The notes beneath the pieces were generated by a model that saw only the letters and a program-made list of their open reading frames with translations, was not told the DNA's origin and ran no database searches. This document shows positions 1 through 43,902 of a DNA stretch of 43,902 nucleotides, one piece after another. Position numbers and translations under genes: made by a program. How positions within the stretch are numbered: the stretch's first letter is position 1; the number at the start of each line of letters is the position of its first letter. Origin of the DNA: Bacteroidota bacterium (GTDB lineage: Bacteria > Bacteroidota > Bacteroidia > Bacteroidales > Rikenellaceae); contig JADFUS010000037.1 of NCBI GenBank assembly GCA_015222165.1, forward strand, positions 1 through 43,902. The letters run 5' to 3'.

Positions 1-128
1 TATTTCAATCTTAATATCTACAACCCTAACAATCAATAAATTAACAACAATCAAATAATACTTTTTGTTTTACTCCCCTTAAAAGTTTATTTGGAATTTT
101 ACCATTACATTTAACTTGTAAAAATAAA

Positions 129-1232
129 ATGGTTGAATTAATAGAAGCTAATATTGAATTTAAATTTGCTAAATCTTTAAAATCTATTATCTCTATTACA
201 CAAAACATATCAAATATAGACACTAAAAATAGCGATATAACAGCCAATATTAATATCAACATTGATGAACCAGCAAAAGAAATTACAACAATAAATTTCA
301 AAGTTAAATCTTCAAATAAATTAGCTACTGGGACTCTATCAAACAATTTTGTCAGTATTCCTATAGGTGAAAAAAGCGCAACAACAAAAATAAAATTTTT
401 ATCTTCCGATTTTTATAATCTCAAAGATATTGTATATGTTAATGTTCTTGCATCAACTAACGAGGGTTATATAGAACCAACAAAAAACAATTGTGAATTT
501 AAAGTTACAGGACATAGCTATATTCCTGATAGCGAAAAACAACAACTTAATTGTTTTTTAGATTTCGAATTAGATAACATCTATTTTATAGAAGGAATTG
601 ATGTATTTTCCAAAGAATTCTACATAAATTCTTCTAATGATCTTACAAAAGAAGCAAAAATAAATATCAATATAAGTGGTCTTGACGAATCTGATTACTC
701 TCTATATATTGAAAGAGAACCTCTAAAAAAACCAGAAATAACACTTGATTCAAAAAATAAATATGTTTCTGTTGAAATAAAAATAAAAAAATCTGCAATA
801 AATAAAACACTTAAAATAAGACTCTCATCATATGAAGCAACTTTATTAAAAGGAGAAGAATCTAAGGAAATCCCTATTCTTTATTATAAGACTCCAGAAG
901 AACCTATTGACTATAAAATGTATTACGATATAGAAAATAAAACTGAAGTTGATGTTAAAAGTGATGGTTGGTTAAAATTAAAATTCCACACAAAAGATAA
1001 AGTAGATGTAAAATACCCTGTTATAATAGAATTAGATGACTCTTCAACTAAAAATTTTGAAATCTCTGTTGGCAAAATAACTATGAATGCTATGAATTCT
1101 GAAAAGATGGTATATCTAAAAGTTAAGAATTATAATTCTCTTAAAAATGGAGATAATATTATTTTAAAATTCAAATCTGCTTATACGACATTTAAAGAAA
1201 ATACAGGTTTAAAATTAAATATTGTTAAATAA
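129..1232 (+). CDS. Secreted/adhesin-like beta-sandwich protein, start uncertain
   Basis: I do not recognise a specific family. From about residue 25 the protein is a run of short beta-strand-like segments rich in N, K, I, T and E, in what looks like three domains (about 25-110, 130-235 and 250-367). The pattern, with segments such as TINFKVKSSN and ATTKIKFLSSDF, resembles Calx-beta-like or other extracellular Ig-fold domains. No signal peptide is visible after the ATG at 129. The reading frame is open upstream back to 45, immediately after an in-frame stop at 42-44, and those extra residues do not look like a signal peptide either. The gene may therefore be 5'-truncated or frameshifted, or may be the remnant of a larger surface protein. 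It ends just before a strong bidirectional terminator. The CDS is fairly sure; its start and role are not. Confidence 0.65.
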   Translation: MVELIEANIEFKFAKSLKSIISITQNISNIDTKNSDITANININIDEPAKEITTINFKVKSSNKLATGTLSNNFVSIPIGEKSATTKIKFLSSDFYNLKDIVYVNVLASTNEGYIEPTKNNCEFKVTGHSYIPDSEKQQLNCFLDFELDNIYFIEGIDVFSKEFYINSSNDLTKEAKININISGLDESDYSLYIEREPLKKPEITLDSKNKYVSVEIKIKKSAINKTLKIRLSSYEATLLKGEESKEIPILYYKTPEEPIDYKMYYDIENKTEVDVKSDGWLKLKFHTKDKVDVKYPVIIELDDSSTKNFEISVGKITMNAMNSEKMVYLKVKNYNSLKNGDNIILKFKSAYTTFKENTGLKLNIVK

Positions 1233-1254
1233 AAAATCAAACTATTAAATCACA

Positions 1255-1291
1255 AAAAAGGTCTTAAATAAATTTTATTTAAGACCTTTTT
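1255..1291. terminator. Bidirectional rho-independent terminator
   Basis: This is a perfect 18-bp inverted repeat (arms 1255-1272 and 1274-1291) built around GGTCTTAAATAAA, with A-runs at the left and T-runs at the right. It therefore forms a hairpin followed by U's on both strands. It sits between the convergent genes ending at 1232 (+) and 1312 (-) and should serve both. Confidence 0.9.
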
Positions 1292-1311
1292 ATTATTTAT
1301 ATAAAATAATT

Positions 1312-2793
1312 TTATTTTGCTGTTTTTATTAGACTCGCTGACGAACCTAACGAATTTTTGACTTTTACTGCTTTCGAATATTTATAGAAAATCCCTAAAA
1401 CAAACTTATTATCTATTTTTGCAAATGATAATGTAGGTGCAACTTTTTTAGCTATTTTCATCAATTCAGGAGTAAGCATATCAACCTCTATAGAATAGTT
1501 ATAATCATCTACATATAACGGGATAAGCTCTCCTTCTTCTGAAATACGACCTCCATCTTCGAACTTTACAATCAATGAAGATAAACCCTTAGATCTTATC
1601 TTTTTCTTATATTTATAAGCTTCTCCTTCTTTTTTGAAAGTTCCTAAATAATATTGATATTTACCATTTTCATCTATTAAATAAAACGCAGGTCTTGCCC
1701 CTTTAAAACTAGACATATATTTCATCTTGCCACTAAGAACATAAACTCTTAATGAATAGACTACCCCATTTGTTGGAAGCTCCATATATGGAACATCTTC
1801 AACAGAAGAATAATAAGTTTTTTTACCAAAAACAATATCTTTATAATCTATAAAATTCCAATCTGGCAAAATTACCTTCTTCTTATTATAACATAAGATA
1901 TCACTTTTTTCTATCAAAGATTTTAACTGTTCAACAGTTTCATTATCTCCTTTTTTTGAAGCTATAACAATTTCATATTCTCGTAAGAAATTTTTCTGCT
2001 TTTTGTAAATATTAAGATATGGAGCTATTAAATCTTTCACAAAAACTGACTTATTATAAGATAGTTCTCTCTCTTTTTTATCTAAATCATATTGAATATA
2101 TTGTTCAATATTTAGATAATCGAGAATACGTTTATAAGCATATAATTTTGTATCATAGAATTTATTCCACTTCTCAGAAAAATTAAAATCTATATTATAA
2201 ATATCGGTATTTAAAGAATCAACTTTTTTCTCCAAAGAATCTGCCAATATTTTACTTTCACATTTCAAATATAAACTATCTGCATTTACCAATTTATAGT
2301 ATATCTTATCTATTTCTGAAATTGATTGTCTAGCAAGACTATCCACCTCAGAATCTTTATTTACAATGTTATATTCCTCTTGTGATAGATTATTCTTCAT
2401 AAAATCATCTATATACTCTTGGCTATTTTTAACAACTGTAACAACAATAGAATTATCGAATCCATTATCAAAAGATTCAAGAATAAAATCTTGTTTTATG
2501 CCATTAATTTGAGTCGTTTTCTCTGCCACTAAACTCCTAACATCAAACATTGAAGACTCAATATCTAGAATAATATTTGTCAAAGAATCTTTATTTGAAA
2601 CATTATTTTCTAATTCACTTTTTAGCGTATCTATTTTATTAGACATCTTTTCTTGTTTAGAAACAAGAAAAGATAGTTCTTTATTAAGACGTAAGTATAA
2701 AGTATCTGACTCATAAACTTCTTTATGTTCTTGAGCAGATGCACTTATATTTAATAAGGCACAAAACAGTAATGGGAATATATATTTTTTCAT
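1312..2793 (-). CDS. Exported coiled-coil protein with SPOR-like C-terminal repeats
   Basis: An N-terminal signal peptide (MKKYIFPLLFCALLNISASAQ) indicates export to the periplasm or outer membrane. Residues about 25-300 are rich in K, E, D, S and L with heptad-like spacing, suggesting long coiled coils. Near residues 372-408 there is a segment with the SPOR-type pattern of a hydrophobic strand, G-x-F, and then a helix with spaced A/L/G (YYLGTFKKEGEAYKYKKKI). A similar, weaker copy lies at about 455-489 (FVLGIFYKYSKAVKVKNSL). SPOR domains bind denuded peptidoglycan glycans in other proteins, so cell-envelope attachment is an inference. The gene lies 13 bp downstream of trkH on the same strand and is followed by a strong terminator, so it is the last gene of the trkH operon. 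I cannot assign an exact function. Confidence 0.8.
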   Translation of the reverse strand: MKKYIFPLLFCALLNISASAQEHKEVYESDTLYLRLNKELSFLVSKQEKMSNKIDTLKSELENNVSNKDSLTNIILDIESSMFDVRSLVAEKTTQINGIKQDFILESFDNGFDNSIVVTVVKNSQEYIDDFMKNNLSQEEYNIVNKDSEVDSLARQSISEIDKIYYKLVNADSLYLKCESKILADSLEKKVDSLNTDIYNIDFNFSEKWNKFYDTKLYAYKRILDYLNIEQYIQYDLDKKERELSYNKSVFVKDLIAPYLNIYKKQKNFLREYEIVIASKKGDNETVEQLKSLIEKSDILCYNKKKVILPDWNFIDYKDIVFGKKTYYSSVEDVPYMELPTNGVVYSLRVYVLSGKMKYMSSFKGARPAFYLIDENGKYQYYLGTFKKEGEAYKYKKKIRSKGLSSLIVKFEDGGRISEEGELIPLYVDDYNYSIEVDMLTPELMKIAKKVAPTLSFAKIDNKFVLGIFYKYSKAVKVKNSLGSSASLIKTAK

Positions 2794-2806
2794 AAAATCA
2801 CAAAAT

Positions 2807-4249
2807 CTATCTCCAACTACTCAATAAGAAAAGTTGGAAGAAACTAAATAACTGAAGACGTCCAGCAAGCATTATTAACATATATAGAACTTTCACAGCA
2901 TCTGGAAGAACATCATAGTTACTAAAAGAACTTACCAAATTAAAACCTGGACCTATGTTACTTATACATGTAAGACAAGACGAGAAGCTCGTCATTACAT
3001 CAACGCCTAAAGCAGTGGATATTATTGTTCCAAACAAAACAACTAATATAAAAAAGAGAGCGAAAATCAACGTTGATTTAAGTAAATTATCGTCAGTATT
3101 AATTTTACTAAGTCTTATTTTTATAATCGCATTTGGGTGTTGTAACTGTAAAAAGTGTGCTTTAAAAGATTTGAATATAAGAAGCACTCTATCACTCTGA
3201 ATACCTCCAGCTGTAGAACCTGCACAACCACCATTAAAAGATATAAAGATAATGACTATTATAGCAAGTGGAGGCCACATTGATGTATCTGCATTAGCAA
3301 AACCCGTGGTTGACATTATGGAGGCAACTTGGAACGAAGAGTATCTTAAAGAATCAACTATTCCATAAGAATTAGTTAACCATAAATTAAGAGAACATAA
3401 AACAATTGCTACCGCCATAGTTAAAAGGTAGAATCGAGCGACTTCCGAACGAAATATATTATTTTTTCGAGTAGTAAGACTCGAATATATAAGACCAAAA
3501 TGCAACCCTGCTAATACCATGAAAGCAACAATTATGCCTTCAATCCACGCATTATTAAAATATAAAATACTTGTATTTTTTGTACTAAACCCTCCAGAGG
3601 CTAAAGTACTAAAAGAGTGATTTATAGCATCAAACCACGTCATTCCTGCAATATGAAGAAGAATAGTTTCTAACGCTATTAATAAAAAATATACATATAA
3701 AACTATCTGTACTGATTTCTGTACTTTATATTTAAAGTTATCTTTCACAAAAGCCGAAAGCTCTACGTTAGATAATGAAGCTCTCGATTTACTTATCATT
3801 GGCAACAACGCCAGAGCAAAAATGATAATTCCAGCACCTCCGATAAGGTGAGTTGAAGAACGCCAAAAAAGCATACTTTTAGGCAGAGCTTCTACATTAC
3901 TAAGAATTGTAGCTCCCGTTGTGGTATATCCAGAAACACTCTCGAAAAGCGAATTTACAAAAGTAAATTCTCCACCAAATAATAAAAAAGGCATAGCCCC
4001 AATCACACATGATGTTGACATAGCACTTATCACTATAGCATAACTCTCTTTATTTGTGATATTAAATTCGCCCTTAATAAAGACAAATGGGAAAACACCT
4101 ACAACAGTTGCTATAAAAGCAGAAGTCATTAAAGGATAGAACCCAGCATCAAAATCATTAAACAAAGATAACGCTACAGAAACATACATAAGGACAGCGT
4201 TAAGTAGCAACACCATACCGATATATTTTAAAACAACATGACTCCTCAT
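2807..4249 (-). CDS. trkH: TrkH-family potassium uptake channel subunit
   Basis: This is an integral membrane K+ translocating subunit of the Trk/Ktr type. The 480 residues match the usual TrkH length, with about ten hydrophobic segments. All four pore-loop/selectivity-filter segments are visible: TTTGAT (109-114), LASGGFST (216-223), STTGFAN (313-319) and SNIGPGF (430-436). The C-terminus AGRLQLFSFFQLFLLSSWR has the family's usual ending, so the gene is intact. In known systems TrkH works with the cytoplasmic NAD-binding regulator TrkA; no trkA lies in this window. It is the middle gene of a minus-strand operon, 14 bp after a sensor-like membrane protein and 13 bp before an exported SPOR-like protein. 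Confidence 0.95.
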   Translation of the reverse strand: MRSHVVLKYIGMVLLLNAVLMYVSVALSLFNDFDAGFYPLMTSAFIATVVGVFPFVFIKGEFNITNKESYAIVISAMSTSCVIGAMPFLLFGGEFTFVNSLFESVSGYTTTGATILSNVEALPKSMLFWRSSTHLIGGAGIIIFALALLPMISKSRASLSNVELSAFVKDNFKYKVQKSVQIVLYVYFLLIALETILLHIAGMTWFDAINHSFSTLASGGFSTKNTSILYFNNAWIEGIIVAFMVLAGLHFGLIYSSLTTRKNNIFRSEVARFYLLTMAVAIVLCSLNLWLTNSYGIVDSLRYSSFQVASIMSTTGFANADTSMWPPLAIIVIIFISFNGGCAGSTAGGIQSDRVLLIFKSFKAHFLQLQHPNAIIKIRLSKINTDDNLLKSTLIFALFFILVVLFGTIISTALGVDVMTSFSSCLTCISNIGPGFNLVSSFSNYDVLPDAVKVLYMLIMLAGRLQLFSFFQLFLLSSWR

Positions 4250-4263
4250 TACTTTACGCTAAT

Positions 4264-5025
4264 TTATTTGTTTTCAACATCTTCAGAACTCTCACTATTT
4301 TGCACTAACTGTTCAACTAAACCGTTAAGTATTTTGACCTCATCACTTCCGTCACTTTTAACTTCATAAGGTCTGTTATTATAAAGGTATCCTTCAATTC
4401 CTTTTTTAATATTCAAAATAGGAAGTAAGTATAATATTCTGATAAGCACAAAGAACATAAACAATACCAACATACAAGTTAGAAGAGTTATAAGAGTTCT
4501 AACGTCTTTTCTGTATATGCTTGATAAGTGATTATTCTCTTTATTTATGTAATCTATATTTATACTATTGATATACTTAACAATATTTTCAGATAATATT
4601 TTATCCTCAACCGCCAACTCATTATTATACCAATTATTTAAACTATCGGCAAATTGAACATCTTGTTTTACTAAAATACTTTTATATTTTGTTAAAGATT
4701 CCTCAATTTCATTAACATCACACTCGGGAGTGTTATATTGTGCAAGTTTCTCAACAATAGTTATCATATATGCAAGATTTTCCCTACTCTGCATATAAAA
4801 ATCTCTATTTCCATTTGACAGGGCAAATTGAGAAATTATATCTTTTTGATTGTATTGAGATAAAACTAAATCCTCAATATGAATATTTTTTTGATTTCTC
4901 TCTATTGAATCAATCTCAATAGCTTTATTAAGATTTCTGATTTCAAAATAAGAGGTAGCTCCGACCATTAATAGCAATAAGGCTATTAATACGAAACCTA
5001 AACGAATACGTGAGATAAGACCCAT
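4264..5025 (-). CDS. Membrane sensor-like protein: periplasmic helical domain + HAMP, no output domain
   Basis: It has the layout of the front half of a receptor kinase or chemoreceptor. There is a TM helix at about 7-25, a periplasmic helical region at about 27-175 resembling a four-helix-bundle sensor, a second TM helix at about 176-200, and a HAMP-like stretch at 200-242. The HAMP-like stretch has the typical proline (LLPILNIKKG) and a DE-containing second helix (SDEVKILNGLVEQLV). The protein ends at residue 253 with an acidic tail, and no kinase, methyl-accepting or cyclase domain follows. Only 14 bp separate its stop from trkH, so nothing can be hidden downstream. It may be a true stand-alone regulator of K+ transport or the remnant of a histidine kinase that lost its catalytic half. 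A -7 promoter box lies about 34 bp upstream of the start. Confidence 0.8.
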   Translation of the reverse strand: MGLISRIRLGFVLIALLLLMVGATSYFEIRNLNKAIEIDSIERNQKNIHIEDLVLSQYNQKDIISQFALSNGNRDFYMQSRENLAYMITIVEKLAQYNTPECDVNEIEESLTKYKSILVKQDVQFADSLNNWYNNELAVEDKILSENIVKYINSINIDYINKENNHLSSIYRKDVRTLITLLTCMLVLFMFFVLIRILYLLPILNIKKGIEGYLYNNRPYEVKSDGSDEVKILNGLVEQLVQNSESSEDVENK

Positions 5026-5058
5026 ACCAACATTAAAATTTATAACAACTTTATTTTA

Positions 5059-5066
5059 CAAAGATA
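5059..5066 (-). promoter_or_regulatory. -7 promoter box for the sensor-trkH operon
   Basis: The minus strand reads TATCTTTG, matching the Bacteroidota -7 element TAnnTTTG, about 34 bp before the start at 5025. I see no clear -33 TTTG at the expected distance. Confidence 0.5.
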
Positions 5067-5150
5067 TAATTTATTTCACATATCATAGCATGATTTTTGA
5101 ATAAATATAAAATAGGCATAATCAAAATAAACTTAAAAAGCTTAAAAACG

Positions 5151-5158
5151 TACATTTG
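5151..5158 (+). promoter_or_regulatory. -7 promoter box for the glycogen operon
   Basis: TACATTTG fits TAnnTTTG. It would start transcription near 5162 and give a leader of about 135 nt before the ATG at 5297. No good -33 TTTG is visible, so the promoter may need an activator or be weak. Confidence 0.5.
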
Positions 5159-5198
5159 CATTTTTATATAAAAAAGAAACAAATAAATAAAGCAATAT

Positions 5199-5216
5199 TT
5201 CTTATAAATATAAGAA
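5199..5216. repeat. Short inverted repeat in the glycogen-operon leader
   Basis: Two perfect 8-bp arms (TTCTTATA and TATAAGAA) are separated by 2 bp. The spacing is too tight for an RNA hairpin but suits a dimeric DNA-binding protein. It lies about 37 bp past the predicted transcription start. It could be an operator, or chance in AT-rich DNA. Confidence 0.3.
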
Positions 5217-5296
5217 CGATATTAAAAAAAGTTGTTATCTTGTATTTATAATTATATTTATATTGTATTTGTAATGAAATTTTAAAATTATTATAT

Positions 5297-8200
5297 ATGG
5301 AAAACATTTTGCACCCAAACGTAATATACGAAGTAAGTTGGGAAGTTTGTAATAAAGTAGGTGGAATAAACACCGTTTTAGTAACAAAAGCGAAACAGAT
5401 AAGAAAAGAACTTGGAGACAAGTACTTTTTAATTGGCCCAGATATTCATAATGGCAATACAGTTACAGATTTTGAAGAACTTCCTGAATTTAATAATTTC
5501 AGAGAGTATGCCAGAATAAACAACATTAAAGTGCGTATAGGAAGATGGACTACTGCAGATAATGCAATTGCAATTTTAGTAGATTACAATCATCTTCTAG
5601 GCTCTAAAGATAAAATCCTAACAGAATTATGGAATGACTATGGCATAGATTCTCTGAATGGAAATTGGGACTATATAGAACCTGTAGTTTTCGGATATGC
5701 AGTAGGTCAGTTTATTAATAAATTTAATGATTCTACAGCCTTAAAAGAGGATATCGTCGTGGCACATTTTCACGAATGGCTAACTGGCTCAGGTCTACTA
5801 TATTTAAAAAAATACAACAAAAATATAACCACTACATTCACAACTCACGCTACAATTCTTGGACGTACTTTAGCAGGGAACAACTATCATCTATATAGAG
5901 ATTTAGACACTTATAATCCTGATGATTTAGCTTCTAAACTTGGTGTGAAAGAAAAATATTCTCTTGAAAAAGCATCTGCACAAAATTGTTCTGCTTTTGC
6001 AACAGTTAGTGGTGTAACAAAAATAGAGTGTGAGAAATTACTTCATACTCAAGTCGATACCGTCACTCCAAATGGTTTTGATATAAATTATTCGTGGGAC
6101 GAAGAAACAATGGCAAAGAAAAAAGCTGATGCTCGGAAAAAGCTAATCTCTATTGCTGAAAAATATCTAGGCAAAAAATACTCTTCTGATCCATTTATTA
6201 TTGGAACAAGTGGAAGATATGAGTTCCATAATAAAGGACTTGACGTGCTTATAGATGCACTTAAAAATCTGGCTAAAGACGACAATGTAACAAATGACAT
6301 TTTAGTATATATTACTGTACCAGCAGGAAACAATGGCGTTCGCAATTTCAAAGAAAAAAACGGACAAATAAGCAATGTAACTCACGTATTATCAGACTAT
6401 TATAACGACCCTATAATTAAAGCTATAAAAGATAGCGATTTAGTGGAAAATAGAAGTAACGTACAAATTATATATGTCCCTGCTTATATAAATAAAAAAG
6501 ATATACTATTTGAATGTACATATTATGATGTTCTTATGGGTATGCAACAAACTATCTATGCTTCATATTACGAACCTTGGGGCTATACTCCTATGGAGAG
6601 TATCGCTTATATGATACCTACAATAACAACAACCTATGCAGGATATGGTTTATGGATTAAAGAGCATTTTCAAGATAGTAAATCTGTAGTAGTAATAGAC
6701 AGAAATAATGATAGAGAAACTATAATTTCTGATATTTCAGATGCTATAATAAAACAAATAATCTGTCAAGAATCGTGTTCAGAAAAATTACTTGAATGTG
6801 CTAAAAATTTAAGTGACAATTTAGAGTGGGAAAAACTAATAACTCACTATTGGGATCTTTATAGCATAGCTATATCTAAAAATAAAATTGCTAATCTTAC
6901 TACTAAAGATTCTGAAAATGACGATTTTTCGAATGACTTCGAAGTTATTCGTCCCGCAGATTATCCAACATGGCGAAGATTGATGATTGAAAGAGAAGTT
7001 CCCGAAAGATTAAAGAAACTCGAAGTCTTAGCAAATAATTTATGGTGGTCATGGAGCGTAGATGGAGATGATTTATTTAAATATATAAACCATGATAAAT
7101 GGAGACAATCATCTAAAAACCCTACAGCACTACTGCACAACATCGAAAGTAGCAGATTTCTTGAACTTGAACACGACGAGAAATTCTGTAAAATGCTAGA
7201 TGCTACATACGAAGAATTTAAGAAATATATGAGTGTTAAATATGTTGAAGAAAGCCCAAAAATAGCTTATTTCAGCATGGAGTATGGCATAGCAAATTTC
7301 TTAAAAATATATTCTGGAGGTTTAGGAATCCTCGCAGGTGACTTTTTGAAAGAGGCAAGTGACAAAAACATAAATATGGTCGCCGTAGGATTAATGTATA
7401 AATACGGCTATTTCACACAGAAAATATCGGCTTCTGGAGAACAAGAAGAATTTTATGAAGCAGAAAATTTCCAAAGACTTCCTATATCTCCAGTAAGAGA
7501 TGAAGTTGGTAATTGGTTGAGTGTTATCCTTCCGCTACCCAACAGAAATGTTGAAGCAAAAATATGGCTTTGTGAAGTAGGAAAAACTAAATTATATCTA
7601 CTTGATACAGATCATAGCTCAAATAGTGATGAAGACAGAACAATAACACATAATTTATATGGTGGTTCTTGGGAAAATCGTCTTAAACAAGAAATGGTAC
7701 TTGGCATAGGAGGTATAAAAACCCTTCGTCTGTTAGGTATTGACGCTGATATTTATCATTGTAATGAAGGTCATGCTGCATTTATTGGTTTAGAAAGAAT
7801 AAAAGATTTAATGTTCAAAACAGATTTATCATATAATGAAGCTCTAGAGGTTGTTCGTTCATCATCATTATTTACAACTCACACTCCAGTACCTGCTGGA
7901 CATGACGCTTTTCCTATAGATATGATAAAATCTTATTTACAAGAGATGCCTGACACTTTAGGAATATCTTGGAATGAATTTTTGTCTCTTGGTATGAAAA
8001 ATAGTGAGAATCCAAATGAGAAATTCTCTATGAGCTTTTTAGCTTGCTCTCTTTCTCAAGAGATAAACGGAGTTAGTAAACTTCATGGAGAAATTAGTAG
8101 ACAAATATTAGTAGACAAATGGCCAGGATATTTCCCTTGCGAATTAAGTATTGGATATGTAACAAATGGAGTCCATTTTCCAACTTGGAGTGCTTGCGAA

Positions 8201-9499
8201 ACAAAAGAAATTTATCGTAAAATATATGGCGAAGATTTTAAAGATGGCGATTTCAAAAGTGTAAAATGGGATAATATATATAAATTAGAAGATGATTATA
8301 TATGGAAAAAACGACTTGCTTTAAAAGATAGCTTAATAAAACTAATAAAGAAAAGACTGTCAGATCCTCAACAATTTAGATTTGATTCTCCTCGACAATT
8401 AATTCAAGTTCAAGAATCTCTGAAAACAGATGTTCTAACAATAGGATATGCAAGACGTTTTGCTACATACAAACGTCCGCACCTACTTTTTGACAACCTA
8501 GAAAGACTATCAAAAATTCTTAACAACCCCGAAAAACCAGTCCAAATTATTTTTGCTGGAAAAGCTCACCCTAAAGATGTTCAAGGTCAAGAGCTTATAA
8601 AAAAGATTGTTAAAATAGCAAGTATGCCTGAATTTGTAGGAAAAATAATATTCATACAAAATTATGACATGGCTCTATCTAAACGTCTTGTTAGCGGTGT
8701 TGATGTTTGGCTTAATACTCCCGAGAGACCACTTGAGGCTTCAGGAACTTCTGGAGAAAAAGCAGCACTAAACGGAGTTCTTCATTTTAGTGTTTTAGAT
8801 GGTTGGTGGGTTGAAGGCTATAAAGAAGGAGCTGGCTGGGCACTACCTCAAAAACAAACTTTTGAAAATCCGAGCCACCAAAACGAGGTTGATTCAGAAA
8901 TGATATATAATACTATAGAGGAAAAAATAGTACCACTATATTATAACCGAGGCAACAACAATATTCCTAATGATTGGATAAAATCTATGAAAAAATGTAT
9001 TTGTGAAATTGCATCAAAATTCAACACTGGTAGAATGATGCAAGATTATGAAGATAAATTTTATAGTGTTCTTTATAAGCGTCACAACATGATTATTGAG
9101 AATGATTTTGAGAAAGCTCGTGAACTTGCAAAATGGAAAAAGCACGTATCTAGCAATTGGGACAACATAAAAGTTCTGAAAGTTAAACAATACGATATGT
9201 TCAAAGCTATAATAAAAGAGGGTGATACTTTCAAAACGGAGGTGACAATAGATATAGGAAATCTTTCTCCTGAAGATATTGGCGTAGAAATTGTTGTAGC
9301 TAAACAAATAGTTAATAATAAAGTCAAAATCATAAAACGTATAGAATTTGATTATGTAAGTAGTGATAAAAATATTGCTACATACGTTAAAGAATTTAAA
9401 TTAGAGAACAGTGGTTTATTTGATGTTTCTGGTAGGATTTATGCTAAAAATGACCTACTATCACATCGAATGGACTTTAGTTTGGTAAAATGGATTTAG
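5297..9499 (+). CDS. Glycogen synthase (GT3) fused to alpha-glucan phosphorylase (GT35)
   Basis: Two complete enzymes lie in one 1400-residue chain. Residues 1 to about 545 are a GT3 glycogen synthase, which transfers glucose from a nucleotide sugar to the growing alpha-1,4 chain. The start VIYEVSWEVCNKVGGI is typical, and the E-x7-E motif is at E426/E434 (YEPWGYTPMES). Residues about 560-1400 are a short-type alpha-glucan phosphorylase, which removes glucose-1-phosphate by phosphorolysis. Landmarks are LANNLWWSW, the IAYFSMEYG segment, and the PLP-binding lysine K1155 in SGTSGEKAALNG. No frameshift or stop lies in the linker. GT3-GT35 fusions are, to my knowledge, found in other Bacteroidota. 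The gene leads an operon of glycogen-handling enzymes, with 3 bp to the next gene. No ADP-glucose pyrophosphorylase or GH13 branching enzyme lies nearby, consistent with the GT3 route. Confidence 0.93.
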   Translation: MENILHPNVIYEVSWEVCNKVGGINTVLVTKAKQIRKELGDKYFLIGPDIHNGNTVTDFEELPEFNNFREYARINNIKVRIGRWTTADNAIAILVDYNHLLGSKDKILTELWNDYGIDSLNGNWDYIEPVVFGYAVGQFINKFNDSTALKEDIVVAHFHEWLTGSGLLYLKKYNKNITTTFTTHATILGRTLAGNNYHLYRDLDTYNPDDLASKLGVKEKYSLEKASAQNCSAFATVSGVTKIECEKLLHTQVDTVTPNGFDINYSWDEETMAKKKADARKKLISIAEKYLGKKYSSDPFIIGTSGRYEFHNKGLDVLIDALKNLAKDDNVTNDILVYITVPAGNNGVRNFKEKNGQISNVTHVLSDYYNDPIIKAIKDSDLVENRSNVQIIYVPAYINKKDILFECTYYDVLMGMQQTIYASYYEPWGYTPMESIAYMIPTITTTYAGYGLWIKEHFQDSKSVVVIDRNNDRETIISDISDAIIKQIICQESCSEKLLECAKNLSDNLEWEKLITHYWDLYSIAISKNKIANLTTKDSENDDFSNDFEVIRPADYPTWRRLMIEREVPERLKKLEVLANNLWWSWSVDGDDLFKYINHDKWRQSSKNPTALLHNIESSRFLELEHDEKFCKMLDATYEEFKKYMSVKYVEESPKIAYFSMEYGIANFLKIYSGGLGILAGDFLKEASDKNINMVAVGLMYKYGYFTQKISASGEQEEFYEAENFQRLPISPVRDEVGNWLSVILPLPNRNVEAKIWLCEVGKTKLYLLDTDHSSNSDEDRTITHNLYGGSWENRLKQEMVLGIGGIKTLRLLGIDADIYHCNEGHAAFIGLERIKDLMFKTDLSYNEALEVVRSSSLFTTHTPVPAGHDAFPIDMIKSYLQEMPDTLGISWNEFLSLGMKNSENPNEKFSMSFLACSLSQEINGVSKLHGEISRQILVDKWPGYFPCELSIGYVTNGVHFPTWSACETKEIYRKIYGEDFKDGDFKSVKWDNIYKLEDDYIWKKRLALKDSLIKLIKKRLSDPQQFRFDSPRQLIQVQESLKTDVLTIGYARRFATYKRPHLLFDNLERLSKILNNPEKPVQIIFAGKAHPKDVQGQELIKKIVKIASMPEFVGKIIFIQNYDMALSKRLVSGVDVWLNTPERPLEASGTSGEKAALNGVLHFSVLDGWWVEGYKEGAGWALPQKQTFENPSHQNEVDSEMIYNTIEEKIVPLYYNRGNNNIPNDWIKSMKKCICEIASKFNTGRMMQDYEDKFYSVLYKRHNMIIENDFEKARELAKWKKHVSSNWDNIKVLKVKQYDMFKAIIKEGDTFKTEVTIDIGNLSPEDIGVEIVVAKQIVNNKVKIIKRIEFDYVSSDKNIATYVKEFKLENSGLFDVSGRIYAKNDLLSHRMDFSLVKWI

Positions 9500-9502
9500 G
9501 AT

Positions 9503-11419
9503 ATGATGAATAGAATTAATAACATTAGAAATATAGATTACTTGTCTGAACACGAATACATATATACAAATATGTATGGTGGTTATATGTCTACATCTTT
9601 AGGATTTTATAACAGACGTAAATATCATTCACTATTTACTTATATAGGAAGTGAAAATAATTTCACACCTTATAAAGTTTTATCTTCGATAGACGAAACT
9701 TTAAAAATAAATGGAGAAGATTTTATGCTAGGGATTCGTAAATACCCTATGAATTATTTTCCTAATGGCAACGATTTTATAAAAGATGTTGATATAGATA
9801 ACGCTTCAACAACCTACACTATTGAAAATAATGTTTTTAAAAAAGAGGTTTGTTTTAGATATGACAAACAACAAGTGCTTATTAAATACAGCCTTGTAAA
9901 AGCGAATTCAGATGTTAAAATTACGATAAATCCGCTATTAACATATTGCTCTATACACGACCTTCTCCACAAAGACGACAATATAAAACCTGATATTGAG
10001 AATGTTGAAGGAGGATATAAATTTAGGCTTTTCAAAGAGATGCCTTGGATATTTATGCAATCTAACAAAGCTCTAGATTTTGAGAAAGATATAGAGTGGA
10101 ACATGAATATTGAATATGACACCGAAAGAGAACGTGGTTATGACTATCAAGAAGATTTACTTAGCATAGGTAATCTTTCTAAAATTTTAAAAGAGAAAGA
10201 TAGTGTCACTATTACTTTTGGAACACATATAGAAGATTATAAAAATATAGATTCAATTTTCGATCTTGAAATTAGTAAGATTAAACGACTTGATCACGAT
10301 AATTGGATAAATACATTAAGAGAAAGAGCTTCTATGTTTTTGGCAAAACAAGGGGACGAGGAGGTCGTCATTGCTGGCTATCCATGGTTTGGCTCTTGGG
10401 GACGTGACACATTAATATCACTCCCAGGACTAACTCTATCTCAAAATAATGTCGATGGTTGTATAAAAATCATAGATAGTATGGTATCGAAAATGAGACA
10501 TGGACTTTTCATAAACATGGGAAGTGCTTATAACTCATGCGATGCTCCTCTATGGCTTGCTTGGACTCTTCAACAACTCGAAGAACATATAGGCATAGAT
10601 AAAATATATGATAAATATTTCAACACTATAAATTCCATAATTGAAGCCTACCACGAAGGGATAAATCCTGAAATAAAAGTAATGGAAAATGGGTTAGTAT
10701 ATGTAAACTCGAATGGAAAGGCTCTAACATGGATGGACGCTATTGTGGAAAACAAACCCGTAACAGAGAGAATGGGTTATCAAGTGGAAATCAATGCTTT
10801 ATGGTATAATATGTTAAGCTATGGTATAGATTTAGCAAAACATGGAGATAATAAAGAGTTAGCAAAGAAATGGAACTCATTAAGGAAAAATGTTAAGAGA
10901 AATTTTTTAGCTACTTTCTATAATCCCAAAAATAATTGTCTCTATGATTACGTTAATAAAGTAGGAGCTTCCTCACAAATTAGACCCAATCAAATTATAG
11001 CCTGCTCTTTAAAATATTCACCTCTTACAAAAAGTGAAAAAGGGATGATTTTCGATATTACAAAAAAATATCTTCTTACTCCTAAAGGTCTACGAACTCT
11101 TTGTCCTTACGACAAAAACTATCAATATGAATGTATAGGAACACAATCTCAAAGAGATATAGCATATCATAATGGTACTGTTTGGGTTTGGTTATTAGAA
11201 CATTATGTTCAAGCAGGATTTAATATTTATGGCAAAAAGTACAAAAAAGAAGCAAAAAAAATATTCGATAATTTTAGTAATGAAATTTGGGTAGGCGGTT
11301 TAGGAAGTATTGCTGAAATATATGATGCTGAATATCCTCATAAACAACGTGGTACAATTGCACAAGCGTGGAGCGTAGCATCTATTATTAGAATTGATGA
11401 TTTAATTAGAAAAAATTAA
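9503..11419 (+). CDS. Glycogen debranching enzyme, GH133 (amylo-alpha-1,6-glucosidase type)
   Basis: This cytoplasmic enzyme hydrolyses alpha-1,6 branch stubs of glycogen. The 638 residues show the archaeal/bacterial debranching-enzyme layout. The N-terminal beta domain begins with TNMYGGYMSTSLGFYNRRKYH. The C-terminal (alpha/alpha)6 catalytic domain carries the hallmark GYPWFGSWGRD at residues 292-302, then TWMDA and GYQVEINALWYN, and ends with HNGTVWVWLLEHY and AQAWSVASI. The start ATG at 9503 is 3 bp after the stop of the synthase-phosphorylase, so the two are translated from one message. An ATG one codon later is equally possible. Its product would feed linear chains back to the phosphorylase domain of its neighbour. 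Confidence 0.93.
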   Translation: MMNRINNIRNIDYLSEHEYIYTNMYGGYMSTSLGFYNRRKYHSLFTYIGSENNFTPYKVLSSIDETLKINGEDFMLGIRKYPMNYFPNGNDFIKDVDIDNASTTYTIENNVFKKEVCFRYDKQQVLIKYSLVKANSDVKITINPLLTYCSIHDLLHKDDNIKPDIENVEGGYKFRLFKEMPWIFMQSNKALDFEKDIEWNMNIEYDTERERGYDYQEDLLSIGNLSKILKEKDSVTITFGTHIEDYKNIDSIFDLEISKIKRLDHDNWINTLRERASMFLAKQGDEEVVIAGYPWFGSWGRDTLISLPGLTLSQNNVDGCIKIIDSMVSKMRHGLFINMGSAYNSCDAPLWLAWTLQQLEEHIGIDKIYDKYFNTINSIIEAYHEGINPEIKVMENGLVYVNSNGKALTWMDAIVENKPVTERMGYQVEINALWYNMLSYGIDLAKHGDNKELAKKWNSLRKNVKRNFLATFYNPKNNCLYDYVNKVGASSQIRPNQIIACSLKYSPLTKSEKGMIFDITKKYLLTPKGLRTLCPYDKNYQYECIGTQSQRDIAYHNGTVWVWLLEHYVQAGFNIYGKKYKKEAKKIFDNFSNEIWVGGLGSIAEIYDAEYPHKQRGTIAQAWSVASIIRIDDLIRKN

Positions 11420-11457
11420 AAATCTTAGAATAGATTATTAAATTAAAAATATATAAA

Positions 11458-12738
11458 ATGAAAATATTAATGTTTGGCTGGGAATTTCCCCCTCACATAT
11501 CTGGGGGATTAGGTACTGCTTGCTATGGTATTACAAAAAGCATAAGCCAGCATGGACATGATATAATATTTGTAATGCCTAAAGCATCTGGTGAAGAAGA
11601 TAAAAGATATGCCGAAATTATAAGTGCTGACAAAATAAATGTTCTCGGAAATTCTGAAGCCTATGATGAAGTATATAAAAAGATGAATATTATCACTATA
11701 AATTCATCTATATTACCTTATGTATCAACAACAGAATATTTAAGACAAAAATTAAAAATTGAGAGCCAAATTCAAGATAGCTGGTCAAAAAGATATGTAT
11801 TTAATGGTGCTTATGGCTCTTCTTTGATGGACGATGTAGCTAACTATACTAAAGTTGCTCATCAAATAGCTTGCGATTATGAAGGAAAATATGACGTTAT
11901 ACACGCACATGATTGGCTAACATATAACGCTGGAGTCATTGCAAAACAAATATCAGGAAAACCTCTAATTGTTCATGTTCACGCCACAGATTTTGACAGA
12001 GGAGGAAATGGGAAAAGCGACATCTATAAAATAGAAAAATTCGGTATGGACAATGCCGATAAAATTGTCGCTGTAAGTAAATTAACAAAGAAGATAATTA
12101 TTGAAAAATATAATCAACCTGCCGATAAAATAGAAGTTGTACACAACGGACTTACTCCATCTCCCAAAAAAACACGCCCAGAAAAAAAGCACTTTAATGG
12201 TAAAATAGTCACTTTTTTAGGACGTATAACCCAACAAAAAGGACCTACATATTTTGTTGAAGTTGCTAAGCTCGTCGCAAAACACAACCCAGATACTCAT
12301 TTTGTTATGGCTGGAAATGGAGATATGTTACCCTTAATTATAAAATTAGTTGCCTCGGCTGGTTTATCTCACAGATTTCATTTTACAGGGTTTCTCACGG
12401 GAAACGAAGTTGACGCTATGTTAGCAATGAGTGATGTTTATATTATGCCTTCAGTTTCCGAACCTTTTGGAATTTCTCCATTAGAAGCCATAAATTCATC
12501 TATTCCAGTTATAATTTCCAAACAATCTGGAGTTGCTGAAGTTCTGAAAAACGCATTAAAAGTCGATTATTGGGATATTGAAGCCACAGCAGATAAAGTT
12601 AACGCTATTTTACGCTACCCTATCTTAAAAAATTTCTTAGTAAAACATTCTCAACGAGAAGTAAATAAAATGACTTGGGAAGAACCGACACAAAAATTAA
12701 TAGATATATATAATTTTCTGATAAAAAGTAATATTTAA
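11458..12738 (+). CDS. GT4-family glycosyltransferase of the glycogen operon
   Basis: A GT-B fold retaining glycosyltransferase. The N-terminal motif MFGWEFPPHISGGLGTACYG is the nucleotide-sugar/acceptor loop seen in GT4 and GT5 enzymes. YDVIHAHDWLTYNAG and VHNG follow, and the C-terminal domain has FLGRITQQKG and the E-x7-E motif in SEPFGISPLEA. In Bacteroidota a gene of this type is commonly found with GT3 synthase, debranching enzyme and GH57. A role in alpha-glucan chain initiation or elongation is therefore likely, but donor and acceptor cannot be read from the sequence. It lies 38 bp after the debranching gene and 4 bp before the GH57-like gene. Confidence 0.88.
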   Translation: MKILMFGWEFPPHISGGLGTACYGITKSISQHGHDIIFVMPKASGEEDKRYAEIISADKINVLGNSEAYDEVYKKMNIITINSSILPYVSTTEYLRQKLKIESQIQDSWSKRYVFNGAYGSSLMDDVANYTKVAHQIACDYEGKYDVIHAHDWLTYNAGVIAKQISGKPLIVHVHATDFDRGGNGKSDIYKIEKFGMDNADKIVAVSKLTKKIIIEKYNQPADKIEVVHNGLTPSPKKTRPEKKHFNGKIVTFLGRITQQKGPTYFVEVAKLVAKHNPDTHFVMAGNGDMLPLIIKLVASAGLSHRFHFTGFLTGNEVDAMLAMSDVYIMPSVSEPFGISPLEAINSSIPVIISKQSGVAEVLKNALKVDYWDIEATADKVNAILRYPILKNFLVKHSQREVNKMTWEEPTQKLIDIYNFLIKSNI

Positions 12739-12742
12739 AATT

Positions 12743-13930
12743 ATGAAAACAATATGCCTACATTTCCACGCTCATCAATCATATAAATTGAAGCGTTATA
12801 GATTTTTCAACATTGGTGAAGAACATTGTTATGCTGATAATCAAGTTAATACACAACAATTAGAATTGGTGTGTAAGGAGTGTTATAAACCTTTAAACGA
12901 TATTTTAATAAAAACTTCCGAGAAACATGGAAAAAAATTTAAAGCATCATTAGGCATTTCAGGAATTTTAATAAAACAACTTAAAGATATTAAAAGTACC
13001 TACCTAAACTCTTTTTGTGAAATAGGAAAAAATGAGAATATAGAAATTGTTGGTGAGCCATTTTCGAATTCACTAGCTTCTCTCGGCGACCCTAAAGAAT
13101 TTAAAAGACAGATAGAAAAACAAAAATATATCGTAGAGAAATTATTTAATAAAAAAGTAAAAACTTTCAGAAATACATCTTTACTATTTAGCAATAGTAT
13201 TGCAAAAGATGTTGCAGATTTAGGCTATGAATCTATGCTTATTGAAGGAGCAAACAACTTGTTAGAATGGAGAAGTTCTAATTATTTATACTGTTCAAAT
13301 TCTGCTCCCTCACTAAAATTATTCACTCGCAATCAAAATATTTGTGCCAAAATACTAAATACAACAGGAAATCTCAAAAAAAACGTTTCTGAAATAATTT
13401 CCGAAATAAAAAATCAACCTCATGGAGATTTAATAAATATATTTATAGATTATGAAGATTTAGGAGCTATTGACGCAAATAAAAAGCGTTATCTAGAGAA
13501 TTTTTTCAACGCTTTATGTAATGATGATTCCATTAATTTAGAGATGCCAACAGAAATATCAAATTACTATGAATGTAGTGGAGCAATAGACATTTCTGCC
13601 CCTATAACATCTGCAAATAAAAAAAATAATTTATCATCATGGCTTGATAATGAGCTACAAAGAGAGGCTTTTAGACAAATCTATTCTATGGGAGATTCGC
13701 TAAGACAATCAAACGATTATGACCTTATAAATTCATGGGAAATGCTTCAATCTGCCGACTATCTAAAAGAAATTTCCACTCTTTCTGATGATGATAACGA
13801 CAATAAAACAACATTCATGAATTCACCTTATGACTCGTTCATAAACTACATGAATATGATTTCCGACTTGATTATTCAAGCTACAAACAAACAAAATATT
13901 GAAGTCCCTAAGGCGTTTGTGAAAAACTAA
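12743..13930 (+). CDS. GH57 alpha-amylase-like protein with substituted nucleophile
   Basis: It resembles the Bacteroidota GH57 proteins encoded beside glycogen genes: N-terminus ICLHFHAHQSYKLKRYRFF, the segment VGEPFSNSLASL (about 103-114), FRNTSLLFSN (142-151) and IDYEDLGAI (235-243). In active GH57 enzymes the nucleophile is a Glu at the position that here appears to be S146, and the acid/base Asp corresponds to D236, which is kept. The usual His of motif 2 appears as N109. GH57 alpha-amylase-like homologues with altered catalytic residues are known from this phylum. The protein may therefore be a glucan-binding or regulatory partner rather than an active amylase or branching enzyme. The last ~50 residues (SPYDSFINYMNMISDL) are family-typical, so the gene is intact. 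It is the last gene of the operon. Confidence 0.85.
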   Translation: MKTICLHFHAHQSYKLKRYRFFNIGEEHCYADNQVNTQQLELVCKECYKPLNDILIKTSEKHGKKFKASLGISGILIKQLKDIKSTYLNSFCEIGKNENIEIVGEPFSNSLASLGDPKEFKRQIEKQKYIVEKLFNKKVKTFRNTSLLFSNSIAKDVADLGYESMLIEGANNLLEWRSSNYLYCSNSAPSLKLFTRNQNICAKILNTTGNLKKNVSEIISEIKNQPHGDLINIFIDYEDLGAIDANKKRYLENFFNALCNDDSINLEMPTEISNYYECSGAIDISAPITSANKKNNLSSWLDNELQREAFRQIYSMGDSLRQSNDYDLINSWEMLQSADYLKEISTLSDDDNDNKTTFMNSPYDSFINYMNMISDLIIQATNKQNIEVPKAFVKN

Positions 13931-13942
13931 TGTTGAACTACG

Positions 13943-13973
13943 TTTGACAATTAAAAAATAATACCTATTTTTG
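13943..13973 (+). promoter_or_regulatory. Bacteroidota-type promoter for pdxJ operon
   Basis: TTTG (13943-13946), 19 bp, then TATTTTTG (13966-13973) match the -33/-7 consensus of the phylum. The predicted start is near 13977, about 36 nt before pdxJ. The -7 box overlaps the left arm of the terminator of the preceding operon. Confidence 0.8.
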
Positions 13974-13998
13974 TAAATAAAATATAGGTATTATTTTT
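13954..13998 (+). terminator. Terminator of the glycogen operon
   Basis: A perfect 15-bp stem (13954-13968 with 13984-13998, AAAAATAATACCTAT) and a 15-nt loop run into a T-tract that continues to 14001. It begins 23 bp after the GH57 stop. The pdxJ -7 box lies across its left arm and loop. Confidence 0.75.
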
Positions 13999-14012
13999 TT
14001 TAAATAAAGACT

Positions 14013-14726
14013 ATGACTAGATTAAGTGTAAATATTAATAAAATAGCTACCATAAGAAATGCACGTGGGGAAAATACTCCTAATGTTATTGAAGCAGCTA
14101 TAAATTGTGAACGTTTTGGAGCTGAAGGTATCACTGTACACCCTCGCCCAGACGAAAGACATATAAGATATAACGATGTTAGAGAACTAAAAAAAGTTGT
14201 CAAAACAGAATTTAATATCGAAGGCTACCCTTGCCAAAGTTTTATAGATCTTGTTTTAGAAGTTTTGCCAACTCAGGTTACACTTGTTCCAGATCCTCCA
14301 GAAGCAATTACCTCAAATAGCGGTTGGGATACTATAACTCACAAAGAAGAACTAAAAAAAATTGTTAAAATATTTAAAGACAAAGGAATAAGAGTTTCTA
14401 TCTTCTTAAACCCTGAACCAGAGCTCGTAAAACACGCTTTTGAAACAGGCACAGACAGAATAGAACTTTACACCGAGCCTTATGCTTCAAACTACGCTAC
14501 AGACAAAGAAGAAGCTATAAAAGCATTTGTTGAAACAGCAAAAGAAGCTAAAAAATATAATTTGGGACTTAATGCAGGACACGATTTAAGCCTTGAAAAT
14601 TTAGAATATTTCAACAAAAATATTCCAAATTTAACAGAAGTCAGCATAGGGCACGCTCTAATATCTGACGCACTTTACTATGGACTTGACAACACTATTC
14701 AACTATACTTACGCCAACTAAAATAA
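14013..14726 (+). CDS. pdxJ: Pyridoxine 5'-phosphate synthase PdxJ
   Basis: It catalyses the last ring-forming step of the DXP-dependent vitamin B6 route, condensing 1-deoxyxylulose-5-phosphate with 3-amino-2-oxopropyl phosphate. The 237 residues are the usual length. The family signatures are present: LSVNINKIATIRNARG at the N-terminus, GITVHPRPDERHI with the active-site His, FNIEGYP with the Glu, VTLVPD, and the C-terminal LNAGHDLSLENL and VSIGHAL phosphate-binding segments. The product PLP is also the cofactor of the phosphorylase domain encoded just upstream, though that may be coincidence. Its TAA shares its last base with the ATG of the CCA gene (translational coupling). It is the first gene of a three-gene operon with its own promoter. 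Confidence 0.96.
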   Translation: MTRLSVNINKIATIRNARGENTPNVIEAAINCERFGAEGITVHPRPDERHIRYNDVRELKKVVKTEFNIEGYPCQSFIDLVLEVLPTQVTLVPDPPEAITSNSGWDTITHKEELKKIVKIFKDKGIRVSIFLNPEPELVKHAFETGTDRIELYTEPYASNYATDKEEAIKAFVETAKEAKKYNLGLNAGHDLSLENLEYFNKNIPNLTEVSIGHALISDALYYGLDNTIQLYLRQLK

Positions 14727-16135
14727 TGAACAACTCTCAAAAAATAGACTGTTTAGAAATACCTATTTTCAAAATAATAAGTGAAGTAGCGAAATCTCAA
14801 GGAATAAAAGCCTATGTGATTGGAGGTTACGTTAGAGATTATTTTTTAGAACGTAAAAATACAGATATAGATATAATGGTTGTAGGTAGTGGCATTGCTA
14901 TTGCCGAAGCTATAGGTAAAAAATTAGATACTAAAGTTAGTGTATTCAAGAGCTTTGGTACTGCCATGTTACGCTACAAAAACATGGAAATAGAATTTGT
15001 GGGGGCTAGAAAAGAGTCTTACAATAGAAATTCTAGAAAGCCAGTAGTAGAAAATGGGACTCTTGAAGACGACCAAAATAGACGTGATTTCACTATAAAC
15101 GCCATGGCTTTTTCTCTAAATGATGATAATTTCGGAGAACTACTCGATCCTTTTGACGGAATAGGAGACCTTGACAAAAAAATCATACAAACACCTTTAG
15201 ATGCAGATATAACTTTTTCTGACGACCCTCTAAGAATGATAAGAGCTATACGTTTTGCTACACAGTTAAACTTCACTATCACAGACTCTTGCAAAGAAGC
15301 TATAAAAAGAAATGCTCATAGACTCGAAATTGTTTCTATGGAAAGAATTATCACAGAACTTAATAAAATCATGCTCTCAAAAAAGCCATCAACTGGCTTT
15401 TATTTACTTGATGAGTGCGAATTACTACCTATATTTTTTAAAGAACTTGGTGAATTAAAAGATGTAGACGTAAAAAATGGCAGAGCTCACAAAGATAATT
15501 TTATTCATACACTTCAAGTTCTTGATAACATAGCCAAAGGAAGCGATGATTTGTGGCTTCGTTGGGCTGGACTTCTTCACGACATTGGAAAACCTCGAAC
15601 AAAAAGCTGGGAAGAAAAAGTCGGTTGGGCTTTTCATGGTCATGAAATCGTTGGATCAAGAATGATATATCCTATCTTCAAAAAACTTAAACTACCTTTA
15701 TCGGCACAGATGAAATATGTTAAAAAATTAGTTTCTCTACACCTTCGACCAATAGCAATATCTAATGAGATTGTTACTGACTCGGCGATAAGAAGACTTC
15801 TTTTTGAAGCTGGTGACGATGTTGACGATTTAATGTTATTATGTGAAGCAGATATAACATCTAAAAATGATGCAAAAGTAAACCGCTATAAACGCAATTT
15901 CCAAGTTGTAAGAGAAAAAATGAAAGAGATTGAGGAGAAAGACAGAATAAGAAACTTTCAACCTCCTATCAATGGCGATATAATAACAAAACGATTTAAT
16001 ATTCCACCATCAAATTTAATTGGAGAAATAAAAAAAATTATCAAAGATGCTATACTTGACGGAGTTATTGAAAATGACTATGATCAAGCATATGAATTGA
16101 TGGAAAAAATCGGAAAAGATAAAGGACTAATATAA
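14726..16135 (+). CDS. cca: CCA tRNA nucleotidyltransferase with HD domain
   Basis: Class II polymerase-beta-type nucleotidyltransferase that builds or repairs the 3' CCA end of tRNAs. The head domain shows YVIGGYVRDYFLERKNTDIDIM (GG plus DxD metal ligands, about residues 27-49), then RRDFTINAMAF and DPLRMIRAIRFA for nucleotide recognition. After residue 240 there is an HD phosphohydrolase domain (HKDNFIHTL and LLHDIGKPRT, with HGHEIVG). The 469 residues match Bacteroidota homologues. The start overlaps the stop of pdxJ by one base, and its own stop overlaps the next ATG by one base. The three genes are therefore tightly coupled. Confidence 0.94.
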   Translation: MNNSQKIDCLEIPIFKIISEVAKSQGIKAYVIGGYVRDYFLERKNTDIDIMVVGSGIAIAEAIGKKLDTKVSVFKSFGTAMLRYKNMEIEFVGARKESYNRNSRKPVVENGTLEDDQNRRDFTINAMAFSLNDDNFGELLDPFDGIGDLDKKIIQTPLDADITFSDDPLRMIRAIRFATQLNFTITDSCKEAIKRNAHRLEIVSMERIITELNKIMLSKKPSTGFYLLDECELLPIFFKELGELKDVDVKNGRAHKDNFIHTLQVLDNIAKGSDDLWLRWAGLLHDIGKPRTKSWEEKVGWAFHGHEIVGSRMIYPIFKKLKLPLSAQMKYVKKLVSLHLRPIAISNEIVTDSAIRRLLFEAGDDVDDLMLLCEADITSKNDAKVNRYKRNFQVVREKMKEIEEKDRIRNFQPPINGDIITKRFNIPPSNLIGEIKKIIKDAILDGVIENDYDQAYELMEKIGKDKGLI

Positions 16136-17304
16136 TGTTTGGCATTTCTGAAGAAGAATTTGTGTTTTTAAAATTAAATGAAAACCAAAGAATATTAAAA
16201 GAAAATATTGATAAAGATAGTAAAATGCTTGCTTTAAAAGGCATTAATGGAACTATCTGTAGACAAATAAACGCTCTTCAGAAATGCAAAAACAAACTAC
16301 CACATTTCTATAAAGCTCTCTGCGTTATCCCTCCTATCTCCATAGAACAAGCAAGCAGTATTTATACCACAAACACTAAAGAACACTCTGGAAACCGTGC
16401 TTTAGACCTTACTTGTGGTTTAGGTGGCGATAGTACTCACTTCTCAAAAACATTTTCTAAAGTAATCTCTATCGAAAGAGAAACTCTACTTTCAGAAATA
16501 GCAAAATATAATTTTGAAAAATTAAATATTTCAAATATTGAATTAATAAATGACGACGCACAAAATTTCTTAGAAAATTATTGCGGAGAAAAATTCGATA
16601 TGATTTATTGTGACCCTGCACGACGAGATGAGAAAAGACGTACTTTTTTATTGGAAGATTGTTCACCTAACATAATTGAAATTTTACCTCTTATTGAAAA
16701 ACATACTTCAAAACTTGTTGTCAAATTATCACCGCTTTTCGATTGCAACGAATTAGAAAAAATCTTTTCAAACTATAATATCACAATAACGGTAGTTTCG
16801 TATGACAACGAATGTAAAGAAGTTCTAGCCGAACTAAATTTCGATAAAGAGACACAAATAACACGCAAATGTTGCGTAATAAAAAAAGACGGGACTTATA
16901 AAAGCTATATCTTCCCAACTACTTTTTTAACAAACGATATTGATGAAAATAGCTATAACAAATATCTATATATTGCAGATGTTACTTTCAAAAAATTCAA
17001 AAATACAGAAGAACTTATAGCAAAATATTACCCAAAAATTAAAGCTAAAATATCAAATAATGTAATAATTAGCGATGATTTAATCGAAAATTTTGCAGGA
17101 AGAAGTTATGAAATAATTGATATTCTAGAACAAAAACAAAAAGCCTTGAAGAAATACTTCAAAGCTAATAATATTAAAAGTGCAACAATTATAAAAGAGG
17201 GAACAACAAAATCTATCGAAGAGATACGAAAATCTTTTGGTCTACGAGATGGAGCTCAAGCAACACTCGTTATTACTGCTAAACAAATTTTTGTCGTAAA
17301 ATAG
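16135..17304 (+). CDS. Class I SAM-dependent methyltransferase with THUMP-like C-terminus
   Basis: The SAM-binding motif I is LDLTCGLGGDSTHFSKTF at about residues 88-105, followed by an acidic end of strand 2 (VISIERE) and motif IV YCDPARRDEKRR. The DPAR form resembles RNA base methyltransferases. The C-terminal ~70 residues (FAGRSYEIIDILEQKQKALK through GLRDGAQATLVIT) match the THUMP-like domain of a Bacteroidota family annotated only as a methyltransferase. Position directly after a tRNA nucleotidyltransferase, coupled by a one-base overlap, fits an RNA substrate, but that is inference. It converges on the GH2 gene with only 2 bp between stops and no obvious terminator. Confidence 0.87.
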   Translation: MFGISEEEFVFLKLNENQRILKENIDKDSKMLALKGINGTICRQINALQKCKNKLPHFYKALCVIPPISIEQASSIYTTNTKEHSGNRALDLTCGLGGDSTHFSKTFSKVISIERETLLSEIAKYNFEKLNISNIELINDDAQNFLENYCGEKFDMIYCDPARRDEKRRTFLLEDCSPNIIEILPLIEKHTSKLVVKLSPLFDCNELEKIFSNYNITITVVSYDNECKEVLAELNFDKETQITRKCCVIKKDGTYKSYIFPTTFLTNDIDENSYNKYLYIADVTFKKFKNTEELIAKYYPKIKAKISNNVIISDDLIENFAGRSYEIIDILEQKQKALKKYFKANNIKSATIIKEGTTKSIEEIRKSFGLRDGAQATLVITAKQIFVVK

Positions 17305-17306
17305 CT

Positions 17307-19298
17307 CTACATTCTTCGTGTTACCACAAATTCTGTTTTATCTGAAAACTCACCGCTATTTACTTCAATAACGTTGATACCATATTTTACCTTAACATTT
17401 TTCCACAAGACTACTCCATCGCTCTGTTTCTTTTCTGAAACAATCTTACCATTAATTTTAAGCTCAACTGTAGACATATTTGTCATTACACATATATTTT
17501 GAATTGTCGAAGAACGATAATATGAACGTTTTTTAGCTAGATGCACAAATTCATCTTCCTTATTCCAATTTGCTTTATATAAATAAAAAGCATCTTTTTT
17601 ATATTTTCTATCTGACGTTACAAGACCAGTATATAAGCTACTATATTCGGGACTATCAAAAAGAGAATTTACGTAATATCCCCAAAAATAAGAACGATTT
17701 TTTATAGCTTTCAGATAATCAATATGAAAATCTAATTGCTCTTGCTCAGTTCTAAAATTAGAAATTTCTTTCTTACTTTTAACTTTACTAAATTTATCTA
17801 TTTTCCCTGAAATTCCATACTCACCAACTGCAGGTTTAAGTTTTTGCCAACCATATTCAAACTGAGAAAGCCACATACCAAAATCCTTTGTTTCTCCTCT
17901 TTTCCAGCCAAAATATTGACTCCACGAAATAACATCTGTAACATTATTTATTTCACCATCTTGATTACTAACCCCCACTGTAATACAATTTGGAGATATA
18001 AGCGTGGCGACTTCGTTCAACTCCTTAACATACTCAACAGGAGATTCTGTATTACCAGAAAGATTCGAAAACAAACCCCAAAAAGCAATTGAAGGGTGAT
18101 TATATAATTGCCAAATCATCTCTTTAAGCTGAATAATGCCACTGTTTTTAAAAGCAAAAGAATTTATAAAAGATTTTGACGAATAAAATTCATCACCACA
18201 AAATGGTAAATCATTCCAAACTATAACACCACTTTTATCACAAAGATTGTAATCATATTGAGAATGAGACCCATTTGCAAAACGTACAGACGTAGCTCCT
18301 ACTTCTTTTAAAAATGATATATCATCATCTGAATTTTCTCTTGAAAAATTTAGACCAGAGAGTATATTCTCTTGTTTCATAAGCATTCCATAAATAGGAT
18401 AAGCGTTTCCATTCAACAAGAAACCTTTTTTTCTATCTATCGAAACTATACGGATTCCAAAAGGCTGAACAACCTTATCACGGACATCTTTTGATGCATT
18501 AAGAAGATAAACCTCTGCTCTATACATAAATGGAGATTTTTTTCCATTCCATAAACGAGGCTTCTTAACTAACATGGGTATAGATATTACAGACGAACCA
18601 TCTGTTGATATTGTTGCAACACCTGAACCTTCTGAGACAATTTTATCACCATCAAAAATCTTAACTTTTGTGGTAAGTCTATCGCCGAAACTACCCCTTA
18701 ACATAACATCTACATTAAGATTAGCAACTTCATCACTAATTTTTTTTGTTGAGACATAAACACCATTTGAGCTATAATGAGTCACTGATATATGTTCTCT
18801 TTCATTTAATATCAACTCTACATCTCTAAAAATTCCGCCATATTGACTAAAACGAGGAACTAAAGGCATATTATCAATCTGCTCACCTCCCTGAACGTAA
18901 ACTTGAATAGTATTTACCGCTCCATATTTTAAAAAGTGAGATATGTCAAAAGTAAAAGCCGTATAAGCTCCATTATGTTCTCCAACATACTGACCATTAA
19001 CATATAAAGTTGCTTTTGAAGCAACTCCATAAAACCTTAAAGATGTGTTTTTAATATCCCATGAAGATGGAATTTTAACTTCTCTAATATAATAAACTGA
19101 TGAGGAATTTTCTCCAAAAACACTTTGTAGCTCATCATGATTCCATGAATGTGGAACATCTACCTTCACAGAAGAGACAACATTATGCACTACAGCACCA
19201 AATTGCCACCCTTTATTTAAATTAAAAACCTCTCTTGCAACAACCTGTAAAGAGGAAGCTATAAGAAAGGTTAATAATATGAAACTTTTTTTTGTCAT
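17307..19298 (-). CDS. Exported GH2-family glycoside hydrolase homologue, acid/base residue replaced
   Basis: The signal peptide is MTKKSFILLTFLIASSLQVVA. It is followed by a GH2 sugar-binding domain (FNLNKGWQF, VDVPHSWNH, LYVNGQYVGEHNGAYTAF, FSQYGGIFRDVELI), an Ig-like domain, and a TIM barrel from about residue 288 (GFLLNGNAYPIYGM). The end is family-typical (GLVTSDRKYKKDAFYLYKANW). The general acid/base usually lies in a W-x-x-F-N-E motif after HPSIAFW; here residues 407-412 read WGLFSN, so Glu is replaced by N412. The nucleophile region appears kept as GEYG (E493). It may be an inactive or lectin-like GH2 protein. It follows rpoD by only 11 bp on the same strand, an odd partner, and ends facing the methyltransferase gene. 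Confidence 0.88.
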   Translation of the reverse strand: MTKKSFILLTFLIASSLQVVAREVFNLNKGWQFGAVVHNVVSSVKVDVPHSWNHDELQSVFGENSSSVYYIREVKIPSSWDIKNTSLRFYGVASKATLYVNGQYVGEHNGAYTAFTFDISHFLKYGAVNTIQVYVQGGEQIDNMPLVPRFSQYGGIFRDVELILNEREHISVTHYSSNGVYVSTKKISDEVANLNVDVMLRGSFGDRLTTKVKIFDGDKIVSEGSGVATISTDGSSVISIPMLVKKPRLWNGKKSPFMYRAEVYLLNASKDVRDKVVQPFGIRIVSIDRKKGFLLNGNAYPIYGMLMKQENILSGLNFSRENSDDDISFLKEVGATSVRFANGSHSQYDYNLCDKSGVIVWNDLPFCGDEFYSSKSFINSFAFKNSGIIQLKEMIWQLYNHPSIAFWGLFSNLSGNTESPVEYVKELNEVATLISPNCITVGVSNQDGEINNVTDVISWSQYFGWKRGETKDFGMWLSQFEYGWQKLKPAVGEYGISGKIDKFSKVKSKKEISNFRTEQEQLDFHIDYLKAIKNRSYFWGYYVNSLFDSPEYSSLYTGLVTSDRKYKKDAFYLYKANWNKEDEFVHLAKKRSYYRSSTIQNICVMTNMSTVELKINGKIVSEKKQSDGVVLWKNVKVKYGINVIEVNSGEFSDKTEFVVTRRM

Positions 19299-19309
19299 AA
19301 GACTATTGT

Positions 19310-20173
19310 TTATTGTCCTAAATAAGATTTTAATAGTTTACTTCGTTGTGTATGACGTAGTCGTCTAACAGCTTTTTCTTTAATTTGTCGAACACGTTCT
19401 CTTGTCAAATCGAACTCATCTCCAATTTCTTCAAGTGTTTTTTCAGGACAACCTATTCCAAAGAAATAACGAACTATATCTCTTTCACGCTCAGTAAGTG
19501 TCGCCAAAGCACGTTCAACCTCTATACATAAAGACTCATTCATAAGTCCTCTATCTGCATTTGGAGAATCACCATTTACAAGAACATCTAAAAGACTATT
19601 ATCTTCACCCTCCGCAAAAGGAGCATCTACAGATACGTGTCTACCAGAAACTCTTAATGTATCAGAGATTTTCTCTTTAGGAATTTCAAGTTCTTTTGAA
19701 AGTTCTTCAGGAGAAGGAGTACGCTCATGCTCTTGCTCAAAACGAGCTAAAGCTTTATTTATTTTATTTAGAGATCCTACTTGATTTAAAGGAAGACGTA
19801 CAATTCTTGATTGTTCAGCCAAAGCTTGAAGTATCGATTGACGAATCCACCAAACAGCATATGAAATAAATTTAAATCCACGAGTTTCATCAAATTTTTC
19901 AGCTGCACGAATCAAACCTAAGTTACCTTCATTTATAAGATCGGGTAAACTTAATCCTTGATTTTGATATTGCTTTGCAACTGAGACAACAAATCTAAGA
20001 TTCGCTTTGGTAAGCTTTTCTAAGGCTAATTGATCTCCTTTACGAATACGTTGTGCAAGTTCGACCTCCTCTTCTACCGAAATTAATTCCTCTCTACCTA
20101 TCTCTTGCAAATACTTATCAAGAGATGCACTCTCTCTATTAGTAATAGATTTAGTAATCTTTAATTGTCTCAT
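19310..20173 (-). CDS. rpoD: Primary sigma factor RpoD (Bacteroidota type)
   Basis: The housekeeping sigma-70 subunit. The 287 residues begin [21 protein letters not shown] and lack region 1.1, as is typical of the phylum. Region 1.2 ([11 protein letters not shown]), region 2 with the core-binding and -10 recognition stretch ([20 protein letters not shown]), region 3, and region 4.2 helix-turn-helix ([28 protein letters not shown], quoted in part as [20 protein letters not shown]) are complete. This sigma recognises the TTTG/TAnnTTTG promoters found in this window. A TAAATTTG box lies about 98 bp upstream. Its stop is 11 bp before the GH2 gene, so the two may share a transcript. Confidence 0.97.
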
Positions 20174-20270
20174 TCTATTTTTTTAGTGAAAAATGTTTCT
20201 ATTTATAAAACACAAAACATTAGATTTTATTGTTCCTTATCTAAAATATCGTTCTCTGAAAAATCCAAGT

Positions 20271-20278
20271 CAAATTTA
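20271..20278 (-). promoter_or_regulatory. Candidate -7 box for rpoD
   Basis: The minus strand reads TAAATTTG, fitting TAnnTTTG, 98 bp upstream of the rpoD start. The nearest TTTG (20305-20308) is 26 bp away, too far for a clean -33 element, so this is tentative. Confidence 0.35.
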
Positions 20279-20357
20279 ATACGATTAATGTTACGGTTTT
20301 GTTTCAAAAAAACTCATATATTTTTTAAAATAAACACAAAAGATATACCAAAAAAAA

Positions 20358-20388
20358 TTAAGGTGGTCAAAATAATTGACCACCTTAA
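20358..20388 (-). terminator. Terminator of rny
   Basis: A perfect 13-bp stem (TTAAGGTGGTCAA, 20358-20370 with 20376-20388) with a 5-nt loop. On the minus strand it is followed by a run of seven T's. It lies 22 bp after the rny stop and separates rny from rpoD. Confidence 0.92.
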
Positions 20389-20410
20389 TATAAATATATT
20401 TAAATATGTT

Positions 20411-21952
20411 TTATTTAGCGTAATTTACAGCACGAGTTTCACGAATAACTGTGATTTTCACTTGACCTGGATATGTCATCTCGTCTTGTATCTTTTTAGC
20501 GATATCTTCAGAAAGTGTTTCTGCTTCAACATCATTAATTTTATCACTACCCACAATAACTCTTAATTCACGACCTGCTTGAATGGCATATGATTTATGA
20601 ACTCCTGGATATGAAAGAGCTAAATCTTCCAACTCTTTAAGACGTTTGATATAAGATTCAACAACTTCTCTACGAGCACCTGGGCGAGCACCTGAAATAG
20701 CATCACAAACTTGAACAATAGGAGCTATTAATGAATTCATCTCTATCTCATCATGGTGAGCACCTATAGCATTAACAATATCTGCTTTCTCTTTTAATCT
20801 TTCGGCTATTTTCATACCGATAATTGCGTGAGGTAATTCTGGCTCATCATCTGGCACTTTACCAATATCATGAAGAAGACCTGCACGACGTGCTGCTTTT
20901 ACATTTAGACCAAGCTCAGACGCCATTATACCACATAGATTTGCAACCTCTCTCGAGTGTTGAAGAAGATTTTGACCATAAGAAGAACGATATTTCATTT
21001 TACCTATAAGTCTTATTATTTCTGGGTGAATTCCGTGAATACCCAAATCAACAGTTGTACGTTTACCTACATCAGCAATTTCATCTTCAACTTGTTTTTG
21101 AACTTTATTAACAACCTCCTCAATACGAGCAGGGTGAATACGTCCATCAGTAACTAATTGGTGAAGAGCCAAACGAGCTATCTCACGACGAACAGGATCG
21201 AACGCAGAAAGAATAATAGCTTCGGGAGTATCATCAACAACTATTTCAACACCAGTAGCAGCTTCTAAAGCACGAATATTACGACCTTCACGACCAATGA
21301 TACGACCTTTTACTTCATCACTATCGATATTAAAAACGGTAACCGAATTTTCCATAGCAACTTCTGTTGCAACACGTTGAATAGATTGAATAACTATTTT
21401 TTTAGCTTCTTTAGCCGCAGACATTTTGGCTTCATCAATCATTTCACTAACGTAAGTTGAAGCTTCAGCTGAAGCCTCTTGTTTGATAGATTCTATCAAA
21501 GTACCTTTTGCTTCATCACGAGACATATTACTTATTTGCTCAAGAGCAGTAAGTTGTTCGTCAAGTTTTACTTCATATTCCTTAATTTTCACATTAAGTT
21601 TTTGTTCTTGTAAAGAAGCTCTTTGTTTAATTTTGTCAACTTCTTGAGAAGATTTTTGTAATTCATTGTTTTTTGAATTAAAATCCATTTCACGTTGTTT
21701 TAAACGTGACTCAGCTTGTTGAATTTTAGAATTTTTTTCATGGAGCATTTTTTCATGCTCAGCTTTTAGGTAAAGGAACTTCTCTTTTGTTTGAAGCATC
21801 TTCTCCTTTTTCAACATTTCAGCGTCTGCTTCTGCATCTTTAAGAACTGCATCTTTCTCTTTTTTCAGACTCTTACGAGATACATGAAATGTAAGAAAAG
21901 CAGTAGCAACTGCACAAACCACTGATATAATAGCGATTATTAAGACATTCAT
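20411..21952 (-). CDS. rny: Ribonuclease Y
   Basis: Membrane-anchored endoribonuclease that initiates mRNA decay. Domains in order: an N-terminal TM helix ([20 protein letters not shown]), a long charged coiled coil at about 25-190, a KH RNA-binding domain with [15 protein letters not shown] near 215-230, and an HD catalytic domain with HSREVANL and [12 protein letters not shown]. The C-terminus [19 protein letters not shown] is characteristic. The 513 residues are the normal length. It lies downstream of zapA and the probable 6S RNA. I see no clear TAnnTTTG box in the 80 bp before its start, so it may depend on readthrough or a weak promoter. Confidence 0.97.
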
Positions 21953-22035
21953 ATTATTTTCTGTTTATTTTTAATAGTTAATATTTTATTTACTTTTACT
22001 TTTATTTCTAAGATTTTTCTATGGTAGGTATATCA

Positions 22036-22200
22036 AAAAAAATCCCACAATATTTCCGATGAAGACGAAACCCCGAATGACATGGGTAAGAGCCGTAAGC
22101 AAATCTCAGAAGTCCAACGTCCCATAAATGAGAACCACCCGAAAGCGGTTAAGGCCTTTCTTTAAAATACTGTTAACTAACTCTAATAATTAAAATGTTG
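22036..22200 (-). ncRNA. ssrS: Probable 6S RNA (ssrS)
   Basis: A ~165-bp stretch without an ORF is visibly richer in G+C than its surroundings. On the minus strand its ends pair: ACAGUAUUUU (22164-22173) with GAAAUAUUGU (22047-22056), ten base pairs including G-U. Between them are smaller hairpins, such as AACCGC...GUGGUU with a 6-nt loop. The 3' end runs GUGGGA into eight U's, typical of a terminated small RNA. Its place between zapA and rny, on the same strand as zapA, mirrors the zapA-ssrS neighbourhood known in proteobacteria. 6S RNA binds RNA polymerase holoenzyme by mimicking an open promoter. The exact ends are uncertain, and family assignment rests on structure and position, not on a model search. 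Confidence 0.65.
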
Positions 22201-22259
22201 AGTTTCGCAAAATACGAAAATATATGCGGGATATATTTTTATAGTAAAGAACGTTTATA

Positions 22260-22580
22260 TTAATAGTTATTAACTATTTTTAGAATTTCATTAAGTTTTG
22301 ATTCAAGATGTTGCTCTCTGTCATCAATTTTTCTCTCGATATTTACAAGATTTGAAGCTAAAAGTATCGAAGCATATCTAAAATAATCTTTTTCATCGGA
22401 TAATTTTGCTTCTGCCCTAAAACTATTTTCAATTTTGAGAAGTTTTTCTGCAGCTTCTCGCATTATTGATTCCTGTTTTTGAGTAAGATTAAAAGATAGC
22501 GAAGCTCCATTCACAAGTATATTAACCTTATGCACCTCTTCAGAGCCTATATCATCACTTTTAATTTTATTTTTATCCAT
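22260..22580 (-). CDS. zapA: Cell division protein ZapA
   Basis: A small cytoplasmic FtsZ-ring stabiliser. The 106 residues include the ZapA core KVNILVNGASLSFNLTQKQE, followed by EAAEKLLKIENSFRAEAKLS, DYFRYASILLASNLVNIE and a C-terminal coiled coil (EQHLESKLNEILKIV). Length and pattern fit the family. It lies 272 bp downstream of a coiled-coil gene and just upstream of the probable 6S RNA. That intergenic stretch is AT-rich and holds no ORF. Confidence 0.9.
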   Translation of the reverse strand: MDKNKIKSDDIGSEEVHKVNILVNGASLSFNLTQKQESIMREAAEKLLKIENSFRAEAKLSDEKDYFRYASILLASNLVNIERKIDDREQHLESKLNEILKIVNNY

Positions 22581-22852
22581 TTTAAAGGTCCTATAAATTT
22601 AATTTATTTCACCATAGTTATAAAGCTATGACTATAATATCATAAAAACTCACAACAAATCAAAATCAATTTTCCTTACAAAATTTCAAAAAAACACAGA
22701 TTTAAAATAATTATACAAATATATGTTTCTTTTCTCACTCTATTAAATACTTTTAACTTTTCATAAGTATTTAAATTCACAAAATACTCTATCCTTCTTT
22801 CAACTACAGCTTTTAAAACTTACCCTTCTTCCCTTTTCTAAACAAATATACT

Positions 22853-23122
22853 CTATTTATTTATTATCCTCTTGCAAGTTTCTATCTCTTTTAGTATTTC
22901 GTTGAGCCACTTTTTAGCCTGTTTCTTAGAACTTACATCAGTAAGTGCTGAGGCTATATCTTCATTCTTAACAACAAGCTTGATGTTTTTAAGCTCACGT
23001 TTTAATTCTAAATTTTCGTTTTTTAGCAATAAATTCTTTCTTTTTAGCACCACAATACTCGTCGTCATATCAACGACCCTCCTTTTTATGATGTCTAATG
23101 TTTTATCACTTATGCCCGCCAT
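22853..23122 (-). CDS. Small coiled-coil protein, possibly ZapB-like
   Basis: An 89-residue protein that is mostly one predicted coiled coil: residues 20-60 carry leucine/valine heptads (VVLKRKNLLLKNENLELKRE) and the rest is helical and charged. No catalytic motif is present. A small coiled-coil gene before zapA is common in Bacteroidota, and a role at the division ring like ZapB is plausible but only by analogy. A full TTTG-N20-TACATTTG promoter ends 5 bp before the ATG, so the mRNA should be leaderless. If so, the ATG at 23122 is the true start, and the next Met (residue 19) is less likely. Confidence 0.75.
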   Translation of the reverse strand: MAGISDKTLDIIKRRVVDMTTSIVVLKRKNLLLKNENLELKRELKNIKLVVKNEDIASALTDVSSKKQAKKWLNEILKEIETCKRIINK

Positions 23123-23127
23123 TTATG

Positions 23128-23159
23128 CAAATGTAATATTTTTTATCGAATATTACAAA
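23128..23159 (-). promoter_or_regulatory. Promoter of the coiled-coil (zapB-like) gene, predicted leaderless
   Basis: Minus strand: TTTG (23156-23159), 20 bp, TACATTTG (23128-23135). The -7 box ends five bases before the ATG, so the transcript should begin at or within about 2 nt of the start codon. Confidence 0.75.
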
Positions 23160-23213
23160 CTATTATTAACTTTTTATAGCCTGATTATCCAAAAAAAATT
23201 GATTTACTGAAAA

Positions 23214-24506
23214 TTAACATTTAGCAAAAATATCGTAATTTTCAAATCCTGTTATTTCTACTTCATAAAAATCTCCACAAATAAGTTCCTTTGAAGAAGT
23301 AATTAAAACTTCTTGGTCAACTTCTGGAGAATCATATTGAGAACGTCCCACAAAATATTCACCCTCTTTACGGTCAATTATAACTTTTTGTGTTGTTCCT
23401 ACAAGTTTATGGTTATTTTCAAGAGAAATTTGAGCTTGCAAAGTCATAATGACATCTACACGACGTTGTTTTTCTTCGTCGGTAATAACATCTTCTAACT
23501 CTCTTGAACATGGAGTATCCTCTTCATGACAATAAGCAAAAACTCCTAATCTGTCAAATTTACATTCTTTAACAAAATCGCACAACTCCTCAAAATCCGC
23601 TTCGGTTTCTGTAGGATAACCTGCTATTAATGTAGTTCTTATAGCGATATCTGGTATTTCACTTCTAAAGAAATTTATTAAATCATAAGTTTCTTCTTTT
23701 GTTATACCTCGTCGCATAGATTTCAAAATCGCAGAATTTGCGTGTTGGAAAGGAATATCTATATAATTACAAATCTTAGGATTATTTTTCATAACCTCTA
23801 TCACCTCACGTGGGAAATGTGCGGGATAGGCATAATGAAGACGTATCCATTCAAGTTTTTCTATTTTACACAACTCTACTAAAAGTTCCGCTAATTTACG
23901 CTCACCATACATATCAATTCCATAATATGTTAAATCTTGAGCTATCAACATAACTTCCTTAACACCCTTAGCAACAATCTCATTAGCCTCTAAAACGATA
24001 TCTTCAATCGACTTAGATTTGTGTTTTCCTCTAATCAAAGGGATAGCACAATAGCTACATTGCCAATCACAACCTTCTGCAATTTTTAAGTAAGCATAAT
24101 GTTTTGGAGTACTTAACATACGCTCATGAAGATTTGACTCTTCATATTTCGCATTTAACTTTTCAACTAATTCTTTAAGGTCATTAACACCAAAAAAATT
24201 ATCTACTTCTTCAATTTCTTTTCTTAAATCTTCTCTATAACGTTCTGCAAGACAACCAAATACAAAAAGCTCATCAATTTCGCCCATGTTTTTTAAATTT
24301 GCATAACGAAGAATAGTGTCTATTGATTCTTCTTTTGCATCACCTATAAAACCACAAGTATTTATGACAACAATACGTGCATTTGTATCTGTAGAATTAT
24401 ATTCTACAACATAACCACTTCGAGACAATTGAGCAGATAACTGTTCTGAATCGACAAGGTTTTTTGAACAACCTAAGGTTACTATATTTATTATTTTTTT
24501 ATCCAT
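23214..24506 (-). CDS. rimO: Ribosomal protein S12 methylthiotransferase RimO
   Basis: Radical-SAM enzyme that adds a methylthio group to an Asp of ribosomal protein S12. The N-terminal 4Fe-4S domain has its three cysteines in VTLGCSKNLVDSEQL, VINTCGFIGD and FVFGCLAERY. The radical-SAM cluster motif is CDWQCSYC (C-x3-C-x2-C), followed by IPLIRGKHKSKS. A TRAM domain ends the protein (about 365-430). The GCSKNLVDSE signature separates RimO from MiaB. The 430 residues are normal. Its ATG overlaps the ftsY stop region at 24506, so the two are coupled; ftsY-rimO adjacency is common in this phylum. Confidence 0.96.
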   Translation of the reverse strand: MDKKIINIVTLGCSKNLVDSEQLSAQLSRSGYVVEYNSTDTNARIVVINTCGFIGDAKEESIDTILRYANLKNMGEIDELFVFGCLAERYREDLRKEIEEVDNFFGVNDLKELVEKLNAKYEESNLHERMLSTPKHYAYLKIAEGCDWQCSYCAIPLIRGKHKSKSIEDIVLEANEIVAKGVKEVMLIAQDLTYYGIDMYGERKLAELLVELCKIEKLEWIRLHYAYPAHFPREVIEVMKNNPKICNYIDIPFQHANSAILKSMRRGITKEETYDLINFFRSEIPDIAIRTTLIAGYPTETEADFEELCDFVKECKFDRLGVFAYCHEEDTPCSRELEDVITDEEKQRRVDVIMTLQAQISLENNHKLVGTTQKVIIDRKEGEYFVGRSQYDSPEVDQEVLITSSKELICGDFYEVEITGFENYDIFAKC

Positions 24507-25486
24507 TATATTTTATTACCAAACAAAGCGTCTACAAACGCTGATTTATCAAAAATCTGAAGATGATCTATACCCTCTCCTACACCTATATATCTTACAG
24601 GAATTTTAAATTGATCTGAAATCCCTAGTACTACTCCACCTTTAGCTGTTCCGTCTAATTTTGTTATTGCCAAAGAGCTAACATCTGTTGCTTGAGTAAA
24701 TTGTTTAGCTTGCTCAAAAGCATTTTGACCTGTAGAACCATCTAAAACCAACATAACCTCGTGAGGAGCATCAGGAATAACTTTTTTCATTACATTCTTG
24801 ATTTTTGTAAGCTCGTTCATAAGATTTATCTTGTTATGAAGACGACCCGCAGTGTCTATGATTACAACATCTGCATTTGAAGCAATAGCTGAACGTAAAG
24901 TATCAAAAGCCACTGACGCAGGATCTGAACCCATACTTTGCTTCACTATTTTAGCTCCCGAACGATCTGCCCAAACACCAAGTTGTTCTATTGCCGCAGC
25001 ACGAAAAGTATCGGCAGCACCAAGCACAACATTAAGCCCAGCAGAAGTAAGTTGAGCGGCTATTTTGCCTATTGTTGTAGTTTTACCCACTCCATTGACA
25101 CCAACAACCATAAGTACAAAAGGCATTCCTTCTTTCTTTTCAAAGTTGAAACCTAGCGATTCATCGTCATTTTCACCTTCTGCAAGAAGCGACATAACTT
25201 CTTCTTTCAAAATGCCATTTAACTCTGAAGTGTTTACATATTTATCTTTTGCAACTCTTTTTTGAATACGCTCAATAATTCGCAATGTAGTTTCGACACC
25301 AACATCTGAGGCAATAAGAATTTCTTCTAAATCGTCCAAAACATCATCATCTACAACACTTTTTCCGACTACAACACGAGCAAGTTTTGAAAAAACAGAC
25401 TCCTTAGTCTTTTCAAGCCCTTTGTTTAAGTCTTCCTTAGATTGTTCTTTATTATTTTTCTTCTTTAAGAAATCAAAAAATCCCAT
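24506..25486 (-). CDS. ftsY: Signal recognition particle receptor FtsY
   Basis: GTPase that docks ribosome-SRP complexes at the inner membrane. The 326 residues hold a short N-terminal basic/acidic tail (MGFFDFLKKKNN), the N helical domain, and a G domain. G-domain motifs are P-loop GVNGVGKTTT (129-138), DTFRAAAIEQL, DTAGRLHNK, TKLDGTAKGG, and the final IGVGEGIDHLQIFDKSAFV. The long acidic A domain of E. coli FtsY is absent, as in many bacteria. A -7 box lies 24 bp upstream, and the stop abuts rimO. Confidence 0.96.
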   Translation of the reverse strand: MGFFDFLKKKNNKEQSKEDLNKGLEKTKESVFSKLARVVVGKSVVDDDVLDDLEEILIASDVGVETTLRIIERIQKRVAKDKYVNTSELNGILKEEVMSLLAEGENDDESLGFNFEKKEGMPFVLMVVGVNGVGKTTTIGKIAAQLTSAGLNVVLGAADTFRAAAIEQLGVWADRSGAKIVKQSMGSDPASVAFDTLRSAIASNADVVIIDTAGRLHNKINLMNELTKIKNVMKKVIPDAPHEVMLVLDGSTGQNAFEQAKQFTQATDVSSLAITKLDGTAKGGVVLGISDQFKIPVRYIGVGEGIDHLQIFDKSAFVDALFGNKI

Positions 25487-25509
25487 AATTTTATTTATTA
25501 TTTCGATTA

Positions 25510-25517
25510 CAAATATA
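25510..25517 (-). promoter_or_regulatory. -7 box for ftsY-rimO
   Basis: The minus strand reads TATATTTG (TAnnTTTG), 24 bp before the ftsY start. A CTTG at 25536-25539, 18 bp further upstream, could be a weak -33 element. Confidence 0.5.
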
Positions 25518-25548
25518 ATGTTTTTATTTATATAACAAGAGTCCTTTA

Positions 25549-26277
25549 TTAACTATTATAAATTTCCCAAGCCTTTATAGCTTGTTCTATAAGCATCTGA
25601 TAGCCATTTTTCACTGTAGCGTGTTGACGTCTACCTTTTCTTGTGAATTTTGTATCTGCGGGATTATATGTTAAATCAAAAAAATAACTATCCGAAGATA
25701 CTTTTTCATAATCAAGATTAGGGGCTTCATCTACATTTGGAAACATTCCGAGAGGCGTAGCATTAATAAGCAAAACCCTTTTTAACATTTCTGAAGTTAC
25801 CTCGTCATAAGTTATTGTTGTATCTGTTTTTCTGCGAGAAACTGATTTGTAACTTATTCCAAGTTTTTTAAGAACATAACACACTGCTTTACTCGCTCCA
25901 CCAGTTCCGAAAACTAAAGCATGAGGTCTTGCTTCTTTTATCATAGACAACAAAGCCTTTTCAAAACCATAACAATCAGTGTTATAGCCTATCATTTTTT
26001 TGTCATCAAAAATACGAACACAATTTACAGCTCCAATTTCTTTAGCCTCAGGAGATAGTGAATCTAATAATGGAATAATAGTACATTTGTGAGGTATAGT
26101 GACATTAAATCCCTCTAAACCATCAACTTGCTTTTTTAGCTCATTAATATTTTCAAAAGAATAAGTGTCATAAACACAATCTATTAAATTCTCTTTTTTA
26201 AAAAACTCTGTAAAATATTTTTTTGAAAAAGAGTGACCTAATTTAAAACCTATTAATCCATATTTTTTTTTCATCAC
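25549..26277 (-). CDS. aroE: Shikimate dehydrogenase
   Basis: NADPH-dependent reduction of 3-dehydroshikimate in aromatic amino acid synthesis. The 242 residues show the substrate-site motifs GLIGFKLGHSFSKKYF and NVTIPHK (catalytic Lys), GAVNCV, YNTDCYGF with the catalytic Asp, a nucleotide-binding loop VFGTGGASKAV, and the terminal KNGYQMLIEQA. It starts 61 bp after the DUF2795 gene but is separated from it by a terminator hairpin. The ATG doublet makes the start uncertain by one codon. Confidence 0.94.
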   Translation of the reverse strand: MMKKKYGLIGFKLGHSFSKKYFTEFFKKENLIDCVYDTYSFENINELKKQVDGLEGFNVTIPHKCTIIPLLDSLSPEAKEIGAVNCVRIFDDKKMIGYNTDCYGFEKALLSMIKEARPHALVFGTGGASKAVCYVLKKLGISYKSVSRRKTDTTITYDEVTSEMLKRVLLINATPLGMFPNVDEAPNLDYEKVSSDSYFFDLTYNPADTKFTRKGRRQHATVKNGYQMLIEQAIKAWEIYNS

Positions 26278-26303
26278 AAATAAATCATATTTTAAACAAA
26301 AAA

Positions 26304-26330
26304 AGACGCATCTATAAATAAGATACGTCT
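26304..26330 (-). terminator. Terminator of the DUF2795 gene
   Basis: A 10-bp stem (26304-26313 with 26321-26330, one G-U on the minus strand) and a 7-nt loop. On the minus strand it is followed by seven T's. It starts 8 bp after the DUF2795 stop and lies just before aroE. Confidence 0.82.
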
Positions 26331-26337
26331 AAAATTT

Positions 26338-26559
26338 TTAGTATTCTTCTTCGTTAAAGAAAAATTCATCTTTAGTTGGATAATCTGGCCAGATATCCTC
26401 TATACTTTCATAAATATCTCCTTCGTCCTCTATTTCTTGAAGGTTTTCTACAACCTCCATAGGCACTCCCGAGCGTACAGCGTAATCGATAAGTTCGTCT
26501 TTTGTTGCAGGCCATGGGGCATCTTCTAATTTAGAAGCTAATTCTAATGTCCAATACAT
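26338..26559 (-). CDS. DUF2795 domain protein
   Basis: A 73-residue acidic protein, MYWTLELASKLEDAPWPATK, then ELIDYAVRSGVPMEVVENL and an acidic tail with IEDIWPDYPTKDEFFF. It matches the small DUF2795 proteins widespread in Bacteroidota, whose function is unknown. It has its own terminator and a candidate promoter, suggesting a monocistronic and possibly well-expressed gene. Confidence 0.88.
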   Translation of the reverse strand: MYWTLELASKLEDAPWPATKDELIDYAVRSGVPMEVVENLQEIEDEGDIYESIEDIWPDYPTKDEFFFNEEEY

Positions 26560-26633
26560 ATTATAAAAATCTTATGTGTTAATACTTTTCTATGGTTACA
26601 AAAGAAATAAATAGCAACCTTTTTTCAAGAGTG

Positions 26634-26663
26634 CAAATATAATAAAATATTTAAAAAATCAAA
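26634..26663 (-). promoter_or_regulatory. Candidate promoter for the DUF2795 gene
   Basis: Minus strand: TTTG (26660-26663), 18 bp, TATATTTG (26634-26641). This gives a leader of about 70 nt. The spacing is one short of that seen in the better promoters of this window. Confidence 0.5.
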
Positions 26664-26666
26664 CTT

Positions 26667-27251
26667 TTATTTGCATTTTTCTGCTTTAGAATTCCAATAT
26701 AATTCTAAAGTACTAGTTTTTAAGGCTAAAAAACGACCTAAAACATACAGATAATCCGATAATCTATTTAAAAATACAAGAGCATTCTTATTTATTTCTA
26801 TCTCTTCTGCAACTCTTAAAGAGGCTCTTTCAGCTCTACGGCAAACCGTACGAGCAATATGACTCAATGATACTAATGGGTTTCCCCCAGGAAGAGTGAA
26901 TTTTGTTAATGGTTTCAGCGATGAATTTATCCTATCTATTGCTTCTTCAACTTTTAAAATATCGTCATCAGAAATAGAAGGCATCTTATCATTTAAAGAG
27001 CCATCACTTGCAAGCATCGAAGAGACTACAAAAATCCTATCTTCAATCCACAAAAGCTCTAGTTTCTCTTCTGTTAACTCGTTTTTTAGACTACCATCAG
27101 CGATAATACTATCACGAAGATGCGCCAAATGGGCTAAGAATTCATCTGTCGTACCATATGCTTCAAGTCTCAAATGTGTTTTCGAAACTCGTGCTCCACC
27201 AATAAGAGATGTTGTTCCTTTATCTCCTGTTTTAGTATATACTTTCATCAC
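26667..27251 (-). CDS. Corrinoid adenosyltransferase, PduO/MMAB type
   Basis: It transfers the adenosyl group of ATP to cob(I)alamin, making coenzyme B12. The N-terminal ATP-binding motif KVYTKTGDKGTTSLIGG and the later RLEAYGTTDEF, FTLPGGNPLVSLSHIARTVCRRAER and LNRLSDYLYVLGR are diagnostic of the PduO-type trimer. The 194 residues are typical. It implies B12-dependent metabolism (for example methylmalonyl-CoA mutase) elsewhere in the genome. The start overlaps the preceding hypothetical gene by 4 bp; an ATG one codon later is also possible. Confidence 0.94.
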   Translation of the reverse strand: MMKVYTKTGDKGTTSLIGGARVSKTHLRLEAYGTTDEFLAHLAHLRDSIIADGSLKNELTEEKLELLWIEDRIFVVSSMLASDGSLNDKMPSISDDDILKVEEAIDRINSSLKPLTKFTLPGGNPLVSLSHIARTVCRRAERASLRVAEEIEINKNALVFLNRLSDYLYVLGRFLALKTSTLELYWNSKAEKCK

Positions 27252-27745
27252 AATCTCAATTTAAAACTTTGAATATTAAGGTTATTGTCAAAGATAATAA
27301 TTCCTGCCCAATATAAGTCTAATTTTAAAGCATCAAACTGTTTCCACCAAGAACTATTTCTTTTATTATCATATATATCTTTTATAACAACAACTATGCG
27401 TTTATTATTTTTGACAGAATAACATCTTAAATAATCTATGAATTCAGTAATTTTCTCATAAGAGGTAATTTCTGACAAAATCACCATATCTTCTCCACAA
27501 TAAGAGTAATTATTAAATTTGAAACTCTTACATTCAAGATATATATACGCTTGTGATATTCTGAAAGCTACTTTTTGCCTTAATTCATCTTCCAGCAATA
27601 AACCATATAGTTTATTATTTGCTGGAAGAAATTTATTTGTATTAGGCATAAATATAGTTCTAACCATTCTATATATGAAAGGAGAATGTATGGAGTGTCC
27701 CTTTCTATATTTAAACCTAAAAGTATATTTTATCCTTTGTAACAT
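27248..27745 (-). CDS. Hypothetical protein, possible shortened methyltransferase relative
   Basis: I do not recognise a function. The N-terminus (FRFKYRKGHSIHSPFIYRMVRTIF) resembles the start of Bacteroidota class I methyltransferase-like proteins that begin with an R-G-H-x-V/I-H-S-P-F motif. In this 165-residue protein I cannot find a glycine-rich SAM-binding loop. The C-terminal part has strand-like KRIVVVIKDIYDN and WAGIIIFDNNLNIQSF. It may be a degenerate version that lost SAM binding. It sits between the FAD oxidoreductase (5 bp) and the adenosyltransferase (4-bp overlap) in one operon. Confidence 0.75.
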   Translation of the reverse strand: MLQRIKYTFRFKYRKGHSIHSPFIYRMVRTIFMPNTNKFLPANNKLYGLLLEDELRQKVAFRISQAYIYLECKSFKFNNYSYCGEDMVILSEITSYEKITEFIDYLRCYSVKNNKRIVVVIKDIYDNKRNSSWWKQFDALKLDLYWAGIIIFDNNLNIQSFKLRL

Positions 27746-27750
27746 ATTTA

Positions 27751-28989
27751 CTATTTTTTACCTGCAAGATAAGCTGTAGAAAATGCTATCTGAAGGTTAA
27801 AACCTCCTGTATCAGCATCTAAATCCATAACTTCACCTGCAAAGAAGAGCCCTTTAACAATTGTTGATTCCATTGTTTTAGGATTTATCTCTTTTAAAGA
27901 AACCCCTCCAGCTGTAATTATTGCTTCCTTAAATCCACGATGATCAATAATTGGCATTTCAACATTTTTAATTGTTGAAATAATTTTCAATATATCTTCT
28001 TCACTTAAAGTTGAAACCATTTTTCTAGCTTGAAATCCGCTTTGTTTCAATATTATTTGAATCATTTGCTTAGGCATAAGTTTTCTTAATAACTCAGCAA
28101 CTGTAATAGTTTTTAAAGCATCTAACTCTCTCTTTATTCTTCCTTGAAGTTTTGCAACAGATAAAGCAGGTTTTAAATCCAATATAAATTTTGCCTTTTT
28201 TCCTTCATCTATAGCATCAACAGCCTCACTACTTAAACGCAATGTTGTTGCTCCTCCCATTCCAAATTCATAAAATTCTACCTCACCTTGCAAAGTCTCT
28301 TTCAAAACATTATCAACAAGTAATGATAAAGCAATATTTTTTAATAGAAGCCCTTTAAGCTCAGAAATTCCAAATATTTTTAGTTCAAAAGGAACAAGTG
28401 AAGGACGAACTGGCACTATGTTATGTCCTAAATTATATGCAAAACGACAACCGTCTCCCGTAGAACCTGTCGAAGGATATGAGAAACCTCCAGTAGCTAT
28501 AATCACTTTTGGTGACTCTATAAATTCGCCATTAGCTATAACACCTGAAACTGCTCCGTCTTTTTTTTCTACTCTTTCAACAAGAACATCTTTACGGATT
28601 TCCACTCTGTTTTTTGAACACCATTTTTCAAGAGTTCTAACAACGTCCCATGCATCTCCACTTTCGGGATATACACGTCCTCCTCTTTCTTCAACCAAAG
28701 GAAGTCCTTGTTGTTCAAAAAACTCCATAGTTTTAAAATTAGAGAAAGTATCGTAAGCTCTTTCAAAAAAAGTAGCTCCCGAACGAATTTTATTTAAAAA
28801 TTCCTCTTTTATTTTATTATTAGTAAGATTACAGCGTCCTTTTCCTGTTATTCTTATTTTACGTCCTAATTTTTCCATTTTTTCGAGCAACAACACACGT
28901 TGTCCACTCTCTCCAGCAACACCAGCAGACATAAGCCCAGATGCACCTCCGCCTATCACTATAACGTCATATTTTTTATTCATAATCAC
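27751..28989 (-). CDS. BaiN/YhiN (HI0933)-family FAD-dependent oxidoreductase
   Basis: A flavoprotein of unknown substrate. The FAD dinucleotide-binding motif VIVIGGGASGLMSA lies at residues 9-22. The family signature LGRKIRITGKGRCNLTN follows, then ATGGFSYPSTGSTGDG and the C-terminal AGGVSLKEINPKTMES and LFFAGEVMDLDADTGGFNLQ. The 412 residues are typical and the gene is intact. ATGs at 28989 and 28983 are both possible; a -7 box 24 bp upstream suits either. It is the first gene of an operon with the short hypothetical gene and the corrinoid adenosyltransferase. Confidence 0.93.
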   Translation of the reverse strand: MIMNKKYDVIVIGGGASGLMSAGVAGESGQRVLLLEKMEKLGRKIRITGKGRCNLTNNKIKEEFLNKIRSGATFFERAYDTFSNFKTMEFFEQQGLPLVEERGGRVYPESGDAWDVVRTLEKWCSKNRVEIRKDVLVERVEKKDGAVSGVIANGEFIESPKVIIATGGFSYPSTGSTGDGCRFAYNLGHNIVPVRPSLVPFELKIFGISELKGLLLKNIALSLLVDNVLKETLQGEVEFYEFGMGGATTLRLSSEAVDAIDEGKKAKFILDLKPALSVAKLQGRIKRELDALKTITVAELLRKLMPKQMIQIILKQSGFQARKMVSTLSEEDILKIISTIKNVEMPIIDHRGFKEAIITAGGVSLKEINPKTMESTIVKGLFFAGEVMDLDADTGGFNLQIAFSTAYLAGKK

Positions 28990-29012
28990 TCGATTTTATA
29001 TTAAAGTAATGA

Positions 29013-29020
29013 CAAATATA
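29013..29020 (-). promoter_or_regulatory. -7 box for the FAD oxidoreductase operon
   Basis: The minus strand reads TATATTTG, 24 bp before the start at 28989. No convincing -33 TTTG is seen. Confidence 0.45.
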
Positions 29021-29052
29021 CACAAAAACATTTTTTAAAAGAAATAATAAAT

Positions 29053-29060
29053 TAATTTTG
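29053..29060 (+). promoter_or_regulatory. -7 box for the LTA-synthase-like gene
   Basis: TAATTTTG fits TAnnTTTG and lies 43 bp upstream of the ATG at 29104. The -33 region is T-rich but lacks a clean TTTG. Confidence 0.5.
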
Positions 29061-29103
29061 CAGTTATATTTCTAGAAAGAAACTAATATTAACTCAATTT
29101 ATA

Positions 29104-31044
29104 ATGAAAAAAATAAAGTTAGACATTTATTCTGCAACAGCTCTAAGACTTCTTATTGTTATGTTTATTTTTCAACTTAGCAGATTAGGATTTTTTATTT
29201 CAAACATCGAGAGTTTTGAAAAAACAACATTCACTTCATATTTAAACATTATGAGAGGTGGGATATTTTTCGATCTTGCGGCTGTTTTATATATGAACAT
29301 CATATTTATAGCGATGGAAGTTATACCTTTTAAATTCCGTCACAACAAAACATATCAAACCATTGCTAAATGGGTTTTCATAATTTTTAATAGTGTCTCT
29401 ATATTTGTCAACACCATAGATTATATCTATTTTAAATATACTTTTAAGAGAACAACCTTTATGATTTTTAACGAGTTTAAAAATGAACAAAATAAAGGTA
29501 ATATGATATTAGAATTTATAGCTGACTATTGGTATTGTGTTTTACTAATCATACTTCTTATTTTATTAATGATTTGGCTATACAACAGAATAGAGATAAA
29601 AAAGCCAACAATAAAAAAAGGAATATACTACTATCTTTTTTGTTTAGCGATAATGGCTCTATCGGCAACTCTTTTTATTGGCGGAGTCAGAGGCGGATTT
29701 GCCCATAGCACTAGACCAATAACAATAAGCAACGCCACAGAATACTCTACAAACGACGGTGAAGAATTTATAGTTTTAAATACACCTTTTTCTGTTTTAA
29801 GAACTATGGGAGAAGAAAAACTTCCTGAATCTAAATTTTTCAACAAAAAAGAATTAGCAGAATTATACTCTCCAATTCACATGCCCACTTGCGACACTAT
29901 GAGAAAAAAGAATGTCGTTATTTTAATTTTAGAAAGTTTCGGAAAAGAGTATATTGGAAAATTAAACGAAAATAAAAACATAGAAAATTATAAAAGCTAT
30001 ACACCTTTTCTCGACTCACTGATTGGAGAATCTATGTATTTTGAATATTCATTTTCTAACGGAAAGAAATCTATTGAAGCTATGCCTTCTGTTTTAGCAT
30101 CAATACCTTCGCTAACAAAACCATTTATCCTTTCAGGATATTCACAGAATAAATATAATTCTATAAATAGCAGATTAAAAGAGAACGGATATACTACTCT
30201 ATTTTATCACGGTGCGCCTAATGGCTCTATGGGATTTTCGGCTTTTGCTAATAAAATAGGCACAGAATATTATGTTGGGAAAGATGAATATAATAATGAT
30301 GATGATTTTGACGGTTTATGGAGCATTTGGGACAAACCTTTTCTTGATTTTATGGCAACAGATTTAAGCAAAAGAAAAGCCCCTTTCATAGCGACAGTTT
30401 TTACAGCTTCATCTCACCACCCATATAAAGTACCTGAAGAATATGAGGGCAAATTTGACAAAGGAGATATTCCTATGCATCAAGTCATCGGCTATAGCGA
30501 CTATGCTTTACGCAACTTTTTCAAACGTGCCAAAGAACAAGATTGGTATAAAAACACTCTATTTGTGTTCACAGCAGACCATACAAACCTTAATTTCTAT
30601 AAAGAATATAGCACTCCAGCAGGACGCTATAGTATTCCTATTCTTTTTTTCACTCCAAACGGAGAATTAAAAGGAAAACGTAATGAGACCATACAACAAG
30701 CTGATATTACTCCAACAATTTTAGATTATCTAAATTATAATAAGCCATATTTCTCTTTCGGAACAAGCAAACTTAAACCTTCAGAGGATATGCACATAGC
30801 CGTAATATACTATAACAACCATTATTATGGCTATAATAATAACTATCTAATGATTTTCGACGGTACTAAAAACATAGGTATGTATGATTATATGTTAGAT
30901 GTAAATTTAAATCATGACATTTCCGAAGAACAACCAGAACTCGAAAATGAGATGGAAAATAAGATGAAAGCATTTGTTCAAACATATAACAACTCGCTTA
31001 TTCATGACAAAATGGAATACAACAGTTTCATAACAAAAGAATAA
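29104..31044 (+). CDS. LTA synthase-family membrane sulfatase-fold transferase
   Basis: About five TM helices fill the first ~200 residues. A large periplasmic alkaline-phosphatase/sulfatase-fold domain follows. Visible motifs are VVILILESFGKEYIGKL (metal-binding Glu), NGKKSIEAMPSVLASIPS (position of the usual Thr/Ser nucleophile), TVFTASSHHPYKVP, and FVFTADHTN (Asp-His metal ligands). Relatives move phosphoglycerol or similar groups onto cell-surface glycans. Bacteroidota lack LTA, so the likely acceptor is a periplasmic or surface lipid/glycan, by inference. The 646 residues are normal for the Bacteroidota branch. It appears monocistronic. Confidence 0.9.
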   Translation: MKKIKLDIYSATALRLLIVMFIFQLSRLGFFISNIESFEKTTFTSYLNIMRGGIFFDLAAVLYMNIIFIAMEVIPFKFRHNKTYQTIAKWVFIIFNSVSIFVNTIDYIYFKYTFKRTTFMIFNEFKNEQNKGNMILEFIADYWYCVLLIILLILLMIWLYNRIEIKKPTIKKGIYYYLFCLAIMALSATLFIGGVRGGFAHSTRPITISNATEYSTNDGEEFIVLNTPFSVLRTMGEEKLPESKFFNKKELAELYSPIHMPTCDTMRKKNVVILILESFGKEYIGKLNENKNIENYKSYTPFLDSLIGESMYFEYSFSNGKKSIEAMPSVLASIPSLTKPFILSGYSQNKYNSINSRLKENGYTTLFYHGAPNGSMGFSAFANKIGTEYYVGKDEYNNDDDFDGLWSIWDKPFLDFMATDLSKRKAPFIATVFTASSHHPYKVPEEYEGKFDKGDIPMHQVIGYSDYALRNFFKRAKEQDWYKNTLFVFTADHTNLNFYKEYSTPAGRYSIPILFFTPNGELKGKRNETIQQADITPTILDYLNYNKPYFSFGTSKLKPSEDMHIAVIYYNNHYYGYNNNYLMIFDGTKNIGMYDYMLDVNLNHDISEEQPELENEMENKMKAFVQTYNNSLIHDKMEYNSFITKE

Positions 31045-31082
31045 TATTTAGCTAAAAATTACATTCTTAACTAAAAAAATTA

Positions 31083-31090
31083 TACTTTTG
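31083..31090 (+). promoter_or_regulatory. -7 box for the lpxD-ruvC cluster
   Basis: TACTTTTG fits TAnnTTTG, 58 bp before the lpxD ATG. No clear -33 box is seen. Confidence 0.45.
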
Positions 31091-31148
31091 CAGAGATAAG
31101 ATGTTCTTTTTAAAAAAAATATATTTATAACAATTCAAATAAAGAAAT

Positions 31149-32204
31149 ATGGAATTCTCAGCAGAGATGATAGCTTCTTTTCTAAAAGGAGAAGTTGCTG
31201 GAAACAAAAATTCAGTAGTTACAAACTACGCAAAAATTGAAGAAGGAAAAAACGGGGACCTTTGTTTTTTATCTAATCCAAAATACGAACATTATATTTA
31301 TACAACCGATGCTTCTATCGTTGTTGTTTCTGATAAATTTTCGCCACAATCTGAGGTAAAAGCAACTTTAATAAAAGTTGAAGATCCTTATAAAGCATTT
31401 GCCGATTTACTTGTATTATATGTCGCAAATAAACCTCAACCAGAAGGAGTTAGTGAAAAAGCAAGTATTTCTGAAAAAGCTACTATTGGCGAGAACAACT
31501 ATATCGGAGATTTCACAGTAGTAGAAGACGGAGCTAAAATTGGAAGTAACTGTAAAATATATCCACAGGTATATATAGGATTAGGAGTTAAAATTGGCGA
31601 CAATGTGACTCTACGTCCAGGTGTTAAAATTTATGAAGGTTGCGTACTTGGAAATAACATCGAACTACACGCAGGAACAATCATAGGAAGTGACGGTTTT
31701 GGATATGCTCCAGTTGGTGACTCTTACGAAAAAATCCCTCAAATAGGAAATGTAATCATTGAAGATGATGTTGATATGGGTAGTAATTGCACTATTGACA
31801 GATCTACAATGGGCTCTACAATAATACATAAAGGCGTTAAACTTGACAATCTTTGTCATTGTGCTCACAACACAGAAATTGGAGAAAACACAGTAGCAGC
31901 AGCATTTTTAGGTGTCGCGGGATCTTCAAAAGTTGGTAAAAATTGTGTTATTGCTGGTCAAGTTGGAATCGTAGGCCACATATCTGTTGCAGACAGAACA
32001 ACAATTGGATCTCTTGCAGGTATTACTCGTACTATAAAAGAAGAAAATGGATCTTATTTAGGTTTCCCTTCTATAGATTCAAATCTCTTTAAGAGAATAC
32101 ATGTAATACAAAAGAAACTTCCAGATATGTATACTGAAATGAGAACTATGCAAAAAGAAATTGCTAAACTTAAAGAAACAATAGAAAAGTTTGAAACAAA
32201 ATAA
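31149..32204 (+). CDS. lpxD: UDP-3-O-acylglucosamine N-acyltransferase LpxD
   Basis: Adds the second hydroxy-fatty acyl chain in lipid A synthesis, in the cytoplasm. An N-terminal uridine-binding domain (AEMIASFLKGEVAGN, GDLCFLSNPKYEHYIYTT) leads into a left-handed beta-helix of hexapeptide repeats from about 105 to 300. These include IGSDGFGYAP and the catalytic-His segment LCHCAHNTEIGENT, and a C-terminal helix follows. The 351 residues fit the family. Its last 14 bp overlap the start of ruvC. Other lipid A genes are not in the window. Confidence 0.95.
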   Translation: MEFSAEMIASFLKGEVAGNKNSVVTNYAKIEEGKNGDLCFLSNPKYEHYIYTTDASIVVVSDKFSPQSEVKATLIKVEDPYKAFADLLVLYVANKPQPEGVSEKASISEKATIGENNYIGDFTVVEDGAKIGSNCKIYPQVYIGLGVKIGDNVTLRPGVKIYEGCVLGNNIELHAGTIIGSDGFGYAPVGDSYEKIPQIGNVIIEDDVDMGSNCTIDRSTMGSTIIHKGVKLDNLCHCAHNTEIGENTVAAAFLGVAGSSKVGKNCVIAGQVGIVGHISVADRTTIGSLAGITRTIKEENGSYLGFPSIDSNLFKRIHVIQKKLPDMYTEMRTMQKEIAKLKETIEKFETK

Positions 32205-32763
32205 CGACACATCTTGCCCAAAAATAATTATGGGAATAGACCCTGGCACAAACAAAATGGGATACGCTTTGATAAGTGTCATAGGGAAAAAAGCTACATT
32301 TTTAAATATGGGTTATTTGAAAGTGCCATCAACTTTGTCGGCATACGATAAACTATTGGTTATCTTTCAACGTGTCGAAGAATTAATGATAGAGTTTTCT
32401 CCATCGGAAGTTGCCTACGAAGCACCTTTCTATGGAGAAAATATACAAAGTATGTTGAAATTGGGACGAGCACAAGGAGTTGCTATGGTGGCAGCTTCAA
32501 AACATGGTGCAAAAGTTTTTGAATATGCTCCACGAAAAATAAAACTAGCTATAACAGGAACTGGAGGGGCTTCAAAAGGACAAGTTGCCAATCTTCTGAA
32601 AGCTATATTTAAATTCAAAGAGTTGCCAGAAAATCAAGATAGTACAGATGCTTTAGCTATTGCTATGTGTCACTTCTATCAAAACACTAATGTAGCAAAT
32701 AACAAAAGTTCTCATAAAAGCTGGGAAGACTATGTTAAAGCAAATCCCGAAAAAATAAGGTAA
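32191..32763 (+). CDS. ruvC: Holliday junction resolvase RuvC
   Basis: Endonuclease that resolves four-way junctions together with RuvAB. The catalytic acidic residues are visible in MGIDPGTNKMG, AYEAPFYGENIQSMLKLGRAQG and the C-terminal QDSTDALAIAMCHFY. The 190 residues are typical. The start at 32191 overlaps lpxD by 14 bp. A later in-frame ATG at 32230 lies immediately before GIDPGT and would leave too short a first strand, so the upstream start is preferred. GtrA follows after 2 bp. Confidence 0.95.
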   Translation: MKQNNDTSCPKIIMGIDPGTNKMGYALISVIGKKATFLNMGYLKVPSTLSAYDKLLVIFQRVEELMIEFSPSEVAYEAPFYGENIQSMLKLGRAQGVAMVAASKHGAKVFEYAPRKIKLAITGTGGASKGQVANLLKAIFKFKELPENQDSTDALAIAMCHFYQNTNVANNKSSHKSWEDYVKANPEKIR

Positions 32764-32765
32764 GT

Positions 32766-33251
32766 ATGAAGGCTTATTTGCAAAAAAACATTATCAAACT
32801 TATTGATAAAATATATTTCCCTATCTTTAGGCGATATATTCCACTTCAAACATTTAGATATGGTTTGTGTGGAGGAGCAAATATGGTTTTAGATATGCTT
32901 ATCTATTTCTTTATTTTTCATTATGCTCTTTGGAAACAAGATTTAGACCTTGGATTTGTAACTATTTCACCACAAATAGCCGCTTTCCTACTTACATTTC
33001 CAATAACTTTTATTACTGGATTATGGCTTGCAAAAAACATCTCTTTTCAAAATTCACCACTAAGAGACACCACTCAAACCATAAGATATTTGATGGTTAC
33101 TATTGGAAATATAGGTATAAAATATTTAGGTATAAAAACACTCGTTTATTTACTTATTTATCCATCTATAGCAAATGCTATAATGACGGTTGTCACGGTA
33201 ATATTTAGCTATATAATGCAGAAATACTTTACTTTCAAAGGAAGTAATTAA
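32766..33251 (+). CDS. GtrA-family membrane protein
   Basis: 161 residues with four hydrophobic helices: FRYGLCGGANMVLDMLIYFF, ISPQIAAFLLTFPITFITGL, the MVTIGNIGIKYLGIK stretch, and AIMTVVTVIFSYIMQ. The closing KYFTFKG is characteristic. GtrA proteins are thought to help flip or carry lipid-linked sugars for surface glycans. No partner glycosyltransferase of the GtrB type is adjacent, so its substrate is unknown. It follows ruvC by 2 bp. Confidence 0.9.
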   Translation: MKAYLQKNIIKLIDKIYFPIFRRYIPLQTFRYGLCGGANMVLDMLIYFFIFHYALWKQDLDLGFVTISPQIAAFLLTFPITFITGLWLAKNISFQNSPLRDTTQTIRYLMVTIGNIGIKYLGIKTLVYLLIYPSIANAIMTVVTVIFSYIMQKYFTFKGSN

Positions 33252-33282
33252 ATAACTTTAACTCTAAAATTTATAAAATAAG

Positions 33283-34299
33283 ATGAGAAAACTTCTTACG
33301 ATTTCGCTTATTGCGATTTCTCTATCAACATTAGGTTGCAAAGGGGGAAGTCCTTTTATAGAAGGAAAGATAGATGATTTAGCAGGTAAGAAATTATATC
33401 TGTGTGAGTATGGTTGGACAAGAGCTGAAATTGTAGATTCTACAAAAGTAAAAAAAGATGGAACATTTTTATTTACTAAAGGAGAGAAACAAAAAGGTGA
33501 ATATTGTCTTAAAGAGAAAAAAGACGCTCCTTATAATGTAGCACGTTTTTTTGTTGATAACGACATAGTAAATGTTACTGGTTCTTTTGAAAACAGACAA
33601 GATATGAAAATCGAAGGTACTATCTCCGATTCTTTATATTCAGATTTTAGAAGAAATAGTGGAGCTTCAGATTTCAATAAGACGAGAGAATTTGCAATAA
33701 AATATAAAGATTTCGTAGCTGCACCTTACGTCCTAGCAAGACACTACAAATACAAAGCTACTTTAGAACAAATAGACTCTCTATTAAATCTTATGCCTGA
33801 AGATATTCAAGCTACACTTTACGCAAAGAGAGCACATTTTGTTGGTAAAGCGAAAAAGGATTCTCAGATAGGAAGTCATTTTACTGAAATTGTAGAAAAT
33901 GACACTGAAGGTAATATAAGATCACTTTCTACAACTGTTGCTAATAACGAATATACACTTCTTACTTTTTGGGCTTCATGGTGCGGAGATTGTCGTGGAA
34001 ATATACCATATATAAAAAATTTATACGACAAATATTATGATAAAGGACTAGGAATATATTCTGTTTCTATGGACTATACCGAAGAAGAGTGGAAAGGCTA
34101 TATCGAACGTAACGATATTAAGTGGATAAATGTTAGTGATATAAAAGGTTGGGATTGTGTTCCCGCAGATAAATACTATGTTCAGTCTATAACATCTACT
34201 TTTATCATTGATAAAAACGGTATTATAGTTGATAAACTTCTCAAAAAAGAGAAGCTCGAAGATAAAATAGACGAGCTTTTCACAAAAGAGATAAAATAA
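33283..34299 (+). CDS. TlpA/ResA-like thioredoxin-fold lipoprotein with DUF4369-like N-terminus
   Basis: The lipoprotein signal peptide ends in STLGC (Cys19), placing the protein in the periplasm, anchored to a membrane. Residues about 25-130 form a beta-rich DUF4369-like domain (EGKIDDLAGKKLYLCEYGW). Residues about 195-335 form a thioredoxin fold with the redox motif WCGDC in LLTFWASWCGDCRGNIPYI. A conserved cis-Pro segment is less clear (VQSITSTFIIDKNGI). Such Bacteroidota proteins act as periplasmic thiol-disulfide oxidoreductases; partners are unknown. The 338 residues are typical. Confidence 0.92.
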   Translation: MRKLLTISLIAISLSTLGCKGGSPFIEGKIDDLAGKKLYLCEYGWTRAEIVDSTKVKKDGTFLFTKGEKQKGEYCLKEKKDAPYNVARFFVDNDIVNVTGSFENRQDMKIEGTISDSLYSDFRRNSGASDFNKTREFAIKYKDFVAAPYVLARHYKYKATLEQIDSLLNLMPEDIQATLYAKRAHFVGKAKKDSQIGSHFTEIVENDTEGNIRSLSTTVANNEYTLLTFWASWCGDCRGNIPYIKNLYDKYYDKGLGIYSVSMDYTEEEWKGYIERNDIKWINVSDIKGWDCVPADKYYVQSITSTFIIDKNGIIVDKLLKKEKLEDKIDELFTKEIK

Positions 34300-34304
34300 A
34301 ATAT

Positions 34305-34913
34305 ATGAGCGAATTTATTAAGTTATATCAGAAAGATACAAATGTGAAAATCTTACGTTCTATTGTTGAAAAACTTGAACGTGGGGCGATTATCATTTAT
34401 CCTACAGACACTACCTATGCTATGGGTTGTTCTTTAAATTGTGTAAAAACAATCAATAAATTAAAGAGAATAAAGGGTAAAGATGACGATAATCTCTCTA
34501 TAATTTGTAGCGATTTGAGCGACGTAACTAATTATGCTCGTATAGATAATCAAACATACAAGGTTCTTAGGAACAATGCACCAGGAGCTGTTACTTTTAT
34601 ATTACAAGCTACAAATGCTTTTCCAAATAACTTCTTAGATAACAAAAAATCTATCGGTATCCGTATCCCAAGTAATAATATTGTACACTCTCTTGTTGAA
34701 GAACTTGGCTTCCCTTTAGTTTCTACTTCTGTACCTCTTTCCGTAGAAGAATATGAAAATGAAGACGAACCATCTTTAATTTGGGACAAATATAAAAACG
34801 TCGTTGATATTGTTATTGACGGAGGAGATGTTCCTAATGAAGAATCGACAATAGTAGATTTTACAACTGGGGAAATGGAGATAACTCGTCAAGGAGCTGT
34901 AGAGATAAAATAA
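34305..34913 (+). CDS. tsaC: L-threonylcarbamoyladenylate synthase (YrdC/Sua5/YciO family)
   Basis: Makes threonylcarbamoyl-AMP for the t6A37 modification of ANN-decoding tRNAs. The YrdC-fold landmarks are GAIIIYPTDTTYAMGCSL, then INKLKRIKGKDDDNLSIIC (the KR-K motif), APGAVTFIL, SIGIRIPSN, GFPLVSTSVPLS and STIVDFTTGEMEITRQG. The 202 residues lack the Sua5 C-terminal domain. It could also be a YciO-type paralogue, and sequence alone does not fully separate them. Stop and start spacing to its neighbours is 4-5 bp, so it is in an operon. Confidence 0.9.
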   Translation: MSEFIKLYQKDTNVKILRSIVEKLERGAIIIYPTDTTYAMGCSLNCVKTINKLKRIKGKDDDNLSIICSDLSDVTNYARIDNQTYKVLRNNAPGAVTFILQATNAFPNNFLDNKKSIGIRIPSNNIVHSLVEELGFPLVSTSVPLSVEEYENEDEPSLIWDKYKNVVDIVIDGGDVPNEESTIVDFTTGEMEITRQGAVEIK

Positions 34914-34917
34914 CATT

Positions 34918-35487
34918 ATGAAATATTCAAAGAACATATTCTGGAAAGACGCTTTCACAACAGGATTATACGTAGGTTTAGCGCTATCACTATCAGTTGT
35001 AGTGTCATACGTCATGAGAGATTCCTCAATGCTTTCTGTAGTCAATAACATCATTGTATTGTCTTCCATTTTTGGTATAACTCTATATCGAGGAAAATTA
35101 TTTAGCAAAACATTAGCTAAATATAAACAACCTTTCCCTTTTGTCACTGCACTTAAATACTCTTTAACATCAATATGTTTATCAGGCGTTATTTACGGAG
35201 CATTTATGTATATAATGTACAATCACATTGCCGAAGATTATTATCGTGAAACAGTGGTAAAAATGATGGAAGAAATTTACAAAGGCAATGAAAATAGCAT
35301 AATGGACATCGAAACTGCCTATGATAGCTTTATTCATAGTCCAATATATTTCATAATTTCATCTGTTTTTGCAATGCTTTTTATGGGTATTTTACCTTCA
35401 CTTTTAATTTCTTCAATAATAAAAAGAAATGACTTTATGGAGATAAATAACAACTCGCAAGATAATAACGAAAACAAAGAAATATAG
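34918..35487 (+). CDS. DUF4199 membrane protein
   Basis: 189 residues with four hydrophobic helices (GLYVGLALSLSVVVSYVM, VVNNIIVLSSIFGITLY, SLTSICLSGVIYGAFMYIM, FIISSVFAMLFMGILPSLLIS). The layout, with the charged loop EDYYRETVVKMMEEIYKGN between helices 3 and 4, matches the DUF4199 family of Bacteroidota. Function is unknown. It lies 4 bp after the TsaC-like gene and 2 bp before a DUF4286 gene. Confidence 0.88.
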   Translation: MKYSKNIFWKDAFTTGLYVGLALSLSVVVSYVMRDSSMLSVVNNIIVLSSIFGITLYRGKLFSKTLAKYKQPFPFVTALKYSLTSICLSGVIYGAFMYIMYNHIAEDYYRETVVKMMEEIYKGNENSIMDIETAYDSFIHSPIYFIISSVFAMLFMGILPSLLISSIIKRNDFMEINNNSQDNNENKEI

Positions 35488-35489
35488 TT

Positions 35490-35801
35490 ATGAAATATAT
35501 AGTAAATACAACATTTATTATCTCTCCAGAGCTACATGATAAATGGTACGGACATATTATAAAAGAACTTTTACCAATATTAAAACTCGACAATGAGCAT
35601 AAAAATATTGTTTTTACACGTATAATGAGCCAAGAAGGCGAACAACATCTAACCTACTCTATTCAGATTTATATAGATGATGTAAAACAATATAAAGTCA
35701 TAAGAGACAAATATATTGCTGAATATAAAAATAGTGCTTCAAAATTATTAGGTACTGAAATAATGTATTTTATTTCAGTAATGAGAATTCTTAAAGCATA
35801 A
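35490..35801 (+). CDS. DUF4286 protein
   Basis: A 103-residue ferredoxin-like alpha/beta protein: YIVNTTFIISPELHDKWYGH, the strand IVFTRIMSQ and LTYSIQIYI. It matches DUF4286, a small family largely confined to Bacteroidota and often found near ruvC, as here about 2.7 kb away. Function is unknown. Its stop shares one base with the ATG of the WG-repeat gene. Confidence 0.88.
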   Translation: MKYIVNTTFIISPELHDKWYGHIIKELLPILKLDNEHKNIVFTRIMSQEGEQHLTYSIQIYIDDVKQYKVIRDKYIAEYKNSASKLLGTEIMYFISVMRILKA

Positions 35802-36415
35802 TGAAACGAATATTTTTTTTGCTTCTTTTATCATTATTCTTTTATGACTGTTTGGGACAAACTACAAACAGCAAATGGGAATATAGCATAGAATGCCAAT
35901 ATAAAAACCTTGAACCTTTTGTTGGAGGAGTGGCAAGAGCAAAAAATAGCAAGAACTTTTGGGGATTCATAAACCAATATGGTGAATGGATAATAAAGCC
36001 CAAATTTGCTAACTGTACAAATTTCAGTAACGCAGGAATTGCAAAAGTAAGCATAAAAAAAAACAATAAAACTCTTTACGGATTTATAAATAAATCTGGA
36101 GAGTATGTAATAAAGCCACTATTTCTATCGCTAACAACTTTTAAACATGGGCTATCTATAGCTCAAGCACAAAGTGAATTATATGGAGTTATAGGAGTAA
36201 GTGGAAAATGGATTATAACACCCAAGTATGATAGGCTAACGAGATTTCAATATGAGTTATCGAAAGCTACATACCGAAATAAAGTAGGCTTCATAGATAT
36301 TAAAGGAGAATGGGTAATCCCTCCAATTTTTGAAGCTGGAAAATTCCAAAATAGATATACCATTTTGGTTAAAGAAGATGGGAAATGGGGAGTTATAAAA
36401 ATTAATAAATTGTAA
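35801..36415 (+). CDS. Exported WG-repeat protein
   Basis: The signal peptide is MKRIFFLLLLSLFFYDCLG. About five WG-type repeats follow, each reading roughly W/Y-G-F-I-N-x-x-G-x-W-I-I-x-P-x-F: WGFINQYGEWIIKPKF, YGFINKSGEYVIKPLF, YGVIGVSGKWIITPKY, VGFIDIKGEWVIPPIF and a final WGVIKI. Such repeats form beta-propeller-like surfaces; the ligand is unknown. It is the last gene before a 34-bp gap to the transaldolase-family gene. Confidence 0.88.
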   Translation: MKRIFFLLLLSLFFYDCLGQTTNSKWEYSIECQYKNLEPFVGGVARAKNSKNFWGFINQYGEWIIKPKFANCTNFSNAGIAKVSIKKNNKTLYGFINKSGEYVIKPLFLSLTTFKHGLSIAQAQSELYGVIGVSGKWIITPKYDRLTRFQYELSKATYRNKVGFIDIKGEWVIPPIFEAGKFQNRYTILVKEDGKWGVIKINKL

Positions 36416-36449
36416 ATAACCAAATTACTTAATAAAAAAAAATAAGAGT

Positions 36450-37109
36450 ATGAAATTCTTTATTGACACAGCAAACCTTAGCCAAATTAAGGAAGCTAAT
36501 GATTTAGGTATCCTTGATGGTGTTACTACAAACCCATCACTAATGGCAAAAGAAGGTATTGTAGGCGAAAAAGCTATTCGTGACCATTACACTGCAATCT
36601 GCAACATCGTTACAGAAGGTGATGTTAGTGCAGAAGTTCTTTCAACAACATACGATGAAATGGTTGCTGAAGCTCAAGAATTAATAAAAATAGCAAAAAA
36701 TATTGTTGTAAAAGTTCCTTGTACATTAGAAGGAATTAAAGCTATAAAAAAACTTACAACAATGGGAATTAAAACAAATTGTACACTTGTTTTCTCTGTT
36801 GGACAATCACTTCTAGCAGCAAAAGCAGGCGCAACATACGTTTCTCCATTTGTAGGTCGTATAGATGATATCTCAAGCGAAGGTGTAGACCTTGTTCAAG
36901 CTATTGTTGAAATGTACGAATATTATGGTTTTGCAACACAAGTTCTTGCTGCATCTATTCGCTCAACAGGTGATATTATAAGATGTATGAATGTAGGTGC
37001 AGATGTTATCACTGCTCCACTTAGTTCAATAACAAAACTTGTTAACCACCCACTTACAGATATAGGTATGGATATCTTTAACGAGGCAACTAAAAAAATG
37101 AGAGGTTAA
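36450..37109 (+). CDS. fsa: Transaldolase/fructose-6-phosphate aldolase family (TalC-type)
   Basis: A small TIM-barrel Schiff-base aldolase. The 219 residues carry FFIDTANL, GVTTNPSLMAKEG, the Schiff-base lysine K88 in IVVKVP and TNCTLVFSVGQSLLAAKAGA. At the position where E. coli FSA has Tyr131, this protein has F134 in SPFVGRIDD. Transaldolases carry Phe at that position (TalB F178), and changing that Phe to Tyr is known to give aldolase activity. The more likely activity is therefore transaldolase in the non-oxidative pentose phosphate pathway, although the family is often annotated as fructose-6-phosphate aldolase. The codons are slightly more G+C-rich than its neighbours, as for well-expressed genes. 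Confidence 0.93.
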   Translation: MKFFIDTANLSQIKEANDLGILDGVTTNPSLMAKEGIVGEKAIRDHYTAICNIVTEGDVSAEVLSTTYDEMVAEAQELIKIAKNIVVKVPCTLEGIKAIKKLTTMGIKTNCTLVFSVGQSLLAAKAGATYVSPFVGRIDDISSEGVDLVQAIVEMYEYYGFATQVLAASIRSTGDIIRCMNVGADVITAPLSSITKLVNHPLTDIGMDIFNEATKKMRG

Positions 37110-37113
37110 TAAT

Positions 37114-37992
37114 ATGCACAAGTCAGGATTTGTTAATATTGTCGGCAACCCAAATGTGGGTAAGTCAACTCTTATGAACGTTTTAGTAGGCGAAAAATTA
37201 TCTATTATAACTTCTAAATCGCAAACTACACGCCATAGAATAATGGGTATTGTGAATGGTGAAGACTACCAAATTGTGTATTCAGATACACCTGGTGTCT
37301 TAAAGCCAAATTACAAGCTTCAAGAATCTATGTTGAACTTCTCTACGGGAGCATTAAAAGATGCCGATGTATTATTATACGTTACCGACACTGTCGAAAC
37401 GATAGATAAAAATATTGATTTTATAGAAAAGGTTCGTAAAAGTCAAATCCCAACACTCTTGGTTATAAATAAAATAGACCTTACGACGCCCGAAATGCTT
37501 GAGATACTGGTTGAAAAATGGCAAAAATTTCTTCCTGATGCTCATATCTTTCCTGCCTCTGCTCTTAATAAATTTAACCTTGAGAATATTTTTAAGGAGA
37601 TTATAAACACTCTTCCTGAAGGTGAACCTTACTACCCTAAAGATACTTTAACAGACAAACCTCTACGTTTTTTCGCTTCAGAAATTATTCGTGAAAAAAT
37701 CTTATTATACTATCAAAAAGAGATACCTTACTCTTGTGAAGTAGTTATTGAGGAGTATCAAGAAGGTGCTCAAATGGATAGAATTAGAGCTATTATATAT
37801 GTTGCTCGAGATTCACAAAAAGGCATAATCATTGGTCATAAAGGCACAATGTTAAAGAAAGTCGGTACAGCAGCAAGAAAAGATTTAGAAATTTTCTTAG
37901 CTAAAAAAGTATTCTTAGAAACGTATGTCAAAGTCAATGAAAATTGGCGAGACAACGACAAAAGTCTTCGTCGCTACGGTTACTCAGAATAA
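37114..37992 (+). CDS. era: Ribosome-assembly GTPase Era
   Basis: GTPase for 30S maturation and 16S rRNA 3'-end processing. The 292 residues show G1 GNPNVGKST, switch region SKSQTTRHRIMGI, G3 DTPG, G4 NKID and G5 SALN, then a KH domain at about 200-290 with GHKGTMLKKVGTAARKDLE. The end, FVKV-type VNENWRDNDKSLRRYGY, is typical. It lies 4 bp after the transaldolase-family gene and before a bidirectional terminator. Confidence 0.97.
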   Translation: MHKSGFVNIVGNPNVGKSTLMNVLVGEKLSIITSKSQTTRHRIMGIVNGEDYQIVYSDTPGVLKPNYKLQESMLNFSTGALKDADVLLYVTDTVETIDKNIDFIEKVRKSQIPTLLVINKIDLTTPEMLEILVEKWQKFLPDAHIFPASALNKFNLENIFKEIINTLPEGEPYYPKDTLTDKPLRFFASEIIREKILLYYQKEIPYSCEVVIEEYQEGAQMDRIRAIIYVARDSQKGIIIGHKGTMLKKVGTAARKDLEIFLAKKVFLETYVKVNENWRDNDKSLRRYGYSE

Positions 37993-37997
37993 ATCAT

Positions 37998-38033
37998 AAA
38001 AAATGGAGACTAAATTATTAGTCTCCATTTTTT
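37998..38033. terminator. Bidirectional terminator between era and ribD
   Basis: A perfect 15-bp stem around TGGAGACTA (37998-38012 with 38019-38033), a 6-nt loop, and A/T runs on both sides. Its right arm reaches the last base of the ribD stop codon, so ribD transcripts form the hairpin directly after translation ends. Confidence 0.92.
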
Positions 38034-39043
38034 TATTTAATAAATATATTTAATTTTACATCTTTACCAACTTCTCTCGAAGATAAAAGTTTTAAATTAT
38101 GAATTTGTGGAGCTCGAATACCATCTCCTCCTCTTCCTCCTTTCAAATCTGAAAGTCTTAGCGGAGAAACAAATTCTCTAACTTCATCATATAATCCCAA
38201 AGTAACAATATTATTTATCAACGCACGACCTCCCTCAACCATAATAGACTGAACTCCTCGTTTATATAAATCATCAAAAATCTGAGACAAAGAGTGATGT
38301 GTAAAAACTACTGTATCTGCTTCGCCATTAATTATTTTTGCAGTAGAAGGAATTCTATCTCTTTTATCCATCGTTACCCTAAGAGGGTTCTTTCCTGTCC
38401 ACTCTCTAACCGTAAGCTCGGGATTATCACGTAATACCGTATTTGTACCCACCATTATAGCATCTTCTTCTGCTCTCCAACGATGTACTAAGGCTTTTGC
38501 TGGATAGCCCGTAAGCCACGTTGCTGGAGTCGATGATTCTCTATCATTATCTATAAAACCATCTGTAGTTCTTGCATATTTTATTATCACGTATGGTCTT
38601 TTAAGCGTATTGAAAGTTACAAAACGTCGATTTAGAAATAACGCTTCCTTTTCCATAACACCCACATCAACAGTTAACCCTGCTTCACGCATACGTCTTA
38701 TGCCCTCTCCTGCAACAAGAGCAAAAGGATCTTGCATTGCTACCACTACTCTCTTAAAACCTTTACGAATAAGTAAATCGCAACAAGGAGGAGTTTTTCC
38801 AAAATGGCTACAAGGCTCAAGCGTGACATACATCGTCGACCGAGAAAACAAAGATTCCTCTTTTACCGAAGCAACAGCATTCACTTCAGCATGGGGGCAA
38901 CCATATTTACGATGATAGCCTTCTCCAATGATTTTATTGTCACACACAACAACAGCTCCTACCATAGGATTTGTTGAAACATTCCCCGCTCCCAATTTTG
39001 CCAATTCCAAAGCACGAGACATATATAAATTGTCCTTTTCCAT
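38033..39043 (-). CDS. ribD: Riboflavin biosynthesis deaminase/reductase RibD
   Basis: A bifunctional enzyme of riboflavin synthesis. The N-terminal cytidine-deaminase-like domain carries the zinc ligands and catalytic Glu in HAEVNAV and PCSHFGKTPPCCD. The C-terminal NADPH-dependent reductase domain starts near residue 145 (RPYVIIKYARTTDGFIDN), with ITGYPAK-like WLTGYPAKALVHRWRAEEDA, VGTNTVLRDNPELTVR and VEGGRALINN. The 336 residues are normal. No other rib genes are nearby. A TAACTTTG -7 box lies 23 bp upstream, sharing DNA with the divergent prmC promoter. Confidence 0.96.
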   Translation of the reverse strand: MEKDNLYMSRALELAKLGAGNVSTNPMVGAVVVCDNKIIGEGYHRKYGCPHAEVNAVASVKEESLFSRSTMYVTLEPCSHFGKTPPCCDLLIRKGFKRVVVAMQDPFALVAGEGIRRMREAGLTVDVGVMEKEALFLNRRFVTFNTLKRPYVIIKYARTTDGFIDNDRESSTPATWLTGYPAKALVHRWRAEEDAIMVGTNTVLRDNPELTVREWTGKNPLRVTMDKRDRIPSTAKIINGEADTVVFTHHSLSQIFDDLYKRGVQSIMVEGGRALINNIVTLGLYDEVREFVSPLRLSDLKGGRGGDGIRAPQIHNLKLLSSREVGKDVKLNIFIK

Positions 39044-39061
39044 AATAATAATTATAACGCT

Positions 39062-39093
39062 TTTGCAAAGTTAGCATAATTTATTTATTTTTG
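39062..39093 (+). promoter_or_regulatory. Promoter of prmC, predicted leaderless
   Basis: TTTG (39062-39065), 20 bp, TATTTTTG (39086-39093). The -7 box ends only three bases before the ATG at 39097. With the usual placement of TAnnTTTG the transcript starts at or next to the A of the start codon. Confidence 0.75.
39066..39073 (-). promoter_or_regulatory. -7 box for ribD
   Basis: The minus strand reads TAACTTTG, 23 bp before the ribD start. It begins the base after the prmC -33 TTTG, so the two divergent promoters interleave. Confidence 0.55.
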
Positions 39094-39096
39094 CAT

Positions 39097-39945
39097 ATGA
39101 CCATAAAAGAACTGTATAATAAATATCGAAATGCATTGGCAGAAATCTACCCTCTGCACGAAGCAAAGGCTATAGCACAATGTGTTATGGAATATCAACA
39201 TAGTATAGATAAAAAGACTCTTTTAGTTTTTGACACTAAAGAACTTTCTTGTGATAATAAAATTGTTGAAAAGAATATAAAGATGCTTAAAGCTCACTAC
39301 CCCGTGCAATATTTAAATGGAGAATGTGAATTTTATGGTCGCACTTTTATTGTCGACGAAAATGTACTTATTCCTCGAAATGAAACCGAAGAGCTAGTAA
39401 AACTGATATCCGAAGAATATGCTGGCAAAAATCCAGAAATTTTAGATATAGGCTGTGGCAGTGGAGCAATATCAATCTCTCTTGCTTTAGAAATAAAAAA
39501 TGCTCTTGTTGAAGCGATAGATATTTCTAAAAAAGCCCTAATCATAGCCGAAAAAAACGCACTGAAAAACAAAACAAGCAATATAAAATTTATTGAGTGT
39601 GATATTTTAAAATGCGAAAATCTCAATAAAAAATATGATATTATAGTAAGCAACCCTCCTTATGTATTAGAAAAAGAGAAAATACAAATGCAGGATAACG
39701 TGCTAAACTACGAACCAAAATTAGCCCTTTTTGTACCAAACAACAAACCGCTAATGTTTTACGAAAAAATAGCTTCTCTTGCCACAACAGCACTAAAAAA
39801 CAACGGTAAATTATATTTTGAAATCAACCAAGCATTTGGTAAAGAGACAAAAGATATGCTTAAAGATAAAGGCTTTAACGATATAAAAATCATAAAAGAT
39901 ATTAATGATAACGACAGAATAGTAGAAGCAATATGGACGAAATAA
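39097..39945 (+). CDS. prmC: Peptide chain release factor N5-glutamine methyltransferase PrmC
   Basis: Methylates the Gln of the GGQ motif in release factors. The 283-residue form starting at ATG 39097 (MTIKELYNKYR) is chosen over a TTG at 39091 because the -7 promoter box covers that TTG. An N-terminal helical domain (residues 1-75) is followed by VQYLNGECEFYGRTF, VLIPRNETEEL, SAM motif I ILDIGCGSGAISISLA and the catalytic NPPY in IVSNPPYV. All are family hallmarks. Its last 13 bp overlap recX. Confidence 0.95.
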   Translation: MTIKELYNKYRNALAEIYPLHEAKAIAQCVMEYQHSIDKKTLLVFDTKELSCDNKIVEKNIKMLKAHYPVQYLNGECEFYGRTFIVDENVLIPRNETEELVKLISEEYAGKNPEILDIGCGSGAISISLALEIKNALVEAIDISKKALIIAEKNALKNKTSNIKFIECDILKCENLNKKYDIIVSNPPYVLEKEKIQMQDNVLNYEPKLALFVPNNKPLMFYEKIASLATTALKNNGKLYFEINQAFGKETKDMLKDKGFNDIKIIKDINDNDRIVEAIWTK

Positions 39946-40421
39946 AAAGAACAACTAAAGAGGTAGCTCTCTCAAAATTAATGGACACCTGCTCAAAACG
40001 AGAAATCTGCGAAAGTAAAGCTATAGAATTTTTATGGCGTTGGAAAGTAAATGTTGAACACCATAATGAAATTTTAGAATCCCTAATTAGCAATAAATTT
40101 ATTGATAACGAACGGTATGCACGCTTATATGTTAAAGGTAAAAAAAATCTTAGTTCATGGGGAAAAGGCAAAATAAAAGAAAATCTAAGTATCAAAAGAA
40201 TTGATAAAGAGATTATTAAAAACGTATTAGAAGAAGAATATTCTAATGAAGAAAATATCGAAAATCTTAAAAAAGCACTCTCTAAAAAGATGAAAAGCAC
40301 AAAATATAAAGATGAATATGATCTTAGAAATAAGCTCGTAAGATTTGGTATTTCAAGAGGTTTTGAATATGAAAACGTTCTTTCTGAAATTAAAAATATG
40401 ATAAATTTAGAAGAATTCTAA
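39933..40421 (+). CDS. recX: RecX-family regulator of RecA
   Basis: An all-helical protein of 162 residues with three RecX repeats: SKLMDTCSKREICESKAIEF, EILESLISNKFIDNERYARLYV (the most conserved part), and a C-terminal ALSKKM...DLRNKLVRFGISRGFEYENV stretch. RecX inhibits or tunes RecA filament growth. It overlaps prmC by 13 bp at the start. At the other end it overlaps the convergent outer-membrane protein gene by 15 bp, so there is no room for a terminator outside coding sequence. Confidence 0.9.
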   Translation: MDEIKRTTKEVALSKLMDTCSKREICESKAIEFLWRWKVNVEHHNEILESLISNKFIDNERYARLYVKGKKNLSSWGKGKIKENLSIKRIDKEIIKNVLEEEYSNEENIENLKKALSKKMKSTKYKDEYDLRNKLVRFGISRGFEYENVLSEIKNMINLEEF

Positions 40422-41738
40422 AAAACTAACATAATAAAATAATTTAGCATTTTTATCAAACGGCGTTCCAACATCAAAACGAATATTTTTATATTGCTGA
40501 ATTTCATAACGCAAACCTCCACCGACAGAGAAAACAGTATTTAAACTATTTAATTTATCACCCCAAACTCCCATATTAGCCCAAAGTGTATAACCAACTC
40601 TTGCAAAATAAGAGCCTCGTTCATACGCTTCTTGACTTCCAAAATATTGTCTATACTCCGTAGAAATATTACCTACAAGCGGAGAAATATAATATCTATC
40701 CATCACTCCACGAATATAAACTGCGGGCTTCAACATAAACAAATCTGTTTCCTGACCCACAACTCCTTCGGCTTTAACTTGCCATGCCAATGCACAACGA
40801 TTAAATAATTCTTGGTACTGTCTATAATCCAAAGTAATTTTCGTATAAGCCTTTTTTTCTGCCATAAATTCGTAGTACTCTTGAATAGAGGCATTTGCAA
40901 CTAAACCATGATAGGGAAAAGTAGGATTATCTATAGAAGAATATTCACACATAAAACCTAAACCCATCGAAAAGACCTCGGGATTATTAAGGAAACTCAA
41001 AGGCAAAGTAGCTTTTACATCATCTGACATTTTCGATAATTTTTCATATCTTAAATAAAGCGAAGGTCCTATATAAAAATTTTTCGCCACACTCCACAGC
41101 ATCTCAACTTCTGGCTCTATTAATAAGTGATCATATTGAGTAGATTTATCATCAATAGAAGGGAATTTAAGAGTGCCATTATACTCAAAATAATTTGCTA
41201 AACCCTTGGTTGCATCTAATCTAAATCTTGTTTTAAATCTATTTTCGTGCATAAAAAGATCCATTCCCGTTCCAAATTCGAACTGCCCTTTTACAGATAT
41301 CAAAAGGCTAAAAGGAACATAAGAACGAAAGCTAACCGTGTCTTTTTTATCATATTTAAAAGATAAAACTCCTGCACCACCAAAACCAAAAGAGGTAGTT
41401 GGTTTATAAAAAGGGAAAGGTGCTCCAGAAATTAAAACACTCTTATTTTTATTCTTATTCTTTTTATGTTCTTGACTAAGTAACATCTTAAGATGTGCTG
41501 AAGATATGTAATCTATTGAATTATAAGAAACTACATAATTTTTAGGGATATATTTACTAAAATGTTTACGCAAACTGTCACGACGAACAATTTGTTTATC
41601 GCCATAAACATTGATTGTATCATAAATATTTTTTTCGCTATATCTAACTTCCGTTTTGACAGTATCTCGCAAAACCTTTGCTTTTAAAGAAGCCGATAAA
41701 AATAAAAAAGTAATAAATAAAATATATTTTAATCCCAT
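40407..41738 (-). CDS. BamA/TamA-like outer-membrane beta-barrel protein without POTRA domains
   Basis: The signal peptide is MGLKYILFITFLFLSASLKA. After a ~100-residue periplasmic part the protein becomes alternating amphipathic strands with glycine and aromatic girdles (TSFGFGGAGVLSFKYD, FSMGLGF-type segments, VFSVGGGLRYEIQQY), and it ends on a C-terminal Phe (SFLEFF), the usual barrel signal. The length (443) and the strand VANASIQEYYEF with FPYHG match small BamA/TamA-family proteins of Bacteroidota. A role in outer-membrane protein or surface export is possible; no partner is adjacent. It overlaps recX convergently by 15 bp. Confidence 0.82.
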   Translation of the reverse strand: MGLKYILFITFLFLSASLKAKVLRDTVKTEVRYSEKNIYDTINVYGDKQIVRRDSLRKHFSKYIPKNYVVSYNSIDYISSAHLKMLLSQEHKKNKNKNKSVLISGAPFPFYKPTTSFGFGGAGVLSFKYDKKDTVSFRSYVPFSLLISVKGQFEFGTGMDLFMHENRFKTRFRLDATKGLANYFEYNGTLKFPSIDDKSTQYDHLLIEPEVEMLWSVAKNFYIGPSLYLRYEKLSKMSDDVKATLPLSFLNNPEVFSMGLGFMCEYSSIDNPTFPYHGLVANASIQEYYEFMAEKKAYTKITLDYRQYQELFNRCALAWQVKAEGVVGQETDLFMLKPAVYIRGVMDRYYISPLVGNISTEYRQYFGSQEAYERGSYFARVGYTLWANMGVWGDKLNSLNTVFSVGGGLRYEIQQYKNIRFDVGTPFDKNAKLFYYVSFLEFF

Positions 41739-41797
41739 AATGTACTATTTAGACTACAAAGATACGAAAAAACAAAATAACTTTTTCATAAAAATAA

Positions 41798-41836
41798 AAT
41801 AGCTCCGTTCCTTTAATAAAAAAGAACGGAGCTATT
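41798..41836 (-). terminator. Terminator of the C1 peptidase gene
   Basis: A perfect 13-bp stem (AATAGCTCCGTTC, 41798-41810 with 41824-41836) and a 13-nt loop. On the minus strand it is followed by a T-rich run. It lies 20 bp after the peptidase stop. Confidence 0.88.
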
Positions 41837-41856
41837 AAATTAAAAATAAATATTAT

Positions 41857-43044
41857 TTACTTAATATATTTATCTTGAGATGCTTTAGAAATAGCATTTT
41901 TATTTATCATAAAATTCATTGTCAATGCCTCGAAGAAACTTTCAGAAGCATAGAAATAACCTTTTTGACTACTATTTGTTGTCCAAGAATTTTTTACTTT
42001 AAAGAATAAAGTACCATCAGCTTCTTGATAAAGACCAACAATTTGCATACCGTGATCATCAGTTGCAGTATAATTATCGAACAATAAAGCTCTGTATTCT
42101 TGTGTTATCTCTTTTTCATTTACTTTTTTAGAGAAAAGTGCTTTGTTTTTATCTTCTCTATTCATTTTCTCCCATTTTGCACGCTCTAAACCAGCAACAG
42201 ATGAAGCTTCAAAATCAGGATAAACTGCAAAACCATCTTTAAAACGGAAACCTTTATCACTAACATCAGAACCCCAAGCAATAGTATAACCATTTTTCAA
42301 TGCTTCTATAGCCAACTCTGTGAAGTCTTTTAAAGGAATATTATTTACTTCGCTCCAAGCCCAGTTATCAGCAACTTCATAAATGAATTTTTCGCCAAAT
42401 GGGTGATGTGTAGCAGATGCAAATTCAACATAATTATTAGTATTAATACCTAAAGATTTAGCATACTCTTTTGGAGTAATATCTTTTCCATCAACAGAAA
42501 TTGTTTCAGGACATTTACCAAGATAAGCATCAAGAATACCATTAACTGCATCTTTCCAAACTGGAGTTAAGCGTCCATTAGGATTTTTAACAAGTGTATT
42601 TGCATAACTTTTAAGAACACCCATAAGTTCAGAATGAACATGATTTTTCTCACCGTAACTCAAACCTGGATAATCTTTTTCACGAACAATACCATATTTT
42701 TCTATCATAGCTGGAATATCGTGTGCAGCTCCTCCTTGTTCAAAACAAATCTTACCTTGCATACGAACATATTTCACAAACTTATCAAAATAAGCGTGAC
42801 GAGCAATCCACATCTCAGATAAATCTAAAGACATATCTGCTTTTCCATCTTTTATGATATCACTTTCAACAACAGCAAGCGTTGAAAACGCCCAACAAGT
42901 TCCTGTGCGATTTTGATCTTTTACAGAAGTTGTTGGATTTTCATAAACTTTTGTTAGTTTATAAGGACCAACTTTTACTGTGTCTTTTGCCGAAACTGAA
43001 AACACCATTAATACTGATGCAGCGGCTAAAATAAATTTTTTCAT
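41857..43044 (-). CDS. Exported C1-family (papain-fold) peptidase, bleomycin hydrolase/PepC-like
   Basis: The start at 43044 is chosen because it gives a clean signal peptide (MKKFILAAASVLMVFSVSA). The upstream ATG at 43077 would lie only a few bases after the predicted transcription start and would add eleven basic residues. Catalytic residues are visible: Gln and Cys in VKDQNRTGTCWAFST, His in DDHGMQIVG and Asn in FKVKNSWTT. The layout with the FEQGGAAHDIPAMIEKYG region is that of aminopeptidase C/bleomycin hydrolase relatives of Bacteroidota. These are secreted and probably cut peptides in the periplasm. It is monocistronic, with its own promoter and terminator. Confidence 0.92.
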   Translation of the reverse strand: MKKFILAAASVLMVFSVSAKDTVKVGPYKLTKVYENPTTSVKDQNRTGTCWAFSTLAVVESDIIKDGKADMSLDLSEMWIARHAYFDKFVKYVRMQGKICFEQGGAAHDIPAMIEKYGIVREKDYPGLSYGEKNHVHSELMGVLKSYANTLVKNPNGRLTPVWKDAVNGILDAYLGKCPETISVDGKDITPKEYAKSLGINTNNYVEFASATHHPFGEKFIYEVADNWAWSEVNNIPLKDFTELAIEALKNGYTIAWGSDVSDKGFRFKDGFAVYPDFEASSVAGLERAKWEKMNREDKNKALFSKKVNEKEITQEYRALLFDNYTATDDHGMQIVGLYQEADGTLFFKVKNSWTTNSSQKGYFYASESFFEALTMNFMINKNAISKASQDKYIK

Positions 43045-43084
43045 TCTATATTTTTTTATTATTTGTTTTTTGTTCATTTAAAGC

Positions 43085-43115
43085 CAAAGATAATGAAAAA
43101 AATTTGACGCACAAA
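43085..43115 (-). promoter_or_regulatory. Promoter of the C1 peptidase gene
   Basis: Minus strand: TTTG (43112-43115), 19 bp, TATCTTTG (43085-43092). The predicted start near 43081 gives a 37-nt leader to the ATG at 43044. The -33 box lies in the T-run that ends the rplI terminator. Confidence 0.78.
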
Positions 43116-43116
43116 A

Positions 43117-43144
43117 AAAGAGACCAATAAAAATTGATCTCTTT
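43117..43144 (-). terminator. Terminator of the rpsR-rplI operon
   Basis: A 12-bp stem (43117-43128 with 43133-43144, one G-U on the minus strand) and a 4-nt loop. On the minus strand it is followed by T's (43113-43119). It lies 20 bp after the rplI stop. Confidence 0.88.
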
Positions 43145-43163
43145 CCTTATATATATAAATAAA

Positions 43164-43649
43164 TTACTCAGCTACAGCTTTTTCAGCAACCTCAGCAACT
43201 TCTTCTTCTTGACCTTCACCTTTAACGACAACTTTTATTAAACCTTTAATTTCTTTGAAAAGTTTAATAGATGCTTCGTAAGTACCTAAAGAGCTAATTT
43301 TTTGAAGAACAATGTTTTTCTTTTCAAAAGAAAAACCTTTTGCAGCAAGATCTTCAGAAACATTTGAAGATGTAATAGAACCTGAAATTTTGTTACCTTT
43401 TGTTTTAACAATATATTCAAGTGTAATTGCAGCAAGTTGTTCTGCTATAATAGTAGCGTCAGTTCTAAATTTAGCTTCTTTATGTGCAGATTGTCTAATG
43501 TTTTCAGCAGCAATTTTTCTTGCTGATGAAGTAGCAACAGTAGCTAAACCATTAGGAATAAGGCAGTTATTTGCGTAACCATCACGTACACGTACTGTGT
43601 CGTTCTTGCTACCAAGACTTTCAACGTCTTTTTTTAGTATTATATCCAT
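43164..43649 (-). CDS. rplI: 50S ribosomal protein L9
   Basis: The N-terminal rRNA-binding domain MDIILKKDVESLGSKNDTV and VRDGYANNCLIPNGLA is diagnostic, followed by the long connecting helix and the C-terminal domain (LYEYIVKTKGNKISGSITSSN in part). The 161 residues exceed the usual ~147 because of an acidic tail, EGQEEEVAEVAEKAVAE. Unlike most genes here it has a clear Shine-Dalgarno (AGGAG) about 9 bp before the ATG. It lies 12 bp after rpsR in the same operon. Confidence 0.97.
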   Translation of the reverse strand: MDIILKKDVESLGSKNDTVRVRDGYANNCLIPNGLATVATSSARKIAAENIRQSAHKEAKFRTDATIIAEQLAAITLEYIVKTKGNKISGSITSSNVSEDLAAKGFSFEKKNIVLQKISSLGTYEASIKLFKEIKGLIKVVVKGEGQEEEVAEVAEKAVAE

Positions 43650-43661
43650 TTCTAATTCTCC

Positions 43662-43902
43662 TTATTTCATTAAATCAGTTACGAAAGGCAAAATTGCCAA
43701 GTGACGAGCTCTTTTAACAGCTTGTGCAACTTTCTTTTGGTATTTTTGAGATGTACCTGTAAGACGACGAGGAAGGATACGACCTTGTTCGTTTAAGAAT
43801 TTCTTAAGAAATTCAGGGTCTTTGTAATCAATATATTTTATACCATTTTTTTGGAAACGGCAATATTTCTTTTTCTTAATCTCAGCAGTTGGAGGATTAA
43901 GA
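43662..43902 (-). CDS. rpsR: 30S ribosomal protein S18, 5' end outside the window
   Basis: The minus strand reads an open frame of 79 complete sense codons plus the stop at 43662-43664. It includes [39 protein letters not shown] and [16 protein letters not shown], which is ribosomal protein S18. Only the first few residues are cut off by the window edge. It is followed by rplI after 12 bp; the usual rpsF-rpsR-rplI order would put rpsF just outside. Confidence 0.95.

Follow-up and report, generated by a model that had tools for sequence, protein, structure and literature searches.

The window, by which we mean the whole stretch of 43,902 nucleotides analysed here (contig JADFUS010000037.1, from a bacterium of the Rikenellaceae), carries on its minus strand an ORF for an 89 residue coiled-coil-like protein (22853..23122), followed in order by zapA (22260..22580), a structured RNA element (22036..22232) and rny, the gene of ribonuclease Y (20411..21952). 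That zapA and rny flank the element, as the initial annotation proposed, is borne out by protein models: the 513 residue product of rny matches TIGR03319 with 652 bits, as well as PF12072, and the 106 residue ZapA matches PF05164 with 23.2 bits (E 8.5e-5), just below the cut-off of 23.8, and the NCBIfam ZapA model at an E of only 0.078. With an iterated profile seeded with the window ZapA, 87 of 92 rny loci, that of the window among them, prove to have a ZapA ORF upstream. The zapA stop codon lies about 28 nucleotides upstream of the 5′ end of the RNA. Within 22036-22200, the stretch where a 6S RNA had been proposed, we found no overlapping ORF of 60 residues or more (ATG, GTG or TTG starts) and a G+C fraction of 0.38, compared to 0.31 for the whole window. 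The stretch ends as described: on the minus strand GTGGGA runs into eight T's (22048-22035), and this T run (22035..22042) resembles a terminator.

The 89 residue protein has no convincing match in Pfam or NCBIfam. Similar ORFs were found by an iterated HMM at 173 of 179 zapA loci, a figure in which some loci are copies of one place and which coiled coils can inflate. The position of this ORF recalls the zapB-zapA-ssrS order of Proteobacteria, with homology to ZapB not established: the ZapB family PF06005 is absent for the window protein, and in three relatives it is one among many weak coiled-coil matches (E 0.003 to 0.017). On the other side of the element, about 240 nucleotides downstream of rny and thus near the 6S gene, lies a gene for a primary-type, RpoD-like sigma factor (19310-20173, minus strand) with sigma-70 regions 1.2, 2, 3 and 4. 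We considered this gene as a possible link to 6S RNA and rejected it; among the 72 related loci with at least 2 kb of sequence downstream of rny, none has a same-strand counterpart there at more than 60% identity, and the sigma gene beside rny therefore looks like a local feature.

The predicted RNA spans about 197 nucleotides (22036..22232, minus strand), its ends being predictions. The initial annotation had thus placed the RNA nearly correctly, with a 5′ end about 30 nucleotides too short. The difference matters for the fold. The shorter stretch with four bases of 3′ flank (22032-22200) is no more stable than shuffled sequence (z-score +0.60, with 141 of 200 shuffles as good), extension to 22250 gives a z-score of −2.77, and the full element 22036-22232 gives −2.89, a level reached by only 2 of 200 shuffles. 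At its 3′ end, GUGGGAU is paired with AUCCCGC (22232-22226), which lies beyond the stretch first proposed. The ten-base pairing between the ends of that shorter stretch proves to be a competing fold, and relatives keep another pairing.

The predicted fold is a rod consisting of a closing stem, an interior loop, an inner stem, a bubble of 15 nucleotides on either strand and a branched apical arm, and so has what is expected of a 6S-type RNA of roughly 160-200 nucleotides, namely a closing stem, a large central bubble and an apical stem. The rod shape is also supported comparatively, on 31 and on 49 sequences. The closing stem P1 is formed by AUCCCGCA (22225..22232) and UGUGGGAU (22042..22049), and is 97.6% paired in 31 relatives; the T run is likewise present at the 3′ end of all 31, which were chosen partly by that run. 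The inner stem P2, found both in the predicted fold and in the comparative alignment, pairs GCGAAACUC (22200..22208) with GGGGUUUCG (22066..22074). Between P2 and the apical domain, the 5′ strand of the central bubble, AACAUUUUAAUUAUU (22185..22199), is unpaired in the predicted fold and is the putative start and template region for product RNA (pRNA). The apical domain (22090..22184) holds two small hairpins between GGCC and CGUUGGA and contains the covarying helices 4, 6 and 7; its landmarks are also found in members of the Rfam family RF01693, considered below. All of these parts lie on the minus strand. The template role is proposed by analogy with E. coli 6S RNA. In the 31 relatives both GCGAAACU of the P2 5′ arm (of which GCGAAACT also served as a selection motif) and the AACA of the bubble 5′ strand are invariant, and this invariance of inner stem and bubble edge fits a pRNA template strand, by analogy.

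To obtain these relatives we fetched loci from species genomes by their Rny proteins, using the best 80 of at least 595 matches, mostly from Rikenellaceae and other Bacteroidales. Addition of other searches gave 92 loci with rny, 87 of them with zapA upstream and at least two of them repeats. The spacers between zapA and rny fall in two groups, 60 of at least 220 nucleotides and 27 of at most 165, the short ones being mostly from Bacteroides, Parabacteroides, Mediterranea and the like. By eye, several of the short spacers that lack a 6S RNA (for instance L050, L053, L065, L072 and L076) show a GCACTG...CAGTGC hairpin followed by a T run. For alignment we selected spacers with CCCGC, GCGAAACT and a GG-T-run end, a choice that favours well-conserved copies and fixes those motifs; this left 34 loci, 32 of them distinct and 31 without the window. 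Further invariant blocks in the 31 relatives include AACA and GGCCT.

When these 31 sequences are aligned on sequence only, 92.7% of cells pair under the consensus structure. Changes on both sides of a pair are seen in 15 of 37 pairs, compared to a mean of 11.2 in shuffles (2 of 500 as high) and to 4 to 10 when the structure is slid by 1-3 columns; the structure counted was combined by hand from RNAalifold helices derived from the same data and is not independent of this alignment. The covariation score is 0.319, compared to 0.028-0.088 for the slid structures. An alignment of 49 sequences fitted to the model has two-sided changes in 27 of 37 pairs, compared to 16-22 for slid structures. RNAalifold applied to the raw MAFFT alignments gave two partly different consensus structures, one of which replaces the inner stem by a local UGAC/GUCA hairpin on the 3′ side; the combination of helices mentioned above preceded the count.

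Public models see little of this RNA. An Rfam-wide search of the window returned no family at its gathering cut-off, and the covariance model of canonical 6S RNA (RF00013, cut-off 46.4 bits), which the initial annotation had named as the means of confirmation, finds nothing in the whole genome at E 10; nor does the 6S-Flavo model (RF01685, cut-off 85 bits). A lax search at E 10 of the 401 bases 21900-22300 gave a single 6S-type match, to RF01693 ("Bacteroidales-1, 6S-Bacteroidales RNA suggested"), which aligns over its full length to 22037-22228. Its score of 14.7 bits is non-significant, well below the entry threshold of 60, and it ranks second among chance-level matches genome-wide. The other matches in this region (Lacto-rpoB, mir-3747, sau-41, a CRISPR repeat, AsxR and sR14) are likewise at chance level and below their cut-offs. 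In ten related loci, none of the Rfam models reached an E of 0.01. The element is thus not filed under RF00013, RF01693 or RF01685. By the standard that the initial annotation had set, the missing RF00013 match would speak against a 6S RNA; the results with clade models, however, show the public models to be too distant from this clade.

The first of these clade models, R1, is a covariance model built from the zapA-rny spacers of the 31 relatives with the window left out. It matches the window at 22038-22236 on the minus strand with 103.3 bits (E 7.3e-25), compared to 15.6 bits for the next best site in the window; the rest of the genome, in an assembly rated 58% complete, holds no further strong site (next 15.5 bits). 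Of 59 further loci, 27 have short spacers, and R1 finds the RNA in none of them; in the other 32 it succeeds 28 times, at an E of 1.4e-6 or better. The four misses are L011 and L025, which end at a contig edge within 124 nucleotides of rny, L100, which begins inside rny, and L098, which carries neither zapA nor rny. One of the 28 positive loci has its R1 site about 1.6 kb from rny. An extended clade model, R2, has a site in 55 of 61 relatives, the window's own genome included. Two of the six misses (G057 and G059) have a strong RF01693 RNA, and for the remaining four the assemblies have completeness ratings of 54 to 84%. In a set of 198 genomes taken from the phylum and searched with strict filters, 66 have an R2 site, again including the genome of the window.

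We then compared the clade models with the accepted 6S families. On the four strong RF01693 members (L089, L088, L086 and L087), R1 scores 36.7, 35.7, 19.0 and 17.1 bits, the last two near its noise level, and R2, which contains none of the four, scores 57.4, 50.9, 23.6 and 33.2 bits. When whole genomes were searched more strictly, R2 picked up only two of the four that carry these RNAs, missing the G057 and G059 mentioned above. In the reverse direction, the eight best sub-threshold RF01693 matches in the 61 relatives fall without exception between zapA and rny. Of 15 R2 loci scanned with Rfam, six have an RF01685 match at the R2 site, three of these over the cut-off, one has a sub-threshold RF00013 match (E 0.0096), and eight have no Rfam match at E 0.1. 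Among the 61 relatives RF00013 has one match at E 1, with 19.4 bits and below the cut-off; this single match (L173, genome G039, contig 36, 64196-64363, minus strand) falls exactly on the R2 site between zapA and rny. Across 32 R2-positive genomes RF00013 gives 15 matches, that of G039 again included, none of them over the cut-off; the best 13 lie on the R2 site and the two weakest elsewhere. These coincidences with RF01693, RF01685 and RF00013, together with the linkage to zapA, argue for common descent with accepted 6S RNAs. Judged by these model matches, the element is a homologue of the RF01693 and RF01685 RNAs and, with weaker support, of those in RF00013.

The likeness extends to individual features. 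RF01693 and the window element share GAAACUC on the 5′ side, GGCC, two hairpins, CG(G/U)UGGA, GG(A/G)GUUUC on the 3′ side and a G-rich closing end, in addition to matches in both model directions. They differ in that the Rfam structure leaves the closing and inner stems unpaired, whereas both are predicted to be paired in the window, and in that the four strong RF01693 members lie away from zapA-rny and have an upstream TAnnTTTG (two of these read by eye), whereas the window element sits between the two genes. 6S-Flavo occupies the same place as R2 between zapA and rny in six loci, and a boxA-like site, present in the window, is found in all eight loci of the 6S-Flavo family f29; the window's genome differs in giving no match to the 6S-Flavo model itself. 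The E. coli 6S RNA is a rod with a closing stem, a central bubble and an apical arm, which the window element resembles in all three and in size. It departs from the E. coli RNA in its branched apical arm, in having rny next to it instead of ygfA, and in apparently lacking a promoter of its own. The gene order also has a counterpart outside the phylum, as zapA lies just upstream of 6S RNA in beta- and gamma-proteobacteria, according to the available part of one study (PMC7641849).

The initial annotation saw this zapA-ssrS neighbourhood mirrored in a distant phylum, and zapA-6S is indeed found in Bacteroidia and Chlorobiaceae. Among the 120 R2-positive genomes from the sets of relatives and of the phylum (the window's own genome being in both), zapA lies at most 900 nucleotides upstream in 108, rny lies within 900 nucleotides downstream in 108, and 107 have both; one more, L200, begins at a contig edge and has rny. 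The zapA-6S-rny order is thus shared by widely separated members of the phylum, including green sulfur bacteria. The latter assignment concerns family f41, which we take to be Chlorobiaceae because the FMO protein gene is present in all five f41 genomes checked and absent from eight genomes of other families. Both zapA and rny are missing from the roughly 1.5 kb around each of the four strong RF01693 members. In the eight genomes that have the RNA elsewhere (four by RF01693 and four by R2 alone), zapA and rny are still neighbours, with a gap of 71-116 nucleotides in seven and of 205 in the eighth. Given this adjacency after relocation of the RNA, together with the widespread linkage, the phylum probably had zapA-6S-rny as its ancestral order, from which some members later departed. 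The titles and abstract openings we searched, which did not cover the main survey of 6S dissemination, contain no description of zapA-6S-rny in this phylum.

Taken together, the element at 22036..22232 is very probably the 6S RNA (ssrS) of this Rikenellaceae-type bacterium, as the initial annotation held, with the 103 bit R1 match and the coincidence of R1 and R2 sites with RF01693, RF01685 and RF00013 matches as the main evidence. Current models miss it in this clade, and the independent covariance model match and the covariation make it more than a chance resemblance. In established 6S biology the rod imitates an open promoter, holds RNA polymerase and is released on pRNA synthesis. By analogy and homology, the RNA of the window would mimic an open promoter and, under nutrient shortage, bind the RNA polymerase holoenzyme with its housekeeping sigma factor and lower transcription. 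Its release would come when that polymerase takes the 5′ strand of the bubble (AACA next to GCGAAACUC) as template for a short pRNA.

The closeness of rny could instead mean that the element acts in cis, as a structured leader or attenuator in the rny 5′ UTR that governs RNase Y synthesis, with no free-standing RNA, and both the frequency of rny within 900 nucleotides downstream (the 108 of 120 genomes given above) and the terminator-like U run at the end of the RNA would agree with this. The strong RF01693 members that stand far from zapA and rny do not, nor does the retention of zapA-rny with a 71-116 nucleotide gap in seven of the eight genomes with the RNA elsewhere. Moreover, excerpts of one report (PMC7366714) describe a Bacteroides thetaiotaomicron homologue as a 6S RNA, detected and expressed, with evidence for two pRNA classes, and we regard a leader as very unlikely. 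Still smaller is the chance that the element is a base-pairing small RNA derived from the zapA 3′-UTR that does not bind polymerase, as might be imagined from a zapA stop only about 28 nucleotides upstream and from the lack of TAnnTTTG between zapA and the RNA in the window; the conserved parts are long stems with compensatory changes, the would-be pRNA template strand is among the most conserved, and the matches are to three 6S-type Rfam families, leaving this reading hardly credible.

How a 6S RNA in this position is transcribed is a separate matter. Between the zapA stop and the RNA lies a boxA-like site, GTTCTTTACTATA (22240..22252, minus strand), and relatives have GTTCTTT.ACATA or similar in the same place. 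The pattern G[TC]TC[TA]T[TG] within 78 nucleotides occurs in 47 of 60 zapA-linked loci of the class, missing from 13, compared to 142 of 5261 control windows, and in only 2 of 56 stretches just after the RNA. It occurs in 3 of 48 zapA-linked loci outside the class and in 0 of 10 relocated copies within it (1 of 11 before L200 was moved to the linked group). Similarly, G[TC]TCTTT is found anywhere in the spacer for 49 of the 60 long spacers and none of the 27 short ones (mean length 124 nucleotides), compared to 4% of the long spacers after shuffling and to 92 of 1131 length-matched pieces of real sequence. None of the 24 Chlorobiaceae-type loci has the site. In 16 of the f41 loci (L153-L157, L159, L161-L166, L168-L170 and L172) its place directly ahead of the 6S RNA is taken by a conserved TTACATT block, possibly a promoter of the RNA's own.

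The consensus for the −7 box of Bacteroidota promoters is given as TAnnTTTG in the portion available of one paper (PMC9723704). This box is present in 1 of the 60 zapA-linked loci of the class (2 of 61 with L200), compared to 219 of 5261 controls. Among relocated copies 5 of 10 have it, which becomes 7 of 12 once two RF01693 members read by eye are counted. The difference between linked and relocated copies gives Fisher p-values of 4e-4 and 1.5e-5, which are overstated as the loci are kin by descent. In the window there is no TAnnTTTG box between zapA and the 6S RNA. Two such boxes, TATATTTG at 22716..22723 and a second consensus match at 22843-22850, both on the minus strand, lie upstream of zapA in the gap between it and the coiled-coil ORF, and are candidate promoters of a zapA-6S unit.

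As the boxA-like site is common and a TAnnTTTG of the RNA's own is rare at zapA-linked loci, we propose, at about even odds and from sequence patterns, that zapA-linked 6S RNAs of Bacteroidia are transcribed as part of an operon with boxA antitermination. In Bacteroidia with this linkage, the 6S RNA would have no promoter of its own and be transcribed from upstream of zapA, a boxA/NusB-S10 complex would shield the zapA-6S transcript from Rho, and the RNA would end at P1 and the U run, with its 5′ end trimmed. As far as the consulted part of one study goes (PMC10931766), boxA binds NusB-S10 and serves rRNA antitermination, the known part acting on Rho-dependent stops. Extended to history, this suggests an ancestral 6S RNA of Bacteroidia that was operon-embedded, without its own promoter, co-transcribed with zapA and protected by rRNA-type boxA/NusB-S10, and that on relocation lost boxA and gained a sigma-A promoter, a scenario to which we give slightly less than an even chance. 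Half of the relocated copies lack TAnnTTTG, which counts against the proposal.

The boxA reading itself is weakened by the shortness of the motif, its absence in the 24 Chlorobiaceae-type loci, its rarity in zapA-linked loci outside the class (3 of 48) and its 13 misses among 60 loci of the class. The RNA may be 6S and the GTTCTTT box nevertheless a promoter or an RNA-processing element, a view somewhat less probable than the boxA reading, given that the box sits about 20-30 nucleotides before the RNA, where a promoter could be, and that its match to rRNA leaders is short. Against this, the box is unlike TAnnTTTG, which instead marks half of the relocated copies, and similar sites are the best match in rRNA leaders: a GTTC(T/A)T core is the best-scoring site in all nine distinct 16S leaders examined, from six genomes. 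Single leader matches are only moderately unusual for so short a motif, ranking 4 to 174 of 3000 controls, from which those holding the exact training site were dropped. No 16S gene was found in the window's own assembly. The boxA of E. coli rRNA has a core similar to the GTTCTTT site, which likewise speaks for boxA.

The finding means that whole clades can appear to lack 6S RNA when viewed with current public models; in the 61 relatives RF00013 yields one sub-threshold match and RF01693 passes its cut-off in 4, compared to 55 for the clade model. It also connects RNAs kept apart in three Rfam entries into a single RNA, probably at one ancestral locus (zapA-6S-rny) from Bacteroidia to Chlorobiaceae, and offers an account of how 6S RNA may be produced inside an operon and of what changes on relocation. 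As 6S is linked to zapA in Proteobacteria and in this phylum alike, one may ask whether its expression is tied to cell division. If the operon reading is true, an embedded 6S RNA would tie a polymerase-sequestering RNA to the expression of a cell-division gene and to the availability of a ribosomal protein (S10), and the zapA-6S pairing shared with Proteobacteria would be an ancient linkage.
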